Source: an uncultured Mycoplasmatota bacterium (GTDB lineage Bacteria; Bacillota_I; Bacilli_A; RF39; UBA660). From it: a stretch of 64,000 nt of DNA. A program made the translations under genes and the position numbers. Numbering within the stretch: position 1 is the first letter of the stretch; each line of letters opens with the position of its first letter. This document shows positions 1 through 64,000 of this stretch, in pieces. Location of the stretch: the NCBI GenBank assembly GCA_947571135.1, contig CANOWY010000004.1, positions 1-64,000 on the forward strand, read 5' to 3'. Under the pieces are notes generated by a model, which worked only from the letters and a program-made list of their open reading frames with translations, searched no databases and was not told the DNA's origin.

Positions 1-2
1 TA

Positions 3-1073
3 GACTATAACGTAAACTTAGAAGTAATGGAAACAGAATCTAGAATAGCAAGTAAAAACATAGCAACAAAAGTAGATGAAAACGCTAAGAGTATTTTAAG
101 TAACAATCCAAGTGCACCAATAACCTACCAAGAAAGCGATTATACCGCAGTAGAAGCCTATACGATACATAGTGGAAGTATAAAGCCGTATGAAAGTGTC
201 GAACATGAGGTAAGAATATGGTTAGATGAAAGTGCAGGAAATGATTCACAAAACGGAACATTCTATAGTAAAGTTGTAATTGACGCTAGACAAAATCAAG
301 TGGTAGCAGAAAAACTAATTAGCAAAATTTCTTTAGGAAGTTATATTAATATGAATCCTATTTTAAATTCCTATCAAATTCCTTCTAATATGACAGGATA
401 TAGTTCAGTACAAGAGATATATCCAAGCGAATTAAATTTATGGCAGGTTATTAGTATAAATGAAGATGAAACGATAGAAATGGTTTCTGCTTATTTATCA
501 AGTACTTTAGTTTATATTGGAAATTATAATCAATTAGTAGGAACATTACAAAACATTGCTACTCAATATGAAAACGATATGTATACCATCTCATCTAGAC
601 ATATGGGATATAATGGGCAAACATACATAACACCTACTCCTAGTAGAGAAATATGTGGTGAAGGGTATGGTAGTAATTCTGTTGGAAAAGAACATTTAGG
701 TTGTGGAGATAATTTATATCAAAAGGATTTCAATTTAGTTAAAAATGCCATAGGAACTACGGCAGCACCCGTAATTGATACAGAAAACTTCGCAAGTTAC
801 TGGTTAGCGAGTAAAGATTATTATTCGCCTAATGTTTGGAATAATGGTTACAATATGACTTTATGGCCACGTTTTATAGACAATACAGGGACTTATCAAT
901 ATCCACAATGGGAGAATAATAATTGGTTTTATACAGAAAGTACTGGTTATACTCCTTCCACACATAAACCAGGATATCGCATTCGTCCGATTTTAACACT
1001 AAAATCAAATGTATTATATGAAGGTGGGGAAGGAACACAAGAAAATCCCTATCGAATTAGCATAAATGAATAA
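3..1073 (+). CDS. C-terminal part of a surface or pseudopilin-like protein (5' end outside window)
   Basis: The reading frame is open from the first bases of the window, so the ATG at 27 is probably internal and the true start lies upstream. About 357 residues are visible, rich in Asn, Tyr, Thr and Ser, as in exported proteins. The C-terminal third has a YWLASKDYY segment, two Cys pairs (around residues 210-235) and a final GYRIRP-ILTLKS stretch followed by GGEGT..NPYRI. I associate this ending with large extracellular proteins of gut Bacilli that often start with a prepilin-type leader; that is from memory and the N-terminus cannot be checked here. The next gene overlaps its end by 8 bases, so the two are probably co-transcribed. 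Function unknown. Confidence 0.6.
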   Translation, partial: DYNVNLEVMETESRIASKNIATKVDENAKSILSNNPSAPITYQESDYTAVEAYTIHSGSIKPYESVEHEVRIWLDESAGNDSQNGTFYSKVVIDARQNQVVAEKLISKISLGSYINMNPILNSYQIPSNMTGYSSVQEIYPSELNLWQVISINEDETIEMVSAYLSSTLVYIGNYNQLVGTLQNIATQYENDMYTISSRHMGYNGQTYITPTPSREICGEGYGSNSVGKEHLGCGDNLYQKDFNLVKNAIGTTAAPVIDTENFASYWLASKDYYSPNVWNNGYNMTLWPRFIDNTGTYQYPQWENNNWFYTESTGYTPSTHKPGYRIRPILTLKSNVLYEGGEGTQENPYRISINE

Positions 1074-1293
1074 TATTAATTTAAAACAAATTAGAGAAGA
1101 AGTGGGTTATACCCAAAAAGAACTAGCCAATTTTCTTGGAATAAAGCAACAACAATATTCAAGATATGAAACAAATACAACAAAAATGGCAGTTGCTACA
1201 CTTCTGCAAATACTAGATATTTGTGGTTATCAATTTAAAATCATTGAAAATAATCAAGATAGTAATTTACAAAAATCAAAAATAAGAGTATAA
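1066..1293 (+). CDS. Small XRE-family helix-turn-helix regulator
   Basis: A 75-residue protein with a Cro/C1-type helix-turn-helix in residues 5-60: LKQIREEVGYTQKEL, then LGIKQQQYSRYE, then a third amphipathic stretch. That is the whole fold, so it is a DNA-binding domain with a short polar tail. The ATG at 1066 overlaps the stop of the upstream surface-protein gene by 8 bases, which suggests translational coupling. It may regulate its own operon, like many stand-alone XRE proteins, but no operator is evident. No toxin partner was recognised next to it; the following ORF is unknown. Confidence 0.8.
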   Translation: MNNINLKQIREEVGYTQKELANFLGIKQQQYSRYETNTTKMAVATLLQILDICGYQFKIIENNQDSNLQKSKIRV

Positions 1294-1313
1294 TGCAAAA
1301 TAGGTGAAGAGGG

Positions 1314-1703
1314 ATGTTTACAAATACTACTTTTAAAAAGTTTAATATTGCAGAAAAAGAAAAACTAGTGGGGAAAATAGAAGTAAACGATGTATTAGTT
1401 TCTAAAACCAAATTTGATACGCCAATTACGAGAGAAACAAGTAGCAAAATGATTACAAAAGTTGGCAATCGAGATTATGAAAAATTACAGAAATTCATAA
1501 TTGATTGTATGAAAGATTACTATGAAAAAATGATGAGTGCATCTACCAATTCAGAAAAAAATAGAATGCTTACAACCTATACACACTTATATGAAATGTG
1601 GAAAGAATTATATAATGCAAAGAAAAGTAACAATATTGTAGAAAAAGACAAAATGTATGATTTATTTTCTTATGAACTTTATGTATTAGGTTATAATGAA
1701 TAA
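1314..1703 (+). CDS. Hypothetical protein, 129 aa
   Basis: Starts at the ATG at 1314 after the sequence aggtgaagaggg, a good ribosome-binding site, 20 bases downstream of the XRE gene. The protein is soluble, Lys/Asn-rich and predicted mainly helical, with a central segment YEKLQKFIIDCMKDYYEKMM. No signal peptide, membrane segment or motif was recognised. It could form a pair with the XRE regulator just upstream (the arrangement resembles regulator-partner modules), but nothing in the sequence proves this. Function unknown. Confidence 0.6.
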   Translation: MFTNTTFKKFNIAEKEKLVGKIEVNDVLVSKTKFDTPITRETSSKMITKVGNRDYEKLQKFIIDCMKDYYEKMMSASTNSEKNRMLTTYTHLYEMWKELYNAKKSNNIVEKDKMYDLFSYELYVLGYNE

Positions 1704-1737
1704 AGAGTAAAAATAAATATCGTTTTTACTTTTTTTG

Positions 1738-1746
1738 TGTTAAAAT
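1738..1746 (+). promoter_or_regulatory. Extended -10 promoter for recD2
   Basis: TG-T-TAAAAT, 20 bases before the recD2 start and after the preceding stop. The -35 region is not recognisable, as usual for extended -10 promoters. Confidence 0.5.
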
Positions 1747-1765
1747 TCATTTAGGTGAATACAAG

Positions 1766-3958
1766 ATGGAAGAAATAAAAGGCAAAATAAGACAAACAAT
1801 TTATAAAAATGAAAACGGCTTCTTTGTAGGTACTTTTAGAATAAAAGAGACTTCTAGTGAAATAATGCAAGAGTTTGTAAATAAAACCATTACGATAAGT
1901 GGAACAATTCTAGATCCAAATGAGGAAGAAACTTATCTCTTAAACGGCGAATACGCTAGACACGAAAGGTATGGTTATCAGTTTAAAATTAATAGTTATG
2001 AAAAGGAAAAACCAACGAGTAAGGATGCCGTCGTTGAATTTTTAGCAAGTCCATTAATCAAAGGATGCGGAGAAAAAACAGCACGTAAAATTGTCGAAAC
2101 TTTAGGAGAAAGTGCAATTGATTTAATCAAAGAAAATAAAAACAATTTATTTTTAGTACCAGAAATGACTGAAAAAAAGGCAGACAGCATTTATGTATCC
2201 ATTTTAAATCATTCATCTAATGATGATTTAATTATCGAATTAAAATCGCTAGGTTTTTCTATTGGAGATGCTACAAAAATTATAAAAAAATACAAAGACA
2301 AAACAAGTGTATATTTGCATGAAAACTTATATCATTTTAAAAAAATTATAGATTTTAATAAATTAGACTATATTTATATCCAAAACTTTGATTCTGAAAG
2401 TGATGTAAGAAAAAAAGAATGTATTTTGGAAACCATGAAAAGAACTAGTGATACCAATGGAGATGTCTATTATTTTGAAGAAGAAATCTATTCTAATTTA
2501 AAAACCTATTTTAAAATAATTTTAGAGCAAGAAGAATTTAAGTTTTTATTAGAAGAATTATTTAAAGAAGGATTTATTGTGATAGAACAAGAAAGGTATT
2601 ATTTAAAAGAGAATTATATAATGGAGCATGATATAGCAAAACATTTAAGTAAAATTATAAATTTGCCTAAAAGAGAATTGAAAGATTTTGAAGATAGCAT
2701 AAACGCACTTGAAACATGTATCGGAGTTTCTTATAATTTAGAACAAAAAAATGCCATAAAAAATGCTTTAGAAAATCGTATTTCTATTATATCGGGAGGA
2801 CCAGGGACAGGTAAGACCACTATTATTAATGCTATTACGCGCCTTTATATTGAAATGAATAGCCTTTCGCCAATTGATGTTGTAACAAATATTGCTCTTT
2901 TAGCCCCTACAGGAAGAGCCAGTAAAAAATTAGCAGAAACTACCCATATCCCTGCTATGACAATTCATAGATATTTAAAATGGAATAAAGATACCAACGA
3001 TTTTGCAATTAATGAATATAACAAAAACAATCATACATTAATTATTGTAGATGAAACAAGTATGCTAGACACTTTTTTATTTGATTCGTTACTAAAAGGA
3101 ATAGGTTCCAATATTCAACTTATTTTAGTAGGGGATACATTTCAACTTCCTAGTGTAGGAGCAGGGCTTATTTTAAACGATTTAGTAGATTCATGTCTTT
3201 TTTCCTACAATCCATTAGAGCGAATCTATCGCCAAAGCGAAAACTCTTATATTGCGGATTTAGCCCGAGAAATAAAAGAACATACTTTAAGTGATACTTT
3301 TATGGAAAAAAAAGATGACTATAATTTTCTTATGACAGATTCAAAAGAGATTACCAAAATGATAAAAGAAATATGCAAAAGAAGTATTGAGAAAGGTTTA
3401 AAAACCGACGATATGCAAATACTTGCTCCCATGTATAAAGGAGAAAATGGCATAGATAACTTAAATTTGGCTTTGCAAGAGTTGTTTAATCCACCTAAAG
3501 AAGAATTAAAAGAATTAAAACTAGGTGATATTATATATCGTGAAGGAGATAAAGTTTTGCAACTAGCAAATAATCCAGATTGTAATGTATATAATGGCGA
3601 TATTGGATATATTAAAACTATAGAACTAAAGTGTAATCAGCGTAAAAAAGAAATTGTGACAATCGATTTTGATGGAAATTATGTTGAATATACCAAAGAA
3701 GATTTATATATGATTAAACATGCTTATGCTATCACGATTCATAAAAGCCAAGGAAGTGAATTTTCTCATGTTATTTTGCCAATAAGTAAAAATTATTACA
3801 AGATGCTATACAATAAATTGATTTACACTGGTGTATCACGTGCTAAAAAAAGTCTAGTAATTGTAGGAGAGAAAAACGCATTCATTATGGCTTTGAATAA
3901 TGATTATAGCAGTAATCGCAAAACAACTTTAAAAAGTGTTTTAATGCATAAGATTTAA
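1766..3958 (+). CDS. recD2: RecD2-type ATP-dependent DNA helicase
   Basis: A 730-residue superfamily 1B 5'-3' helicase of the RecD2/YrrC family, which acts in DNA repair independently of RecBCD. An N-terminal OB-like region is followed by a helix-hairpin-helix segment around residues 92-112 (IKGCGEKTARKI). Helicase motifs are in order: Walker A GGPGTGKTT near residue 345, a GRASKKLAETT segment, Walker B VDETSML near 428, VGDTFQLPSVGAG (motif III), and TIHKSQGSEF near 657 with VSRAKK at the end. Length and motif order fit the family. In Bacillus, yrrC lies in the same broad region as queA-tgt and relA. The start at 1766 follows an aggtg ribosome-binding site. Confidence 0.93.
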   Translation: MEEIKGKIRQTIYKNENGFFVGTFRIKETSSEIMQEFVNKTITISGTILDPNEEETYLLNGEYARHERYGYQFKINSYEKEKPTSKDAVVEFLASPLIKGCGEKTARKIVETLGESAIDLIKENKNNLFLVPEMTEKKADSIYVSILNHSSNDDLIIELKSLGFSIGDATKIIKKYKDKTSVYLHENLYHFKKIIDFNKLDYIYIQNFDSESDVRKKECILETMKRTSDTNGDVYYFEEEIYSNLKTYFKIILEQEEFKFLLEELFKEGFIVIEQERYYLKENYIMEHDIAKHLSKIINLPKRELKDFEDSINALETCIGVSYNLEQKNAIKNALENRISIISGGPGTGKTTIINAITRLYIEMNSLSPIDVVTNIALLAPTGRASKKLAETTHIPAMTIHRYLKWNKDTNDFAINEYNKNNHTLIIVDETSMLDTFLFDSLLKGIGSNIQLILVGDTFQLPSVGAGLILNDLVDSCLFSYNPLERIYRQSENSYIADLAREIKEHTLSDTFMEKKDDYNFLMTDSKEITKMIKEICKRSIEKGLKTDDMQILAPMYKGENGIDNLNLALQELFNPPKEELKELKLGDIIYREGDKVLQLANNPDCNVYNGDIGYIKTIELKCNQRKKEIVTIDFDGNYVEYTKEDLYMIKHAYAITIHKSQGSEFSHVILPISKNYYKMLYNKLIYTGVSRAKKSLVIVGEKNAFIMALNNDYSSNRKTTLKSVLMHKI

Positions 3959-3996
3959 AAAATATAGCATACTACTGGTAAGAGGAGTGTGTTGAT

Positions 3997-4155
3997 ATGA
4001 AAAAAATGATGATTGCTTCTAGTATAGGTATGGCTTGTGGAGCAGGTATGGTTGCCTATTTATTAACGAATAAAAGTACAAAGAAAAATGCGGACAAGTT
4101 ATTAAATACAATGATGGACGAAGCAACAGAAAAAATTCAAGCAAAAAATGCTTAA
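3997..4155 (+). CDS. Small YtxH-like membrane protein, 52 aa
   Basis: ATG at 3997 follows a strong site (agaggagtg) and the ORF ends just before a terminator. The protein starts MKKMMIASSIGMACGAGMVAYLL, a Gly/Ala-rich single membrane span, and continues with a short charged helix (KKNADKLLNTMMDEATEKIQ). This is the architecture of small YtxH/gas-vesicle-like envelope proteins of Firmicutes; the role is unknown. It is its own short transcription unit or the last gene after recD2. Confidence 0.65.
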   Translation: MKKMMIASSIGMACGAGMVAYLLTNKSTKKNADKLLNTMMDEATEKIQAKNA

Positions 4156-4175
4156 ATGTTTAGGCATTTTTTTGT
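4143..4175 (+). terminator. Rho-independent terminator
   Basis: AAAAAATGC (4143-4151) pairs with GCATTTTTT (4164-4172), followed by more T. It overlaps the stop of the small membrane protein. Confidence 0.75.
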
Positions 4176-4226
4176 TTGACTTAAAATACAAAATCAAGTA
4201 TTCTATTTTCTAAAGAGGTGTAAGAA

Positions 4227-4964
4227 ATGGAAGATTTTTTAAATGATTTTAATAATTATGTGTGTTTAACATTTTATGAAAATGTACATAGATGTGAAAT
4301 TGCAGTTTATAATGATGATAAAGTTTTATATAAAATGAACGTTCCAAGAGGGGAGGGAGAAGATATTTTATTAGCATGGTGCTTAAATTGGAAGAATCTG
4401 GAATTATCAACACATATAGACACTATTGGCTTTTGTAATCAAGATAAAACAATTGGCTTTGTTCGTTATATAAATAATCCAGGAGTAATAAAAGAATTAA
4501 AAGAGGAATTGATTCCTAAATTTTTGAGTGATTTTTTGGAAACGCTACAAAGGCAATATAAAAAAATAAAAATAAATTCAGGGTACGATTATTATCATAA
4601 GCCAGAAATAGAGATTTTAGGAGAATCTGAAGAAGAAACAGCATTTTATATGACATTTAAAACGGACATTCACAAATATTTTCCGTATGTGGTATCTAAT
4701 TATATGAATAAACATAAGAATCCTAATATCCAAGAAGCGCCAAAGAATCCTGACCAAATGTTATTAGATAATTTAGAATTTTCTTTTGCTTCTTTAACCT
4801 CAGAGCAAAGAGAATATTTTATGTCTAAAATTAGAGAAGAAAGAACTTCTTCTTATAAGAGTTTTATAACATCTTCTTTAGGTCAAAAGATAAATGAAAT
4901 ATTAGATGAGCAAGATGGTTTGCAACGTATTAGAATAAATCCGAATGTATCTGAAGATAAATAG
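4227..4964 (+). CDS. Hypothetical protein, 245 aa
   Basis: Starts at 4227 after aaagaggtgtaag. It is a soluble acidic protein with no signal peptide or membrane segment. The first half looks alpha/beta (CLTFYENVHRCEIAVYND) and the second is helical with an SLTSEQREYFMSKIREER segment. The tail ends RIRINPN, resembling the tails of the mutS-downstream paralogues (IRIRKP, IRIKLK); this is a weak similarity and may be chance. It is a single-gene unit between a terminator and the mutS promoter. Function unknown. Confidence 0.6.
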   Translation: MEDFLNDFNNYVCLTFYENVHRCEIAVYNDDKVLYKMNVPRGEGEDILLAWCLNWKNLELSTHIDTIGFCNQDKTIGFVRYINNPGVIKELKEELIPKFLSDFLETLQRQYKKIKINSGYDYYHKPEIEILGESEEETAFYMTFKTDIHKYFPYVVSNYMNKHKNPNIQEAPKNPDQMLLDNLEFSFASLTSEQREYFMSKIREERTSSYKSFITSSLGQKINEILDEQDGLQRIRINPNVSEDK

Positions 4965-5007
4965 ACAAGAAATAGCCACAAACTACTTTCTTTTTATTTG
5001 AGAAAAA

Positions 5008-5016
5008 TGGTATAAT
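5008..5016 (+). promoter_or_regulatory. Extended -10 promoter for mutS
   Basis: TG-G-TATAAT, a perfect extended -10. The upstream ATG at 5015 falls inside this box, which argues that mutS translation starts at 5036. Confidence 0.65.
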
Positions 5017-5035
5017 GTCTTCTAGGTGGGTAGAA

Positions 5036-7588
5036 ATGAAAAGCAGTGAAATAGACAAAGACAAATTAAGCCCTGGTATGCGCCAATACTATGATATAAA
5101 AGAAGAATATCCAAATGAACTTTTATTTTTTCGTTTAGGAGACTTTTACGAATTATTTTTTGAAGATGGTGAAATTGCCTCTCGTGAATTAGAACTTACT
5201 TTAACGAGCAAAAATGCAGGACTAGAAGAAAGAGTGCCTATGTGTGGAGTTCCTTTTCACTCTGTAAAACCTTATATTGAAAAATTAGTCAATAAAGGCT
5301 ATAAAGTGGCTATATGTGAACAATTAGAAGATCCGAAAAACACAAAAGGTATGGTACGCCGTGGAGTTGTTCAAGTAATTAGTAAAGGAACTATTGTTGA
5401 TGCAGAACTTTTAAGCGAGCATGAAAATAACTATATTGCAAGCATTTTAGATTTTTCTTTTATCTATGTTTTATGTTATGCCGATATTTCAACAGGAAGT
5501 CTAAACATTATGAATATTGACTTCAAAAAAGAAAAACTATTAAACGAAATCCTAACCCTAAAAATCAAAGAAGTCATTTTAAAAGACAACAACGATTTAG
5601 AACTAATAGGCCTTTTAAAAGGGACTTATGGAATTGAAGTGTCTATCTCTGATGGATTACTAGAAAAAGGATATGAAAATTTAATTGAATCTGTTGAAGA
5701 CATTCGTTTTAAAGAAGGAATTAAACATTTACTCTATTACTTAATTGTTCGAGAATTAAAAGATGTTTCTCATATTAAAAATGTAAACATCGTCCATACA
5801 GAAGACTATTTAGAAATGGACGTTCATACTATTCGAAATCTAGAACTTATAGAAACTCTACGTCTAAAAGAAAGAAACTATTCCCTAATATGGTTACTCG
5901 ATAAAACCAAGACCAGTATGGGAAGCCGTAAACTAAAAGACTATTTAATGCACCCTTTAAAAGATAAAGAAACACTTGAAAGTCGCTATAATAAAATCAA
6001 TACCCTAATTACTGAATTCATTTTAAAAGACAAACTAAGAGAACTTTTATATGAAATTTACGATATTGAACGTCTTTGTGGAAAAATCGCTTGTGGATCT
6101 TTAAATGCTCGTGATTTGCTACAATTAAAAGCAAGTTTAAAAGTATTACCAAACCTAAAAGAGATAGTACATAATTTACAATTTGATTATAAAATAGAAG
6201 AACATAAAGAAATCTATAATTTACTTGAAAAAGCCATTTATGAAGAACCGCCAGTGACTTTAAAAGAAGGGTATCTAATTAAAGAAGGGTATAACGAAGA
6301 ATTAGATGAATTAAAAAGTATTCGTAGTGGCGGCAAAAGTTTTATTGCAGACTTTGAAGCCAAAATCAAAGAAAGTACGGGAATTAAAAATGTAAAAGTG
6401 GGTTACAATCGAGTATTTGGCTATTACATAGAAGTTTCAAAAGGCCAGTTAAAAGAGATAAAAGAAGAATTGAACTGGGAAAGAAGACAAACTCTTGCCA
6501 ATTGCGAAAGATTTATTTCTCCAGAATTAAAAGAAAAAGAAGCCCTAATATTAAATGCTGAAGAAAAAATTGTGGAAATGGAATACAAGTTATTTAATGA
6601 AGTAAAAGAAATAATAAAAAAGGAATTAATTCCTTTAAAAGATACAGCACAAATAATTAGTGAGATTGATGCTCTTACTTCTTTAGCCGTTTGTGCAGAA
6701 GAATACAATTTAGTAAGACCAAAGTTAAATGAAAACCATACCATAGAAATTAAAGATGGGTTCCATCCTGTAATCAAAAAAGTAAGCAATAATACTTATG
6801 TTTCAAATGATTGTATCATGGATAATACTACAACAACTCTATTGATAACAGGACCTAATATGAGTGGAAAATCTACATTTATGAGGCAACTTGCAATTAT
6901 TATCATTATGGCGCAAATGGGTTCTTTTGTTCCAGCAAAAAGTGCTAATCTACCAATTATCGATAAAATATTTACTAGAATCGGAGCCAGTGATGATTTA
7001 GTAAGTGGAGAATCAACATTTATGGTTGAAATGAAAGAAGCGAGAAACGCTATAGCAAATGCGACAGAAAACAGTTTGATATTATTTGACGAACTAGGTC
7101 GTGGCACCGCCACTTACGATGGAATGAGTCTTGCTCAGGCAATTTTAGAATATGTAAATAAAAACATAAAATGTAAAACTTTATTTTCGACTCATTATCA
7201 CGAACTAACCGTATTAGAAAGAGAAATTCCAAGCATTCAAAACATTCATGTTTCGGCTCACGAAGAAAACGGGCGCTTAACTTTTTTACACAAAATAAAG
7301 AATGGAGCCGTAGACAAAAGTTATGGAATTCATGTAGCCCGTCTTGCCGAAATGCCTGAAGAACTAACTAGAAGAGCCAATGAAATTTTAAATCACTATG
7401 AAAGCAATACTAACAAAAATGCAAAAGACGATAAAATACAACTTACTCTTGCGTTTGAAGAACCAAAAAAAGAAGATCCAATAAAAAAATTTATGGAAGG
7501 CATTGATCCAGTTTATATGACACCCATTGAGGCCATAAACAAATTATACGAATTAAAAGAAATCATTATAAACGACAAAAAAGTGTAA
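5036..7588 (+). CDS. mutS: DNA mismatch repair protein MutS
   Basis: An 850-residue MutS that binds mismatches as a dimer and recruits MutL. The mismatch-reading motif GDFYELFFEDG is near the N-terminus (Phe-x-Glu). The connector, lever and clamp regions follow. The ATPase has Walker A GPNMSGKST near residue 605, signature STFMVEM, Walker B ILFDELGRGT near 683 and the THYHEL switch. I prefer ATG 5036 over 5015 because AGGTGGG sits 6-10 bases before it and 5015 lies inside the promoter -10. mutL, the usual neighbour, is absent from the window; three unknown paralogues follow instead. Confidence 0.96.
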   Translation: MKSSEIDKDKLSPGMRQYYDIKEEYPNELLFFRLGDFYELFFEDGEIASRELELTLTSKNAGLEERVPMCGVPFHSVKPYIEKLVNKGYKVAICEQLEDPKNTKGMVRRGVVQVISKGTIVDAELLSEHENNYIASILDFSFIYVLCYADISTGSLNIMNIDFKKEKLLNEILTLKIKEVILKDNNDLELIGLLKGTYGIEVSISDGLLEKGYENLIESVEDIRFKEGIKHLLYYLIVRELKDVSHIKNVNIVHTEDYLEMDVHTIRNLELIETLRLKERNYSLIWLLDKTKTSMGSRKLKDYLMHPLKDKETLESRYNKINTLITEFILKDKLRELLYEIYDIERLCGKIACGSLNARDLLQLKASLKVLPNLKEIVHNLQFDYKIEEHKEIYNLLEKAIYEEPPVTLKEGYLIKEGYNEELDELKSIRSGGKSFIADFEAKIKESTGIKNVKVGYNRVFGYYIEVSKGQLKEIKEELNWERRQTLANCERFISPELKEKEALILNAEEKIVEMEYKLFNEVKEIIKKELIPLKDTAQIISEIDALTSLAVCAEEYNLVRPKLNENHTIEIKDGFHPVIKKVSNNTYVSNDCIMDNTTTTLLITGPNMSGKSTFMRQLAIIIIMAQMGSFVPAKSANLPIIDKIFTRIGASDDLVSGESTFMVEMKEARNAIANATENSLILFDELGRGTATYDGMSLAQAILEYVNKNIKCKTLFSTHYHELTVLEREIPSIQNIHVSAHEENGRLTFLHKIKNGAVDKSYGIHVARLAEMPEELTRRANEILNHYESNTNKNAKDDKIQLTLAFEEPKKEDPIKKFMEGIDPVYMTPIEAINKLYELKEIIINDKKV

Positions 7589-7670
7589 AAAATTTTTCTC
7601 ATAGTCACCAAGAATAAAGAATATAGATTATAATAAACATACATCGTTTAAAAGAAAGGGAAAAATTTCA

Positions 7671-8456
7671 ATGACAAAAAATGAATCATTCCAAAATGCA
7701 GTAAAAAAAACAAGTTTATCAAAAATGATAGAGCAAAATTTTGAATTTATAGGATTTGTAGGTTTCCAAAACAAAGAAGTAATTCGTTATTTCTTACAAA
7801 AAAATATAAATGCCCTATTTGGAAGGGATAACTTTAATGAAGAAGAAATGGAAATAAGTTTTAAAGTAATGGAAGCCGACGCTCTAGATGGAAGAAAAAA
7901 AGGAAATGTATTAAAAATAAACTACGGTGGTGTAGAATATATAGTTTTTTCTCAAAATGGCCAAATTTTAAAAGGAGTCATTCCAAATACACCAATAATG
8001 TTTAAAATAACTGCAGAAAAAAATATATATCATAATCTTTTGGTAACAAATATTAACGAAGATTGTGTCTATGATTATCAAACCGTTGGTTTAGAAGAAA
8101 ATCCATATTTTGATTATCAAAAAATCATGTATACTTTAGATGGAGAAGAAACGATTACACAAGCATTTAGAGCCCAATCAATAAAAGCAAGAAGGGGATA
8201 CGATTCTTTGTTTCAGATTGTTAATATAGAAGATATCGCCATGGAAATTCCAAAAAATGAACCCAGCCAAACTGGCTTGAAAATAGTTTTGGCTAATTTT
8301 AAAAAATATTTAGTCAATTTAAAAAGCAATAGTGAAATTATAGGGCTAACCTTTTTAGAAGAACCTTTTGATTTATGTAAACATTTAGATGAAATATTTT
8401 ATATGTTAGAAAAAAAAGTAGAGGGAAAAACACATATTAGAATAAGAAAACCATAG
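7671..8456 (+). CDS. Unknown protein, first of three tandem paralogues
   Basis: A 261-residue soluble protein with a good ribosome-binding site (gaaaggg) 9 bases before ATG 7671. It shares with the next gene the block NPYFDYQKIMYT (residues about 142-153), a following D..E.I..A.RA pattern, and a C-terminal helix of the form EIFYMLEKK ending in IRIRKP. The N-terminal half has little in common with its neighbours. No catalytic motif, signal peptide or membrane segment was recognised. The three-gene tandem probably arose by duplication. I do not recognise the family. Confidence 0.65.
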   Translation: MTKNESFQNAVKKTSLSKMIEQNFEFIGFVGFQNKEVIRYFLQKNINALFGRDNFNEEEMEISFKVMEADALDGRKKGNVLKINYGGVEYIVFSQNGQILKGVIPNTPIMFKITAEKNIYHNLLVTNINEDCVYDYQTVGLEENPYFDYQKIMYTLDGEETITQAFRAQSIKARRGYDSLFQIVNIEDIAMEIPKNEPSQTGLKIVLANFKKYLVNLKSNSEIIGLTFLEEPFDLCKHLDEIFYMLEKKVEGKTHIRIRKP

Positions 8457-8490
8457 TATTAAAAAAATATAGAAAAGACAGTGATTGAAA

Positions 8491-9243
8491 ATGAAAATAA
8501 ATGATTTAATAGAGACTATTTTAGAGGAAGCAAAAGATACAGAACCCTCGGAACAAATAGAAAAGACTTTAAGTTATTTCTTAAGAAACGATATTAAAAA
8601 AGTTTTAGGACAAAATAAAGAGGCTGAACAAGAAATACAATTAAAGAAGTCAACAGAACAATATGTTGATTTTACCACAGTGCATCCTTATAACTATGTG
8701 GTATCCAAATGGTGCTTCTCTTATGAAAATAAGTCATTTATTTTAAATAGTAGTCTTAACGGAGAATATTTAAAATTAAATCAAATAGATTCTCCTGCAA
8801 GATTTACAATCGAAATAAACGATTATCTTATTAAAAATAACGTTACTTATGTAGATGGAGATAATCAGATTACGGAATATCAAAATATTATGATAGGTAA
8901 TAATCCATACTTTGATTATCAAAAAATAATCTACACAAAAGATAAAGTAGAAATGATTTCAAAAGCCTATCGTGCAAGACCAGTATGGCATAGAACAACA
9001 ATCAATAAATTTCGTCTTGAAGACTTAGAAAAAAAAGGAAAAATCTGCATGATGAGAGAAGGAAATCTATTACCATTAAAAATTATAAAATGTGTAATGG
9101 AAAGATGGAAAGAAGTAAGAAATAGAGAAAGTATTCTAGTATTAATAACAAATCCAGAAAATGACTTTTGCGATAATTTGACAGAAATCTATAATGCTTT
9201 AGAAAAAGTGACTGTAAAAAGGATTTTACTAAAGTCAAAATAA
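8491..9243 (+). CDS. Unknown protein, second of three tandem paralogues
   Basis: About 250 residues. The reading frame also allows a TTG start at 8485, but ATG 8491 is preferred because it adds only two residues of difference and no strong ribosome-binding site favours TTG. It shares NPYFDYQKIIYT, A.RARP and a C-terminal NLTEIYNALEK helix with the upstream paralogue. It is charged and soluble with no recognisable active-site pattern, and ends at a clear terminator. Function unknown. Confidence 0.62.
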   Translation: MKINDLIETILEEAKDTEPSEQIEKTLSYFLRNDIKKVLGQNKEAEQEIQLKKSTEQYVDFTTVHPYNYVVSKWCFSYENKSFILNSSLNGEYLKLNQIDSPARFTIEINDYLIKNNVTYVDGDNQITEYQNIMIGNNPYFDYQKIIYTKDKVEMISKAYRARPVWHRTTINKFRLEDLEKKGKICMMREGNLLPLKIIKCVMERWKEVRNRESILVLITNPENDFCDNLTEIYNALEKVTVKRILLKSK

Positions 9244-9244
9244 G

Positions 9245-9273
9245 AAAAAACTTTTTATTGCAAAAGTTTTTTT
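9245..9273 (+). terminator. Rho-independent terminator
   Basis: AAAAAACTTTT (9245-9255) pairs with AAAAGTTTTTT (9262-9272) around a 6-base loop, directly after the stop at 9243. Confidence 0.75.
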
Positions 9274-9302
9274 ATGAGTTAAAGAAAGAAAAGAGGTAAA
9301 TA

Positions 9303-9953
9303 ATGAATATAACATCAGAAATAATGAATTATATTTTACAAAATATAGAAGTAGAAAATAAAAGCAAAGCAGTTCTTTATTATTTAATAGAACGCAATAT
9401 TTTAATACATTTGAATATAAAGGAAATAGAAAGTGAAAATATAAAAATTGTGGTAGGAGAAAGATTAACTATATACAATTTAGGAAAAAAGTATTTTTTA
9501 AAAATAGAGCAAATGAATCGAATATCCCTAATAGACGAACTTAATAATATTCTTTTTCGAATAGATGTAACAAAAGAAGGAATTAAAAACTTTTCAAATT
9601 TCATAAGAGATGAAAAAAATAGCCACGAATACATAAAAATAAACCCGCAAGAGGAATCATACGATTATTCCACTATTTCTATAAGCCAAACGCAAGAAGT
9701 CTATTCTACTATTGTAAGAGCAAAGAGAAAAGAAAATACGAGCAAAAGGAAAGAGTATTTTCAAGTAGAGTATCATATTCCAGAAAAATTTAGACAATTT
9801 GACTTGCAACCAACAAAAAAAGCGACAAAACCAGATAGTATTGTAATTTTAAAAAAAGAATCGCTAGGGGAATCCAATTACTACAATACTATTATGAAAG
9901 CCTTAAAACAAAAAAATGAAGAAAAAGGACCTATTCGAATAAAATTAAAATAG
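9303..9953 (+). CDS. Unknown protein, third of three tandem paralogues
   Basis: 216 residues, preceded by aagaggtaa. It is the most diverged and shortest member: the YDYSTI..S block, then YSTIVRAKRK aligns with the A.RA stretch of the two upstream proteins, and the tail YYNTIMKALKQK..GPIRIKLK matches their C-terminal helix plus basic end. The central FDYQKI block is reduced. It is separated from the second copy by a terminator, so it may be expressed independently. Function unknown. Confidence 0.6.
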   Translation: MNITSEIMNYILQNIEVENKSKAVLYYLIERNILIHLNIKEIESENIKIVVGERLTIYNLGKKYFLKIEQMNRISLIDELNNILFRIDVTKEGIKNFSNFIRDEKNSHEYIKINPQEESYDYSTISISQTQEVYSTIVRAKRKENTSKRKEYFQVEYHIPEKFRQFDLQPTKKATKPDSIVILKKESLGESNYYNTIMKALKQKNEEKGPIRIKLK

Positions 9954-9978
9954 TCTACTAGGCATTTAAAACCACATA

Positions 9979-9987
9979 TGATATAAT
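9979..9987 (+). promoter_or_regulatory. Extended -10 promoter for nusB
   Basis: TG-A-TATAAT, 18 bases before the nusB start. Confidence 0.55.
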
Positions 9988-10004
9988 TTATATGGTGATT
10001 TTTT

Positions 10005-10400
10005 ATGGCTTATAAAAGAAGCGAACTAAGAGAAAAATGTATGATTATTTTATACCAATATAATTTAATGCAAGCAAATAAAGTGAATGTTACTTTAGAC
10101 GAAATAATAAATGATAATCTGGAAATAGAGAATGAATACGTAAAAGATATCGTATATGGAGTTGTAACACATCAAAACGAATTAGACAATATAGCAAATC
10201 ATCACATAAAAGACTGGACGATTGATCGTTTAGATAAAACAGGAGCGTCTATTTTAAGAATTGCTTTATTTGAACTAAAGTATACAGATACTCCAGAAAT
10301 AGTTGTTATTAATGAAGCCATAGAATTAGCAAAAAAATATAGTGATGATGCCGTTCGCAAAATCATTAACGCTGTCTTAGACAAAATTATTCGTGAGTAA
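10005..10400 (+). CDS. nusB: Transcription antitermination factor NusB
   Basis: 131 residues, the usual length. NusB binds boxA RNA with S10 (NusE) in antitermination complexes, mainly on rRNA operons. Visible family signatures are an N-terminal RSELREKCMIILYQ segment, YVKDIVYGVVTH in the middle, and WTIDRLDKTGASILRIALFEL followed by INEAIELAKKYSDD near the end. It heads the nusB-xseA-xseB group, the same order as in Bacillus. xseA starts 18 bases downstream, so they are co-transcribed. Confidence 0.95.
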   Translation: MAYKRSELREKCMIILYQYNLMQANKVNVTLDEIINDNLEIENEYVKDIVYGVVTHQNELDNIANHHIKDWTIDRLDKTGASILRIALFELKYTDTPEIVVINEAIELAKKYSDDAVRKIINAVLDKIIRE

Positions 10401-10418
10401 GAAAGTGGGTGATATCTT

Positions 10419-11768
10419 ATGATAGGGACTGAAGAAAAATATTTGAGTATTAGTGATTTAAATGAATATATAAAGGTGATGTTTGATGAAAATAGTTTTC
10501 TTCGTAAAATCTATTTAAAAGGAGAGATATCAAATTTTAAAAATCACACTAGGGGACACTTGTATTTTACATTAAAAGATGAAACTTCTAGAATTAGTGC
10601 AGTGATGTTTTATAATAAAGCCCTATCTTTAAAATTTAAACCAGAAGATGGAATGAATGTACTAATAGAAGGACGAATTTCTTGCTATCCTGCTCAGGGA
10701 ACATATCAAATTTATGTTGATTCTATGGAAATGGACGGGTTAGGAAATTTATACATAGAATATGAAAAACTAAAAAAGAAATTAGCAAGCGAAGGCTTGT
10801 TTGATGTGAAATTTAAAAAGCCAATACCGAAATACCCGAAAAAAATAGGGATTATTACGGCTTCTACCGGTGCTGCTATCCGTGATATATTAAGTACGAT
10901 AAAAAGAAGATACCCTATTTGTGAAACGATTTTGTTTCCGTCTTTAGTGCAAGGTGCTTCTGCTGCCCCAGAGATAGTGAAACAAATAAGGCGGGCTAAC
11001 GAATTTGATTTAGATGTCATCATATGTGGGCGTGGGGGAGGATCTATTGAAGACTTATGGGCATTTAATGAGGAGATGGTCGCTCGTGCTATTTTCGAAT
11101 CCAAAATCCCCATTATAAGTGCTGTAGGGCATGAAGTGGATTTTACGATTGCGGATTTCGTTGCAGACTTACGTGCTCCAACACCCACTGGTGCCGCTGA
11201 AATGGCTGTTCCAACCAAATATGATATAGAATGTCTACTAAAAGAAAAACAAAGTAGACTAAATACTTTAATTAAAAATAATCTAAAAACAAAAACAGAA
11301 AAAATAAAATCATTAAAAGCAAGTTTTGTTCTTAAAAACCCAATGACACTTTATGAACTAAAAGAACAGAAATTAGACACATTAATAGATGGATTAAATA
11401 AGGGAATGCAAAAAAAATTGGAAGAGTACGAAAACCGTTTAAATACAATTAAGCATAACGTTGTACTAAAACGACCACTGGCTAGTTTTGAAATAACCAA
11501 AAAGAATTTAGAAAACAACCAAGTAAAAATGAATCAATTTATAAAAAGGTATATAGAAAAAAAAGAACATGAAATGAAATTACTTGCCAATACATTAAAA
11601 CTTGTAAATCCCTTAAATATTTTAGATAAAGGATATAGTTTAGTAGCAAAGGATAATAAAATTATTAAAGACAGTGATGAGATAGAAATCGAAGATACTA
11701 TCCAAATTAAATTAAAAAAAGGCGAACTAACCGCTATTGTAAAGGAGAAAAAAGAATGGAAAATTTAA
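10419..11768 (+). CDS. xseA: Exodeoxyribonuclease VII large subunit
   Basis: 449 residues. With XseB it forms exonuclease VII, which degrades single-stranded DNA from both ends. The N-terminal OB fold (LKGEISNFKNHTRGHLYFTLKD) is followed by the catalytic domain with GIITASTGAAIRDI, ICGRGGGSIEDLWAFN and SAVGHEVDFTIADF, then a long coiled coil and a C-terminal GYSLV segment. ATG 10419 follows gaaagtgggtga. The last 13 bases overlap xseB, as is common for this pair. Confidence 0.96.
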   Translation: MIGTEEKYLSISDLNEYIKVMFDENSFLRKIYLKGEISNFKNHTRGHLYFTLKDETSRISAVMFYNKALSLKFKPEDGMNVLIEGRISCYPAQGTYQIYVDSMEMDGLGNLYIEYEKLKKKLASEGLFDVKFKKPIPKYPKKIGIITASTGAAIRDILSTIKRRYPICETILFPSLVQGASAAPEIVKQIRRANEFDLDVIICGRGGGSIEDLWAFNEEMVARAIFESKIPIISAVGHEVDFTIADFVADLRAPTPTGAAEMAVPTKYDIECLLKEKQSRLNTLIKNNLKTKTEKIKSLKASFVLKNPMTLYELKEQKLDTLIDGLNKGMQKKLEEYENRLNTIKHNVVLKRPLASFEITKKNLENNQVKMNQFIKRYIEKKEHEMKLLANTLKLVNPLNILDKGYSLVAKDNKIIKDSDEIEIEDTIQIKLKKGELTAIVKEKKEWKI

Positions 11769-11986
11769 GTTTTGAAAAATCATTAGAAAAATTAGAAAAT
11801 ATAGTACATGAACTAGAAAGTGGAAATATAGAATTAGAGTCTGCCATTGAAAAATACACAGAAGCCATGAAACTTGTAAAATCTTGTAGTGACAAACTAA
11901 ATGAAGCCACTAAAAAAGTAAATAAGATTTTAAATGAGAATGGAGAACTTGTTGATTTTAATTTATCTGACAATACAGAAGAATAG
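11756..11986 (+). CDS. xseB: Exodeoxyribonuclease VII small subunit
   Basis: 76 residues, typical for XseB. It starts SFEKSLEKLENIVHELESG and continues IELESAIEKYTEAMKLVKSC, the conserved helical hairpin that binds the XseA coiled coil. It overlaps the end of xseA by 13 bases; its ribosome-binding site (aaaggag) lies inside xseA. proS follows 8 bases after the stop. Confidence 0.95.
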   Translation: MENLSFEKSLEKLENIVHELESGNIELESAIEKYTEAMKLVKSCSDKLNEATKKVNKILNENGELVDFNLSDNTEE

Positions 11987-11994
11987 GTGATATT

Positions 11995-13419
11995 ATGAAA
12001 GAACAAGTACGTGATATAACAAGCCGTGATGTAGATTTTGCAACGTGGTATACAGATGTTTGTAAAAAAGCAGACTTAGTCGATTATTCTAGCGTAAAGG
12101 GAAGTATGATTATCCGTCCTTATGGGTATGCCATTTGGGAGAATATCCAAAGTGAACTTGATAAAGAGTTCAAGCGTCTAGGACACCAAAATATTCAAAT
12201 GCCTATGTTCATACCAGAAAGTTTACTAAATATAGAAAAAGAACACGTAGAAGGATTTGCACCAGAAGTGGCTTGGGTAACACACGGAGGCACTGTTCCT
12301 TTAGAAGAAAGACTTTGCGTGAGACCTACAAGTGAAGTATTATTTTGTGACCATTTTAAAAAAATAATTAAATCGTATCGTGATTTGCCTCTTTTGTATA
12401 ATCAGTGGTGTACAATTGTAAGATGGGAGCGTACTACACGTCCTTTCTTACGTAGTAGGGAAATTTTATGGCAAGAAGGACACACTATGCACGCAACCCA
12501 AGAAGAAGCCATAGAGGAAACGAAAAGAATGTTAAAAGTATATGAAGATTTCCAAAGAAATATTTTAGCACTTCCAGTTATTGTAGGAAAAAAGACCGAA
12601 AAAGAAAAATTTGCTGGAGCAGAAACTACCTATACAATAGAAGCCATGATGTATGATGGTGTTGCTCTACAAAATGGTACTAGTCATTATTTTGGGACTG
12701 GTTTTTCTAAAGCCTTTGGAATTGAATTCTTAAATAAGGAAAATAAACTTGAAAATCCTTATCAAACTAGTTGGGGTGTTACAACAAGAATGATTGGGGC
12801 TATTATTATGACGCATAGCGATGATCGTGGGCTCGTCCTTCCGCCAAATATTGCTCCGATTAAAGTAAATTTAATTCCAATTGGAAATGATGAGAATGTT
12901 TTAAATAAAATAAAGGAAATCAAAAACAGTTTGGATAACGAAAATATTACCAATAATGTAGATACTTCAGATAAAACTCCAGGATTTAAGTTTGCAGAAG
13001 CAGAAGTAAAAGGATATCCTATTCGTTTAGAATTAGGTCGCCGTGATTTTGAAGAAGGAAAGGTGACTTTAGTTCGTCGTGATACTCTTGAAAAGATTGA
13101 AGTTCCTTTTGAAAGTATTATAGAAACTATTAAGACACTTTTAGGAACTATCCAAGACAATTTATACAATCGTGCTTTAGAAAGAAGAAATACCATGCTT
13201 CATACAGCAGATACGTATGAAAAATTCAAAACAATTGCTAGCACGAAACCAGGATTTATCAAGATTAACTGGTGTGGTGATATGGCTTGTGAAGAAAAAA
13301 TTAAAGACGAAACTGGCTTAAAATCCCGTTGTATATTAGAAGAAGAGGAAGCAGACAATGTTTGCATAGTTTGTGGGAAAGCGGGAAAACATAAAATATA
13401 TTTTGGACGTCAATATTAA
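11995..13419 (+). CDS. proS: Prolyl-tRNA synthetase, archaeal/eukaryotic type
   Basis: 474 residues; charges tRNA-Pro with proline in the cytoplasm. This is the short class lacking the bacterial editing insertion. Class II motifs are present: MIIRPYGYAIW (motif 1), RWERTTRPFLRSREILWQEGH (motif 2) and DDRGLVLPPNIAP (motif 3). The C-terminal extension carries four Cys (CGDMAC, then CI and CIVCGK) and ends in a Tyr, features of archaeal-type ProRS. This type also occurs in Mollicutes-related and some other Bacillota. The overlap and spacing suggest the xseA-xseB-proS genes share a transcript. Confidence 0.95.
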   Translation: MKEQVRDITSRDVDFATWYTDVCKKADLVDYSSVKGSMIIRPYGYAIWENIQSELDKEFKRLGHQNIQMPMFIPESLLNIEKEHVEGFAPEVAWVTHGGTVPLEERLCVRPTSEVLFCDHFKKIIKSYRDLPLLYNQWCTIVRWERTTRPFLRSREILWQEGHTMHATQEEAIEETKRMLKVYEDFQRNILALPVIVGKKTEKEKFAGAETTYTIEAMMYDGVALQNGTSHYFGTGFSKAFGIEFLNKENKLENPYQTSWGVTTRMIGAIIMTHSDDRGLVLPPNIAPIKVNLIPIGNDENVLNKIKEIKNSLDNENITNNVDTSDKTPGFKFAEAEVKGYPIRLELGRRDFEEGKVTLVRRDTLEKIEVPFESIIETIKTLLGTIQDNLYNRALERRNTMLHTADTYEKFKTIASTKPGFIKINWCGDMACEEKIKDETGLKSRCILEEEEADNVCIVCGKAGKHKIYFGRQY

Positions 13420-13481
13420 GAAAAAAATCCTTTCTTTTGCTTTATGATTAAAGTATAATAAGGAACACGGAGTGAAGAAAC

Positions 13482-14234
13482 ATGAATATTAATTGTTTAA
13501 TAGATAAAGAAAATGAGCGAGTTATTGTTTCTAACGAAAAAGGAACAATGAAACCAAGAGAATACCAAGACAACATTAAAAAGGTTTTAGTAAAAGAAGA
13601 TGTTGTGAAAGAGTTAGAATTCGATTTAGTTAGTAAAAAAAACAGTAAAAAAGTATATGAGCATAAAGAGAATGATATTGATTTAAAAATTAAAAAAATG
13701 CTGAAGAAATGGAAGTCGACTAAAAAAGTTATTTTAGCATTAATAGCATGTATTCCAATTGGGCTAGTCCTTGTTTTTATCGCTAGTGAATGGATTGTGG
13801 GAAATGAATTAGCACTAATTAGCATACAACAAATTATTGCAGTTTTAAAATTCGGCTACTATGGAGATTTGTTATTTATTCTCCTCACTATAATTTATAC
13901 TCATTCTGAAGATTCCTGTTTATCGCAAATAAAACAATTAATAAAGGATAAGAAATACATTGAAAATTTAATACAAGATTTAAATTTAGAAATAGTAGAT
14001 TTAGTACAAGTCATAACCAAAAATAAAGCAGAATTACAAGAATTAATAGAACAAAAAGAAAGAAATAACATAGAAATGATGAGTGATGAAATACAAAAAA
14101 TATCTTATCGCGAAGAACTAGAAATGGAAAAATCCTATTTGACGCAATTACGTGAAGAAAACATTATTGTAAACGAAAATGAAATTGAAAAATGTTCAAT
14201 TTTAGGAAGATTTAAAAAGAAAAAACAATACTAG
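13482..14234 (+). CDS. Hypothetical membrane protein with coiled coil, 250 aa
   Basis: A polar N-terminal domain of about 85 residues is followed by two membrane segments (VILALIACIPIGLVLVFIAS near 87-106, and a second around 125-145) and then a long charged coiled coil to residue about 225. A TATAAT box lies at 13454-13459 and ggagtgaag precedes the ATG. A perfect terminator follows. The topology suggests a membrane-anchored coiled-coil protein, perhaps structural; the family was not recognised. Confidence 0.65.
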   Translation: MNINCLIDKENERVIVSNEKGTMKPREYQDNIKKVLVKEDVVKELEFDLVSKKNSKKVYEHKENDIDLKIKKMLKKWKSTKKVILALIACIPIGLVLVFIASEWIVGNELALISIQQIIAVLKFGYYGDLLFILLTIIYTHSEDSCLSQIKQLIKDKKYIENLIQDLNLEIVDLVQVITKNKAELQELIEQKERNNIEMMSDEIQKISYREELEMEKSYLTQLREENIIVNENEIEKCSILGRFKKKKQY

Positions 14235-14266
14235 CAATATTTGGCAAAAACCAAATATTGTTTTTA
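14235..14266 (+). terminator. Rho-independent terminator
   Basis: Perfect 10-bp stem CAATATTTGG (14235-14244) / CCAAATATTG (14251-14260) followed by a T-rich run. Confidence 0.9.
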
Positions 14267-14314
14267 TTTTGAAAAACTATAGATCCATACTAGTACTAGT
14301 AAGGTGTGATGTTT

Positions 14315-15289
14315 ATGAAAAAAATGAAATTAATACTGATTACATTACTAATGTTTTATCCATCAATTGTCTTTGCATATTCTAGTAAAGTAATCGTGGG
14401 AGGCCAAAATATAGGAATTAATATTCAGAGTAATGGCGTTTTAGTAGTAGGTTTCTATCAAGTAGATGGAAAAAATGTAAAATCGAATCCATCTATTGAG
14501 GTAGGAGACTATATAACAAAAGTCAAAGATACAGAAGTTAATTCTATTAATGAACTAACGAATGCCATAGAAAAAAATATAGAGGATTCTAAGGTAGAAT
14601 TAACTTATATACGAAATAGCAAAGAAAATAAAAGTACTATGGAATTAATAGAACAAGGTGGTGTTTTTAAAACAGGACTTTATGTAAAAGATAGTATCAC
14701 GGGAATAGGAACACTAACCTATATTGACCCCGAAAGTAAAATTTTTGGAGCCTTAGGACACGAAATTATTGAAGCCAATTCGAATAAAAGAATTGAAGTA
14801 AAAACAGGAACCATTTTTAACAGTACTATTACAGGGGTTAATAAAAGTAGTGATGGAAATCCAGGAGAAAAGAAAGCAAATTTTAAACCACAAGAAGTAT
14901 ATGGAACAATTTCTAAAAATACTCAATATGGTTTATTCGGAACTTATAGTGCTAGTTTGCCTGGAAACACTACTTACGATGTAGCCAATAAAGATGAAAT
15001 AAAAGTTGGAAATGCTAAAATATTAACTGTTTTAAATGGTGATGAAATAAAAGAATATGATATTAATATTACAAAAATTAATGAATATAACAAAATAAAG
15101 AATATATCGTTTGAAATAACAGATGATGAACTTTTAGATAAAGCAGGAGGAGTTGTACAAGGAATGAGTGGTAGTCCGATTATTCAAGACAATAAAATCA
15201 TTGGTGCAGTTACTCATGTCATTGTTGATAATGTAAGAACAGGCTATGGTATATTTATAACTACAATGTTAGAAGAAGGCGAAAATTAA
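14315..15289 (+). CDS. spoIVB: SpoIVB sporulation serine peptidase
   Basis: 324 residues. In spore formers SpoIVB is secreted from the forespore and cleaves SpoIVFA to trigger pro-sigma-K processing. An N-terminal signal/anchor segment (LILITLLMFYPSIVFA) is followed by a PDZ domain (GQNIGINIQSNGV..GDYITKV) and an S55 peptidase domain with GALGHEI (His near residue 149) and GGVVQGMSGSPII (Ser near 285), then TGYGIFI. I prefer ATG 14315 because AAGGTG ends 8 bases before it; ATG 14309 is possible. Its presence predicts a sporulating organism, as do spoIVFA/B and spoVB further along. Confidence 0.93.
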   Translation: MKKMKLILITLLMFYPSIVFAYSSKVIVGGQNIGINIQSNGVLVVGFYQVDGKNVKSNPSIEVGDYITKVKDTEVNSINELTNAIEKNIEDSKVELTYIRNSKENKSTMELIEQGGVFKTGLYVKDSITGIGTLTYIDPESKIFGALGHEIIEANSNKRIEVKTGTIFNSTITGVNKSSDGNPGEKKANFKPQEVYGTISKNTQYGLFGTYSASLPGNTTYDVANKDEIKVGNAKILTVLNGDEIKEYDINITKINEYNKIKNISFEITDDELLDKAGGVVQGMSGSPIIQDNKIIGAVTHVIVDNVRTGYGIFITTMLEEGEN

Positions 15290-15299
15290 GCCTTTTTTC
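15276..15299 (+). terminator. Probable Rho-independent terminator
   Basis: AAGGC (15276-15280) pairs with GCCTT (15290-15294), followed by Ts; it overlaps the spoIVB stop. Confidence 0.55.
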
Positions 15300-15382
15300 T
15301 TGTGTTTGGCAAAAGATAAAAGGGTTTACAGAATCAAAAAGAAATGATAGTATATTACTAATTTTATATGAGGGGGTTTAGT

Positions 15383-17443
15383 ATGAACACAGAAGAAGAT
15401 ATACATAACATTTTTTGGCGAGTAGACAATGCCTTTTATAATACATGGAATATAGAAGACAAAAAGTTAGTTAAATATAATGGTAATGAAAAAAGTATTA
15501 TCATCCCTAAAGGAATAGAAAAAATTGAAATGAACGCATTATCTTCAAAAAATTTAGAAAGTATCTTTATACCGGATAGCGTGAAAGTAATAGACACATT
15601 TGCATCTAACTCTAATAATTTAACTGAACTTAAATTACCACCTTATTTAGAGCGTATTAAATATCTTGCATTTTCTGACAATCAAATCAAAAGTTTAGAA
15701 ATTAATAGTGATGTAGTAATAGAAGATGGTGCTTTTTTTAACAATCCTTTAGAAATACTTATCTTAACAAGAAATGCTAAATATGCTAGATATGTAGAGT
15801 GGATAACATCATGCCTTAATACGGTAAAAGTTTTAGAGATAGCCTCTTATAAAGAACATATCGTTTTTAATAATTTATGTCCCAACATAGAATTATTATA
15901 TGTAGACAATTTACCAGGAGTTTTTTTAAGTCACTTTTTGAAGAAATGTCGCTTACGTGGAAAGAAAAATTTAAGACGTGTCCACATAAAAAACGAGGTA
16001 TCATCACTAGAAAAACTAGCCATACAAGTCTTGTATCCTAAAATCACTTTTCAATATGGAGATTTTTCTAAATCACCTGAAAAGCCAGTAGAAAAAGACA
16101 ATATTCCTAAAAATAATATGGATGTCGAACTACAAGAGAGAATAGATAAAATACATCAAATGTCTGCTTTGTTAGAAGAAAAAGAAAGAAGTGTTATCGA
16201 AAATAATATTGCGGGACTTCTTAATGATTATAAAAATGCCGTTCAAAAGTTAAAACCTAAATTTGGTGCAAATGAACAAATCACAATTACTTTCGAAGCC
16301 ACGGACGCAAAGACATTAAGAAAATCTTTATTAAAAAATTTAGATGGAATTATATTTAATTTATCTAGTACAGATCATTTAAAAAAATTAATTGAAGATA
16401 TAAAGCATTATAAAGAATTAATTCATACACAAATTGAAAATGCACCAAAGGAAATAAATTCAATAGAAGATAAAATTTGTTTTATTCTTTATGTAAAAGA
16501 AAAACTTGGTAATCATAATTTAGAAAAGCAATTAATAGAAATTTTGGATATTTTTCAAAAAAGAGTTTCAAAAGAAATTATACAAATAATAGTGGAAGAA
16601 AAAAGTAATTTAAGTCTAGAATCGGATGTAGAAACAGAGTTCAAACCAAAAATCCAAGAACTTTATACCGAAGCCAAAAACTACCAAATGAAAGTAGAAA
16701 CTTATCAAGAATTACTAGACAGTTTAGAATGTAAAAATAATACAGAATTAGCAATTGATATTAGAACGGCTTTAGAAATTATCTCTATATTTTATAATTC
16801 TATGCAAAACAAATGGAACGAAAGATTACAAAGGGTAATAGCCAAATATAAAAACAAAATAAATGACATTATTTTTAATGAAAGCATAGAAACAGTAGAA
16901 AGTCCTTCTAATATAGAACTTGAGATAAGAACAGATTTGCAACCGCTTCTTAAAGAAATACAAAATTTAAGTCCAAAAGCAGTTTGTTTTAATATGTTAA
17001 AGACTGAAATAGAAGAAGGTTTAAACTATTTTACACAGGAAGAAAATAAAGAATTAAAAAACAATGCCATTCTAGATATTCTAAAAGAAATAAAAGGGTT
17101 ATTAGAAAATGAATACATAGAACCAGAAATACAAATAAAGGTGCGAAATATGGTAAGTACGTGTTTACAAAAATGGCTTAATGAACTTGCTAATAATGAC
17201 TACAAAATTTTAAAAGAAATTCCTATAAATGAAGCAACAGAAGGAATAAGTGAAAATATTCGTCTTGAGTTGTTATTATTAAAAGAACTATTAACGATTA
17301 AAATGCAAATGGAAGAGTACATTCAAAATAATGAAGATTATCAAAAAAGCAACAGCGTAGCAGTAGAATTAGAAGAAAATTTTTCCCTTGAATTAAAGCA
17401 ATGTTCAGGGTGCCATAGAAATTTGATTAATGATGAAAATTAA
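15383..17443 (+). CDS. BspA-type leucine-rich repeat protein with long helical C-terminus
   Basis: About 686 residues. Start chosen at ATG 15383, 6 bases after AGGGGG; the upstream ATG 15368 precedes that site. The first 200 residues contain BspA-like (LRR_5) repeats such as SIIIPKGIEKIEMNAL, LESIFIPDSVKVI, LTELKLPPYLERIKYLAF and IKSLEINSDVVI. The remaining 450 residues are charged, mostly helical and coiled-coil-like. The end has one CSGC pair. No signal peptide or membrane segment, so it is probably cytoplasmic, unlike surface BspA proteins. Role unknown; perhaps protein-protein interaction. Confidence 0.75.
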   Translation: MNTEEDIHNIFWRVDNAFYNTWNIEDKKLVKYNGNEKSIIIPKGIEKIEMNALSSKNLESIFIPDSVKVIDTFASNSNNLTELKLPPYLERIKYLAFSDNQIKSLEINSDVVIEDGAFFNNPLEILILTRNAKYARYVEWITSCLNTVKVLEIASYKEHIVFNNLCPNIELLYVDNLPGVFLSHFLKKCRLRGKKNLRRVHIKNEVSSLEKLAIQVLYPKITFQYGDFSKSPEKPVEKDNIPKNNMDVELQERIDKIHQMSALLEEKERSVIENNIAGLLNDYKNAVQKLKPKFGANEQITITFEATDAKTLRKSLLKNLDGIIFNLSSTDHLKKLIEDIKHYKELIHTQIENAPKEINSIEDKICFILYVKEKLGNHNLEKQLIEILDIFQKRVSKEIIQIIVEEKSNLSLESDVETEFKPKIQELYTEAKNYQMKVETYQELLDSLECKNNTELAIDIRTALEIISIFYNSMQNKWNERLQRVIAKYKNKINDIIFNESIETVESPSNIELEIRTDLQPLLKEIQNLSPKAVCFNMLKTEIEEGLNYFTQEENKELKNNAILDILKEIKGLLENEYIEPEIQIKVRNMVSTCLQKWLNELANNDYKILKEIPINEATEGISENIRLELLLLKELLTIKMQMEEYIQNNEDYQKSNSVAVELEENFSLELKQCSGCHRNLINDEN

Positions 17444-17475
17444 TTTAGGAAAATATTGAATAAATACTACAAAAT

Positions 17476-17500
17476 AAGGCGAAATATAACGCCTTTTTTA
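17476..17500 (+). terminator. Rho-independent terminator
   Basis: AAGGCG (17476-17481) / CGCCTT (17490-17495) with an 8-base loop and a T run, 33 bases after the LRR gene. Confidence 0.8.
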
Positions 17501-17624
17501 TAAGTAAAAAGAAAAAGTGGTTAGAAAAACGTGTAAAATAGCAAAAAAAGTCCTTTGGAAAACGTGATAGACATTACTTGATTAAACTATATAATAATGT
17601 TATTATCAAAATAGGTGATACCAA

Positions 17625-18932
17625 ATGCAAAGGAAAATATATAAAGAATTATTATTATGGAAAGAAACAGAGATTAATAAAAAGCCGCTAATGGTTCTTG
17701 GGGTAAGGCAATCTGGAAAAACTTATATTATTAATGAATTTTGCCAAAATGAGTATAAAAATTATATTTATGTAAACTTATTTGAACAAGATGATATTGT
17801 AGAACTTTATAATTCTAATTTAACATCGGACGAAAAATATAATCGTTTAAAAATTTTATTGAATTTCGATTTAGACCAAGAAGACTCTATTTTATTTATT
17901 GATGAGATACAAGAATCTGAAAAATTAATTTCAGAATTGAAATATTTTTGTGAAAAACACAATAATGTAAGAATTATTTGTGCTGGTTCTTTACTAGGGG
18001 TAAAACTAAAAAGAAGTAAATTTTCTTTTCCTGTTGGGAAAGTAAAAATGCTTTCTATGTATCCTATGGATTTTGAAGAATTTTTAAGAGCGATGGGGCA
18101 AGACATTTTAATCGATTGCATAAAAAATTGCTATCAGAATAATAAACAAATGGGAATTCCTACTCATGAAAAAGCCTTAAATTTGTATAGAACGTATTTA
18201 ATTACTGGCGGAATGCCCGAAAGTGTAGAAAGTATGGTAAATTGTCAAAGTGATTATATTAAGTACGATAAATCCATTTTAAAAGACATTTTAAGTTCTT
18301 ATTTTAAAGATATGGATAAATATGTAACTAATGAAAGTGAGGCATTAAAAATTACAAGAGTTTATAATTCTTTGCCTTCTCAACTTTCAAATCTATCGCA
18401 AAAATTCCAATATTCTTTAGTTTCCAAAGATGCTCGCGCTAGAGAGTATGCCATAAGTATTGATTGGTTAGAAGCAAGTAATATGGTAATTCGCGCTAAA
18501 TGCGTAAAAACACCAGAGATTCCTTTGGAAGGATTTATAGATATAGAAACATTTAAATTGTATTTAAGTGACATAGGTATATTAAATAATTTAGTAAAAT
18601 TAAGCATTGAAGACATTTTAAATGATAATATTTCATTATATAAAGGAATAATCGCCGAAAATTATGTAGCAAATCAATTAGTTTGCAATGGCTACGATTT
18701 ATATTATTGGAAAAATAATGCCACTGCAGAGGTAGATTTTCTTTTATACACGAAAGAAGGAATTATTCCAGTAGAAGTAAAGGCAGGAGACAGTACGCAG
18801 TCTAAGAGTTTAAATGTTTATAATGAACTTTATCATCCTAAATTTTCTATTCGTATAAGTACAAAAGATTTCGGGTATAATCCTGATACAAAAATCAAAT
18901 CTATTCCTTTATATGCTACATTTTTATTATAA
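17625..18932 (+). CDS. AAA-type ATPase with C-terminal DUF4143 domain
   Basis: 435 residues. Residues 1-150 hold an AAA_14 ATPase: Walker A GVRQSGKT near residue 27, Walker B ILFIDEIQ near 88 and a sensor-like IICAGSLLG. The C-terminal half is DUF4143, with ITGGMPESVE and, near the end, AEVDFLLYTK..IPVEVKAG, a PD-(D/E)XK nuclease-like pattern. Such proteins are abundant in gut anaerobes, usually as isolated genes; their role is unproven, with defence or toxin-antitoxin-like functions often suggested. It is flanked by terminators or gaps and so forms a single unit. Confidence 0.88.
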   Translation: MQRKIYKELLLWKETEINKKPLMVLGVRQSGKTYIINEFCQNEYKNYIYVNLFEQDDIVELYNSNLTSDEKYNRLKILLNFDLDQEDSILFIDEIQESEKLISELKYFCEKHNNVRIICAGSLLGVKLKRSKFSFPVGKVKMLSMYPMDFEEFLRAMGQDILIDCIKNCYQNNKQMGIPTHEKALNLYRTYLITGGMPESVESMVNCQSDYIKYDKSILKDILSSYFKDMDKYVTNESEALKITRVYNSLPSQLSNLSQKFQYSLVSKDARAREYAISIDWLEASNMVIRAKCVKTPEIPLEGFIDIETFKLYLSDIGILNNLVKLSIEDILNDNISLYKGIIAENYVANQLVCNGYDLYYWKNNATAEVDFLLYTKEGIIPVEVKAGDSTQSKSLNVYNELYHPKFSIRISTKDFGYNPDTKIKSIPLYATFLL

Positions 18933-19027
18933 AAACGAAAAGGAAAAAAATACTGCTTTTTTATAGTTTAAGATATTATATACCATCATCTGAGTTTAAA
19001 GAATTTCTTTCAAAAGTAAGAAATGCG

Positions 19028-19036
19028 TGTTAAAAT
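19028..19036 (+). promoter_or_regulatory. Extended -10 promoter
   Basis: TG-T-TAAAAT just upstream of the AAGGAGG site at 19047-19053. It shows that the ATG at 19023 precedes or lies in the promoter and is not the start. Confidence 0.5.
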
Positions 19037-19061
19037 ACTAAGCGTTAAGGAGGAAGACGAA

Positions 19062-20597
19062 ATGGACGAGGTAATAAAAAGCGCATTAAATAAAGGTGTA
19101 CCTATTGATACACCTATTACTATTGATATTGATGAATTTTTAAGAATATTTGAAAAAGAAGAACTAATAAATGAATATAGAAAAAGTATAAGTGATACTG
19201 TTAGTCAAATTTCCAATATCATAGAAATGTATGGTGGAGAATTTATGATTCCAACATATGCCACAATTGTAACAGAAGCCAATCATACTAGAGTGTTACA
19301 TTTTTCTAGTAGTTGTTATTATTTATCTGTTGCCTATCTTTTACAAGGGAAAAATTGTGACGAAATTTTAAATGCGAATGATGAAAAGCAAATGCGCGAA
19401 ATATTAAAAGAAAAAATAATAAATATCAAAACACCAGAAAATTTAAAAGAAAACTTTCCCGTTATTTACAACCAATATATAGAACGATTAGAATTCAATA
19501 AAAGTTTAATTGAATTAGATAAGTTAGTAAACAATCCAAAAACTTCTTTAGAATTAAAATTAAAAAACACATCTAAAATTACAAATAATTTTAAAAAACT
19601 CTATTCTAATTTTGATTTAAAAAAAGAAACTGAATTTTCCAAAAATTTTACTTTTTCTAATTTTTTAGCAAGAATTTCGAAAGTGTTAGATACGATACTT
19701 TCTCATGGCGAAGAAATTATAAACATTTATTATAGTCATACCTTAGATATAAATAGTTTTACAGAAGAAGAGGAAGATAAATTAAACTTGTATATCGCGG
19801 CTAAATATATGCAAGAGATTGAAAAAACAGAAACGAAAGATAAGCAAAGGTATTTATTTTATTTGACTAATTATTTTAAAGAAAATGTAGAGATACAAGT
19901 TACAAGAGTCAAAATAAAATTAAGTGAAGGAAAAGTAACACCTATTTCTTTATATCAAAAATATAAGGAACTACTTGCAAAAAATCCTGATTTATTAGTA
20001 GTAAACTTTTCTTATCAAGATTTTCAAGATATGACGAAAGAAGAAGTAGAAGATTTTTTAACTTTATATTTGGCAGAACTTCACGCCAATTGGGAATTGC
20101 TTCCAAGTGATGATATATCTGTAGAAAGAACGGTTCTTAACATAGCAAAACGAAAAAGTAGAAATATGAGTGAGGAAGAAAGAAAACAAAAAGAAGAAAG
20201 ATTATTAAATTTATATATACAAAAAAAGACATTTTTTGATGGGACAGACCCTTATTTTAGAATTAAAGGGAAACAAACATTTGATGGTTATGTGGGCTAT
20301 ATTTATTCTAATTCATTAGTAATATTAGAAAGATATTATAAAGATGTTGAGGAAACAAAATTGACAGAAAATGAAGCCATTTATATTTTAAGAATGCAAG
20401 ATTTCTATGAGTTATCAAAACATTCTAAACTCTATTTAATGGCTAGTCCTTTATGTAAAAGAGTTTATCATAGAGGATTATGGCAAGAGCGAGTATTAGA
20501 ATATATTAATAAGAAAGAAAATACGATAAATCCTGTAGAAGATACTCAAAAATTAATTCTAGATAAAAAAGTTCGAATTGAAGAAAAGAAAATGTAA
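19062..20597 (+). CDS. Hypothetical protein, 511 aa
   Basis: The start is set at ATG 19062 by a perfect AAGGAGG 8 bases upstream; the longer frame from 19023 overlaps a promoter. The protein is soluble, acidic and largely helical. A more conserved-looking C-terminal region (residues about 395-495) has FFDGTDPYFRIKGKQTFDGYVGYIYSN, then VILERYY and a DFYELSKHSK segment with several aromatic and basic residues that could be an active or binding site. No known family was recognised. A terminator closes the unit. Confidence 0.62.
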   Translation: MDEVIKSALNKGVPIDTPITIDIDEFLRIFEKEELINEYRKSISDTVSQISNIIEMYGGEFMIPTYATIVTEANHTRVLHFSSSCYYLSVAYLLQGKNCDEILNANDEKQMREILKEKIINIKTPENLKENFPVIYNQYIERLEFNKSLIELDKLVNNPKTSLELKLKNTSKITNNFKKLYSNFDLKKETEFSKNFTFSNFLARISKVLDTILSHGEEIINIYYSHTLDINSFTEEEEDKLNLYIAAKYMQEIEKTETKDKQRYLFYLTNYFKENVEIQVTRVKIKLSEGKVTPISLYQKYKELLAKNPDLLVVNFSYQDFQDMTKEEVEDFLTLYLAELHANWELLPSDDISVERTVLNIAKRKSRNMSEEERKQKEERLLNLYIQKKTFFDGTDPYFRIKGKQTFDGYVGYIYSNSLVILERYYKDVEETKLTENEAIYILRMQDFYELSKHSKLYLMASPLCKRVYHRGLWQERVLEYINKKENTINPVEDTQKLILDKKVRIEEKKM

Positions 20598-20622
20598 AAT
20601 GTCACAAAACGACATTTTTTTC
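20596..20622 (+). terminator. Rho-independent terminator
   Basis: AAAATGTC (20596-20603) / GACATTTT (20611-20618) with a 7-base loop and a T run, overlapping the preceding stop. Confidence 0.85.
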
Positions 20623-20661
20623 TTTTTTTCTATGCTATAAACGTAGTAGGTGATTTTAAAT

Positions 20662-21093
20662 ATGAAAAAAACGTTAAAAATAGTCTTATTTTCTTCTATG
20701 TTAGGTGTAATTCTTGCTGGACTTTTCTTTTTTAATATCAAAGATAAAGCAGAAGCAAAAAACAAGCCCTTTTTGTATGCATTCCAAGTAGGAGTCTTCA
20801 AAAATAGAGAGAATGCCAATAATTATCGCATGAAATTTCCACTTGGCAAAGTTGTGCACGACGGGGAATACTATCGCGTATATATTGGAATAACTCGTAA
20901 CAATAAAGAGTTATTAAGTGATTTATTTGATAGCCAAAACTATAGTTATTACATCAAAGAAATTGAAACCTCAGAAGAAATGGAAAGGGAAATCCTAAAA
21001 TATGACGAATTGCTAGAAAAAAGTAGTGAGGAAAATAGAATTTCTATTCTTAAAAATATGTTAGAAAGTTTTTTATATGACGTACAAAATTAA
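20662..21093 (+). CDS. SPOR-domain protein (SpoIIB-like position)
   Basis: 143 residues from ATG 20662, which follows AGGTGA by 8 bases (an in-frame GTG at 20650 overlaps that site). An N-terminal membrane anchor (IVLFSSMLGVILAGLFFF) precedes a SPOR-like domain: FLYAFQVGVFKNRENANNY, then GEYYRVYIGI. SPOR domains bind denuded septal peptidoglycan. In Bacillus the SPOR protein SpoIIB is encoded next to maf-radC-mreBCD, and this gene overlaps radC by 17 bases, so it may be the positional counterpart. Sequence alone does not prove it acts in engulfment. Confidence 0.7.
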   Translation: MKKTLKIVLFSSMLGVILAGLFFFNIKDKAEAKNKPFLYAFQVGVFKNRENANNYRMKFPLGKVVHDGEYYRVYIGITRNNKELLSDLFDSQNYSYYIKEIETSEEMEREILKYDELLEKSSEENRISILKNMLESFLYDVQN

Positions 21094-21757
21094 GGATTTA
21101 CCACTAGATGAACGTCCTCGTGAAAAACTAAAAAACAAAGGTGCAGAAAGTCTATCTAACGAAGAATTAATTGCTATTATTTTAAGATGTGGAAACAAAG
21201 AAGAATCTGTAAAAGATCTTGCTATTCGCTTAGTAAAAACTCTTGCTACTTTTCATGATTTCAATAGCATAACCTATCAAGATTTAATCAAAATAAAAGG
21301 AATAAAAGAAGCCAAAGCCATTTCTATTCTTGCTTCTATTGAACTAGGAAGAAGACTTGTAAATAGCCAGCCAACTGCCAAAACAAAAATAACAAATGCC
21401 GAAGAAATTTTTTTAATGTTTAAACCCAAAATTATGAATTTAAAGCAAGAGAAATTATTTGCTTTATTTTTAAATACCAAAAACGAAATCATTACCTATG
21501 AAACTATTTTTATTGGCACTCAAAACAAAAGTATTACCCATCCAAGAGAAATCTTTAACTTTGCCATCAAAAACAGTGCCGTAAAATTGGTTTTAATTCA
21601 CAATCATCCAACAGGAGATGTTACCCCTAGCAAAGAAGACATTGCTTTTACGGAGAATATAGTGAAAATTGGCAAAATGATACAAATTCCTTTGATTGAC
21701 CATATTATTATAAGTGAAACTTACTTTTTTAGTTTTTTTGATCATGATATGCTTTAA
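21077..21757 (+). CDS. radC: RadC family JAB-domain protein
   Basis: 226 residues, the typical size. An N-terminal helix-hairpin-helix region (LIKIKGIKEAKAISILASIELGRR) is followed by the JAMM/MPN domain with HNHPTGDVTPSKED (HxHx7SxxD, metal ligands). Despite its name the family's biochemical role is unproven. It overlaps the upstream SPOR gene by 17 bases and precedes mreC, as in Bacillus, except that mreB is missing between them. Confidence 0.93.
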   Translation: MTYKIKDLPLDERPREKLKNKGAESLSNEELIAIILRCGNKEESVKDLAIRLVKTLATFHDFNSITYQDLIKIKGIKEAKAISILASIELGRRLVNSQPTAKTKITNAEEIFLMFKPKIMNLKQEKLFALFLNTKNEIITYETIFIGTQNKSITHPREIFNFAIKNSAVKLVLIHNHPTGDVTPSKEDIAFTENIVKIGKMIQIPLIDHIIISETYFFSFFDHDML

Positions 21758-21797
21758 AAAAAGAAAAACATACCATACTAATACTAGGTGACTTAGT

Positions 21798-22466
21798 ATG
21801 ACAAGAAAAGGAAAAATAGTGTGTATCTTTCTTTTTATTATTTCGATTCTTTTAAAAGAAGAAATCTATGCTTTTTTATTTAAAGCAGATTTAAAAAAAG
21901 AAATTCACAATACGATTTGTGAAACTCAAAATAAAATATTAGAAGAAAAATACCAAGAATTAGTGAATGCGTATGGATATGAAGATCAGTTTGCTTATCA
22001 TTTAGAAGAATCGAAAATATTATTTCGTGACATTTATGACTTAAATAAAAAAATTACTATTTTTAAAGGAGAAAAAGACGGAATTCAAGAAAAAAATTTA
22101 GTAGTCAATGAACAAGGATTAGTAGGGATTGTTTGTAAAGTACACCAAAATAGTAGTGATGTTGATTTAATAACAAAAGAAAATATCAATCTATCAGTAA
22201 AAATCAACGATAATTATGGCATATTAAAATACGAGAATCAAGAATTTATTGTGAGTGGCATTAACAATAAAGGGGAAGTAAATGTAGGAGATGCAGTTTT
22301 CACAAGTGATATTTCTATCTATCCTGAAAAGATTCTAATAGGGCAAGTAGAGGAAGTGATGTTTGATCACTACGAAATAGAAAAAGTAATTAAAGTAAAC
22401 CCAGCCGTTGATTTTAAAAATTTAAAATTTATTAGCATTATTAAAGACTTACGAGGTGAAGAATGA
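21798..22466 (+). CDS. mreC: Rod shape-determining protein MreC
   Basis: 222 residues, shorter than the usual 270-300. An N-terminal membrane anchor (IVCIFLFIISILL) and a short coiled coil precede the beta domain with LVVNEQGLVGIVCKVHQNSSDVDL, NYGILKY and an IGQVEEVMFD..EIEKVIKVNPAVDF ending that matches MreC. MreC links the cytoskeleton to wall synthesis. The stop overlaps the mreD start (ATGA, 22463-22466), so the two are translationally coupled. mreB is not present here. Confidence 0.88.
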   Translation: MTRKGKIVCIFLFIISILLKEEIYAFLFKADLKKEIHNTICETQNKILEEKYQELVNAYGYEDQFAYHLEESKILFRDIYDLNKKITIFKGEKDGIQEKNLVVNEQGLVGIVCKVHQNSSDVDLITKENINLSVKINDNYGILKYENQEFIVSGINNKGEVNVGDAVFTSDISIYPEKILIGQVEEVMFDHYEIEKVIKVNPAVDFKNLKFISIIKDLRGEE

Positions 22467-22837
22467 CTTTCCTATACTTTTTGCTCGATGTTTGCTTTTA
22501 TAATTATACGTTTATCAAAACAGACTTTTTACTGCATGCTCTATTAGAAAAAAAAGAAAGTAAATTTATGTATTTTATTAGTATAATGACTATTGATTTT
22601 CTTCTTCTTGTAAAAGGAAAACTTTTTCTTTTATTTCTTATTTTATATGGTATAAACAAAATTTTAAAACTTTCTTATCAAAATATAAAAGAAGTTTTTT
22701 TGCGTTTTTGCCTCCTTTATTTAATTTACAAATTAGGAGTTTATGTATTATTTAAAACTTTTGTTTTTGATTGTCTTGGATTTGCAATAAACTTCTTAGT
22801 TTTATATGTTTTTCATAAAAAATTTTTCACTACATAA
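22463..22837 (+). CDS. mreD: Rod shape-determining protein MreD
   Basis: A 124-residue, strongly hydrophobic protein with about four membrane segments, shorter than typical MreD (about 160). The identification rests on position directly after mreC with a 4-base overlap and on membrane topology; internal motifs are weak. It would act with MreC in the elongasome. Downstream spoIVFA begins 19 bases later. Confidence 0.7.
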   Translation: MTFLYFLLDVCFYNYTFIKTDFLLHALLEKKESKFMYFISIMTIDFLLLVKGKLFLLFLILYGINKILKLSYQNIKEVFLRFCLLYLIYKLGVYVLFKTFVFDCLGFAINFLVLYVFHKKFFTT

Positions 22838-22856
22838 AATGTATTGGTGAAGAAAC

Positions 22857-23483
22857 ATGGATAATTTACTCTTAGAAGCACAAAATCGGATTAAAAATAA
22901 AAGAATGCATTTTGTAAACCAAACTGGAAAAAAGAAAGAGGGAGAACCCTTTTCTAAGTACATTTCAGAATTGTTTACTAGAACACTGCTTAGTGTTATT
23001 TTAGTTTTATTATGTGCTATTTTTGTAAATAGTAGCGATGCTAACTTACTTATTTTTAAAAACAAACTTTTTAATGAAACACTCGCATTCACAAAAATCA
23101 ATTCTTTATATGCCAAGTATTTTGGTGACATTATTCCTGATAAAGTAACCAATTCCATTCCAGTATTTGAAAACACTACCAATACTTCTACCATTGAACA
23201 AGAAGGAAATTCTTATTTTGTTTCTTTGAATTCCAATACTTATTCCTTTTTAGAAAGCGGAGTGATTGTGTTTTTAGGAGAAAAAGAAGGGTTTGGAAAA
23301 ACCATGATTGTTCAAGGAATTGATGGAGTAGATATCTGGTATTCAAATCTTGAAAATTACAATGTTTCGATGTATGACTATGTAGAAAAAGGAAATATTG
23401 TAGGAGAATTTCATGAACAGAAAGCCCTTTTAACCTTTATGGAGAATGGTGAATATATAGGTTATGAGAAATATATTCAGTAA
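22857..23483 (+). CDS. spoIVFA: SpoIVFA-like stage IV sporulation protein
   Basis: 208 residues: a polar cytoplasmic stretch, a membrane segment around residues 42-60 (LLSVILVLLCAIFV), and a C-terminal degenerate LytM/M23-like domain (ESGVIVFLGEKEGFGKTMIVQG.DGVDIWYSNLENYNV..GNIVGEF). In Bacillus SpoIVFA holds SpoIVFB inactive until SpoIVB cleaves it. It lacks the zinc ligands of active M23 peptidases, as expected. The 20-base overlap with the next gene, spoIVFB, and the spoIVB at 14.3 kb support the call. Confidence 0.82.
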   Translation: MDNLLLEAQNRIKNKRMHFVNQTGKKKEGEPFSKYISELFTRTLLSVILVLLCAIFVNSSDANLLIFKNKLFNETLAFTKINSLYAKYFGDIIPDKVTNSIPVFENTTNTSTIEQEGNSYFVSLNSNTYSFLESGVIVFLGEKEGFGKTMIVQGIDGVDIWYSNLENYNVSMYDYVEKGNIVGEFHEQKALLTFMENGEYIGYEKYIQ

Positions 23484-24243
23484 AACCAAAATCAACTTCC
23501 TCACTTATTTTATATTTTTGAGTTTTTTACTAACAGGATATATAAAAAACATTTTACTTATTTTTTTAATTGTTTTTGTGCATGAACTAGGGCATATTCT
23601 TTTTTTAAAATGCTTTCGCTATAAAATTGTAAAAGTAGAATTTTTTCCCTTTGGAGGACTAACTACCACTGAAAAGTTAATCAATTCTCCTATTAATAAA
23701 GATTTAATTATTTATAGTGGAGGTATTTTATTTCAAACGCTTTTGTATTTCGTTTTTCACTTTTTGTATCATCAGGGGCGTATTTTAGAAAATACCTTTC
23801 TTATCTTTACATTTTATAACAAAAGTATCCTATTTTTTAATTTGCTTCCAATACGTCCCTTAGATGGCGGAGAAATTTTCTTATTATTCTTACAAAAGTT
23901 TTTTCCTTATGTGAAAACGTTAAAAATGGCAAATTATATTTCAATCCTTTTTTTATTTCTTTTTATTCTTTATAATGTAAAAAGTAATTTAAATGCAATG
24001 ATTGTAATTAGTTTCTTGCTTTATAAAATTATTGATTTTTATCGAAAAAGAGAATATTTCAAAAACAAATTTTTATTAGAAAGATATCTTTATACCATTC
24101 CTTATAAAAAAATTGAACATAATGAACAACAAAATATTGAACTTTTAAAAAAAGAAACACTTCATTTTTTTAAAGTGCAAGATAAATACCAACATGAACG
24201 GGAAGTTTTAAGAGAAAAGTTTGACATTCACTCCTATTTTTGA
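23464..24243 (+). CDS. spoIVFB: SpoIVFB intramembrane metalloprotease
   Basis: 259 residues. A site-2 protease family (M50) enzyme that releases sigma-K from its pro-form in the mother cell. HELGH at residues 40-44 gives two zinc ligands, and LLPIRPLDGGE near 128-138 gives the third (Asp). Five to six hydrophobic segments are visible, and a C-terminal soluble CBS-like tail appears reduced. It overlaps spoIVFA by 20 bases. Its neighbours rplU-prp-rpmA are the same as in Bacillus. Confidence 0.92.
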   Translation: MRNIFSKTKINFLTYFIFLSFLLTGYIKNILLIFLIVFVHELGHILFLKCFRYKIVKVEFFPFGGLTTTEKLINSPINKDLIIYSGGILFQTLLYFVFHFLYHQGRILENTFLIFTFYNKSILFFNLLPIRPLDGGEIFLLFLQKFFPYVKTLKMANYISILFLFLFILYNVKSNLNAMIVISFLLYKIIDFYRKREYFKNKFLLERYLYTIPYKKIEHNEQQNIELLKKETLHFFKVQDKYQHEREVLREKFDIHSYF

Positions 24244-24352
24244 TAGAATTTAATACGTTTGGAAGGGCTTTTCTTTCTAAAACCGCATAGAAAAGGTTTA
24301 AAACTTTACAAGTTGCCTTAATAGCGAGTCTTATATATAAAGGAGGTAGGAA
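24244..24352 (+). promoter_or_regulatory. Candidate L21 leader (autoregulatory 5' region of rplU)
   Basis: The gap before rplU can fold: CTTTTCT (24268-24274) pairs with AGAAAAG (24289-24295), followed by a second variable segment and the AAAGGAGG site. A structured leader that binds L21 precedes rplU-prp-rpmA in many Firmicutes. The match is by position and one visible stem only. Confidence 0.4.
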
Positions 24353-24655
24353 ATGAAGGCTATATTTACAACAGGTGGAAAACAATATTATGTAACAGAA
24401 GGTGACGTAATCTACGTTGAAAAACTGGATGTAGAAGCAGGCAGTGATGTTACATTTACAGAAGTTTTATTTGCAGATGGAAAAGTAGGGACACCATTTG
24501 TTAATGGTGCTAAAGTGGTTTGCAATGTAGAAAAACATGGTAAAAATAAAAAAATTGTTGTTTTCAAATATAAACCTAAAAAGAAATATCGTAATAAACA
24601 AGGACATAGACAACCTTATACAAAATTAGTTGTTAAAAAAATTGAAGTTAAATAA
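24353..24655 (+). CDS. rplU: Large ribosomal subunit protein L21
   Basis: 100 residues, normal length. Signature segments are [21 protein letters not shown] near the start, VLFADG, and [21 protein letters not shown] near the end, which contacts 23S rRNA. A strong AAAGGAGG site precedes the ATG. It is the first gene of the rplU-prp-rpmA operon. Confidence 0.97.
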
Positions 24656-24657
24656 TT

Positions 24658-24963
24658 ATGATTAAAGTAAAAATCGAGAAAAAAAATAATCAAATAGAGC
24701 GTATTAAGATAAGTGGACACTCTGGATATGCAGAGTCTGGCTATGATATTGTTTGTAGTGCTGTATCTAGTGTCATAACAACTTCGGTAAATGCGATTGT
24801 TTCTTTTAAAGAAACAATTAAAGTAGAAGATGATGGAAATGTATTAGAAATACGTATTTTAGAACATGATGACATAACTGATAAACTAATACGCAATATG
24901 CTAGATTTATTAAAAGAAATTGAGAAACAATACAAAGAAAATATTAAAATGGAAGGAGAATAA
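24658..24963 (+). CDS. prp: Ribosomal-processing cysteine protease Prp
   Basis: 101 residues. Prp removes the N-terminal extension of L27 in Firmicutes and is essential in Staphylococcus. The catalytic pair is visible in SGHSGYAESGYDIVCSAVS: His near residue 21 and Cys near 34. The start is 2 bases after the rplU stop, and rpmA follows 3 bases after its own stop. The substrate L27 here carries the expected extension (see rpmA). Confidence 0.93.
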   Translation: MIKVKIEKKNNQIERIKISGHSGYAESGYDIVCSAVSSVITTSVNAIVSFKETIKVEDDGNVLEIRILEHDDITDKLIRNMLDLLKEIEKQYKENIKMEGE

Positions 24964-24966
24964 CGA

Positions 24967-25251
24967 ATGTTAAAATTTGTGTTTAATTTACAACGTTTTG
25001 CTCATATTAAAGCACAAGGTTCTACAAAAAACGGACGTGATAGTGCTGGTAGACGTTTAGGTGCAAAAGCAAGCGATGGAGAATTTGTAAGCGCAGGTTC
25101 TATTCTATATCGCCAAAGAGGAACTAAAATTTATCCTGGTACGAATGTTGGAATGGGTAAAGATCATACTTTATTTGCAAAAATAGATGGCGTTGTTAAA
25201 TTCGAAAGATTAGGAAGAGATAAAAAGAAAGTAAGCGTATACGAAAAGTAA
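24967..25251 (+). CDS. rpmA: Large ribosomal subunit protein L27 with cleavable N-terminal extension
   Basis: 94 residues. The body is typical L27 ([16 protein letters not shown], then [14 protein letters not shown]). The first 12 residues, [12 protein letters not shown], are the Firmicutes-type extension that must be removed because the mature N-terminus reaches the peptidyl-transferase centre. The expected Prp cut is between Phe and Ala in LQRF/AHIK. The gene ends inside a terminator stem. Confidence 0.97.
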
Positions 25252-25262
25252 TACGCTTTTTT
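25234..25262 (+). terminator. Rho-independent terminator of the rplU operon
   Basis: AGCGTAT (25234-25240) / ATACGCT (25251-25257) followed by Ts; overlaps the rpmA stop. Confidence 0.75.
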
Positions 25263-25370
25263 CTTGAGTTAGAGTGAATTTTCTAGGAAAGTTCAACAAA
25301 AAAGTCTTGAATCGTAAACTAGTGCGTGATGTTGAAAAAAGTTGTAAATAATGAAAAAAAGAGGAATTTT

Positions 25371-25823
25371 ATGAAAAAGATGGTAATGCTTTTGAGTTTA
25401 GTATTTATATTGACAGGTTGTAGGCAAGAAGCAAAGTTTGAAACTAAGATTATAATCGATGATAAATATGAATTATTTGTAAATGAAGAGAAGAATTGTA
25501 CAAATACTTTGAAAGAATATTATAAATATGGTAATCAAAAATTATTTTTAGTTTGTTTTAATGAAATATATTTAAAAAGTGATAAAAGTGAAATGACTTT
25601 AAAAAAATACATAAAAAAAAGTAGTAATACTCTTGAGGCAAGTATTGATAAAATCATCAAACAATTAGAACCGTCTGGTGCTTTATTAGATGGTGGTAGT
25701 GTTGAATATAAAAATGATAGTATAACAATAATAAAATGTAATACTTTGGATAATAATAATGATATCTATATAGGAGATAATACTCTAGAAATGACGAATG
25801 AATATTGCAAAAATTCAAATTAA
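25371..25823 (+). CDS. Small lipoprotein, 150 aa
   Basis: Start placed at ATG 25371, behind agaggaatttt, because it gives a proper lipoprotein signal: MKKMVMLLSLVFILTGC with lipobox LTG/C. The mature part is hydrophilic with four further Cys (NCTNT, VCFNE, KCNT, YCKN), which may form disulfides. It is anchored outside the membrane. Family not recognised. A hairpin follows the stop. Confidence 0.72.
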   Translation: MKKMVMLLSLVFILTGCRQEAKFETKIIIDDKYELFVNEEKNCTNTLKEYYKYGNQKLFLVCFNEIYLKSDKSEMTLKKYIKKSSNTLEASIDKIIKQLEPSGALLDGGSVEYKNDSITIIKCNTLDNNNDIYIGDNTLEMTNEYCKNSN

Positions 25824-25840
25824 TTAAATATTATAAATTA

Positions 25841-25877
25841 AACATATGTTGTGCTGAAAAATGCATATGTTTTTTAA
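25841..25877 (+). terminator. Rho-independent terminator
   Basis: AACATATG (25841-25848) pairs with CATATGTT (25864-25871), with outer A/T pairs extending the stem and a T run. Confidence 0.65.
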
Positions 25878-26014
25878 TTTGTGGATTTTAAACATTAAAG
25901 AGGCATTTTTGAGGCCTAGACTCTTTTATCTTGCATATTAAGACTCCGTTCATATTTAAAACTTGTTAGACTTTTTCTTTTGAGTTTGATAGAATAATAA
26001 AAGAGGTGATGAAA

Positions 26015-26653
26015 ATGCGATACAACGTTGTAAAGGGTGCAAAATATATAATCGAAGATAGTGAATACGTTATAAAAAAACCAGAAACGCATAAGAATAA
26101 ATGGCATATGGTGTTTGGAAATAACAATCCAATTTGTTTAGAACTTGGTATGGGAAGAGGAATCTTTATCATAGAGATGGCGAAAGCAAATCCTAATAAA
26201 AATTTTATTGGACTTGAAATAGATGGTTCTCAAACAGCAACAGCCGTGAAAAACATTGGAACAAAAAAACTTAAGAATTTAAAAATTATCTGTGCAGACG
26301 CAAGTAATATTGCAGAGTATTTTGGACGTGAAATAGATACGATTTATTTAACATTTTCAGAGCCATGGCCTAAAAAACAAGATGAGAAAAAAAGATTTAC
26401 TTCCATGAATTATTTAAAGTTATACGATCGTATTTTTAAGAAAAACAAACACATTATTTTAAAAACCGATAACAAAATTCTATTTTCATCTTCTTTAGAA
26501 AATTTAAGTAAATATTGGTATACATTCGAAAAAGTTAGTATGGACTTACATCATGATGAAAGAAAAATTCCTAATTTAATGACGGATTTTGAAGTGCAAT
26601 ACTATAAAAATAATCGTCCTATATATTATGTCGATGCAAGTTTTAGAGATTAG
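26015..26653 (+). CDS. trmB: tRNA (guanine-N7-)-methyltransferase
   Basis: 212 residues from ATG 26015, which follows AAGAGGTG; in-frame GTG 26006 and ATG 26009 overlap that site. TrmB methylates G46 in the tRNA variable loop using SAM. The SAM motif LELGMGRGIFI, the acidic loop FIGLEID, ICADASN, and the substrate motif FSEPWPKKQDEKKRF (family PDPWPK..H.KRR) are present, with a DFEVQY ending. In this copy the family PDPWPK reads SEPWPK. Confidence 0.94.
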   Translation: MRYNVVKGAKYIIEDSEYVIKKPETHKNKWHMVFGNNNPICLELGMGRGIFIIEMAKANPNKNFIGLEIDGSQTATAVKNIGTKKLKNLKIICADASNIAEYFGREIDTIYLTFSEPWPKKQDEKKRFTSMNYLKLYDRIFKKNKHIILKTDNKILFSSSLENLSKYWYTFEKVSMDLHHDERKIPNLMTDFEVQYYKNNRPIYYVDASFRD

Positions 26654-26974
26654 GAAGTATAAAATGCTTTCTTTTTCTATGTATAAAAAGAATCATTATT
26701 GAAAAAAGTGTTACCAAAGTTCCATTCTATCTAGAGTGGGCAGAAGTAGATCTTTTTCCTCCAACCCTGAAGAGAATTTCATAAAAATATCGCCTTTTTG
26801 GGTAACACAAGTGGTTATTATAAAAAGTGAAAATGATAATACAACTGATTTGACAAAATTAGGCAGAACTTCTACTACAAATTATCTTTTTTAAATGATT
26901 TTTGACAAATTCGGAGTAAAACCTCTGACTTTTTCGGAATTGAAGATACAATAGAATAAGAAAGAAGGCTAAAA
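26654..26974. other. Non-coding gap, possible decayed sequence
   Basis: About 320 bases with no convincing ORF. Two TTGACA-like boxes occur (26850-26855 and 26902-26907) without clear partner -10 boxes. Short open stretches suggest a decayed gene, but I could not assign one. Confidence 0.4.
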
Positions 26975-27121
26975 ATGATTGAAAGAGAGGCAGGAACCAC
27001 TGGAAAAGAAATTGGAGCAAGAGGGATTATTTGTTTTTATGAAGAACTGCTCCATTTAGATGACAAACACTTTATTATCCCAATTTCAAGTGTATTAAAC
27101 ATTTCCAATATAAAAGAATAA
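26975..27121 (+). CDS. Possible small protein, 48 aa
   Basis: ATG 26975 follows agaaggct, and a TACAAT box lies at 26947-26952 with a poor -35 (CTGACT, 16 bases earlier). The peptide is soluble, with EIGARGIICFYEELLHLDDKH in the middle. It has no recognised relatives. Support is modest; it may be a chance ORF in a decayed region. Confidence 0.3.
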   Translation: MIEREAGTTGKEIGARGIICFYEELLHLDDKHFIIPISSVLNISNIKE

Positions 27122-27162
27122 TAGGAATTACAACCGTAATAGAACTGCTACTTAACAGTAAT

Positions 27163-27191
27163 TTGACAAAAAGCCTAAAAATTGGTAAAAT
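27163..27191 (+). promoter_or_regulatory. Sigma-A promoter
   Basis: TTGACA (27163-27168), 17-base spacer, TAAAAT (27186-27191), 25 bases before the start at 27216. Confidence 0.75.
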
Positions 27192-27215
27192 TATACTATT
27201 AAAAGGGGGATTATT

Positions 27216-28073
27216 ATGGCAGAAGGGGAATTATTTTCCATTGCTACATTAATATGGGATTATGCAAGTAAAGGCAAAGAAATTGACAAGTATTATGTAG
27301 AAAGAATAGTAGAAATTGTAAAAAATGTAAGGAACTTACAAAAATTAATCCAACATATTCATTTTACCGATAGAGAAGATACCTTAGAAAGACTTGCTAG
27401 TTATGAAGCAGCGTGGAAAATGCTTCATATAAATTTAAATAAAATGAAAACAGAAGAGATGTTACCATTTTCTAAAACCAATAGGGATTTTGAAAATAAG
27501 AGAATGGGCTATTATTTAGAGAATACCAAAGACCTTTTGCATGCACTAGAACATGTTAGTCAATATAAAAAGTGCACGGAAAAAGGAGAAGAAATGGAAA
27601 CAAAGATACTAAATTTATCTTATCATCAAATATTTAATAAGTGGGAACATTTCCGAGAGAAACACAATAATTCTACAATCTTAGTAGAAGTAACCAAATT
27701 ATATTCTATGCACCATATTGCAATTCATAATGCCATCAGAAGTATAGCGCCATTTGAAAGACTTGCTGAGATAAAAGCCATAGAGTTTGAAGAAAATCTT
27801 GCAAATGTTTTAGAATTGCCTTTCTTACTTGATTATGCCTCCTTTAAAAAATTAGAAATGAGTTATCTTGCCCATTACTACTATGATGCTCCTACTATTT
27901 ATTACTTAAATCAACATGGTATTTATAAAAGAGCAGAGAAAATTTTAGAAGAAGGACGAGAATTAGAATTGGAAGATAGATTAACATTTGGTTTACCTAT
28001 AACAAAAGAAGAACATTCCAGTATAAAAAAGGAATTAATCAAAATGCGCTCGAGGTTGGAAAAGAGGAATTAA
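27216..28073 (+). CDS. Zincin-like paralogue with degraded HExxH motif
   Basis: 285 residues. It aligns along its length with the broken gene at 29226-30089: IDKYYVERIVEIV with IDQEYIKKLLEIV near residue 25, FERLAEIKA with KERLANLYS, and LEDRLTFGLPIT with LEERLKYRLEIT at the end. At the position of the paralogue's HELNH, this protein has HALEH (residues 109-113): both His remain but the catalytic Glu is Ala. It is therefore probably an inactive metallopeptidase-like protein. No signal or membrane segment. A sigma-A promoter and AAAGGGGG site precede it, and the next gene starts 2 bases after its stop. Confidence 0.68.
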   Translation: MAEGELFSIATLIWDYASKGKEIDKYYVERIVEIVKNVRNLQKLIQHIHFTDREDTLERLASYEAAWKMLHINLNKMKTEEMLPFSKTNRDFENKRMGYYLENTKDLLHALEHVSQYKKCTEKGEEMETKILNLSYHQIFNKWEHFREKHNNSTILVEVTKLYSMHHIAIHNAIRSIAPFERLAEIKAIEFEENLANVLELPFLLDYASFKKLEMSYLAHYYYDAPTIYYLNQHGIYKRAEKILEEGRELELEDRLTFGLPITKEEHSSIKKELIKMRSRLEKRN

Positions 28074-28075
28074 AA

Positions 28076-29155
28076 ATGCACGATACATTTATAAAAATGG
28101 CTCAAGAATTAGAAGAAAATATTTTAAATGACAAAATTAAAATAAAAACCAAAGAAGATTGGAATAAATTAAAAGGAATAGTTTGGAATTTAGGAGAACT
28201 TTATAAAGAGGAAGAAGAGAAGTCTCAAAATATAATAGAAACCGAAGAGAAAACAATCACAATAGAAAATTGCCAAAATTTCGCAAAAATGGTTTGGAAA
28301 TACATGAAACAGATGGAAATAGAACATAAAATGGATTTGAACGAATGTTTAGAAAATGTAATGTTTCACTTAAGATTTCTAGTTTTATATAATAGATTAG
28401 GTGCTTATAGAAGAGAGTTAATGGAACAATATGAATTGGAAACGAAAGAAAATAATGAAATCTCTTTCATAGAAGTAGAAGATGTTTTTGATAAAAAATA
28501 TCCAAAAAAACGTATTAAAAAATGTGACTATTCGACTTTTAATGAAGCATATAAACAACAAAAAGATTTGCATAAACAAGGAAAAATAAGCCTTATAGAT
28601 TCTTACAATCAAGAGGTAGTAGAGTTTCAAAATGAAATAATAGCAGGAAAAATAAAAGCAGGGAATGTTAAACAATGGAATATAATTAAAAGAAGTATTC
28701 ATAAATTTTTAAATCTATACCATATTGCCTTTGCCGATTTAGAAAGAATAAACCATTTTAGTTATCGTATTGATCGAAGTCCATTTTTAGTTTTTATTTT
28801 GGAATGTATTGAAAAGATAGAAAACAAGTATAATGGAATGGTTCCAGAAGCAGAGATTGCAAGTATGTTTGAGTTTATAAGAGTACTATGTCATCATTAT
28901 GTACTTAATGATAAATTAAAAGATATTGGAAAAGAAATCAAAAATGCACCAAGGTTTAGTGGGGATAAAATGGAGGAAGGCAAAGTTTTAGCAAAGAATA
29001 ACGGAATACTTGTTTGTATTAATAAAGAAACAGAAGAACAATATGAATACTTAACAAGCGAAATAGACAGAATATCGCCACTTTACAAAGAGGCCCAAGA
29101 ATTTATATTTGGGATGAATTTATATGAATTAGAAGAAAATAAACGAGCAATGTAA
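28076..29155 (+). CDS. Hypothetical helical protein with an internal duplication
   Basis: 359 residues starting 2 bases after the previous stop, so co-transcribed. Two halves resemble each other: ILNDKIKIKTKEDWNKLKGIV (near 15-35) matches IIAGKIKAGNVKQWNIIKRSI (near 194-214), and ENVMFHLRFLVLYNRLG near 105 matches SMFEFIRVLCHHYVLND near 265. No HExxH motif, signal peptide or membrane span. The partner gene upstream is zincin-like, so it may be an accessory or target, but this is speculation. A terminator follows. Confidence 0.62.
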   Translation: MHDTFIKMAQELEENILNDKIKIKTKEDWNKLKGIVWNLGELYKEEEEKSQNIIETEEKTITIENCQNFAKMVWKYMKQMEIEHKMDLNECLENVMFHLRFLVLYNRLGAYRRELMEQYELETKENNEISFIEVEDVFDKKYPKKRIKKCDYSTFNEAYKQQKDLHKQGKISLIDSYNQEVVEFQNEIIAGKIKAGNVKQWNIIKRSIHKFLNLYHIAFADLERINHFSYRIDRSPFLVFILECIEKIENKYNGMVPEAEIASMFEFIRVLCHHYVLNDKLKDIGKEIKNAPRFSGDKMEEGKVLAKNNGILVCINKETEEQYEYLTSEIDRISPLYKEAQEFIFGMNLYELEENKRAM

Positions 29156-29172
29156 CACTTACTCGTTTTTTT
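29141..29172 (+). terminator. Rho-independent terminator
   Basis: AAACGAG (29141-29147) / CTCGTTT (29162-29168) with a T run; the next promoter begins immediately at 29171. Confidence 0.7.
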
Positions 29173-29199
29173 GACAAATTTGACTGATTTGATTAGAAT
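29171..29199 (+). promoter_or_regulatory. Sigma-A promoter
   Basis: TTGACA (29171-29176), 17-base spacer, TAGAAT (29194-29199), followed by AAAGGAG before ATG 29226. Confidence 0.78.
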
Positions 29200-29225
29200 A
29201 TATATCGATATAAAGGAGAAAAGAT

Positions 29226-30089
29226 ATGGGGAGTTCCTATTGTGAAGAAATCAAAAATTTAATTCTAGAATACTACCAAAAACACAAAAAAATAGACCAA
29301 GAATACATCAAGAAACTATTAGAAATAGTAATTGCTAGTGAAACATTACAGGAAGTATTAGAAAGACATTGTATAAATAACAATTCAAAACAAGAAGTAT
29401 ACGTGATGACTTATAGTTCTGTGTTTAAAGAAATTACCTTATAGCCATCTAATATAGAAAATAACTATAATAATAACGAATGCATACAAACGATTCCTTC
29501 TAATAGATTAGAAAAAGGATACGCCAATTTTATGTATTTGGACAGAATTCTTTTTCATGAACTTAATCATGCCTATTATACAAATAAACTTCGTCTTCAA
29601 GACAATACTATAGATAATTTAAAAAATAGAATGTTATTTTTTGAATTTCAATATTCAGGACTTACCTTAGACCAAATTATGACTATGACGCCATGGAAGT
29701 ATAGAAAATGGTTGTGGGAAGTAAAACAATACAACAAAAAGTATTATAAAAACATTCAAAATTCTTTAAAAGAAAGATTAGCAAATCTGTATTCTTACCA
29801 AGTCTCTAGAAAAATTGCCGATTTATTAGATTTATCCCAAATTAGTACATGGGAACATTTGCAAGAACTAAAATTATATACGAGTGTAAATGCAGGTGAA
29901 TCTCCAACACTTGAATACCTAAAGAAGATCTGTTCCCCAAAAGAGTTTCGTGACTTACAAGAACAAATTGTAGATTCCTCCTTATCTTTAGAAGAACGTT
30001 TAAAATACAGATTAGAAATCACATCATTAGAAATGGAAGAAATTTTAATACAGAAAAAAGAGTTAGAAAGAAAATTAAAAATGTTTTAG
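29226..30089 (+). pseudogene. HExxH metallopeptidase-like gene interrupted by one in-frame TAG
   Basis: A single reading frame runs from ATG 29226 to the stop at 30089 except for TAG at 29442-29444. The two parts (72 aa, and the rest in the same frame) together match the full length of the paralogue at 27216 (285 aa). The second part carries FHELNHAYY, an HExxH zinc site near residue 111, and a later KERLANLYS helix whose Glu could be the third ligand. It has an intact promoter and ribosome-binding site, so the loss looks recent, or is a sequencing error or a recoded stop. An internal restart at ATG 29532 would still keep HELNH. Confidence 0.7.
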
Positions 30090-31430
<1,341 letters not shown>

Positions 31431-31439
31431 GGAGGGTAA

Positions 31440-32777
31440 ATGAATACAGTTGGTTATTTATTAAGTTTACAAACGAAAAACACCTTTTATGTAAACGATC
31501 TAAGTGATTTAGAGACACTTTTAGATGGATTTGATTATCTAGAAACTTCTGTTATTGAACGCGAATTTACGAATAAACTAGGATTTACAAAGGAACAATT
31601 TCTTGCACAATTAAATGTAGATTTAAAAAGTGTTTCAGAAAATGAAATGATAAAACTCGCCGATATTATAGAAAATATAAACCCTACAAGAAATAATAAA
31701 TTAGTAGATTGTATCAGAAAGGCAATTTATTATTATGGTGTTCGTAATCCTGAATTTGAAGTACAAAAATATTTTAGTTCTTTTGCTTTAGGAGCAATAG
31801 GGGAAATGAAAAAAGATTTACATTCAGAAGTAGTTATATCATTTGAAAAAGACTGTGATGACAAATATACTTTGGCAGAAATATATGAAGAATACACAGA
31901 ACCAAAAGACTCGCATTATCTTCGTATCTTTCAAAAAAATTTTAAAAAACAGAAAGAAAATGGAATATTTGAAATACTTAGAACCCTGTATCATGAAGAG
32001 TTTCATATGTTAGTAGATGAAATGCAAATAAATCCTGCTTGTTTTAAATTAGACATATTGGATTATCAAAGATTAGAAACCTTTCGTACAATTACTTTAG
32101 ATAAAAATTTTGACAAACAAAATTATGTATATTTTCATGAAGAAGCAGAAGCAGAGATTTTTGGCACACAAAGGGCAATCACAAAAATAAAAGAATTAAA
32201 TCCAAATTTTTCTTTTTCAAAAATTCAAAGTCTAAAGGATTCTTCCCTTTTATGGGCTACGGAAAGCCAATTTGAGAATACTTTTAAGACAAGTTTTTTT
32301 AAAAGAGTTGAACAAAAAAAGTTTATAGAAGCCGAACTTGCTACTTTGCTTCCTATGAATCCCGAACAAATTTATGGAATATTGTCAAAAGTATATGATG
32401 AAACAGGCCATAGGAAAACATTTAAAACTCTAGTATCTGATTTTCAAAAAGTTCAAGTGGAACATTCTGAAATGCAGAGGGAAGAAATTGAAAATTTTTA
32501 TACTACAATTTTATATGAAGCCTATTTAAATTGTGAGAAAGAAGAAAAAGAGGAATTAAGAGGAGAAGATTTGCTTCCTTATGTCGTATATTGTTTGCAA
32601 GGTAAAATGAAGCAAATAGAAAAAGAAATAGAAAATTTAAAAGCAAAAAGAGTAGTGAGTGTAGTAGGAACTTTAAAAAGAAAATATAAAAAGCATTTTT
32701 TATTAAAGGAGTTAAAAGAGTTAAAAAACGAATTAGAGGTACTAAATAAGGAGGAATCCATTGCCTATGGATTATGA
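31440..32777 (+). CDS. Predicted zinc metallopeptidase-like protein (HEEFH), 445 aa
   Basis: Starts at ATG 31440 after AAGGAGGG, 9 bases after obgE. LYHEEFHML at residues 183-191 gives an HExxH zinc site and EEAEAEIFG near 234-242 supplies candidate third-ligand Glu residues, a gluzincin-like spacing of about 46. The rest is charged and helical; the C-terminus has a basic coiled region. It shares the HExxH-plus-Glu layout with the cluster at 27-30 kb but little other sequence. No signal peptide, so probably cytoplasmic. Substrate unknown. Confidence 0.68.
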   Translation: MNTVGYLLSLQTKNTFYVNDLSDLETLLDGFDYLETSVIEREFTNKLGFTKEQFLAQLNVDLKSVSENEMIKLADIIENINPTRNNKLVDCIRKAIYYYGVRNPEFEVQKYFSSFALGAIGEMKKDLHSEVVISFEKDCDDKYTLAEIYEEYTEPKDSHYLRIFQKNFKKQKENGIFEILRTLYHEEFHMLVDEMQINPACFKLDILDYQRLETFRTITLDKNFDKQNYVYFHEEAEAEIFGTQRAITKIKELNPNFSFSKIQSLKDSSLLWATESQFENTFKTSFFKRVEQKKFIEAELATLLPMNPEQIYGILSKVYDETGHRKTFKTLVSDFQKVQVEHSEMQREEIENFYTTILYEAYLNCEKEEKEELRGEDLLPYVVYCLQGKMKQIEKEIENLKAKRVVSVVGTLKRKYKKHFLLKELKELKNELEVLNKEESIAYGL

Positions 32778-32946
32778 TTTGTTAAAAAAACAATATAGTG
32801 TAATAAAAGAGCCGATGACAAAAAAGAAAAAAAAACTTCTTTTTCAAATTGTACTAAATAAAGAAGAAATTACACAAGAGGAAGTATGCCTTTATGGTGA
32901 AATATTAGAAGAAAAAGAGGAAAAAAAGAAAGACTCAAAGAATTAA
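32761..32946 (+). CDS. Small charged protein, 61 aa
   Basis: Starts at TTG 32761, six bases after a perfect AAGGAGG (32748-32754); ATG 32767 is possible but 12 bases away. It overlaps the end of the HEEFH protein by 17 bases, so it is translationally coupled. The protein is mostly Lys/Glu with VIKEPMTKKKKKLLF and a Glu/Lys tail. Function unknown; a small partner of the upstream protein is conceivable. It overlaps the convergent DUF192 gene by 12 bases. Confidence 0.55.
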   Translation: MPMDYDLLKKQYSVIKEPMTKKKKKLLFQIVLNKEEITQEEVCLYGEILEEKEEKKKDSKN

Positions 32947-33261
32947 ATTTAATGTATCTCCAATACGAAAAGAAAGACTTGTGTTTTTAGGTAATTCCAA
33001 AACACTTGTTTTTTTTATGTCATGATTTATTTTAATAATTTTATTTTTAAAAACATTTCGTTCCAAAAAAATAATTTCATTTTTCTCATTTAAGCCAATT
33101 ACATCAATTTCTTCTTTCATAAAAAAGGTATGAATAGAATTGCATTTAGGAAACAAAATACCATAATGGATATTTGTTTTTCCCATAAACCCCATAAGCC
33201 GATCAGAAAAACTTTCTGCAACATAGATATCTAAAAAAGTATCATTCATTTTTAATTTCAA
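32935..33261 (-). CDS. DUF192 family protein
   Basis: 108 residues from TTG 33261, which sits five bases after AGGTGAT; GTG 33270 and ATG 33249 are alternatives. DUF192 features are AESFSDRLMGFMGK, GILFPKCNSIHTFFMKEEIDVIGL and a late LSFRIGDTLNL. The family is small, beta-rich and of unknown role, often cell-surface in archaea and bacteria; this copy has no signal peptide. It is on the minus strand, convergent with the genes before it and divergent from the VanY-type gene. Confidence 0.82.
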   Translation of the reverse strand: MKLKMNDTFLDIYVAESFSDRLMGFMGKTNIHYGILFPKCNSIHTFFMKEEIDVIGLNEKNEIIFLERNVFKNKIIKINHDIKKTSVLELPKNTSLSFRIGDTLNLIL

Positions 33262-33364
33262 AAATATCACCTACTATAATCATATCATATTCATGTAAAG
33301 AAAATATCTAAAAAGATAGTATTCTTTAAAGTATCGTTTTATAATAAAGAATAAGAGGTAAGAT

Positions 33365-34297
33365 ATGAAAAGAAAAAAAAGATTAAAAAAATCAGTGAGT
33401 ATTTTAGTAGTTTTAATAATGATAGTGGTAGGAATAAGTATTATTTATCCCAAAATAAATAACAAACAAGGAAATAAAGAACTCCCTATTATCCAATATC
33501 AAAAGGAAATCACAACTACCCTTGGAAAAGAAATAGACTTATTACAAGATGTGACAGCGACCAGTAATAAACAAGAAGCATTAACTGTTTCAGTGGAAGG
33601 AACTTACAATTTTCAAAAAGAAGGAGAATACCATTTGTTTTATGTAGCCAAAGATAAAGAAGGAAATGAAAAAAAGGAATCTTTTACGCTAAAAGTAGTA
33701 AAACAAGAAGCAAACGAACCAATCGATGAAAATCATTTTACAACTTCTAAAGGCTTTAAAGGAGAAATAAGAAATGGTGCCACATATATAGAAGGAACAT
33801 TAATTGTCAACAAAACCTATGCCCTTCCTTCAAGTTTTGGTAATGGTCTTACAGAAGAGACAAAAACTGCTTTTAATAAACTAAAAGCCGCGGCTTTATT
33901 AGATGGATTTGACATTTATATTTCCAGTGGTTTTCGTTCTTATGAGCGTCAAGTTACACTTTACAATAATTACGTTAAAAGAGATGGTAAAGCGGCTGCT
34001 GATACCTATTCGGCAAGACCTGGGCACTCTGAACACCAATCAGGATTAACATTCGATGTAAACGAAATAAGCGATAAATTTCATAATACACCAGAAGCCA
34101 AATGGTTAAGTGAAAATTGTTATAAATATGGGTTTATTTTAAGATTCCCAAATGGGAAAGAAAAAGAAACGGGTTATAAATACGAATCATGGCACTTCCG
34201 CTATGTAGGAGAAGAATTAGCGACTAAATTATACAACAATGGCGATTGGCTAACGCTAGAAGGTTATTTTGGAATTACAAGCGAATATCAAGATTAG
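33365..34297 (+). CDS. VanY-type D-Ala-D-Ala carboxypeptidase with Ig-like domain
   Basis: 310 residues. An N-terminal membrane anchor (SILVVLIMIVVGISII near 14-30) is followed by a DUF5011/Ig-like domain (residues about 45-115) and an M15B peptidase domain with FDIYISSGFRSYERQ, ARPGHSEHQSGLTFDV (zinc His, Asp) and ESWHFRYVG (zinc His). It would trim D-Ala from peptidoglycan stem peptides outside the cell, which may affect wall maturation and not necessarily vancomycin resistance. A terminator follows. Confidence 0.9.
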   Translation: MKRKKRLKKSVSILVVLIMIVVGISIIYPKINNKQGNKELPIIQYQKEITTTLGKEIDLLQDVTATSNKQEALTVSVEGTYNFQKEGEYHLFYVAKDKEGNEKKESFTLKVVKQEANEPIDENHFTTSKGFKGEIRNGATYIEGTLIVNKTYALPSSFGNGLTEETKTAFNKLKAAALLDGFDIYISSGFRSYERQVTLYNNYVKRDGKAAADTYSARPGHSEHQSGLTFDVNEISDKFHNTPEAKWLSENCYKYGFILRFPNGKEKETGYKYESWHFRYVGEELATKLYNNGDWLTLEGYFGITSEYQD

Positions 34298-34378
34298 TTA
34301 AAGTGCAGTTTATGTTCTTATTATAAAACGAGACATAAAGAACCAAAAAGAGAAAAATTACAAAATCAATGCAATACC

Positions 34379-34403
34379 AAAAGGGAACAAATAGCCCTTT
34401 TTC
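34379..34403 (+). terminator. Rho-independent terminator
   Basis: AAAAGGG (34379-34385) / CCCTTTT (34395-34401) followed by T and a promoter for the Tad operon. Confidence 0.75.
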
Positions 34404-34417
34404 TTATGCGAAAAAAT

Positions 34418-34446
34418 TTGACTTTGCTATCTATTTAGTTTATATT
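34418..34446 (+). promoter_or_regulatory. Sigma-A promoter of the Tad operon
   Basis: TTGACT (34418-34423), 17-base spacer, TATATT (34441-34446), just upstream of the Flp pilin gene. Confidence 0.72.
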
Positions 34447-34468
34447 TAATATGATAGTAGGTGGATGT

Positions 34469-34669
34469 ATGGTAAGAAATAAAAAAGGACAAGCCCTTGT
34501 AGAGTACGTTTTAATTGTGGCAATTATTAGTGTCATCACCATAGCAATTGTGAGTTATTTTGGAGGGTATTTAAAAGACTCTATTACAAAAACATCATGT
34601 TCATTAGTAGATCAAGAATATGTACCAGGAGAAAAACCAGGAGAAGCCACCTGTAAAGATAAAGAATAG
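34469..34669 (+). CDS. Flp-type major pilin (Tad pilus)
   Basis: 66 residues from ATG 34469, after TAGGTGG. The class III leader is short and basic (MVRNKKG), and cleavage is expected at KG/QALVEY. QALVEYVLIVAIISVITIAIV is the Flp pilin hydrophobic helix. The tail is acidic with two Cys. It is the likely structural subunit of the pilus built by the next seven genes. Confidence 0.85.
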   Translation: MVRNKKGQALVEYVLIVAIISVITIAIVSYFGGYLKDSITKTSCSLVDQEYVPGEKPGEATCKDKE

Positions 34670-34718
34670 ATTTGGTGTTCATACGTTCATTTTAATAAAT
34701 CATGGAAGGGGTGATGAA

Positions 34719-35063
34719 ATGATACAAAAGAAAAATGGGCAAGCACTAGTAGAATTCGTAATTATACTCCCAATCTTTATCTTTATGCTATTTGCTTGCA
34801 TTGACTTTGGAAAAATCTTGTATACGCAAAATAATTTAGAAAGCAAAATGGACGATATTATTACCGTGTATGAAAAAGAAAAAAATGTAGAAAGTATGCA
34901 AGAAAAATTAGCAGGAGAAAAAATTGAATTAGAAAAAAAAGAGGAAGAAGAGTATCAAAACTTTATCATGACAAAAAAAATTGACATCATCACACCTGGT
35001 TTAAATCTGATTTTGGGAAGTCCTTATGAGGCCAAAGTAAAAAGAGTGATTTACAATGAATAA
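34719..35063 (+). CDS. tadE: TadE-like minor pilin
   Basis: 114 residues from ATG 34719, after ggaaggggtgatg. The leader MIQKKNG/QALVEF is the same prepilin type, followed by IILPIFIFMLFACIDFGKILYTQ (TadE motif). The rest is charged and extracellular. An in-frame upstream start at 34620 overlaps the pilin gene and lacks a ribosome-binding site. It overlaps the next gene by 8 bases. Confidence 0.82.
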   Translation: MIQKKNGQALVEFVIILPIFIFMLFACIDFGKILYTQNNLESKMDDIITVYEKEKNVESMQEKLAGEKIELEKKEEEEYQNFIMTKKIDIITPGLNLILGSPYEAKVKRVIYNE

Positions 35064-35436
35064 CAAAGGCCAAACATTAATTCTTTTCGTACTAATTGTA
35101 CCTGTTCTTTTACTATTACTGGCTTTTGTAGTCGATACGGGACTTTTATTAAAAGAACGCACCAAAATAAACAGTATAACAAGGACAATCTTAAAAACCA
35201 CTTTTGAGAACCGTTTTGATGAAAATTATAACGAAAAAGTAGTATCTTTATTTGAAAAAAATAATCTTCCCACTAATAATATCATCATTACAAAAGAGGA
35301 AGATAAAGTCCTTATCGTAGTAGAATATGATAAAGAAAGCATATTTGGTAAAATTATTGGTATTCAATCCTACAAAATAAAATCCGCTTTAAGTGGAATC
35401 TTAAAAGAAGGAATTTTACAAATCAAAAAAGAATAG
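35056..35436 (+). CDS. TadE/TadG-like pilus protein
   Basis: 126 residues. MNNKGQTLILFVLIVPVLLLLLAFVVDTGLL resembles the N-terminal region of TadG/TadE: a KG/QT cleavage-type start followed by a hydrophobic helix and conserved DTG. The C-terminal part is small and beta-rich. It lacks the large VWA domain of typical TadG. It overlaps tadE by 8 bases and lies 9 bases before the TadZ-like ATPase. Confidence 0.72.
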   Translation: MNNKGQTLILFVLIVPVLLLLLAFVVDTGLLLKERTKINSITRTILKTTFENRFDENYNEKVVSLFEKNNLPTNNIIITKEEDKVLIVVEYDKESIFGKIIGIQSYKIKSALSGILKEGILQIKKE

Positions 35437-35445
35437 AGGGATAAT

Positions 35446-36237
35446 ATGTCTAGAACAAAAGGAAAATCAATCTGTATTTTTTCAAGCAAAGGGGGGGTTG
35501 GGAAAACCACAACAGCCATAAACCTAGCCGGAATCTTTGAACATTTAGAAAAAAAAGTATTACTTGTTGATTTGGATTTATCAAGCGGTGGAATTACGAT
35601 GGGGTTAAACCGTCCTTTTGAGAAAACCATCTTTAATTTTGTTGATGATTATAACAACAATCGTTATAAAGAATTTAAAAATTATATTACAAAATATGAT
35701 GAATGTATTGATATCTTACCAAGTCCAAAAGATCCACGTCAAGCAAGCAAGATAGATTCAAAATACATAGACATTTTGATTGACAAAGCCGAGTCAAACT
35801 ATGATATTGTTTTAATCGATACCACGCATGTTTTAGATGAAATTAATATTGTAACGCTAGATAAAGTTGATGAAATTTTATTTGTTCTTTCAAACGATCC
35901 ACTGGATTTGAAAAATATGAAGTCTTTAATTAGTATTTTTAAAGATTCCAATATCACCAATTATAAAATTTTATTAAACAATAGTCGTGATCCATATAAA
36001 GATTATTTTTCGATATTCGATATTAAAAACATTATCAAAGCCAATATTGACTATACGCTAACCTCAAGTTTTTATATTAAAAATATAGACAGTTATATTA
36101 TGAATGGCGAAATTATTACACTGCAAGAAAAAATGCCCACAACATTCAATAAAGATTATGAAACTTTAATGCATATTGCCTTAGATACAATGAAAACAGA
36201 AGAAAAAGAAAGTGGTGAAGGAATTGAGCAAAGTTAG
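35446..36237 (+). CDS. TadZ/CpaE-like ParA-type ATPase
   Basis: 263 residues. A deviant Walker A FSSKGGVGKTTTAINLAG is followed by LLVDLDLSSGG and VLIDTTHV, the ParA/MinD fold. In Tad systems TadZ localises the pilus assembly site at a pole. It has no receiver domain, unlike some CpaE proteins. It overlaps the start of the TadA motor. Confidence 0.85.
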   Translation: MSRTKGKSICIFSSKGGVGKTTTAINLAGIFEHLEKKVLLVDLDLSSGGITMGLNRPFEKTIFNFVDDYNNNRYKEFKNYITKYDECIDILPSPKDPRQASKIDSKYIDILIDKAESNYDIVLIDTTHVLDEINIVTLDKVDEILFVLSNDPLDLKNMKSLISIFKDSNITNYKILLNNSRDPYKDYFSIFDIKNIIKANIDYTLTSSFYIKNIDSYIMNGEIITLQEKMPTTFNKDYETLMHIALDTMKTEEKESGEGIEQS

Positions 36238-37552
36238 CCTAATAGATGCTTTTAATATTGAAAGAAAAGCACCAAAAATTGCTTCTATATCAGACTACGA
36301 GATATTTCCAGATAAAAAACTATTGGATTCTCTTAGAACCACTATTGTAGAGCGATTAATTGATAAAGAAATACCAGAAGACAAAGTATTAAACGAATTT
36401 ATTAATGAAGAAGTGGAAACAGCAATTGAAGGATATGACTTAACTAATTTAGAAAGAAGTCATTTATTTAATTTAATTGATAATGAAATTAATGGTTATG
36501 GTCCTTTAACAGAGTTATTAGAAGATAAAAATATCACCGAAATTATGGTCAATAATCCAGACGAAATTTATATAGAAATCGATGGACAACTTATTAAAGA
36601 TGAAAGTGTTTCTTTTATTAATGATGAACACATTGTAAGAACCATAGAACGTTTAATAGAACCTCTTGGAAGAACCATAGATGCTGCAAATCCTATGGTA
36701 GATTCAAGACTTCTAGATGGTTCACGTATTAATGCCGTTATTCCACCACTTTCAACGAAAGGGCCAGTTATTACCATTCGTAAATTTAAAGAAACTATGA
36801 CAGGGGTTGAAGATTTAATACGTATAGGCTCTCTTACTCCTTATATGGCGAGATTTTTAGAAGCCGCTGTTAAAGGAAAACTAAACATTATTGTCTGTGG
36901 AGGAACAGGGAGTGGGAAAACAACTCTTTTAAATATCTTAGGGAGATTTATTAGTTCCCAAGAAAGAATTATTACGATAGAAGATGCTGCAGAACTGCAT
37001 TTGCATCAGGAACATGTAATTTCTCTTGAAACTAGAGTTACCAATTATGATTCTGATAGTGAAGTAACTATTCGTGATTTAGTAAGAAATTCTCTTCGTA
37101 TGCGACCTGATCGTATTATTGTAGGAGAAGTGCGTGGAAAAGAAGCATTCGATATGCTCCAAGCCATGAATACAGGGCATGATGGATCGCTAACCACTCT
37201 TCATGCGAATGGTGCTAGTGATGCTTTAAATCGTTTAGAAACTATGGTGTTAATGAGTGGGTTAGATATTCCTATAAAAGCCATACGTGAATATATTACC
37301 AGTGCTATTGATTTGGTTGTCAATATTGAAAGAATGAATGATGGAAAACGGAAAATTACCTCCATTTCTGAAATAGATGGATTTGAAGAGGATCACATTA
37401 AACTAAAAGAAATATTTAAATTTAATCAAAAAGGTCTCACAGAAAATGGCGAAGTTGATGGAGAATTTATTCTATATAAAACTACCCCAAAAGTATACAA
37501 AAAAATGGTTAGTCATGGAATTAACTCTATTGATGATATTTTTAAAAAATAA
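36212..37552 (+). CDS. cpaF: Pilus assembly ATPase TadA/CpaF
   Basis: About 446 residues. A type II/IV secretion ATPase of the CpaF family, which powers pilus assembly. Motifs: Walker [29 protein letters not shown] (Asp box), [15 protein letters not shown] (Walker B) and [11 protein letters not shown] (His box). The N-terminal region has the [18 protein letters not shown] and [15 protein letters not shown] segments of the family. The start is uncertain: GTG 36212, GTG 36215 or TTG 36224 all overlap the end of the previous gene by up to 26 bases. Confidence 0.94.
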
Positions 37553-37573
37553 AAAAGAAGGAGAGCGTACGTT

Positions 37574-38575
37574 ATGCTAGATTTATCTTTATATACAATA
37601 TTTATTATTGGTCTTTTTATAATTGGCATTGCTATCTTACTATTTGTAGTAGCAAATGAGTACCAAAGTATAAGACTTGCAAGACGTTTTGACGCCTTTA
37701 GTATGAGATCGTATAATGAACATGAAATCTCTTTTTTTGATAAGTTCATTTTGAAACTAAATCATTTCATCAAAAAAATAACGAACGTTTTAAAAAAATC
37801 TCATGTTCTCAGTGACTATGCGAAGCATTATGAAAAATATATTGCATATAAAGACACTAAAGAAAGCATGGATTATATAAGTCTTAAGTTTATAATCGGT
37901 TTCTTTTTTATAACATTAAACATCTTAGTAGTAGCCTTTGGAATTCAAAATATAAATCCTATTTCTTTCTTACTTACATTTCTAATTGGCTTTTTCTTTA
38001 TTGATATTTTACTTATTATTGAATTTAAAAAAAAGAAAAAAGAAATAGAAGAAGACTTATTAAAAGCCATTATTATTATGAACAACAGTTTTAAATCCGG
38101 TAAAAACATTATGCAAGCCATAAGTACTGTCAAAAATGAACTAGAGGGTCCTATTGCAGACGAATTTAAAAAAATATATATGGATATAACCTATGGGTTA
38201 AGCCTAGAAGTGGTTTTTAATAGGTTTTATGAGAGAGTAAAACTAGAAGATGCAAAATACATTGCGGCTTCCTTAACATTACTCAATAAAACTGGTGGAA
38301 ACATAGTTCATGTATTTGCTACCATTGAAAAATCTTTCTTTAATAAAAAGAAAATGTATGACGAACTAAATAGTCTGACTGCTTCTAGCATTTTTGTTTT
38401 TCGTATTTTAGTCTCTTTGCCACCAGTGTTTACTTTGATTATTTTCCTCCTAAATCCAACTTATTTTCACCCATTATTCCAAAGTCCAATTGGTATTGTA
38501 TTGTTAGTTTTAATATTACTATTGTATAGTTTGTATATTGTAGTGATTAAAAAAGTATTGGAGGTGAAGATGTAA
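37574..38575 (+). CDS. tadB: Tad inner-membrane platform protein TadB
   Basis: 333 residues with an N-terminal hydrophobic segment, a mid-region pair and a C-terminal pair, and a T2SSF domain in between (KAIIIMNNSFKSGKNIMQAIS, ..EVVFNRFYERV.., LTLLNKTGGNIVHVF). This is the type II secretion F platform that anchors the pilus. It follows cpaF by 22 bases, and its stop overlaps the tadC start by one base (TAATG). Confidence 0.9.
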   Translation: MLDLSLYTIFIIGLFIIGIAILLFVVANEYQSIRLARRFDAFSMRSYNEHEISFFDKFILKLNHFIKKITNVLKKSHVLSDYAKHYEKYIAYKDTKESMDYISLKFIIGFFFITLNILVVAFGIQNINPISFLLTFLIGFFFIDILLIIEFKKKKKEIEEDLLKAIIIMNNSFKSGKNIMQAISTVKNELEGPIADEFKKIYMDITYGLSLEVVFNRFYERVKLEDAKYIAASLTLLNKTGGNIVHVFATIEKSFFNKKKMYDELNSLTASSIFVFRILVSLPPVFTLIIFLLNPTYFHPLFQSPIGIVLLVLILLLYSLYIVVIKKVLEVKM

Positions 38576-39279
38576 TGCAAAAAGACAGACATTTTGCATA
38601 TAAATTGTATCCTGAAAAAACAATTAAACGAATCGATTCAAAAGTAAAATTAGTAGGAGTAGAAGAAGAAATGGATGCTTTTACTTTCCTAAATGTACGT
38701 TTTGGAACGTCAATTCTCTTATTTTTACTGATCTTATTTCTTTTTGATTATGGATATATTTTAGCGCCAATAAGCACCATTTTCTTTTACTATGGAAGTG
38801 AAAAATTTGCTTTAGATTTAAAAATTAAAAAGCGTGCCAAAAAATTAGAAGATGAGGCAATATTCTTTTTTGAAATCTTATGTTTAACATTAGAATCTAA
38901 TAAACATTTAAAAGGCTCTCTTGAACTAACCTCTCAAAATATTGAGGGAGAATTATCAAACGAATTTAAAAAAACATTATCTTATTTAAAATTAGGAAAA
39001 AGTTTTACAGAAAGTTTAATCATGATGAAAGAAAGAATTCCTAGTGACTCCATTAACAATATGCTGTTAAATTTAACGGAATCAAGTGTTTTTGGAAACA
39101 ACATTACAGAAACATTAAATAACCAACTCGATTATTTGCGTGAAAAAAAATTATTAGGGATTAAAGCCGAAATCAATAAATTGCCAACAAAAATAAGTGT
39201 TCTATCTGTTTTATTCTTTATTCCTATTATGTTGCTTATTATTTTATCTCCAGTTTTATTAGATTTCTTAATGGGATAG
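38575..39279 (+). CDS. tadC: Tad inner-membrane platform protein TadC
   Basis: 234 residues, one T2SSF domain ([23 protein letters not shown]..., [12 protein letters not shown]) between hydrophobic segments at the start and end. It is the second platform subunit and last gene of the operon; a terminator follows. No prepilin peptidase (TadV/CpaA) or outer-membrane secretin was seen in the window; the latter is expected for a monoderm. Confidence 0.9.
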
Positions 39280-39299
39280 CACCAAGTGGTGTTTTTTTC
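39279..39299 (+). terminator. Terminator of the Tad operon
   Basis: GCACC / GGTGT around AAGT (39279-39292), followed by seven Ts. Confidence 0.6.
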
Positions 39300-39346
39300 T
39301 TGCGAAAATTCCTCTTTGCTTTTATAATAAAAAACAGGGTGGCGTT

Positions 39347-41059
39347 ATGGAACTTAATAGTAAACAAAAGAAATTAAAAAGCCTTTATGATTATATAGAA
39401 ATTAGTGATGAAGAATTTTTAGAAATTTATAATAAAGCAAAAGAAGAAAAAGATGCTGCACTTGCTGTTCATATAGAAATGATGGAATATGTTAAAAATC
39501 AAATGAATTTGGATGTCATTTTAAGATATCTAGAAAAATTAAATATAGATTTAAGAAAAACAAGTAGTAGTATTGCAAAAAGTGTAAGTCCTCTTTTTTC
39601 ATTATTAGAAACGATTGGCTATGAATTTACAGAATTTGAAATAGAAACACTACTAGAAAATAAAGTATTTAAAACTTTATTTGAAAAACATTGTGAGAAT
39701 TTAAAAGAACCAAAAGAAAGAGATTTTTCTTCTCTTCATAAAGAAAATGATTGTTTTAAAGTTTTATGCGATGCCTTTCTTACTAAAGACTTTAATATCA
39801 ACGAGGTAGAAGAAGTAGACGAAGAAGAATTTGATAAAATTTTAGAAGAATATGAAAGTGATGTAAAGACAGAGGATCCTGTAAAGATGTATTTAAAAGA
39901 AATCGGAAGAATTCCTCTATTATCTCATAAAGAAGAAATTGAACTAGGAAAAAGAATAGAAGCAGGTGACGAAGAGGCTAAAAAAAGGCTAGAGGAAGCC
40001 AATTTACGTTTAGTAGTCAGTATAGCAAAGCGTTATATAGGACGAGGTCTTTTATTTTTAGATTTAATTCAAGAAGGAAATTTAGGATTAATAAAAGCCA
40101 CAGAAAAATTTGATTATAAAAAAGGATTTAAATTTTCAACTTATGCAACTTATTGGATTCGCCAAGCCATCACTCGTGCTATTGCGGATAAAGGACGAGA
40201 TATAAGAATACCTGTTCATATGATAGAAAGAATTAATAAAATGCTTCAAATAGAAAGAAACTTAGTGGAGAAATTAGGATACGAACCAAGTCCAAAAGAA
40301 TTAGCGATGGAAATGAACGTGAGCGAAGATGAAATTGCAAAAATGAAAAAATATGCCCAAAATCCAGTTTCACTGGAAACGCCAATTGGAGAAGAAGACT
40401 CCTATTTAGGAGATCTTATCCCTGATGAATCCTTTATGACGCCAGAAGAAAATGCTATAATAGAAGCACTAAAAAACGATACTAAGTCTTTATTAGAAGG
40501 TTTGGAGGAAAGACAGCAAAGAGTCTTAAGACTACGTTTTGGATTAGATGATGGTAGAACAAGAACTTTAGAAGAAGTCGGAAAAGAATTTCATGTGACA
40601 CGTGAGCGAATTCGTCAGATAGAAGCCAAGGCACTGACAATATTAAGAAATCCTAGTCGTAGAAAAAAAGTAGATGAGTATATAGACACCGATAATTATC
40701 ATGAAAGAAGAAAATCGAACTTAAAAGCCGATGAAGGAATCAAAAGTATGAGAACACCAGTGGAAGCAGAAAACTGGAAGGTTAAAGTGAGTTTGGAAAA
40801 AACAGAATCTACTGCAAAACCAGTAGTTAAGGTAAAAAGACAAATTGCTAAAGGAAGCGTTATTCCTTCCCTAATTCAAAAAAATCCCAAACCAAAATTA
40901 ATGAATGCAGATTCAAATTTAAACTCTATGGAAAATAATAAAACTAAAATAGAAACAACTTTAGAATACAATCAAACTACAAATATTATGGAGATAGAAA
41001 GTTTTGATAAAAAACAAGTTGAAATCCATTATGGAATAAATCTGAAATTGAAAACATGA
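39347..41059 (+). CDS. rpoD: RNA polymerase sigma factor RpoD with C-terminal extension
   Basis: 570 residues. A diverged N-terminal region (1-170) precedes region 1.2 ([23 protein letters not shown]), region 2 ([54 protein letters not shown]), region 3 and region 4.2 ([25 protein letters not shown]), which ends near residue 445. Housekeeping sigma factors normally stop here. This one continues for about 120 Lys/Asn-rich residues. In the -1 frame, codons run on from 41041 to a TAA at 41134-41136 that abuts a terminator, so the annotated end may be frameshifted. dnaG, the usual neighbour, is absent; tadC precedes it. Confidence 0.9.
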
Positions 41060-41136
41060 TTGAAAAAGCATTTTTGGAATATGAGAATACGAGAAGTTTT
41101 GAAGAAGAATTGCTTTTACGTTTAAGAAAGTCTTAA
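41041..41136 (+). other. Probable frameshifted end of rpoD
   Basis: In the frame one base back from rpoD, codons from 41041 read [20 protein letters not shown], then EEELLLRLRKS and TAA at 41134-41136. The composition is coding-like (amphipathic, Glu/Leu-rich). The terminator stem overlaps this stop, as it does for other genes here, whereas the in-frame rpoD stop at 41059 is 68 bases away from it. Confidence 0.45.
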
Positions 41137-41155
41137 AAATTTTAAGGCTTTTTGT
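41127..41155 (+). terminator. Rho-independent terminator
   Basis: AAAGTCTTAA pairs with TTAAGGCTTT (one G-T pair), followed by Ts. It overlaps the stop of the -1 frame continuation of rpoD. Confidence 0.7.
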
Positions 41156-41184
41156 TTGAACCTAGTACAAACGTATGCTACAAT
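41156..41184 (+). promoter_or_regulatory. Sigma-A promoter of ruvAB
   Basis: TTGAAC (41156-41161), 17-base spacer, TACAAT (41179-41184) with an extended TG (TG-C). Confidence 0.75.
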
Positions 41185-41199
41185 GGAGATGGTGATAGT

Positions 41200-41751
41200 A
41201 TGTTTAGTTTTATAAAAGGGTATGTTAGAGAAACTGAAAAAAATTATATAACGCTTGAAAATAATGGGATAGGATACCAAATATTTGTTGCTAATCCTTT
41301 TAGTTTTCCGATGGATGAAGAAAAAAAAGTATTTATCTATACTTATATTAAAGAAGATGAGTTTTCTTTGTATGGTTTTAATACATTAGAAGAAAAAGAA
41401 TTATTTTTAAGGCTTATTAGTGTCAAAGGAGTAGGGCCAAAACTTGCTCTTCCTATGTTTGCTTTAGGAAGTGTTTCTGGGATTATCGACGCTATTGATC
41501 GTGAGAATATCCTTTACTTAACAAAATTCCCAAAAGTAGGAGAAAAAGTAGCACGTCAAATAATTTTAGATTTAAAAGGAAAACTGACAGGTAGAACAGA
41601 AGTTTCTACTAGTGGCCTAGAGGAAGTAGTAGAGGCCTTAGAAAGTTTAGGATATAAAAATAGTGATATTAAAAAAGTTTTACCAAAAGTAGATCCTTCT
41701 TTAAAAATAGAAGAACAAGTCAAAGAAGCGTTAAAATTATTATTAAAATAG
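41200..41751 (+). CDS. ruvA: Holliday junction branch migration protein RuvA
   Basis: 183 residues. Start at ATG 41200, behind ggagatggtgat; the earlier ATG frame start at 41152 overlaps the promoter. RuvA binds four-way junctions and guides RuvB. Domain I (GYVRETEKNYITLENNGIGYQI), two HhH motifs (LISVKGVGPKLAL and LTKFPKVGEKVARQIILDLKGKL) and a short C-terminal domain III (LEEVVEALESLGY..SDIKKVLPKV) are present. ruvB follows by 12 bases. Confidence 0.95.
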   Translation: MFSFIKGYVRETEKNYITLENNGIGYQIFVANPFSFPMDEEKKVFIYTYIKEDEFSLYGFNTLEEKELFLRLISVKGVGPKLALPMFALGSVSGIIDAIDRENILYLTKFPKVGEKVARQIILDLKGKLTGRTEVSTSGLEEVVEALESLGYKNSDIKKVLPKVDPSLKIEEQVKEALKLLLK

Positions 41752-41763
41752 AAAGGATACTAT

Positions 41764-42768
41764 ATGGAAGATAGAATTATAGATGCAGAAGAAAAAATAG
41801 AAGATGTCTTTGAGAAAAATATTCGTCCTCAAAGTTTAGATGAATACGTAGGACAAAGTGAAATAAAAGAAAATTTAAGAGTATTTATTAAAGCAGCATT
41901 AATGCGAGAAGAGCCATTAGATCATGTATTACTTTATGGTCCACCAGGCTTAGGAAAAACAACTATGGCTCATATCATTGCAAACGAACTTGGTAGTAAT
42001 ATTAAAACGGCAAGTGGTCCATCAATCGAAAAAACAGGAGATTTGGCCGCTATACTTTCAACATTAGAGCCAGGAGATGTTTTATTTATTGATGAAATTC
42101 ATCGTATGCCAAAATTTATTGAAGAAGTTCTATATCCTGCGATGGAGGATTTTGAAATCGATTTAGTAATTGGAGAGACAGGAAAATCAAGGAATATAAA
42201 AATTGATTTGCCCCCCTTTACACTAGTAGGAGCAACTACCCGTGCAGGAGACATTTCTTCCCCCTTACGAGATCGCTTCGGAATTATATCAAAACTGGAA
42301 TATTACCAAAAAGAAGAACTAGAAAGTATTATCAAAAGAACCAGTCGTGTGTTAGATATGCCAATAGAAGATGAGGCGGCAGGAGAATTAAGTGGTAGAT
42401 GTAGAAAGACTCCTCGTATTGCCAATCGTTTATTTAAAAGAGTCCGTGATTTTGCTTTAGTAGAAGGGGATGAAGCCATCACAAAAGAAATGACGATTAA
42501 ATCGTTAGAACGTTTAAAAGTTGATGAATATGGCCTAGACGCTATTGATATCGAATATTTAGAAAGTTTAATTACAAAATTTAATGGAGGTCCTGTTGGA
42601 GTAGAGACTATTGCAACCTCAATCGGAGAAGAAACATCTACTATTGAAGATGTAGTAGAGCCCTTTCTTTTACAGGAAGGTTTCATAAAAAGAACTCAAC
42701 GTGGTCGTGTAGCAACAGAAAAAGCATATGACCATTTAAGAATTGCACATAATGAATCAATGTTTTAA
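41764..42768 (+). CDS. ruvB: Holliday junction DNA helicase RuvB
   Basis: 334 residues, typical. Hexameric AAA+ motor: [11 protein letters not shown] at the start, Walker [10 protein letters not shown], Walker B DEIHRM, GATTRAG (sensor 1/beta-hairpin) and RDRFG (arginine finger). The C-terminal winged helix has [16 protein letters not shown] and ends with [16 protein letters not shown]. It is in an operon with ruvA, and an unknown gene follows 11 bases after its stop. Confidence 0.97.
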
Positions 42769-42779
42769 GGAGGTTTAAG

Positions 42780-43553
42780 ATGTTAACTATAGAATCAGCA
42801 CTTATAAAAGATGATAAAAAAATTATATGTAAATATTATGAAATAGAAGAAGTTTGTAAAAATATTATTAAAGATTATTGTGATGAAAGTGAAAAAAATC
42901 ATCATACATTTTTAGAATTTGTCAAAAATTATCATACTTTTAAACCATATTTTGATTTTGTGGTCTGTATTTTAGGTTATAAAGTGTTAAACCCACAAAT
43001 GGAAGAAGATACAATACTAGTTGGTAAAGATAATCATATGTATGTTTACAAAACGACGAGCGAAAAATTTGAAGATAATTTCCGTTATGGTTTAAGCGAT
43101 GATAAAACTTTAGATGTCTATCCAATAAGTATTTTATCTAAATTAGAAGAATGTATGATAGATGGGAATAATAATCATATAATGCCTAAGGATATGGTAG
43201 GTCATGTTCAAATATTACAACAAATTTTAAATATGTTATTAATTTCTCATAAAGATATATGTGAAAAGTATTTAAATTATAAATCAGATATTGGTTATTT
43301 TGTATCAAGGTATTTACCACTTATTCGTTTTCAAGTTGATAGACAAGGTAGAATGATTTTAACTAGGTGTGTTTATCGCGAAGATAATATAACAAAACTA
43401 CAAGATAATTTTATTACTGACTTATTAGATAATCATTATACATATTCATCATTTTTGTATAAAGTTAATGAATTTGACAAGTATGAAGCAAAAGATTTAA
43501 CAGAAGATATGAGTTACAAGCATGATGATTTTGAAGAAAAAATAAAAAGATAA
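42780..43553 (+). CDS. Unknown protein, intact member of a paralogous pair
   Basis: 257 residues behind aaggagg. It aligns along its length with the broken gene at 44134-44925: ICKYYEIEEVCKNIIKDYC with ICPYYEIEALCKRIIEQYC near residue 20, YFDFVVCILGYKVLNPQ with YFDFVVGYLGYSLLNPW near 60, FPLFRF/LPLIRF and EDNIT/SDNIT near 205-220. No known domain, signal peptide or membrane segment. A P-loop kinase gene sits between the two copies, so the locus may be a functional unit. Confidence 0.65.
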   Translation: MLTIESALIKDDKKIICKYYEIEEVCKNIIKDYCDESEKNHHTFLEFVKNYHTFKPYFDFVVCILGYKVLNPQMEEDTILVGKDNHMYVYKTTSEKFEDNFRYGLSDDKTLDVYPISILSKLEECMIDGNNNHIMPKDMVGHVQILQQILNMLLISHKDICEKYLNYKSDIGYFVSRYLPLIRFQVDRQGRMILTRCVYREDNITKLQDNFITDLLDNHYTYSSFLYKVNEFDKYEAKDLTEDMSYKHDDFEEKIKR

Positions 43554-43564
43554 GGAGAAGTGTA

Positions 43565-44131
43565 TTGTATATGGAAAAAAATAGAATGATTATTGTAGAA
43601 GGACCTCAAGGTACTGGAAAAACAACACTAACCAATTATTTACGTGATAATATTCCAGGATCAAATCTATACAGATTATCTGGTCAAAAAGATAAAACTC
43701 TAACAGGCAAAAAGATGAGCGAAGAAATGTACAATGCTCTATTAGAATATCTGCAAAAAATGGAGACTGCTCCAATGGATCTAATTTTCGATCGCACTTT
43801 CTTTACAGAAGAAGTATATGGGAGATTAGGGTATAAAGAATATAATTTTACTGACGTTTACAAAAAATTAGTAGAACAATTAAATCTTTTGAACTATGAT
43901 ATATTTTTAGTGTTGTTATATTTAGAAGATACTACTCTTTTCGAAACAAGACTCGATAGAAAAAGTCATCATAACTACCAATCTTTTAGTCTTGAAAATA
44001 GTATAAATCAACAAAAAACTTATTTGGAACTAGGACACGAATTAAAAGATACGAATATAAAAGTGATACCAATTAAGATGGATAATTTTGATAGCGCATA
44101 CCAAGAAATAGGAAAAGTTTTTAAGATATAA
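43565..44131 (+). CDS. P-loop kinase, thymidylate/deoxynucleoside kinase-like
   Basis: 188 residues. Start at TTG 43565, seven bases behind AAGGAG; ATG 43571 is the alternative. Walker A VEGPQGTGKTTLTNYL lies near residue 13 and a DRTFFTEEVYG segment near 78 resembles the DR-x(F/Y) lid/nucleoside region of dNK/TMK kinases. The end carries an LDRKSHHNY segment. The substrate cannot be read from sequence. It lies between the paralogues at 42780 and 44134. Confidence 0.68.
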   Translation: MYMEKNRMIIVEGPQGTGKTTLTNYLRDNIPGSNLYRLSGQKDKTLTGKKMSEEMYNALLEYLQKMETAPMDLIFDRTFFTEEVYGRLGYKEYNFTDVYKKLVEQLNLLNYDIFLVLLYLEDTTLFETRLDRKSHHNYQSFSLENSINQQKTYLELGHELKDTNIKVIPIKMDNFDSAYQEIGKVFKI

Positions 44132-44133
44132 AT

Positions 44134-44925
44134 ATGCAATCTGGTTTAATAGATAAAGAAGGAAATACAATAATATGTCCCTATTATGAAATAGAAGCAT
44201 TATGCAAAAGAATTATTGAACAATATTGTGTAAGAAGTGTAGAGAATAATCAAATATTTGTAGACTTTTCTAAAGAATACACTTACTTTTCTCCTTATTT
44301 TGATTTTGTTGTAGGATATCTTGGCTATTCTTTGCTAAATCCTTGGGGAAAGGAAAAGAGTATATTAAAAAAACATCCCTTGTTAGATAGTTATTGTTTA
44401 AGTGTATATAGTAAAACCTTGGATATGTACGTTCCTAGTAAATACAATAAAAACATAATAGGATTTTCTAGTGATAAAGATTTACAAATCAAACCCTTTT
44501 TACAAGAAAATAACTTTTATAATTGTTTTATAAATCCAGAGTTAATGGAATTTGTTCCTAATGTAGGTGGCCATAGAGAATTAGGAAAGCAACTCCTAAA
44601 TTTAGCCATGATAAAGGATAGAGAACTTTGTGAAAGAATCAGCAAACTTCCTTGGGATACATTAGATACAGCAGAGGTTTTGATGTGGTATTTTCCTTTA
44701 TTTCGTTTTGATGATTATCTATCAAAAAACAATGGCTTTATGCTTCTTTATTGAAGCGATAACATTACAAATAAACAAAAAGAATTGCTAGAAAAACTAA
44801 AAAAATTAGAATACAAGAAATTTATTGGTGATCAAGCAAAAAAAAGCCTTATCGAAACTTTTGATTGGTCATACAAATTTTATAGTGAAGAAAGAAGATG
44901 TTTAAATGAAAACAAGCGAATATGA
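44134..44925 (+). pseudogene. Paralogue of the 42780 gene, interrupted by one in-frame TGA
   Basis: Codons from 44134 to the TGA at 44752-44754 give 206 residues, and the same frame continues from 44755 to 44925 with sense codons that align with the 42780 paralogue directly: paralogue YREDNIT matches Y-stop-SDNIT. The restored length (263) matches the paralogue's 257. So one TGA breaks an otherwise full-length gene. It cannot be read as Trp here because TGA is used as a normal stop in the window. The continuation overlaps the queA start by 20 bases. Confidence 0.68.
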
Positions 44926-45931
44926 CTACTATTTACCAGAAAATTTAATTGCCCAAACACCACTAGTGAATAGAAGTTCATCAAGACTTCTAGTTATGGA
45001 TAGAGTAAGTGGGAATTTAGAACACAAACAATTTACAAATATCTTAGATTACTTACACAAAGGAGATGTCTTAGTCATAAATGATACAAAAGTAATTCCA
45101 GCAAGACTAATTGGTTCAAAAGAAGAAACAAATGCAACAATAGAACTTTTACTCTTAAAAGAAAAAGAAGAGGATACTTGGGAATGCTTATCTCGTCCTT
45201 TTAAACGTTTACATGTTGGAACTAAAATTTCTTTTGGAGATTCTTCACTGATCGCCGAAGTGTTAGAAAAAAAAGAAGAAGGTATGGTAAAGGTTAAATT
45301 TTCTTATAAAGGGATTTTTTTAGAAATACTAGAAAAATTAGGAGAAATGCCCCTTCCGCCTTATATTCACGAGAAATTAAATGAAAAAGATAGATACCAA
45401 ACTATCTATGCTAAAAATATAGGAAGTGCCGCAGCACCCACAGCAGGGCTCCACTTTACTGATGATTTATTAAAAAAAATGGAAGATAAAGGCATTATAA
45501 TCGCCAGAGTAACCTTACATGTAGGACTTGGTACATTTAGACCTGTGGAAGTAGAAGATGTAAAAAAACATAAAATGCATAGCGAATACTATCAACTAAG
45601 TGAAGAGGCTGCTACCATTTTAATCCAAGCCAAAAAAGAAAAGAGAAGAATTATTGCGGTAGGTACAACTACTACAAGAACATTGGAAACCGTTATGCAA
45701 AAATATGGAGAGTTTAAAAGTTGTGAAGGAACTACGGACATCTTTATTTATCCTGGTTTCACCTTCAAAGCAATTGATGGTCTTATTACAAACTTCCATC
45801 TTCCTAAAAGTACTCTATTAATGCTAGTCAGTGCATTTTCGAAAAAAGAATTTATATTACATGCCTATCATGAAGCCGTAAAATTTGAATATCGTTTCTT
45901 TTCTTTTGGGGATGCAATGTTTATTAGATAA
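44906..45931 (+). CDS. queA: S-adenosylmethionine:tRNA ribosyltransferase-isomerase
   Basis: 341 residues. QueA transfers ribose from SAM to preQ1-modified tRNA to form epoxyqueuosine. Family signatures are [15 protein letters not shown] at the start, [46 protein letters not shown] and [18 protein letters not shown] near the end. It pairs with tgt downstream, as in many Firmicutes, though two small genes lie between. Confidence 0.96.
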
Positions 45932-45940
45932 TGTTATAAT
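45932..45940 (+). promoter_or_regulatory. Extended -10 promoter
   Basis: TG-T-TATAAT right after the queA stop, upstream of the small gene at 45968. Confidence 0.55.
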
Positions 45941-45967
45941 ACAAAAAACAAAGGAGATTTTTTTATT

Positions 45968-46264
45968 ATGGAACCATTTACGAATAGTGGAAGAGGCACC
46001 CATCAAGTTGTAGAATTTCTACATCTAGGAGATTTTCCCATCGTTCTTTATTTTGATGCAGATGAAAAGGGAAAAGCAATATCAGATATTAAGAATTCAT
46101 ATTTTCACAAAATGGATGAAAAAGAATTATATAATGAGTTAGGTTTTACTATTTTCAAAAAGTATTTATTGAATAAAATTAAGCAGGATTTATCGATTAG
46201 AAAGACAAACGAAAAATGGGCAGAACTTGCCTACGAAAAGTATGAACAAGGAAAACAACGCTAA
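45968..46264 (+). CDS. Small unknown protein, first of a paralogous pair
   Basis: 98 residues, behind aaaggag (11-base spacing). Its central block FDADEKGKAISDIKNSYFHKMDEKELYNELG aligns with YANRLGKAVSSIKNSYFDFLDAKEIYNAVG in the protein at 46343, so the two are paralogues. It is soluble and charged, with no known motif. The pair lies between queA and tgt, unlike in Bacillus where these are adjacent. A hairpin follows. Confidence 0.6.
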   Translation: MEPFTNSGRGTHQVVEFLHLGDFPIVLYFDADEKGKAISDIKNSYFHKMDEKELYNELGFTIFKKYLLNKIKQDLSIRKTNEKWAELAYEKYEQGKQR

Positions 46265-46270
46265 ACAACT

Positions 46271-46295
46271 TATCCCAAATGAAAGGGATTTTTTA
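46271..46295 (+). terminator. Probable Rho-independent terminator
   Basis: ATCCC (46272-46276) / GGGAT (46285-46289) followed by six Ts, after the stop at 46264. Confidence 0.6.
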
Positions 46296-46314
46296 ATGAA
46301 TAAAAAGAAAAGTA

Positions 46315-46323
46315 TGGTATACT
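46315..46323 (+). promoter_or_regulatory. Extended -10 promoter
   Basis: TG-G-TATACT, 20 bases before the start at 46343. Confidence 0.5.
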
Positions 46324-46342
46324 AGTTATAAGGTGGTTTTAA

Positions 46343-48137
<1,795 letters not shown>

Positions 48138-48139
<2 letters not shown>

Positions 48140-48160
48140 GAATAAAAGAGTTTTATTCTT
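48138..48160. terminator. Bidirectional terminator
   Basis: AAGAATAAAA (48138-48147) / TTTTATTCTT (48151-48160) with A and T runs on both sides; it serves the converging genes. Confidence 0.8.
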
Positions 48161-48515
48161 TTTTTCTATTTATGCCAATAGTTGCACCAACAACACTCGC
48201 AAAAACCAGAACCATATAATAAATAATTCGCACAATTTTAAAACCAGTTTGGTAAATAACTAGATTAAAAAAAAGCAACAAAATAAGAAATAAAAAACCA
48301 ATCTTAAGACCTTCTAACAATCCTCTATTTTCTACTTTTTTTCCTCTTAAATAACCAAAAATAAAGAAAACTAAAATGATATAAGAAAACATAAATACAT
48401 TTACAACTTTAGAAGGCAATAACAAATAATAAAATAAACTTAAAACAATACTACCACCAACTAAAAATCCTAAAAACTTAAGAAGCAAGATACCATATTC
48501 TTTTGCACATTTCAT
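48153..48515 (-). CDS. TIGR04086 family membrane protein (YrzE-like)
   Basis: 120 residues with four hydrophobic segments, including LLKFLGFLVGGSIVLSLFYYLLL and a GFLFLILLLFFN stretch. Family TIGR04086 (YrzE) sits after queA-tgt-yajC in Bacillus, and this one lies after tgt, supporting the call. No function is known. It is on the minus strand, and its stop lies in the bidirectional terminator. Confidence 0.8.
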   Translation of the reverse strand: MKCAKEYGILLLKFLGFLVGGSIVLSLFYYLLLPSKVVNVFMFSYIILVFFIFGYLRGKKVENRGLLEGLKIGFLFLILLLFFNLVIYQTGFKIVRIIYYMVLVFASVVGATIGINRKKE

Positions 48516-48591
48516 AAAATCACCTATAAAACTATATGAGAGTGATTAAAAAAATATGAAAATACCCATAATAATAGTGGAGGATATATAT

Positions 48592-49236
48592 ATGGAACTT
48601 TTAACGATTGTGTTTAGAACAACATTTTTTTATTTTTTTATTGTACTTGCGTATCGTATTATGGGAAAAAGAGAAATAGGACAATTAGGGGTCATTGACT
48701 TAATCGTATCCATTTTGATTGCTGAGTTAGTAGCCATTAGCATTGAAAATATAAACGATTCTATTTTCTTTACCATTATTCCTATTATTTTATTAGTACT
48801 TTTAGAAGTAGGGCTTGCCTTTATTAGTATCAAATCAAGGACTTTTAGAACTCTTTTTGGAGGAAAACCCTCTTTAATTATTGCAAACGGTAACGTAAAC
48901 TACAAAGAAATGGTGAGACAAAGATATAGTATGGACGATTTATTATTAAGTTTACGACAAAACTCTATTAAAAGTATCGAGGAGATTGAATATGCCTTTT
49001 TAGAACCAAACGGAAAACTTTCTATATTCAAATATAATATGTTGCATACAAAAAGCAACTACCCAATGCCAATTATAGTCGATGGGGAACTGCAACAAAA
49101 ATCTTTAAGTTTCCTAAAAAAAGACAAACATTGGTTAGAAGAAGAATTATCTACTAAAGGATTAAAAATTGAAGATGTTTTCTACGCTTTCAAAAAGAAA
49201 AATAGAATTTATCTCATTAAGAAAAGTAATTTATAA
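48592..49236 (+). CDS. DUF421 membrane protein (YrbG/YetF-like)
   Basis: 214 residues from ATG 48592, seven bases after GGAGGA; an in-frame ATG 48556 precedes that site. Two to three N-terminal membrane segments (FFYFFIVLAYRIMGKREIGQLGVIDLIVSILIAEL) are followed by a cytoplasmic DUF421 domain with KPSLIIANGNVNYKEM, RQNSIKSIEEIEYAFLEPNGKLSIF. In Bacillus yrbG follows yrzE before spoVB. YetF-type proteins affect spore germination or envelope stability, but the exact role of this one is unknown. Confidence 0.85.
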   Translation: MELLTIVFRTTFFYFFIVLAYRIMGKREIGQLGVIDLIVSILIAELVAISIENINDSIFFTIIPIILLVLLEVGLAFISIKSRTFRTLFGGKPSLIIANGNVNYKEMVRQRYSMDDLLLSLRQNSIKSIEEIEYAFLEPNGKLSIFKYNMLHTKSNYPMPIIVDGELQQKSLSFLKKDKHWLEEELSTKGLKIEDVFYAFKKKNRIYLIKKSNL

Positions 49237-49248
49237 TAGAATGAATAA

Positions 49249-49275
49249 GGCAATCGCATAAAAATTTAACGTAAA
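49249..49275 (+). repeat. Left terminal inverted repeat
   Basis: 27 bases starting GGCAATCGCAT; pairs with 50469-50495 (24/27). Confidence 0.75.
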
Positions 49276-49509
49276 TTAGAGATTAGTATAAAAAATGACA
49301 TTAAATATAAGATTTTCAATATTTTTGAAATTACTTCTATAACATGTCATTTTTTGTTTTAAAGTAAGTTTGTTAAACATAGCAGTATCAAGTCTTGCAA
49401 AATTAAAAACAATTTTTCTGATAGTAGATAAATTTTTTATATAATTATTATTTTTCGTTACTCTACGTTTCATAGATTGTGAAAATTGCTGTAAATATAT
49501 ATAATCTTT
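49276..49509 (-). pseudogene. ISAs1-like transposase C-terminal remnant
   Basis: Frame open from 49509 back to 49276, ending next to the left inverted repeat. It reads FSQSMKRRVTKNNNYIKN, LSTIRKIVFNFARLD and KLTLKQKMTCYR. These align by eye with the end of ISAs1-family transposases (F-x-ED-K.., N..IRK..LN, KLSLK.K); the catalytic Glu-Asp appears as Gln-Ser. The remainder of the transposase is missing, so the unit cannot move by itself. The family assignment is from memory. Confidence 0.55.
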
Positions 49510-49529
49510 TTAGAAAAGAGGAAAATTTT

Positions 49530-50441
49530 ATGAATTTAGAAAAGATAGCAGATTTAATCAAATCTAAACGGAAAGAGAAGAATCTAACACAAGCGGAATT
49601 AGCAGAAAAACTTCATGTTACAGAGAAAGCAATTTCTAGGTGGGAAACAGGAAGAGGGACTCCTGATATTTCTTTGTTACTTCCTTTATCTAATATACTT
49701 GGAGTTTCTATATCAGAGATATTGTCTGGAAAAGAAGATGAAAAATCTAATGAAATCATAAAAGAGATTATAGAATATATTGATATTAGTAAAAAAAGAA
49801 AAAATACGAAATATTTAATGCTTTCTATTATTATTTATCTAATAACATTATTTTTTTATTTGTCCTATTTAAAAGAGATTTATAGTAGTGTATATACTTA
49901 TGCGAATTATACAGGTGCTTTAGTTATTAACACTATTTTTTCTATCTCTATTTTAATAGCTAATTATCTGATAACAAACTATTACTATGATAAAATTGAG
50001 GACAAAGAAAAAATGAAAAAAATTTCTTATATTCTTTTATTAGTTTTATATACAATTATGGTTTTTAATTTAACTATTTTTGGAAGAATGAATGGAGAAA
50101 TTCGCTATAATTTAATTCCGTTTAAAACGATAGCAGAATATATTTTACATTTTAATCAATTAAATACCAATATAGTTATAATAAATATTTTTGGGAATAT
50201 AGGAATATTCATGCCTATTCAATACTTTATCTTAAAAATTTTTAATTTGAAGAAATTTAATCATATTTTCTTAATTGATATAATTTTAATATTTATGGTA
50301 GAATTTTTGCAACTCATTACGCACACAGGTATTTTTGATGTGGATGATATGCTTCTAAATTTACTGGGAATGGTTTTAATTTATATGTTTTATTGTATAT
50401 TTAATAAAAAAGATAAGAATTATAAGAATACAATAGTTTAG
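49530..50441 (+). CDS. XRE-family HTH fused to a VanZ-like membrane domain
   Basis: 303 residues from ATG 49530, behind aaagagg. An N-terminal helix-turn-helix (IADLIKSKRKEKNLTQAELAEKLHVTEKAISRWE) is followed by a helical linker and a VanZ-like domain: five to six membrane segments with NLIPFKTIAEYI, NIFGNIGIFMPI, VEFLQLITHTGIFDVDD and LLNLLGM. VanZ proteins are associated with low-level teicoplanin resistance; HTH-VanZ fusions are common in Firmicutes, and the regulator half may sense through the membrane domain. It is the passenger of the IS-like unit. Confidence 0.85.
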   Translation: MNLEKIADLIKSKRKEKNLTQAELAEKLHVTEKAISRWETGRGTPDISLLLPLSNILGVSISEILSGKEDEKSNEIIKEIIEYIDISKKRKNTKYLMLSIIIYLITLFFYLSYLKEIYSSVYTYANYTGALVINTIFSISILIANYLITNYYYDKIEDKEKMKKISYILLLVLYTIMVFNLTIFGRMNGEIRYNLIPFKTIAEYILHFNQLNTNIVIINIFGNIGIFMPIQYFILKIFNLKKFNHIFLIDIILIFMVEFLQLITHTGIFDVDDMLLNLLGMVLIYMFYCIFNKKDKNYKNTIV

Positions 50442-50468
50442 TTTGATAAATCTATAAGTATATCATTT

Positions 50469-50495
50469 TTTACATTTATTTTTTATGCGATTGCC
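50469..50495 (-). repeat. Right terminal inverted repeat
   Basis: Complement starts GGCAATCGCATAAAAAATA; matches the left repeat at 49249-49275. Confidence 0.75.
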
Positions 50496-50607
50496 ATATA
50501 GAATGAAAACATTGTTTGCAAGAACCTATTAAGAGAATAGCGATGCCAACTGTATGTTATTTTAAAGTATTGGAAGTATTTCTTTAGTTCACTTTGGTAA
50601 TAATCCA

Positions 50608-50616
50608 TGGTATAAT
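50608..50616 (+). promoter_or_regulatory. Extended -10 promoter
   Basis: TG-G-TATAAT, 24 bases before the start at 50640. Confidence 0.55.
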
Positions 50617-50639
50617 AATGGAAAATAAAGGGTGATACT

Positions 50640-51107
50640 ATGAAAATTGTAAAAAGCATTCGAAAAACAAAAACAGGGATGAAATTTGCAATACTAGGGA
50701 GTATTTTTACTATTCTTTTTTTGCTTTTGTTAACACTAAATCATCTAAATATTTTACGAACTCGTAATGCATTTCAGAATTTTAATAGGGAAGAACAGTA
50801 TGAAATTGTCGTTGCTACAACAAGAACCAAAACAAAGAAAAAATTATTTGATTATGAGAATCTTCATTTTTACAGTTATGGAATTCGAAATATCAGTATA
50901 GCCTATAACGGAAATAAAATGTCTTTAGAGGATATTTTAGAAGATCGAGATTTTGCACTAGACGACTTCTTAAACAATTTTTCTCTTGTTATGGAAACAG
51001 AAGACAAAACAATTCAAAAATATGCCAAAGGAAATCTTTTCATTACTGTAGAAAAAATGTATCCAAATGAAACAGATATTGTTTTTAGCGAAAAAAATAA
51101 TGGTTAG
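50640..51107 (+). CDS. Hypothetical membrane-anchored protein, 155 aa
   Basis: Behind aagggtg. A single membrane segment (ILGSIFTILFLLLLTLN, residues about 18-35) precedes a polar extracytoplasmic domain with VVATTRTKTKKKLF and an acidic middle (DILEDRDFALDDF). Its stop overlaps the end of the convergent spoVB by four bases. No family recognised. Confidence 0.62.
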   Translation: MKIVKSIRKTKTGMKFAILGSIFTILFLLLLTLNHLNILRTRNAFQNFNREEQYEIVVATTRTKTKKKLFDYENLHFYSYGIRNISIAYNGNKMSLEDILEDRDFALDDFLNNFSLVMETEDKTIQKYAKGNLFITVEKMYPNETDIVFSEKNNG

Positions 51108-52402
51108 GATAAGTTTGCCGTTACTTTTTTAATTTTATAGAGATTTGTTCCTACAACAAAAATGATATTGACAATCTCCGAAATAATGAGTCCATAAATC
51201 CCAATTCTGAAAAAAGAAAAAATTGCCAGAATAACATTTTTCAAAAGAACACCCATAAAAGTAATTTTCATGGTAAATTTAGCAAGCCCAAGTCCTTGTA
51301 AAGTACTAATAAGAGGACTTTCTAAATAGAAGAGAACGAAAAAAGGTGCCAGAACCGTAATATAATCAATTCCACTTGTTGTATGATACAAAATCCAAAG
51401 AAGAGGCTCTTTAAAAATCAAAATGAAGATACTAAATACAAATCCTAGAAAAAAGGAAATTCGCATTGCTTGATGAAAACGCCTTTTTAACATCACAATA
51501 TTTCGCTTTTGATAGAATTTACTAATTTCGGGCATTAATGCATTACTAATGGCTGCAACAAAAAAGGAAGGCATGGTAAGAAGGGCAATCGAATAAGCAT
51601 TATAAGCCCCGTATTCCATCAAGATAAAATCACTAGAATACCCTACAAACAATAAAATGTTGGTAAGAATAATCGGCTCAAAAAAGAAACCAATATTTCC
51701 AATAAATCTAGAGGAAACAGTAGGAAGACTTACATTTAGTACTTCTTTAATTGTATAAATAGTAGGCTTCAAATCTTTTTTTGTAATAATCGCCTTTTTG
51801 GGAATAAAAAATAAAAATACAATCACAGAAAAAATCTCTGAAATAATATTAAAAAGAATTAAAGCAACAACAGCAGCGAGGATACTTATTTTAACAAAAT
51901 AAGGAAGAAAAAAAACGATTAAAATAAGTCTTACTACTTGTTCTAAAGAATTAGATAGAGCATACGGTAGCATTTGCTGCTTTCCAAAAAAATATCCTTT
52001 GACAATACTAGATAAACTCACAAAAGGAAGAGTAACGGTACAAGCAAGAAGAAGGAGATAAGTACTTTCGTTTTTAAGCAAGTGAAAAGCAATAAATTTA
52101 CTAGAGAAAAACATGGTAGCCATTAAAAGAATATTGACAACGATAATAATAAGAACAGAAGAGCAAATGATTTTAATACTTCTTGTTTTTTCTTCTGCGA
52201 CTAACTTTGAAATCGCAAGGGGCATAGCAAGTGTTGCAATTGTAATTAAAAGAGAATATGTAGGCATAACAAGAGAATGTAAACCAACGCCCTCTTCTAA
52301 AATAATACGAGTATAAATAATTTTAATGATAAAACCTAAAATACGTGTAACAAATCCACCTAAAATCAAAATTAAAGTGGAAGATAAAAATTTATTTTTC
52401 AT
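51104..52402 (-). CDS. spoVB: SpoVB-like stage V sporulation protein (MOP flippase)
   Basis: 432 residues from ATG 52402, behind ggggactact on the minus strand. Twelve or more hydrophobic segments of the polysaccharide-transporter (MOP/MurJ) superfamily, with LGGFVTRILGFIIKIIYTRIILEEGVGLH at the start typical of SpoVB. It likely moves lipid-linked precursors needed for spore cortex. The longer ORF to 52687 covers the divergent comN gene and is spurious. Neighbour order matches Bacillus (yrbG-spoVB-comN). Confidence 0.88.
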   Translation of the reverse strand: MKNKFLSSTLILILGGFVTRILGFIIKIIYTRIILEEGVGLHSLVMPTYSLLITIATLAMPLAISKLVAEEKTRSIKIICSSVLIIIVVNILLMATMFFSSKFIAFHLLKNESTYLLLLACTVTLPFVSLSSIVKGYFFGKQQMLPYALSNSLEQVVRLILIVFFLPYFVKISILAAVVALILFNIISEIFSVIVFLFFIPKKAIITKKDLKPTIYTIKEVLNVSLPTVSSRFIGNIGFFFEPIILTNILLFVGYSSDFILMEYGAYNAYSIALLTMPSFFVAAISNALMPEISKFYQKRNIVMLKRRFHQAMRISFFLGFVFSIFILIFKEPLLWILYHTTSGIDYITVLAPFFVLFYLESPLISTLQGLGLAKFTMKITFMGVLLKNVILAIFSFFRIGIYGLIISEIVNIIFVVGTNLYKIKKVTANLS

Positions 52403-52466
52403 AGTAGTCCCCTTTAAAAATCCATAAAATTGCTTTATAATAAATATATGATTTAGGAGGAAAAAT

Positions 52467-52775
52467 ATGGTAACAGAAAATTTTGGAACACTAATCGATT
52501 TATACAACCGAGTTTTACCCGCTCTTAAATCCAAAGTAAAAGAATTAAAACAAAACCATATTACGTTTGTAACAGAAAAGGATGTATGGGATTGTCTCAG
52601 AAAAACAAAATGGAACGGAGAATCAGATCTCACCTTATATGATATAGTAAACGATATTTTATTTGTTGATGAAAAAGAAGTAGTCAATTATCTTAATTAT
52701 AAAAATAGGAAAAAAGCGGAAAATCAAGAAGAACAAAGACAAGAAAATATAAATAAAGAGGATACGATTTTATGA
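52467..52775 (+). CDS. comN: ComN-like post-transcriptional regulator
   Basis: 102 residues behind taggagga. It matches the ComN (YrzD) family: a start LYNRVLPALKSKVKELK, the segment VTEKDVWDCLRKTKWN and LYDIVNDILFVDEKEVVNYL. ComN acts after transcription on comE expression in Bacillus. It is divergent from spoVB, and its TGA overlaps the ATG of relA (52772-52775). Confidence 0.83.
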   Translation: MVTENFGTLIDLYNRVLPALKSKVKELKQNHITFVTEKDVWDCLRKTKWNGESDLTLYDIVNDILFVDEKEVVNYLNYKNRKKAENQEEQRQENINKEDTIL

Positions 52776-54916
52776 ATATAGAACCTAAATTTGAAGATTT
52801 ATTAGAAAAACTGAAAAAAAATTTTAATGAAAATGAACTGGCTGATATAAAAAGAGCATATGAATTTGCTAGAGAAAAACACGAAGGAAGAACTCGTTTA
52901 ACAAATGAGCCATATATAACACACCCTTTAAATGTGGCTCTCATTTTAAGTGACTTAAATGTAGATAAAGTAACGATTATGGCTTCTTTATTACATGAGG
53001 TTATGAATAATGGAGATACAACAGAAGAGGAATTAGAAGAAAACTTTGGATTTGAAATTACCAATATTGTGAAAACCATTAGCACCATTAATAAACTAGA
53101 ACTACCTGATGATAAAGAATCATCTGCCATTTATCTAAGAAAAGTTTTAGTAGGGCTTGCCGAAGATGTACGTGTATTATTCATAAAACTGGCAGATCGA
53201 CTTCACAATATGCGTACCATTTGGGCAGTACGACCTGAAAAGCAAAAAAGAAAAGCCAATGAAACTATGAATGTATTAATTCCAATTGCCCATCGTTTAG
53301 GAATATATGGGATAAAAAGCGAATTAGAAGATTTATGTTTAAGATATTTAAAACCAGAAGTATACGAAGATATCTTAAAACAACTAGACGCGTCTGTAGA
53401 AGAGTTGGAACAAGTACTAGTAGAAATGCAAGATAGCATAAGTGCAATTTTAATAGAAAATGGAATTAAATTTCATATTAAAAGTCGTGTAAAAAGTGTT
53501 TATAGCATTTATAAAAAACTATCTACATGGCGCAAATGGAGTGATATCTACGATATCCTGGCATTAAGAGTTATTGTCGAAAAAGAAAGTGACTGTTACC
53601 TTGCGATTGGTTTAATTCACTCTAAATTTCGCCCGATTGCCAAACGCTTTAAAGATTATATTGCTATGCCAAAAGAAAATATGTACCAATCTCTCCATAC
53701 TGGGATTGTAGGAATTGATGGACATATTTTTGAAGTACAAATAAGAACTTATGAAATGGATGAAATAGCAGAAAAGGGAATTGCTTCTCATTTTTCTTAT
53801 AAAGAAAAAGGAACCAAAAAAATCCAAAGCATGATGGAACAAAAACTAGAAATTTTTAGAAATATGATTGAATCTTATAAAGAAAGCGATGACTTGGATT
53901 TTGCTGCAAACGTTAATAATGATATTTTAGGAGAACTTATTTATGTATTTACTCCAAAAGGAGATGTTGTAGAATTACCAAAAGGCTCAACACCAATTGA
54001 TTTTGCCTACCGAATTCATTCAAAAGTAGGAGATACAACTATAGGTGCAATTGTAAATGATGAAATTGTCCCTTTATCTTATGAACTGCAAGACAACGAT
54101 GTTATTAAAATCAATACCAATAAAAATTCTACTCCTAGTAAAGAATGGCTTGATTTTGTAAAAACAAGTGGTGCAAAAAGTAAAATCAAATCCTATTTTA
54201 GTAAACAAGATAGAGAAGACTATATTGAAAATGGAAAGAATATTTTAGAACGAGAACTAAGAAAACAAAAACTTGCTTTTAGCGAAGTTTTTAGTGAGGA
54301 AAAATTAGAAAAACTTTACCAGGATTTAAAAATAAACGATATAGAAGAAATTTACTTAGCCATAGGTTCTTTTCGCTATACTGCTGGCTATATCATTAAA
54401 TTAACAACAGAAGAAAAACATAATGTTACAGACGCTTTAATCGAAAAAGTAAGTAACAAAAATAGATACATTCCGAAAACAAACAATAAAAAGGATATTG
54501 TTGTAGGAGAGTATTCTGATATTTTAATCACTTTGGCTAAATGCTGTAAACCAGTAAAAGGTGATAGCATAATTGGATACATCACCAAGGGAGAGGGCAT
54601 TACGGTTCATAAAACAGATTGTGCAAATGTCGTAAATAAAAACGAAAGATTAATTGAGGTTGCTTGGAGTGAATCAAGTGAAAATGATTATTATACGGAT
54701 ATCTATATTGAAACACTAAATGATAAAAATTACGTAGGAGACATCATTAATAAAGCCTCTGTTAAAAATATCAGTGTGGTTTCCTTAAGTACAAATGACA
54801 CAAACGAAATTACAATATATAATTTAACAATAAAAGTGAAAAATGCAACAGAATTAAACGATTTTATAAACAGTTTATATTCACTTTCTTTTGTGAAGAA
54901 AGCCGGTAAAAAATAA
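52772..54916 (+). CDS. relA: RelA/SpoT (p)ppGpp synthetase with degraded hydrolase motif
   Basis: 714 residues. Order: HD-type N-terminal domain, synthetase (KDYIAMPKENMYQSLHTGIVG, EVQIRTYEMDEIAEKGIASH), TGS (IYVFTPKGDVVELPKGSTPIDFAY), zinc-finger-like (LAKCCKPVKGDSIIGYITKG) and ACT. In bifunctional Rel the hydrolase needs HDxxED. Here that position reads HEVMNN (residues 75-80): Asp is Glu and Glu-Asp is Asn-Asn, though H51 and the DRLHNM segment remain. So it may be synthetase-only. It overlaps comN by four bases and dtd by one (TAATG). Confidence 0.94.
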   Translation: MNIEPKFEDLLEKLKKNFNENELADIKRAYEFAREKHEGRTRLTNEPYITHPLNVALILSDLNVDKVTIMASLLHEVMNNGDTTEEELEENFGFEITNIVKTISTINKLELPDDKESSAIYLRKVLVGLAEDVRVLFIKLADRLHNMRTIWAVRPEKQKRKANETMNVLIPIAHRLGIYGIKSELEDLCLRYLKPEVYEDILKQLDASVEELEQVLVEMQDSISAILIENGIKFHIKSRVKSVYSIYKKLSTWRKWSDIYDILALRVIVEKESDCYLAIGLIHSKFRPIAKRFKDYIAMPKENMYQSLHTGIVGIDGHIFEVQIRTYEMDEIAEKGIASHFSYKEKGTKKIQSMMEQKLEIFRNMIESYKESDDLDFAANVNNDILGELIYVFTPKGDVVELPKGSTPIDFAYRIHSKVGDTTIGAIVNDEIVPLSYELQDNDVIKINTNKNSTPSKEWLDFVKTSGAKSKIKSYFSKQDREDYIENGKNILERELRKQKLAFSEVFSEEKLEKLYQDLKINDIEEIYLAIGSFRYTAGYIIKLTTEEKHNVTDALIEKVSNKNRYIPKTNNKKDIVVGEYSDILITLAKCCKPVKGDSIIGYITKGEGITVHKTDCANVVNKNERLIEVAWSESSENDYYTDIYIETLNDKNYVGDIINKASVKNISVVSLSTNDTNEITIYNLTIKVKNATELNDFINSLYSLSFVKKAGKK

Positions 54917-55374
54917 TGCGTGTTGTGATACAAAGAAGTAAGAAAAGTAGTGTAAGTGTGAAAAATCAATTAATCTCTGAAATCAATCGAGGGCTTGTTC
55001 TTCTAGTAGGATTTACCGATGGCGACACAATAGAAGATATAGAGTACTTGGTAAAAAAAATTACCCATTTACGTATTTTTGATGATGAAAACGGAGTAAT
55101 GAATAAGAGCATTTTAGATGTAGGTGGAAGTATTTTATCCATTAGTCAATTTACTCTTTATGCCGATACGAAAAAAGGAAATCGTCCTTCCTATATAAAA
55201 GCCATGAAAGGGGATAAAGCCATTCATCTTTACGATAAATTTAATGAGACTTTAAATCAATATGTAGAAACCAAAACAGGCATTTTTGGAGCAGATATGC
55301 AAGTCAATATAACAAACGATGGCCCAATTACCATAGTGATGGATTCAGAAAGAGAAAAAACAAACGAAAAATAA
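54916..55374 (+). CDS. dtd: D-aminoacyl-tRNA deacylase
   Basis: 152 residues, typical. Dtd removes D-amino acids from mischarged tRNAs. Signatures: MRVVIQRSKKSSV, GLVLLVGFTDGD, the catalytic SQFTLYAD, RPSYIKAM and NDGPITI near the end (Gly-cisPro). It starts at the last base of relA, as in Bacillus (relA-dtd). Confidence 0.96.
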   Translation: MRVVIQRSKKSSVSVKNQLISEINRGLVLLVGFTDGDTIEDIEYLVKKITHLRIFDDENGVMNKSILDVGGSILSISQFTLYADTKKGNRPSYIKAMKGDKAIHLYDKFNETLNQYVETKTGIFGADMQVNITNDGPITIVMDSEREKTNEK

Positions 55375-55450
55375 ATACCAAAATGATTTAAAGAAAATAT
55401 AGTTGTATAGAGAAAATGCCTCAAAAAATTTGTATTTTTTAAAACAATTA

Positions 55451-55459
55451 TGATAAAAT
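55451..55459 (+). promoter_or_regulatory. Extended -10 promoter
   Basis: TG-A-TAAAAT, 23 bases before the start at 55483. Confidence 0.45.
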
Positions 55460-55482
55460 ACCTACTGAATTAGGGGGATTTT

Positions 55483-56409
55483 ATGTGTCCAAGTGAAATA
55501 TTAAATGAAATTCTGAATACTTCTACAAATGAAGTCAAAAAAATAGAAGAAGAATATATAAATACATTTGCTTACTTCATAAAACAAACTAGTGGTACTT
55601 TATATTATAAATTAATAGAGAGTATGTATGCCGAACCACAAGAGTATAGCATGCTTTTAAGAACTGGTTTTTTAGCAGATTCTCTAGTTCCTATTTCGAT
55701 TATAGAAACGTTTTACGCATTTCTTAAACGTTATCATTATCTGTATAAGGAAGAAATTACCAAATGTATGAAAGACATTATGCTATTACATGGAAATCAA
55801 AATATAGCCTTTTGGAAAAAAGTGCCTTGGATAGATGAAATTTATTGGAATGAAAAGAAAAAACAATTTATACTTTCCTCTCAAGGAAATACATTTTCCT
55901 TTTATAATTCAAATTCTTTTTTGGCTAAAGATATAGAAATGATAAGACAAAGTTTAGTGCAACAAAAAATATCTTATAAAAAAACAAGTTTACCAAATGG
56001 TTACAATATCGTTTCCAATGCACATTTTGATTATAAATGTCACGAAGTAGCCTATCAGTTTTCTAAACTTCATAAGGACATCTACGCAGTGACTTCTATT
56101 TGTCCATTTGTATTTCAAAATCATTACTGGTTACATAGTTACAATGTTTCAAAAGATTATGGCGTTGTTTTAGATCTTGTTAGCGGATTTATAATGCCTA
56201 TAGATGAGTTTGAAAATCTAATGTCGCCTCAAGTGTTATGTGAGACAATTGGTATTGACATTTCAAAACGTTTAAAAGAAATAGAAAATTCTTCATGGCC
56301 GTTACTAGCAAACATGAAAAATGCACCCTTAAAAAAACTAGCCTTTTACAGTTTTGATTCCCTAAATTACCAAGAACAAGAAAAGATTATAAGAAGTTTA
56401 AAAAAATAA
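55483..56409 (+). CDS. Hypothetical protein with possible Cys-His-Asp layout, 308 aa
   Basis: Behind tagggggatttt. Helical N-terminal half (residues 1-130). The second half has HFDYKCHEVAYQFSKLH, then FQNHYWLHSYNVSKDYGVVLDLVSGF. A Cys, a following His in a WLHS context and an Asp in VVLDL form the order of a papain/transglutaminase-type triad, but the fold is not certain. No signal or membrane segment. Between dtd and murE; no family recognised. Confidence 0.6.
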   Translation: MCPSEILNEILNTSTNEVKKIEEEYINTFAYFIKQTSGTLYYKLIESMYAEPQEYSMLLRTGFLADSLVPISIIETFYAFLKRYHYLYKEEITKCMKDIMLLHGNQNIAFWKKVPWIDEIYWNEKKKQFILSSQGNTFSFYNSNSFLAKDIEMIRQSLVQQKISYKKTSLPNGYNIVSNAHFDYKCHEVAYQFSKLHKDIYAVTSICPFVFQNHYWLHSYNVSKDYGVVLDLVSGFIMPIDEFENLMSPQVLCETIGIDISKRLKEIENSSWPLLANMKNAPLKKLAFYSFDSLNYQEQEKIIRSLKK

Positions 56410-56484
56410 AATAGGACGGATTTGCTAGATTTAACTTTTGTTTTTATAATAAGTAGTATTTCATGACACCCATTTTAAAACCTG

Positions 56485-56493
56485 TGCTATAAT
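56485..56493 (+). promoter_or_regulatory. Extended -10 promoter of murE
   Basis: TG-C-TATAAT, with ATGACA 19 bases upstream, before the aggtgatg ribosome-binding site. Confidence 0.6.
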
Positions 56494-56514
56494 ACTATAA
56501 AGGTGATGTAAAAA

Positions 56515-57870
56515 ATGAATTTAAAGACAGATTCTAGAAAAGTAACACAGGGAGATACTTTTATCGCCATACGTAATGTAAATACAGATGGCCATGATTT
56601 CATAGAACAAGCAATCCAAAATGGAGCAACAAAAATTATATGCGAAAAAGGAGAATTTCCTGTTGAGACGGAAATTGTTGCCGATACTAAAAAATATCTA
56701 CAGGAATATCTCTATACAAATTACTATCCAAAAATAAAAGACATGAATTTAATTGGAGTCACTGGAACCAACGGGAAAACAACCATCTGTTTTTTAGTTT
56801 ACCAAATGTTAAAAAAACTGGGGAAAAATCCTGCCTATATAGGGACAATTGGATTTTACTATCAAGATAGTCAAAAAGTGTTGAACAATACAACACCAGA
56901 TACAGATCTTTTATACGAAATGCTAATAGAAGCCAAAGAGGCTGGGTGCGATACAGTCGTAATGGAAGTAAGTAGTCATGCTCTAGATAAGGATAGAATT
57001 TATGGCTTAGAATTCGACTGTGTGGCTTTTACCAATCTTACACAAGATCATTTAGATTATCATAAAACAATGGAAAACTATTGCAATGCCAAAAAGAAAC
57101 TATTTGAACGTACTAGAAACAATAAAGTCGCTATCTTAAATGGTGATGATACGTACGCCAAAAATTTTATTTTACCTCAAAATGAAAATACTATTATTTC
57201 AACTGAAAATGGAAACGTTTTAATTAGCCAAATGGATTTTTCTCATAACAATACAAAAATTAAATTTATATATGAAGAGAAAGAATACGAAACGGAAATT
57301 AAAATGGTCGGAAGGTATAATGTATACAATTTCCTAACAGCCCTTTTATTAGTACATAAATTAGGATTTACAGTAGAAAACATTTTAAATCTTACAAAAG
57401 AATTAACGGCTCCTAATGGTCGTATGGAAAAAATAGATTACAAAACAAACAGTATTTTTATTGACTATGCCCATACTCCAGACGCCGTGATTAACGTATT
57501 AAAAAGTGCTTTAGAATATAAAAAAGGACGTATTATTACGATTATTGGATGTGGTGGAGATAGAGATAGAACCAAAAGACCCCTTATGGGTAGGGCCGCA
57601 GAAGAATACTCTGATTATGTCATTTTTACAAACGACAATCCGCGTACAGAAGCGGAACATCAAATTATGGAAGATATTTTAAATGGTTTAAAAAAGGACA
57701 ACCATGAAGTAATCTATGATCGAAAAGAAGCCATAAAAAAAGGAATCGAATTATTACAAGACAACGATTTATTAATGATTTTAGGAAAAGGACATGAAGA
57801 TTATCAAATTATTGGCACAGAAAAACATCATTTTAGTGACAAAGAAGTTGTTTTAGAAGTAATAAAGTAA
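56515..57870 (+). CDS. murE: UDP-N-acetylmuramyl tripeptide synthetase (m-DAP type)
   Basis: 451 residues, slightly short because the N-terminal domain is compact (it starts NLKTDSRKVTQGD). It adds the third residue to the peptidoglycan precursor. ATP loop GVTGTNGKTT near residue 84, EVSSHAL, a catalytic Lys region (NAKKKLFE) and GDRDRTKRPLMG. The DNPR motif (TNDNPRTEAEH) marks meso-diaminopimelate specificity, in contrast with DDPR-like Lys enzymes. So the cell wall probably has m-DAP. Confidence 0.95.
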   Translation: MNLKTDSRKVTQGDTFIAIRNVNTDGHDFIEQAIQNGATKIICEKGEFPVETEIVADTKKYLQEYLYTNYYPKIKDMNLIGVTGTNGKTTICFLVYQMLKKLGKNPAYIGTIGFYYQDSQKVLNNTTPDTDLLYEMLIEAKEAGCDTVVMEVSSHALDKDRIYGLEFDCVAFTNLTQDHLDYHKTMENYCNAKKKLFERTRNNKVAILNGDDTYAKNFILPQNENTIISTENGNVLISQMDFSHNNTKIKFIYEEKEYETEIKMVGRYNVYNFLTALLLVHKLGFTVENILNLTKELTAPNGRMEKIDYKTNSIFIDYAHTPDAVINVLKSALEYKKGRIITIIGCGGDRDRTKRPLMGRAAEEYSDYVIFTNDNPRTEAEHQIMEDILNGLKKDNHEVIYDRKEAIKKGIELLQDNDLLMILGKGHEDYQIIGTEKHHFSDKEVVLEVIK

Positions 57871-57937
57871 AAACAACAGAAGAACAAGAGAAATCAATGA
57901 ACTAAACAATATTCTATTATTACAAGGAGACAAATTC

Positions 57938-59815
57938 ATGAAATACCAAATTAAAAATGCTTCAATTTCTTTAGGAGGCAACACTATTTTAGATGATATT
58001 AATTTTGAAATAACGGAAGAAAGCCATATTGGAATTGTAGGAAAAAATGGAAGTGGAAAAACAACTCTTTTAAATGCACTTATTTTTAACGATTTATTAG
58101 AAGAAGGAGTAGAAGATACGCCATTACAAATTAATAAAATTGGTACTTTTACTATTGGATATTTAGAACAAGTAACTTTTTCAAATGAAGAAACGACGCT
58201 TTTAGATGAAATTAGAAATTCCTTTCACGAAATTATGGATACAGAACAAAAACTAGAAAAAGTCTTAAAAGAAATGGAGACAAATATAACGGATAAACTC
58301 ATTTCAGAATACACGGTACTCTTAGACCGTTTTAATACCCTTGGTGGTTATACCTACCAAAAAGAATATGAAATTATGCTAAAAAAATTTGGATTTAGTG
58401 AAGAAGATAAAAAGAAAAGAATGAAAGAGTTTTCAGGAGGAGAAAGAACCAAACTTGCTTTTTTAAAACTTCTTTTGTCCAATCCAGATATATTGTTTTT
58501 AGATGAGCCTACTAACCATTTGGATATTGAAGCCATCGTTTGGTTAGAAAACTACCTTAAAAATTATAAAAAAGCCTTTGTTGTTGTTTCTCATGATCGA
58601 ATGTTTTTAGATAATATTGTAAACACAATTTACGATATTTCTTATAAAAAAGTAACGAAATATACTGGAAATTATACCTTTTACGAGAAACAAAAACAAG
58701 AAAATTACGATAGAGATTTAAAAAATTACGATCGTCAGCAAAAAGAAATTGCAAGACTTCGCAGTTTATACGAAAAATTTAGATATAAACCTTCAAAAGC
58801 CTCTATGGCTTTATCTAAATTACATATGATTGAAAGAATGGATCTTTATGAAAAACCGAAGCGTTTAAATACCAAAACATTCAAAATGAATTTAAATAAA
58901 ATGGAACCAAGCGGAAAAACGGTTCTTACTTGCAAAGATTTAAAAATTGGATACAAAACTATACTTGCCAATTTCAATTTTGAAATTTTGCAAGGAGAAA
59001 AAGTCGGGATTATTGGGGCAAATGGAACAGGGAAATCCACACTCTTAAAAACGATTCAAGGTTTATTAAAACCAAAAGAAGGCTCTATTTCTTTTGGATA
59101 TCATGTGAAAAGTGCCTACTTCGATCAAAATTTAAAAATGCTAAATGATAATCATACTATCTTAGAAGAATTTAAATGTGCTTATCCAAATGCATTAGAA
59201 AGTGAAGCAAAAAGCGCATTAGGTGCATTTTTATTTAGCGGAGAAGAAACAAGCAAAAAAGTAAATGTTTTATCGGGAGGAGAGAAAGTACGCTTACAAC
59301 TTTGTAAAATTTTATACGATAAACCGAATTTCCTTATTTTAGACGAACCAACCAATCATATGGATTTATTAGGAAAAGAACAATTAGAGACGATTTTATC
59401 TTCCTACAAAGGAACTATCCTTTTTGTTTCTCATGATAGATATTTTGTAAAAAAAATTGCTACTCATTTAATTGTTTTTGAACAGGGGACTGCAACCTAT
59501 TATCCATATGACTATGAAACATATAAAGACAAAATGAAAGAACGAAAAGAAGAGAAGAGTGAATCTAATAATTTTCCAAAGAACAAAGAGAAAAAATCTT
59601 CAACCAATTTCCAAACTTCAAAAAAAGAAATCATTAAGATAGAAAAAGAAATAACTAAATTAGAATCTGAAAAGAAAAAGATAAATGTAGAATTGGTAAA
59701 AGAAGAAAACTATAATGATTACCAAAAGATGAATGATTTAAAAAATAAATTAGATAAAATAGAAAAGAATTTACGGCAATTAGAAAAAGATTGGGAATAT
59801 CTTGTAGAAAAATAA
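57938..59815 (+). CDS. ABC-F family ATPase
   Basis: 625 residues with two ABC domains and no membrane segment. Walker A GKNGSGKTT and GANGTGKST; signatures FSGGERTKLAF and LSGGEKVRLQL; Walker B ILFLDEPTNHLD and FLILDEPTNHMD. A linker of about 60 residues (DRQQKEIARLRSLYEKFRYKPSKASM) is present and the C-terminus is a charged coiled coil. ABC-F proteins bind the ribosomal E site and aid translation or give resistance; this one resembles the YdiF/Uup housekeeping type, but its specific role is unclear. Confidence 0.93.
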   Translation: MKYQIKNASISLGGNTILDDINFEITEESHIGIVGKNGSGKTTLLNALIFNDLLEEGVEDTPLQINKIGTFTIGYLEQVTFSNEETTLLDEIRNSFHEIMDTEQKLEKVLKEMETNITDKLISEYTVLLDRFNTLGGYTYQKEYEIMLKKFGFSEEDKKKRMKEFSGGERTKLAFLKLLLSNPDILFLDEPTNHLDIEAIVWLENYLKNYKKAFVVVSHDRMFLDNIVNTIYDISYKKVTKYTGNYTFYEKQKQENYDRDLKNYDRQQKEIARLRSLYEKFRYKPSKASMALSKLHMIERMDLYEKPKRLNTKTFKMNLNKMEPSGKTVLTCKDLKIGYKTILANFNFEILQGEKVGIIGANGTGKSTLLKTIQGLLKPKEGSISFGYHVKSAYFDQNLKMLNDNHTILEEFKCAYPNALESEAKSALGAFLFSGEETSKKVNVLSGGEKVRLQLCKILYDKPNFLILDEPTNHMDLLGKEQLETILSSYKGTILFVSHDRYFVKKIATHLIVFEQGTATYYPYDYETYKDKMKERKEEKSESNNFPKNKEKKSSTNFQTSKKEIIKIEKEITKLESEKKKINVELVKEENYNDYQKMNDLKNKLDKIEKNLRQLEKDWEYLVEK

Positions 59816-59846
59816 AAAAAGAAAAAGGAAATGTAAAAAAGGTTCA

Positions 59847-59930
59847 ATGTCAAGTAGTGTTATACAAGTATATAATGATTATTTTGGAGAAGAAGTATAT
59901 GTCGGGGGGGGATTAAATGGTAAAAAATAA
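59847..59930 (+). pseudogene. Remnant of an Rhs toxin C-terminus (orphan cassette 0)
   Basis: Frame MSSSVIQVYNDYFGEEVYVGGG.., 27 codons. From IQVYNDYFGEEVYV it matches the end of the toxin remnant at 61939-62148, and here it is preceded by unrelated sequence. It has an eight-G tract (59904-59911). It overlaps the start of the immunity gene at 59917. Confidence 0.6.
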
Positions 59931-60675
59931 ACAAGACAAAACAAAGTTATCTAACTGGGAAGAAGGAGATGTATTTGCGTTAAGAATAAATAGCGAAGAA
60001 CATAAAGAATATAATGGAAAATATATTATTTTGATTCACACAATTATTAATAAAGATAATTGGAAAATGACAAGAACTACTAATTCTTTCAGAGCAAAAA
60101 TAACTAAAGATTCCATACTTCCTAAAACGAAGGAAGAGTTAGAGAAATTAGAATATATTAAGATTTATTCTGAAGGCTATTTGCTTGAGAAAACTCGTTT
60201 TCCAAAAGAAACTAAAAATTTATATCCAGATAAATATCATCTTATATATAAATACTTATTTGTTATAAAATCATTTAAATATAAAGTACCTGAAGATTTA
60301 ATCTATATAGGGAATTTCAATTTAGAAAAACCCATAAACGAATATATTCCTGTTTCTCAACATCATGGTGTTCTATATTCTTTTTGGAATGAGAAATATT
60401 CAAAAATTGTTGAAAAATTACTAAATTCTTATGAATGGTTAAATTTAAAAAAGTCAACAATTTTCACAAAAGAGGGTCAAAAAGAGTTTTTAGATAATCA
60501 AAAAGAAAATATAAAATTTTGGCAAGAAATAGATGATTTTATTGTCCAATTAAAAAAAGTTAATAAATCTATTAACGAAACAAATAGTAAAACAAAAGAA
60601 ATACAAAAAAATGGCTTTGAAACCTACGTAGGTGGTTCTGAAATATTAGATATATTAAACAAGAAGCAAAAATAA
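59917..60675 (+). CDS. Imm26-like immunity protein, copy 1
   Basis: 252 residues. The N-terminal WEEGDVFALRINSEE..YNGKYIILIHT layout resembles Imm26-family immunity proteins of polymorphic toxins. Residues 1-175 are nearly identical to the copy at 62142-62894, but the last 75 differ except for a shared ILDILNKKQK end. The protein is soluble. It overlaps a toxin remnant at its start, the usual toxin-then-immunity order. Its stop lies inside a terminator that is repeated three times in the array. A standalone immunity gene would protect against sibling toxin delivery. Confidence 0.7.
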   Translation: MVKNKQDKTKLSNWEEGDVFALRINSEEHKEYNGKYIILIHTIINKDNWKMTRTTNSFRAKITKDSILPKTKEELEKLEYIKIYSEGYLLEKTRFPKETKNLYPDKYHLIYKYLFVIKSFKYKVPEDLIYIGNFNLEKPINEYIPVSQHHGVLYSFWNEKYSKIVEKLLNSYEWLNLKKSTIFTKEGQKEFLDNQKENIKFWQEIDDFIVQLKKVNKSINETNSKTKEIQKNGFETYVGGSEILDILNKKQK

Positions 60676-60728
60676 AATGCTTCTTTTTATGTTTTATGAT
60701 ATACTAAAAGTGTACTTGATAAGATAAA
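60663..60728 (+). repeat. Cassette junction repeat A (terminator plus rhs tip start)
   Basis: 66 bases present three times (A here; B 61869-61933; C 62882-62947). It contains a GAAGCA..TGCTTC hairpin with T run, followed by TGATATACT and the codons VLDKIN of the Rhs tip. Confidence 0.8.
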
Positions 60729-61444
60729 TAAGGATACAAATGGCGTATATATAACAGATAGCAAACACATACCCATAATAAATCCATATCGATATAGAAA
60801 CAGGATTATATTATTTAAATAGTAGATACTACAATCCACTATGGGGTAGATTTATTAATGCAGATAATTATTTATGCTTTGCTAAAAATAACATTGCGCT
60901 AAATTTATATGCTTATTGTGAAAATAATCCTATTATCTATGAAGATAACGAAGGGGATTCTTTAGCACTTGCTGGAGCAAGTATGGCGGGAGTTGCCACA
61001 GTAGGAGCAATTTTCCTTGGTGGTTTATATTATGGTGCTAAACAACTAGTTAATTATTTATATCAAACTGCCGAAAATATAAAATCTAAAACACAAACTA
61101 AATCTAAAACTAGTACTAAAACTAAAAATGAAGATAGATCTAATACTAAAATTTATCGATGGGGAGGTACTAATCCTTCTAATTTAACCCCTAAAAAGAA
61201 GGATGTAGATAATCCAAATTATGGCTTATCATTTTCATACACGCCACAAGTAAATGCAGCAGAAACAACAATAGAAGCAATTAATAATACAGGAATTTTA
61301 TATGCTATACAAGACAAACCAAATCATATCTCTGTATATCCAATTGGTGGAACTATGGAAGATTGGGCCAAACAAGGGCCAGGATCTATCTGGACAGGGG
61401 CATTAAAAAGTATAGTGGTAAAATGGGATGGAATAGTAAAATGA
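60700..61444 (+). pseudogene. Displaced Rhs tip with toxin C-terminus A (frameshifted, no start)
   Basis: Codons from 60700 encode VLDKINKDTNG..PYRYR, then a 20-base deletion relative to copy C (at 60782-60800) shifts the frame. After it, ETGLYYLNSRYYNP.WGRFINAD follows: the Rhs core signature. The variable C-terminus starts after NLYAYCENNPI and ends in a toxin-like domain (IYRWGGTNPSNLTP, GLSFS, GGTMEDWAKQGPGSIWTGALKS, ending at 61444). The ORF from ATG 60983 is the toxin part alone. No start codon or signal sequence, so it is a silent donor module. Confidence 0.7.
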
Positions 61445-61881
61445 AAAAAAATACCAAAAAATTATTATTACAACTTGATTCAAGTAATTCTTATAAAACT
61501 CAAGAAAAGGCTATGGAACAATTAAAATCAGAACGCGATTTAAATATTTTTATATTACCAGGAGAGCCTTTTAGTAAAGGAACATGGGAAAATTGTGCAA
61601 AAATTCTATACATGAAAACAGATAATGAATTATTACCTTATGTAGAAAAATTAATGGATTGGTTAGAAGATATGAATTGGCCTGGTGCTTGGATAATTTT
61701 GGAAAGATTAAGTTTAATGCCAAAAGAATTCATAAAAAAAGCCTATTTTGAAAAGCGAAAAATTGCATATAAAGAAATAGAAAAAGTGGGTGAAGATTAT
61801 TTGAACAGTTGGTATAGTAATCTTGAAATGATTTTTTTTCCAGAAAAAATAAAGTTATATTCTCCAAAGAAGCAGAAATAA
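61441..61881 (+). CDS. DUF5071-like immunity protein
   Basis: 146 residues from ATG 61441, which overlaps the toxin stop by four bases (ATGA). The segment LLPYVEKLMDWLEDMNWPGAWIILERL closely fits the DUF5071 pattern of D-NWP followed by hydrophobic residues. DUF5071 occurs as immunity proteins next to Rhs/polymorphic toxins. A longer frame from 61363 is not needed. The coupling suggests it neutralises the toxin A module. The stop overlaps junction repeat B. Confidence 0.72.
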   Translation: MKKNTKKLLLQLDSSNSYKTQEKAMEQLKSERDLNIFILPGEPFSKGTWENCAKILYMKTDNELLPYVEKLMDWLEDMNWPGAWIILERLSLMPKEFIKKAYFEKRKIAYKEIEKVGEDYLNSWYSNLEMIFFPEKIKLYSPKKQK

Positions 61882-61933
61882 ATGCTTCTTTTTATGTTTT
61901 ATGATATACTAAAAGTGTACTTGATAAGATAAA
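61869..61933 (+). repeat. Cassette junction repeat B
   Basis: Second copy of the 66-base repeat (one base shorter), with a terminator hairpin GAAGCA../..TGCTTC and the Rhs tip codons, then VLDKINKDGN. Confidence 0.8.
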
Positions 61934-61938
61934 CAAAG

Positions 61939-62148
61939 ATGGAAATAAAATATTCAGATTTACCTTATGGTGCGGCTAGAATAAAAAAACAACAATTAAT
62001 AGTTGAATATAAAACACTTAATCGTGGAAACTACAGAAACAATCAAATAAATGGGTTAAGTCGAGGAAATAGTAATCTGTCTATTTATATACAAGTATAT
62101 AATGATTATTTTGGAGAAGAAGTATATGTTGGGGGTATTAAATGGTAA
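61939..62148 (+). pseudogene. Truncated Rhs toxin C-terminus (cassette 2)
   Basis: ATG frame of 69 codons: YSDLPYGAARIKKQQLIVEYKTL then RGNSNLSIYIQVYNDYFGEEVYVGGIKW. After the junction repeat the Rhs core is missing and the tip frame stops early, so most of the toxin is gone while the end is kept. It is followed directly by the second Imm26-like gene, overlapping it by 7 bases. Confidence 0.62.
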
Positions 62149-62894
62149 AAGATAAAAATGATAAAACAAAATTAAGTAATTGGGAAGAAGGAGATGTATT
62201 TGCATTAAAAATAAATAGTGAAGAACATAAAGAATATAATGGAAAATATATTATTTTAATTCACACAATTATTAATAAAGATAATTGGAAAATGACAAGA
62301 ACTACAAATTCCTTCAGAGCAAAAATTACTAAAGATTCCATACTTCCTAAAACGAAGGAAGAGTTAGAGAAATTAGAATATATTAAGATTTATTCTGAAG
62401 GCTATTTGCTTGAGAAAACTCGTTTTCCAAAAGAAACTAAAAATTTATATCCAGATAAATATCATCTTATATATAAATACTTATTTGTTATAAAATCATT
62501 AAAATATAAAGTACCTGAAGATTTAATCTATATAGGTAATTTCAATTTAGAACCTCCTCAAAATGAATATATTCCCTATTCTCAACATCATGGTGTTCTA
62601 TTTTCTTTTTGGAATGAGAAATATTCAAAAATTGTTGAAAAATTGCTAAATTCTTATGAATGGTTTAATTTAAAAAAAGCAAAAACATTTACAGAACAAG
62701 GCCAAAAAGAATTTTTGGAGTATGAGCAAAAAGAAATAGAATTTTTTATAAAAGATAAAAAAGAAACAGCCAAACTATTAGAAATGTATGAAAAAGGGTT
62801 AATCCCTGTAGAAGAGGATTTTTTTATAAAAGATACTTTAACCTACGTAGGTAGTCCTGAAATATTAGATATATTAAACAAGAAGCAAAAATAA
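62142..62894 (+). CDS. Imm26-like immunity protein, copy 2
   Basis: 250 residues, sharing with copy 1 all but about a dozen of the first 175 positions (N4D, Q6N, R to K and a few others). The C-terminal part differs (AKTFTEQGQKEFLEYEQKEIEF, then ETAKLLEMYEKGLIPVEE) yet ends in ILDILNKKQK again. This mosaic suggests recombination between cassettes. It follows the truncated toxin end in the toxin-immunity order. The stop lies in junction repeat C. Confidence 0.7.
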   Translation: MVKDKNDKTKLSNWEEGDVFALKINSEEHKEYNGKYIILIHTIINKDNWKMTRTTNSFRAKITKDSILPKTKEELEKLEYIKIYSEGYLLEKTRFPKETKNLYPDKYHLIYKYLFVIKSLKYKVPEDLIYIGNFNLEPPQNEYIPYSQHHGVLFSFWNEKYSKIVEKLLNSYEWFNLKKAKTFTEQGQKEFLEYEQKEIEFFIKDKKETAKLLEMYEKGLIPVEEDFFIKDTLTYVGSPEILDILNKKQK

Positions 62895-62947
62895 AATGCT
62901 TCTTTTTATGTTATATGATATACTAAAAGTGTACTTGATAAGATAAA
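62882..62947 (+). repeat. Cassette junction repeat C
   Basis: Third copy of the 66-base repeat, followed by an intact Rhs core tip without the deletion seen after repeat A. Confidence 0.8.
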
Positions 62948-63701
62948 CAAAAATACAAATGGCGGATATATAACAGATAGTAACCATATAGCCATAATAA
63001 ATCCATATCGATATAGAAGTTACTATTATGACATAGAAACAGGATTATATTATTTAAATAGTAGATACTACAATCCAACATGGGGTAGATTTATTAATGC
63101 AGATGGAATTATAGGTACTAGCGAAACTATATTAGGCTATAACTTATATACTTATTGCGAGAATAATCCAATTGCGAATGTCGATGAAACAGGTTTTTTT
63201 ATTAACATTTTAAAAAATCCTATTAAAAGATTTCAAAATACGTGTGCAGGATTAGCAAGTGCTGTGGGAGCATTAGTAAATAGACCTTTAGCAGGAGATA
63301 TGTTTGCTAAATCCTTTCAACCTGAAAAACAACTATCCCAAAAAACAACAAACAAATTAAGTGAGGCCATTAGAAATTCAAAGCAAGTAAAAAGTGTAGT
63401 AAATGAGTGCATAAATGAATTTAAAACAAATAGGGATACTTATTGTAGTAAGGATATTGAATTTACAGGACATAGTGATTTACATCTTTCCGTTGGAAAA
63501 GCAAAAGTAGAAGTTCAGGTTGTTCAGATTGAAGATAAATACTGGGCAGATGTTACTGTTACAGATACATATGATTTTGATGAATTTAGAAAAGACATAT
63601 CATTTGGAAGTATTATGAATAACATAGGCTTTTATATTCAAAATCAAAATATATTAGTTCCATATGAATGGGATGTTAATTATGCAGTGCTAGTAGAATA
63701 A
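62919..63701 (+). pseudogene. Displaced Rhs tip with toxin C-terminus B (no start codon)
   Basis: One unbroken frame from 62919 to 63701. It begins in the junction repeat (VLDKINKNTNGGYITDSNHI), then PYRYRSYYYDIETGLYYLNSRYYNPTWGRFINADG, the Rhs repeat-associated core, and after YCENNPIANVDETG an unrelated C-terminal domain (residues about 100-260) with GHSDLHLSVGKAKVEVQ, TVTDTYDFDEFR and a final PYEWDVNYAV. The only start-like codon after the core is GTG 63264. There is no leader or delivery region, so it is an orphan module. Confidence 0.72.
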
Positions 63702-63737
63702 TATTTTTATTTTAAAAATGTTTTGGTTGAGGAGGAA

Positions 63738-64000
63738 ATGATGAAAAAAAGAAAAAAGATGATTAAATTTAGTATTATTGTTTGTACACTATTATTTTGT
63801 ACATGGTATTATATAGAGTATAGTGATATAAATCTAATAAATATAAATCGCAACTTAGATTTGCCTAAACCGAAATCTATAACAAAAATTATAGAAGAAC
63901 CAGGAAGAGATGGTAATATTTTTTTCATACTGCATTATGAAACAGAAGATACCAATAAAATAAAACAGCAAATTACTAATCAGTCATTAAAAGAATTAAC
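63738..64000 (+). CDS. Membrane-anchored immunity candidate (3' end outside window)
   Basis: Starts at ATG 63738 or 63741 behind a strong GAGGAGG (63729-63735), 36 bases after the toxin B stop. A single membrane segment (KFSIIVCTLLFCTWYYI) follows a basic start, then an extracytoplasmic polar region. Its position right behind an Rhs toxin end suggests immunity, and membrane anchoring would fit a toxin acting at or outside the membrane. The end is cut by the window. Confidence 0.55.
   Translation, partial: MMKKRKKMIKFSIIVCTLLFCTWYYIEYSDINLININRNLDLPKPKSITKIIEEPGRDGNIFFILHYETEDTNKIKQQITNQSLKEL

Follow-up and report, generated by a model that had tools for sequence, protein, structure and literature searches.

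Mobile insertion cassettes (MICs) are bracketed by inverted repeats, lack a transposase gene and are usually flanked by a target duplication (PMC3913671, PMC1196294). In MIC231 of Bacillus cereus, derived from IS231, an endopeptidase gene replaces the transposase, and the IS231A transposase mobilizes the cassette in trans, as summarized from Chen (1999) and De Palmenaer (2004) in two later papers (PMC3913671, PMC1196294). Further examples are the qnrS2 and qnrD cassettes (PMC5444012, PMC3913671). Transporter ISs (tIS) likewise carry passengers unrelated to transposition and, as described for the class, consist of an insertion sequence (IS) copy plus additional passenger genes (PMC3129680, PMC9330008). 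Among open-licence papers we found neither an ISAs1-derived MIC nor an XRE-VanZ passenger.

Here we describe a 1253-bp unit (49246-50498) in a window of 64,000 nt, the whole analyzed stretch of contig CANOWY010000004.1 from an uncultured Mycoplasmatota bacterium. We consider it probable (roughly 0.7) that the unit is a MIC derived from an ISAs1-family IS, whose interior was swapped for an XRE-VanZ gene and which was then moved in trans. It has bracketing IS inverted repeats, a coding passenger but no transposase gene inside, and a target-site duplication; judged by this sequence organization, it is structurally a well-preserved MIC. As in MIC231, IS terminal repeats and a target duplication surround a passenger in the place of the transposase. 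It differs in that the ends belong to the ISAs1 family and not to IS231/IS4, and the passenger is an XRE-VanZ gene instead of a D-stereospecific endopeptidase or a fosfomycin-resistance gene. The unit also retains a piece of the transposase, and whereas MIC231 is mobilized in trans, such movement is predicted for the present unit. Unlike a tIS, it has lost the transposase itself. Features of the locus are given in Table 1.

Table 1. Features of the unit and its borders in the window.
Feature	Position	Strand	Remarks
Left target-site duplication copy, 9 bp	49237..49245	.	TAGAATGAA; immediately 3' of the YetF/DUF421 stop codon
Left terminal inverted repeat	49246..49275	+	TAAGGCAATCGCATAAAAATTTAACGTAAA; end beside the transposase-gene 3' end
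Transposase C-terminus remnant	49276..49473	-	Open frame, C-terminal ~50 residues; homologous part ~49294-49449
Hairpin at the 3' end of the remnant	49283..49362	-	Folding z-score -3.95
Left IS/cargo junction, ACTCTA	49460..49465	.	6-bp match in the intact IS (G015), upstream of the G016 homologue, and in the window
Promoter-like TTGTGA-17-TATAAT of the passenger	49477..49505	+	Consensus match only; such sites not enriched over shuffles
Passenger, 303-aa XRE (HTH_3)-transmembrane-VanZ protein	49530..50441	+	Intact frame; RBS-like purine-rich AGAGG upstream
Right cargo/IS junction zone	50403..50419	.	IS homology resumes at 50419
Right terminal inverted repeat	50469..50498	-	TATGGCAATCGCATAAAAAATAAATGTAAA on the minus strand; end beside the lost transposase start
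Right target-site duplication copy, 9 bp	50499..50507	.	TAGAATGAA

The unit is bounded by two distinct ISAs1-family ends, TAAGGCAATCGCATAAAAA and TATGGCAATCGCATAAAAA. Recomputation of the inverted repeats (49249-49275 vs. the reverse complement of 50469-50495) gave 24 identities over 27 nt, exactly as the first-pass annotation had read them. The best 27-mer scores in 12 dinucleotide-based resamples of the DNA were 20-23, and the 24/27 score alone is modestly above chance in AT-rich DNA and non-decisive. We accepted the repeats as real because a 16-nt identical core with TAA/TAT prefixes recurs across the genomes of the family. The perfect 10-bp direct repeat reported earlier (ATAGAATGAA) is indeed present on both sides; the true duplication is 9 bp (TAGAATGAA) and the tenth base matches by chance. 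This length was set because nearly all copies have TAAGGC.../...GCCATA ends and because three other copies (L026, L143, L145) show exact 9-bp duplications at these boundaries. In other copies of these ends, the duplication match is extended by one or two chance bases. Target duplications of the ISAs1 family are generally 8-10 bp long, a range into which the 9 bp found here fit.

When 386 genomes of the family were scanned with the pattern TWWGGCAATCGCWTAAAAA, such ends turned up in 39. The family comprises at least 150 genera with genomes mostly of ~1-1.5 Mb. Some genomes have many copies of the ends, and the reversed pattern, used as a control, gave one match in one genome. The ends enclose intact ISs (~1.25 kb) and miniature elements (160-350 bp). 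Two types of end were distinguished, TAAGGC... (followed by TTNACGTAAA in most GCATAAAAA-type copies) and TATGGC..., and the unit has one of each. Its right end is 94-96% identical to ends in G001 and G020 over ~50 bp, up to the contig breaks there; such breaks at IS copies are usual for multi-copy ISs. Within 1.5 kb, 16 end pairs were resolved in the relatives and the window, with many further pairs hidden by contig breaks: an intact or decayed transposase lies within 5, another 10 are miniature elements, and one, the unit itself, holds a passenger. Such ends, each pair with its own duplication, bound miniature elements in G011 (199 bp, three times), G045 (164 bp), and G174, G220, and G337 (178-193 bp). 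Those of 199 and 164 bp share with the unit the ends, 9-bp duplications and absence of a transposase gene, but are gene-free and much shorter. In G045 (L141, G045:C31, 520-745), a second left end directly follows the 164-bp element with the direct repeat AGTAGTTTTT shared by the two, which looks like insertion of a further copy into one and the same target. The search for other copies of the 27-base end, proposed earlier as a check, was thus positive in sister species and the family, while in the unit's own genome no further copy was found at up to 2 mismatches.

Intact transposases accompany the same ends in the sister species and family. In G015 (L024), the ends enclose a 376-aa ISAs1-family transposase, and the same gene lies beside one end in G011 (L025), where the contig stops at the other. 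Both proteins match NF033564 (320 and 326 bits, E=2e-95 and 2e-97) and contain the DDE_Tnp_1_assoc and DDE_Tnp_1 domains in profile searches; one copy bearing stop codons was left out of the family profile searches on transposases. These NF033564-type transposases, found in elements with the same ends, place the ends and the remnant of the unit in the ISAs1 family. More diverged intact ISs with such ends occur in G075, G232, G161, and G401. The minus-strand remnant, already noticed as reading like the C-terminus of an ISAs1-type transposase, was borne out by direct comparison: 35 of 51 positions (69%, one gap) are identical to residues 324-373 of an intact sister-species enzyme, and its position and strand are those expected from intact copies. 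On its own, the 65-aa remnant was recognized by no Pfam or NCBIfam model. Aligned as DNA to the G015 IS, the unit matches at 76% over its left 177 bp and at 77% over its right 91 bp. The other ~320 transposase codons are missing from the unit, which is non-autonomous because its transposase is cut down to the last ~50 of 376 residues, whereas the parent-like ISs of the sister species keep the gene intact. A lone 68-bp stretch in G005 (L036, ~1596-1664) is 93% identical to the hairpin of the remnant; it was rejected as an IS copy, as no IS ends are present there. No Rfam match was obtained within 48500-51200.

The only ISAs1 transposase of the unit's own assembly (L003, G000:C20:1-1306) is intact, 416 aa long, located at the very start of a contig and 32% identical to that of G015, and no window-type ends accompany it within the available bases. 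A transposase of the unit's IS lineage was not found in this assembly. IS copies tend to coincide with contig breaks. Since the assembly is 92.6% complete and split into 62 contigs, the absence of a cognate transposase or of further copies is weak evidence.

The complete HTH-VanZ gene described at first pass in place of the rest of the transposase was recovered with both domains (HTH_3, E=1e-16; VanZ, E=2e-16), and what had been called its own ribosome-binding site is an RBS-like purine-rich motif. The protein scores 61.1 bits for PF04892 (gathering cut-off 30.1), which makes it a member of the VanZ superfamily, and the motifs YNLIPF, NIFGN..FMP, and FDVDD are intact, with the blocks conserved among relatives present. 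VanZ proteins lower lipoglycopeptide binding to cells (PMC7146870), and we infer a role of the passenger in the cell envelope. Enterococcal VanZ (PMC7146870) shares the VanZ domain (PF04892), but the passenger has an XRE helix-turn-helix fused to it. Against the glycopeptide-resistance model VanZ-Pt it reaches 29.7 bits, with a cut-off of 260; because this is far below the resistance model, a resistance function is not implied.

Relatives of the passenger lie outside such elements. In G016 (L031, G016:C28, 915-1824), a frameshift-broken homologue aligns with 49460-50402 at 73% identity and lacks IS ends of this kind in its surroundings, and in a decayed copy in G017 (L037, G017:C4) similarity starts at almost the same point. 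The two nearest relatives in the genus are a frameshifted gene and a decayed fragment; of the three copies, only the one borne by the IS is intact. Comparison with the broken G016 copy gave dN 0.29 and dS 0.82, which, with dS high and one partner decayed, suggests past purifying selection with little weight. Full-length XRE-VanZ homologues in 12 other family genomes had no such ends and no other notable inverted repeats; XRE-VanZ is therefore no regular passenger of ISs. Among the species sampled, a second copy with cargo did not turn up. Searches with the passenger returned only a distant Lachnospiraceae match (residues 6-109) in the genome contig collection and none in viral contigs; no plasmid match covered 80% of the query, and the plasmid matches listed involved only the helix-turn-helix at no more than 22% coverage.

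The G016 homologue places both borders of the replaced interior, the left one within the ACTCTA match and the right one slightly inside the IS. At the right border, IS homology resumes with ATTATAAGAATACA, located in the intact IS upstream of the transposase start, and because of this the last 7 codons of the passenger (NYKNTIV) and its stop are IS-derived. Longer C-termini were seen in the relatives L105-L107, but not in L109-L114. The captured piece probably had its own promoter, as the TTGTGA-17-TATAAT match sits just inside the left junction (49477).

The gene upstream of the unit, previously labeled yrbG, is a YetF/DUF421 gene by domain search. The empty site looked for in relatives does exist: in the sister species G002, YetF and the homologue of the 50640 gene are adjacent with a 125-bp gap, and the joined flanks of the window align across it. 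The pair is also side by side in G001, G003, G017, and G018. Of the 22 genomes of the genus, 21 yielded a close YetF homologue (at least 76% identical) and 11 a homologue of the 50640 gene. Since the target duplication begins directly after the YetF stop codon, no gene was broken by the insertion. The small protein gene at 50640-51107 diverges very fast: across the genus its identity falls from 64% to 26%, as compared to 76-95% for YetF.

Taken with the ends and the remnant match, the empty site makes a non-autonomous transposable unit with a passenger gene, as first proposed, the best reading. The events probably ran as follows. An ISAs1 copy would have exchanged its interior for the XRE-VanZ gene via illegitimate repair or template switching, with short matches at both sides: on the left ACTCTA, on the right the stretch preceding the transposase start. 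A transposase provided in trans would then have mobilized the composite, which keeps the ends recognized by such an enzyme, into its position directly behind the YetF gene. Transposase action in trans is implied because miniature elements without a transposase, with the same ends and duplications, have moved; the unit, being bounded by these same ends, would be expected to serve as a substrate as well. The cargo would already have been inside the unit at insertion.

The same structure would result if an ordinary ISAs1 copy had inserted after YetF first and the XRE-VanZ gene had replaced its interior in situ, the composite being a relic that never moved. A gain of this kind by a resident IS copy would look identical to the insertion of a cassette, and interior replacement needs equally many steps in either order. 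The single copy, the lack of a cognate transposase in the assembly and of a second cargo-bearing copy all count against a mobile cassette; the first two are what such a relic would leave, and the restriction of the passenger to one of 16 resolved pairs agrees with it. On the other hand, the unit has kept its two ends, its target duplication and the frame of its passenger intact, as would suit a fairly recent origin, but this does not decide the matter. We regard replacement in place as unlikely.

An artifact of assembly, with the IS ends and a separate XRE-VanZ contig joined by the assembler, might be suspected in a fragmented assembly, as IS ends are typical misjoin points and many contigs of relatives break there. 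Yet the two copies of the target duplication agree, a conserved gene pair forms the outer flanks, the ends are absent elsewhere in the same genome, and the junctions lie inside the element, away from its repeated ends, so that a misassembly is very improbable. An ordinary chromosomal XRE-VanZ gene with inverted repeats around it by chance would be compatible with the 24/27 score, which is little higher than the best obtained from shuffled DNA; but in dozens of genomes these ends, accompanied by target duplications, border transposases and miniature elements, and the position and strand of the transposase remnant are as predicted. Because the ends recur around transposases, this explanation is refuted, and we give it next to no credence.

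The passenger is probably expressed, giving a VanZ-superfamily membrane protein that regulates itself through its XRE domain and acts on the cell envelope. It is doubtful, though conceivable, that among related bacteria with small genomes a mobile cassette of the ISAs1 family is actively spreading an XRE-VanZ envelope gene under its own regulation, captured by a microhomology swap and with its last codons encoded by the IS end. The unit leaves knowledge of how such cassettes work unchanged. It offers a clean snapshot of an insertion sequence turning into a gene carrier, in which the parent-like IS, an unlinked relative of the cargo, the empty site and both junctions can be read together. The MIC, described for IS231 and some resistance plasmids, is thereby extended to the ISAs1 family, with a passenger whose reading frame ends inside IS DNA.
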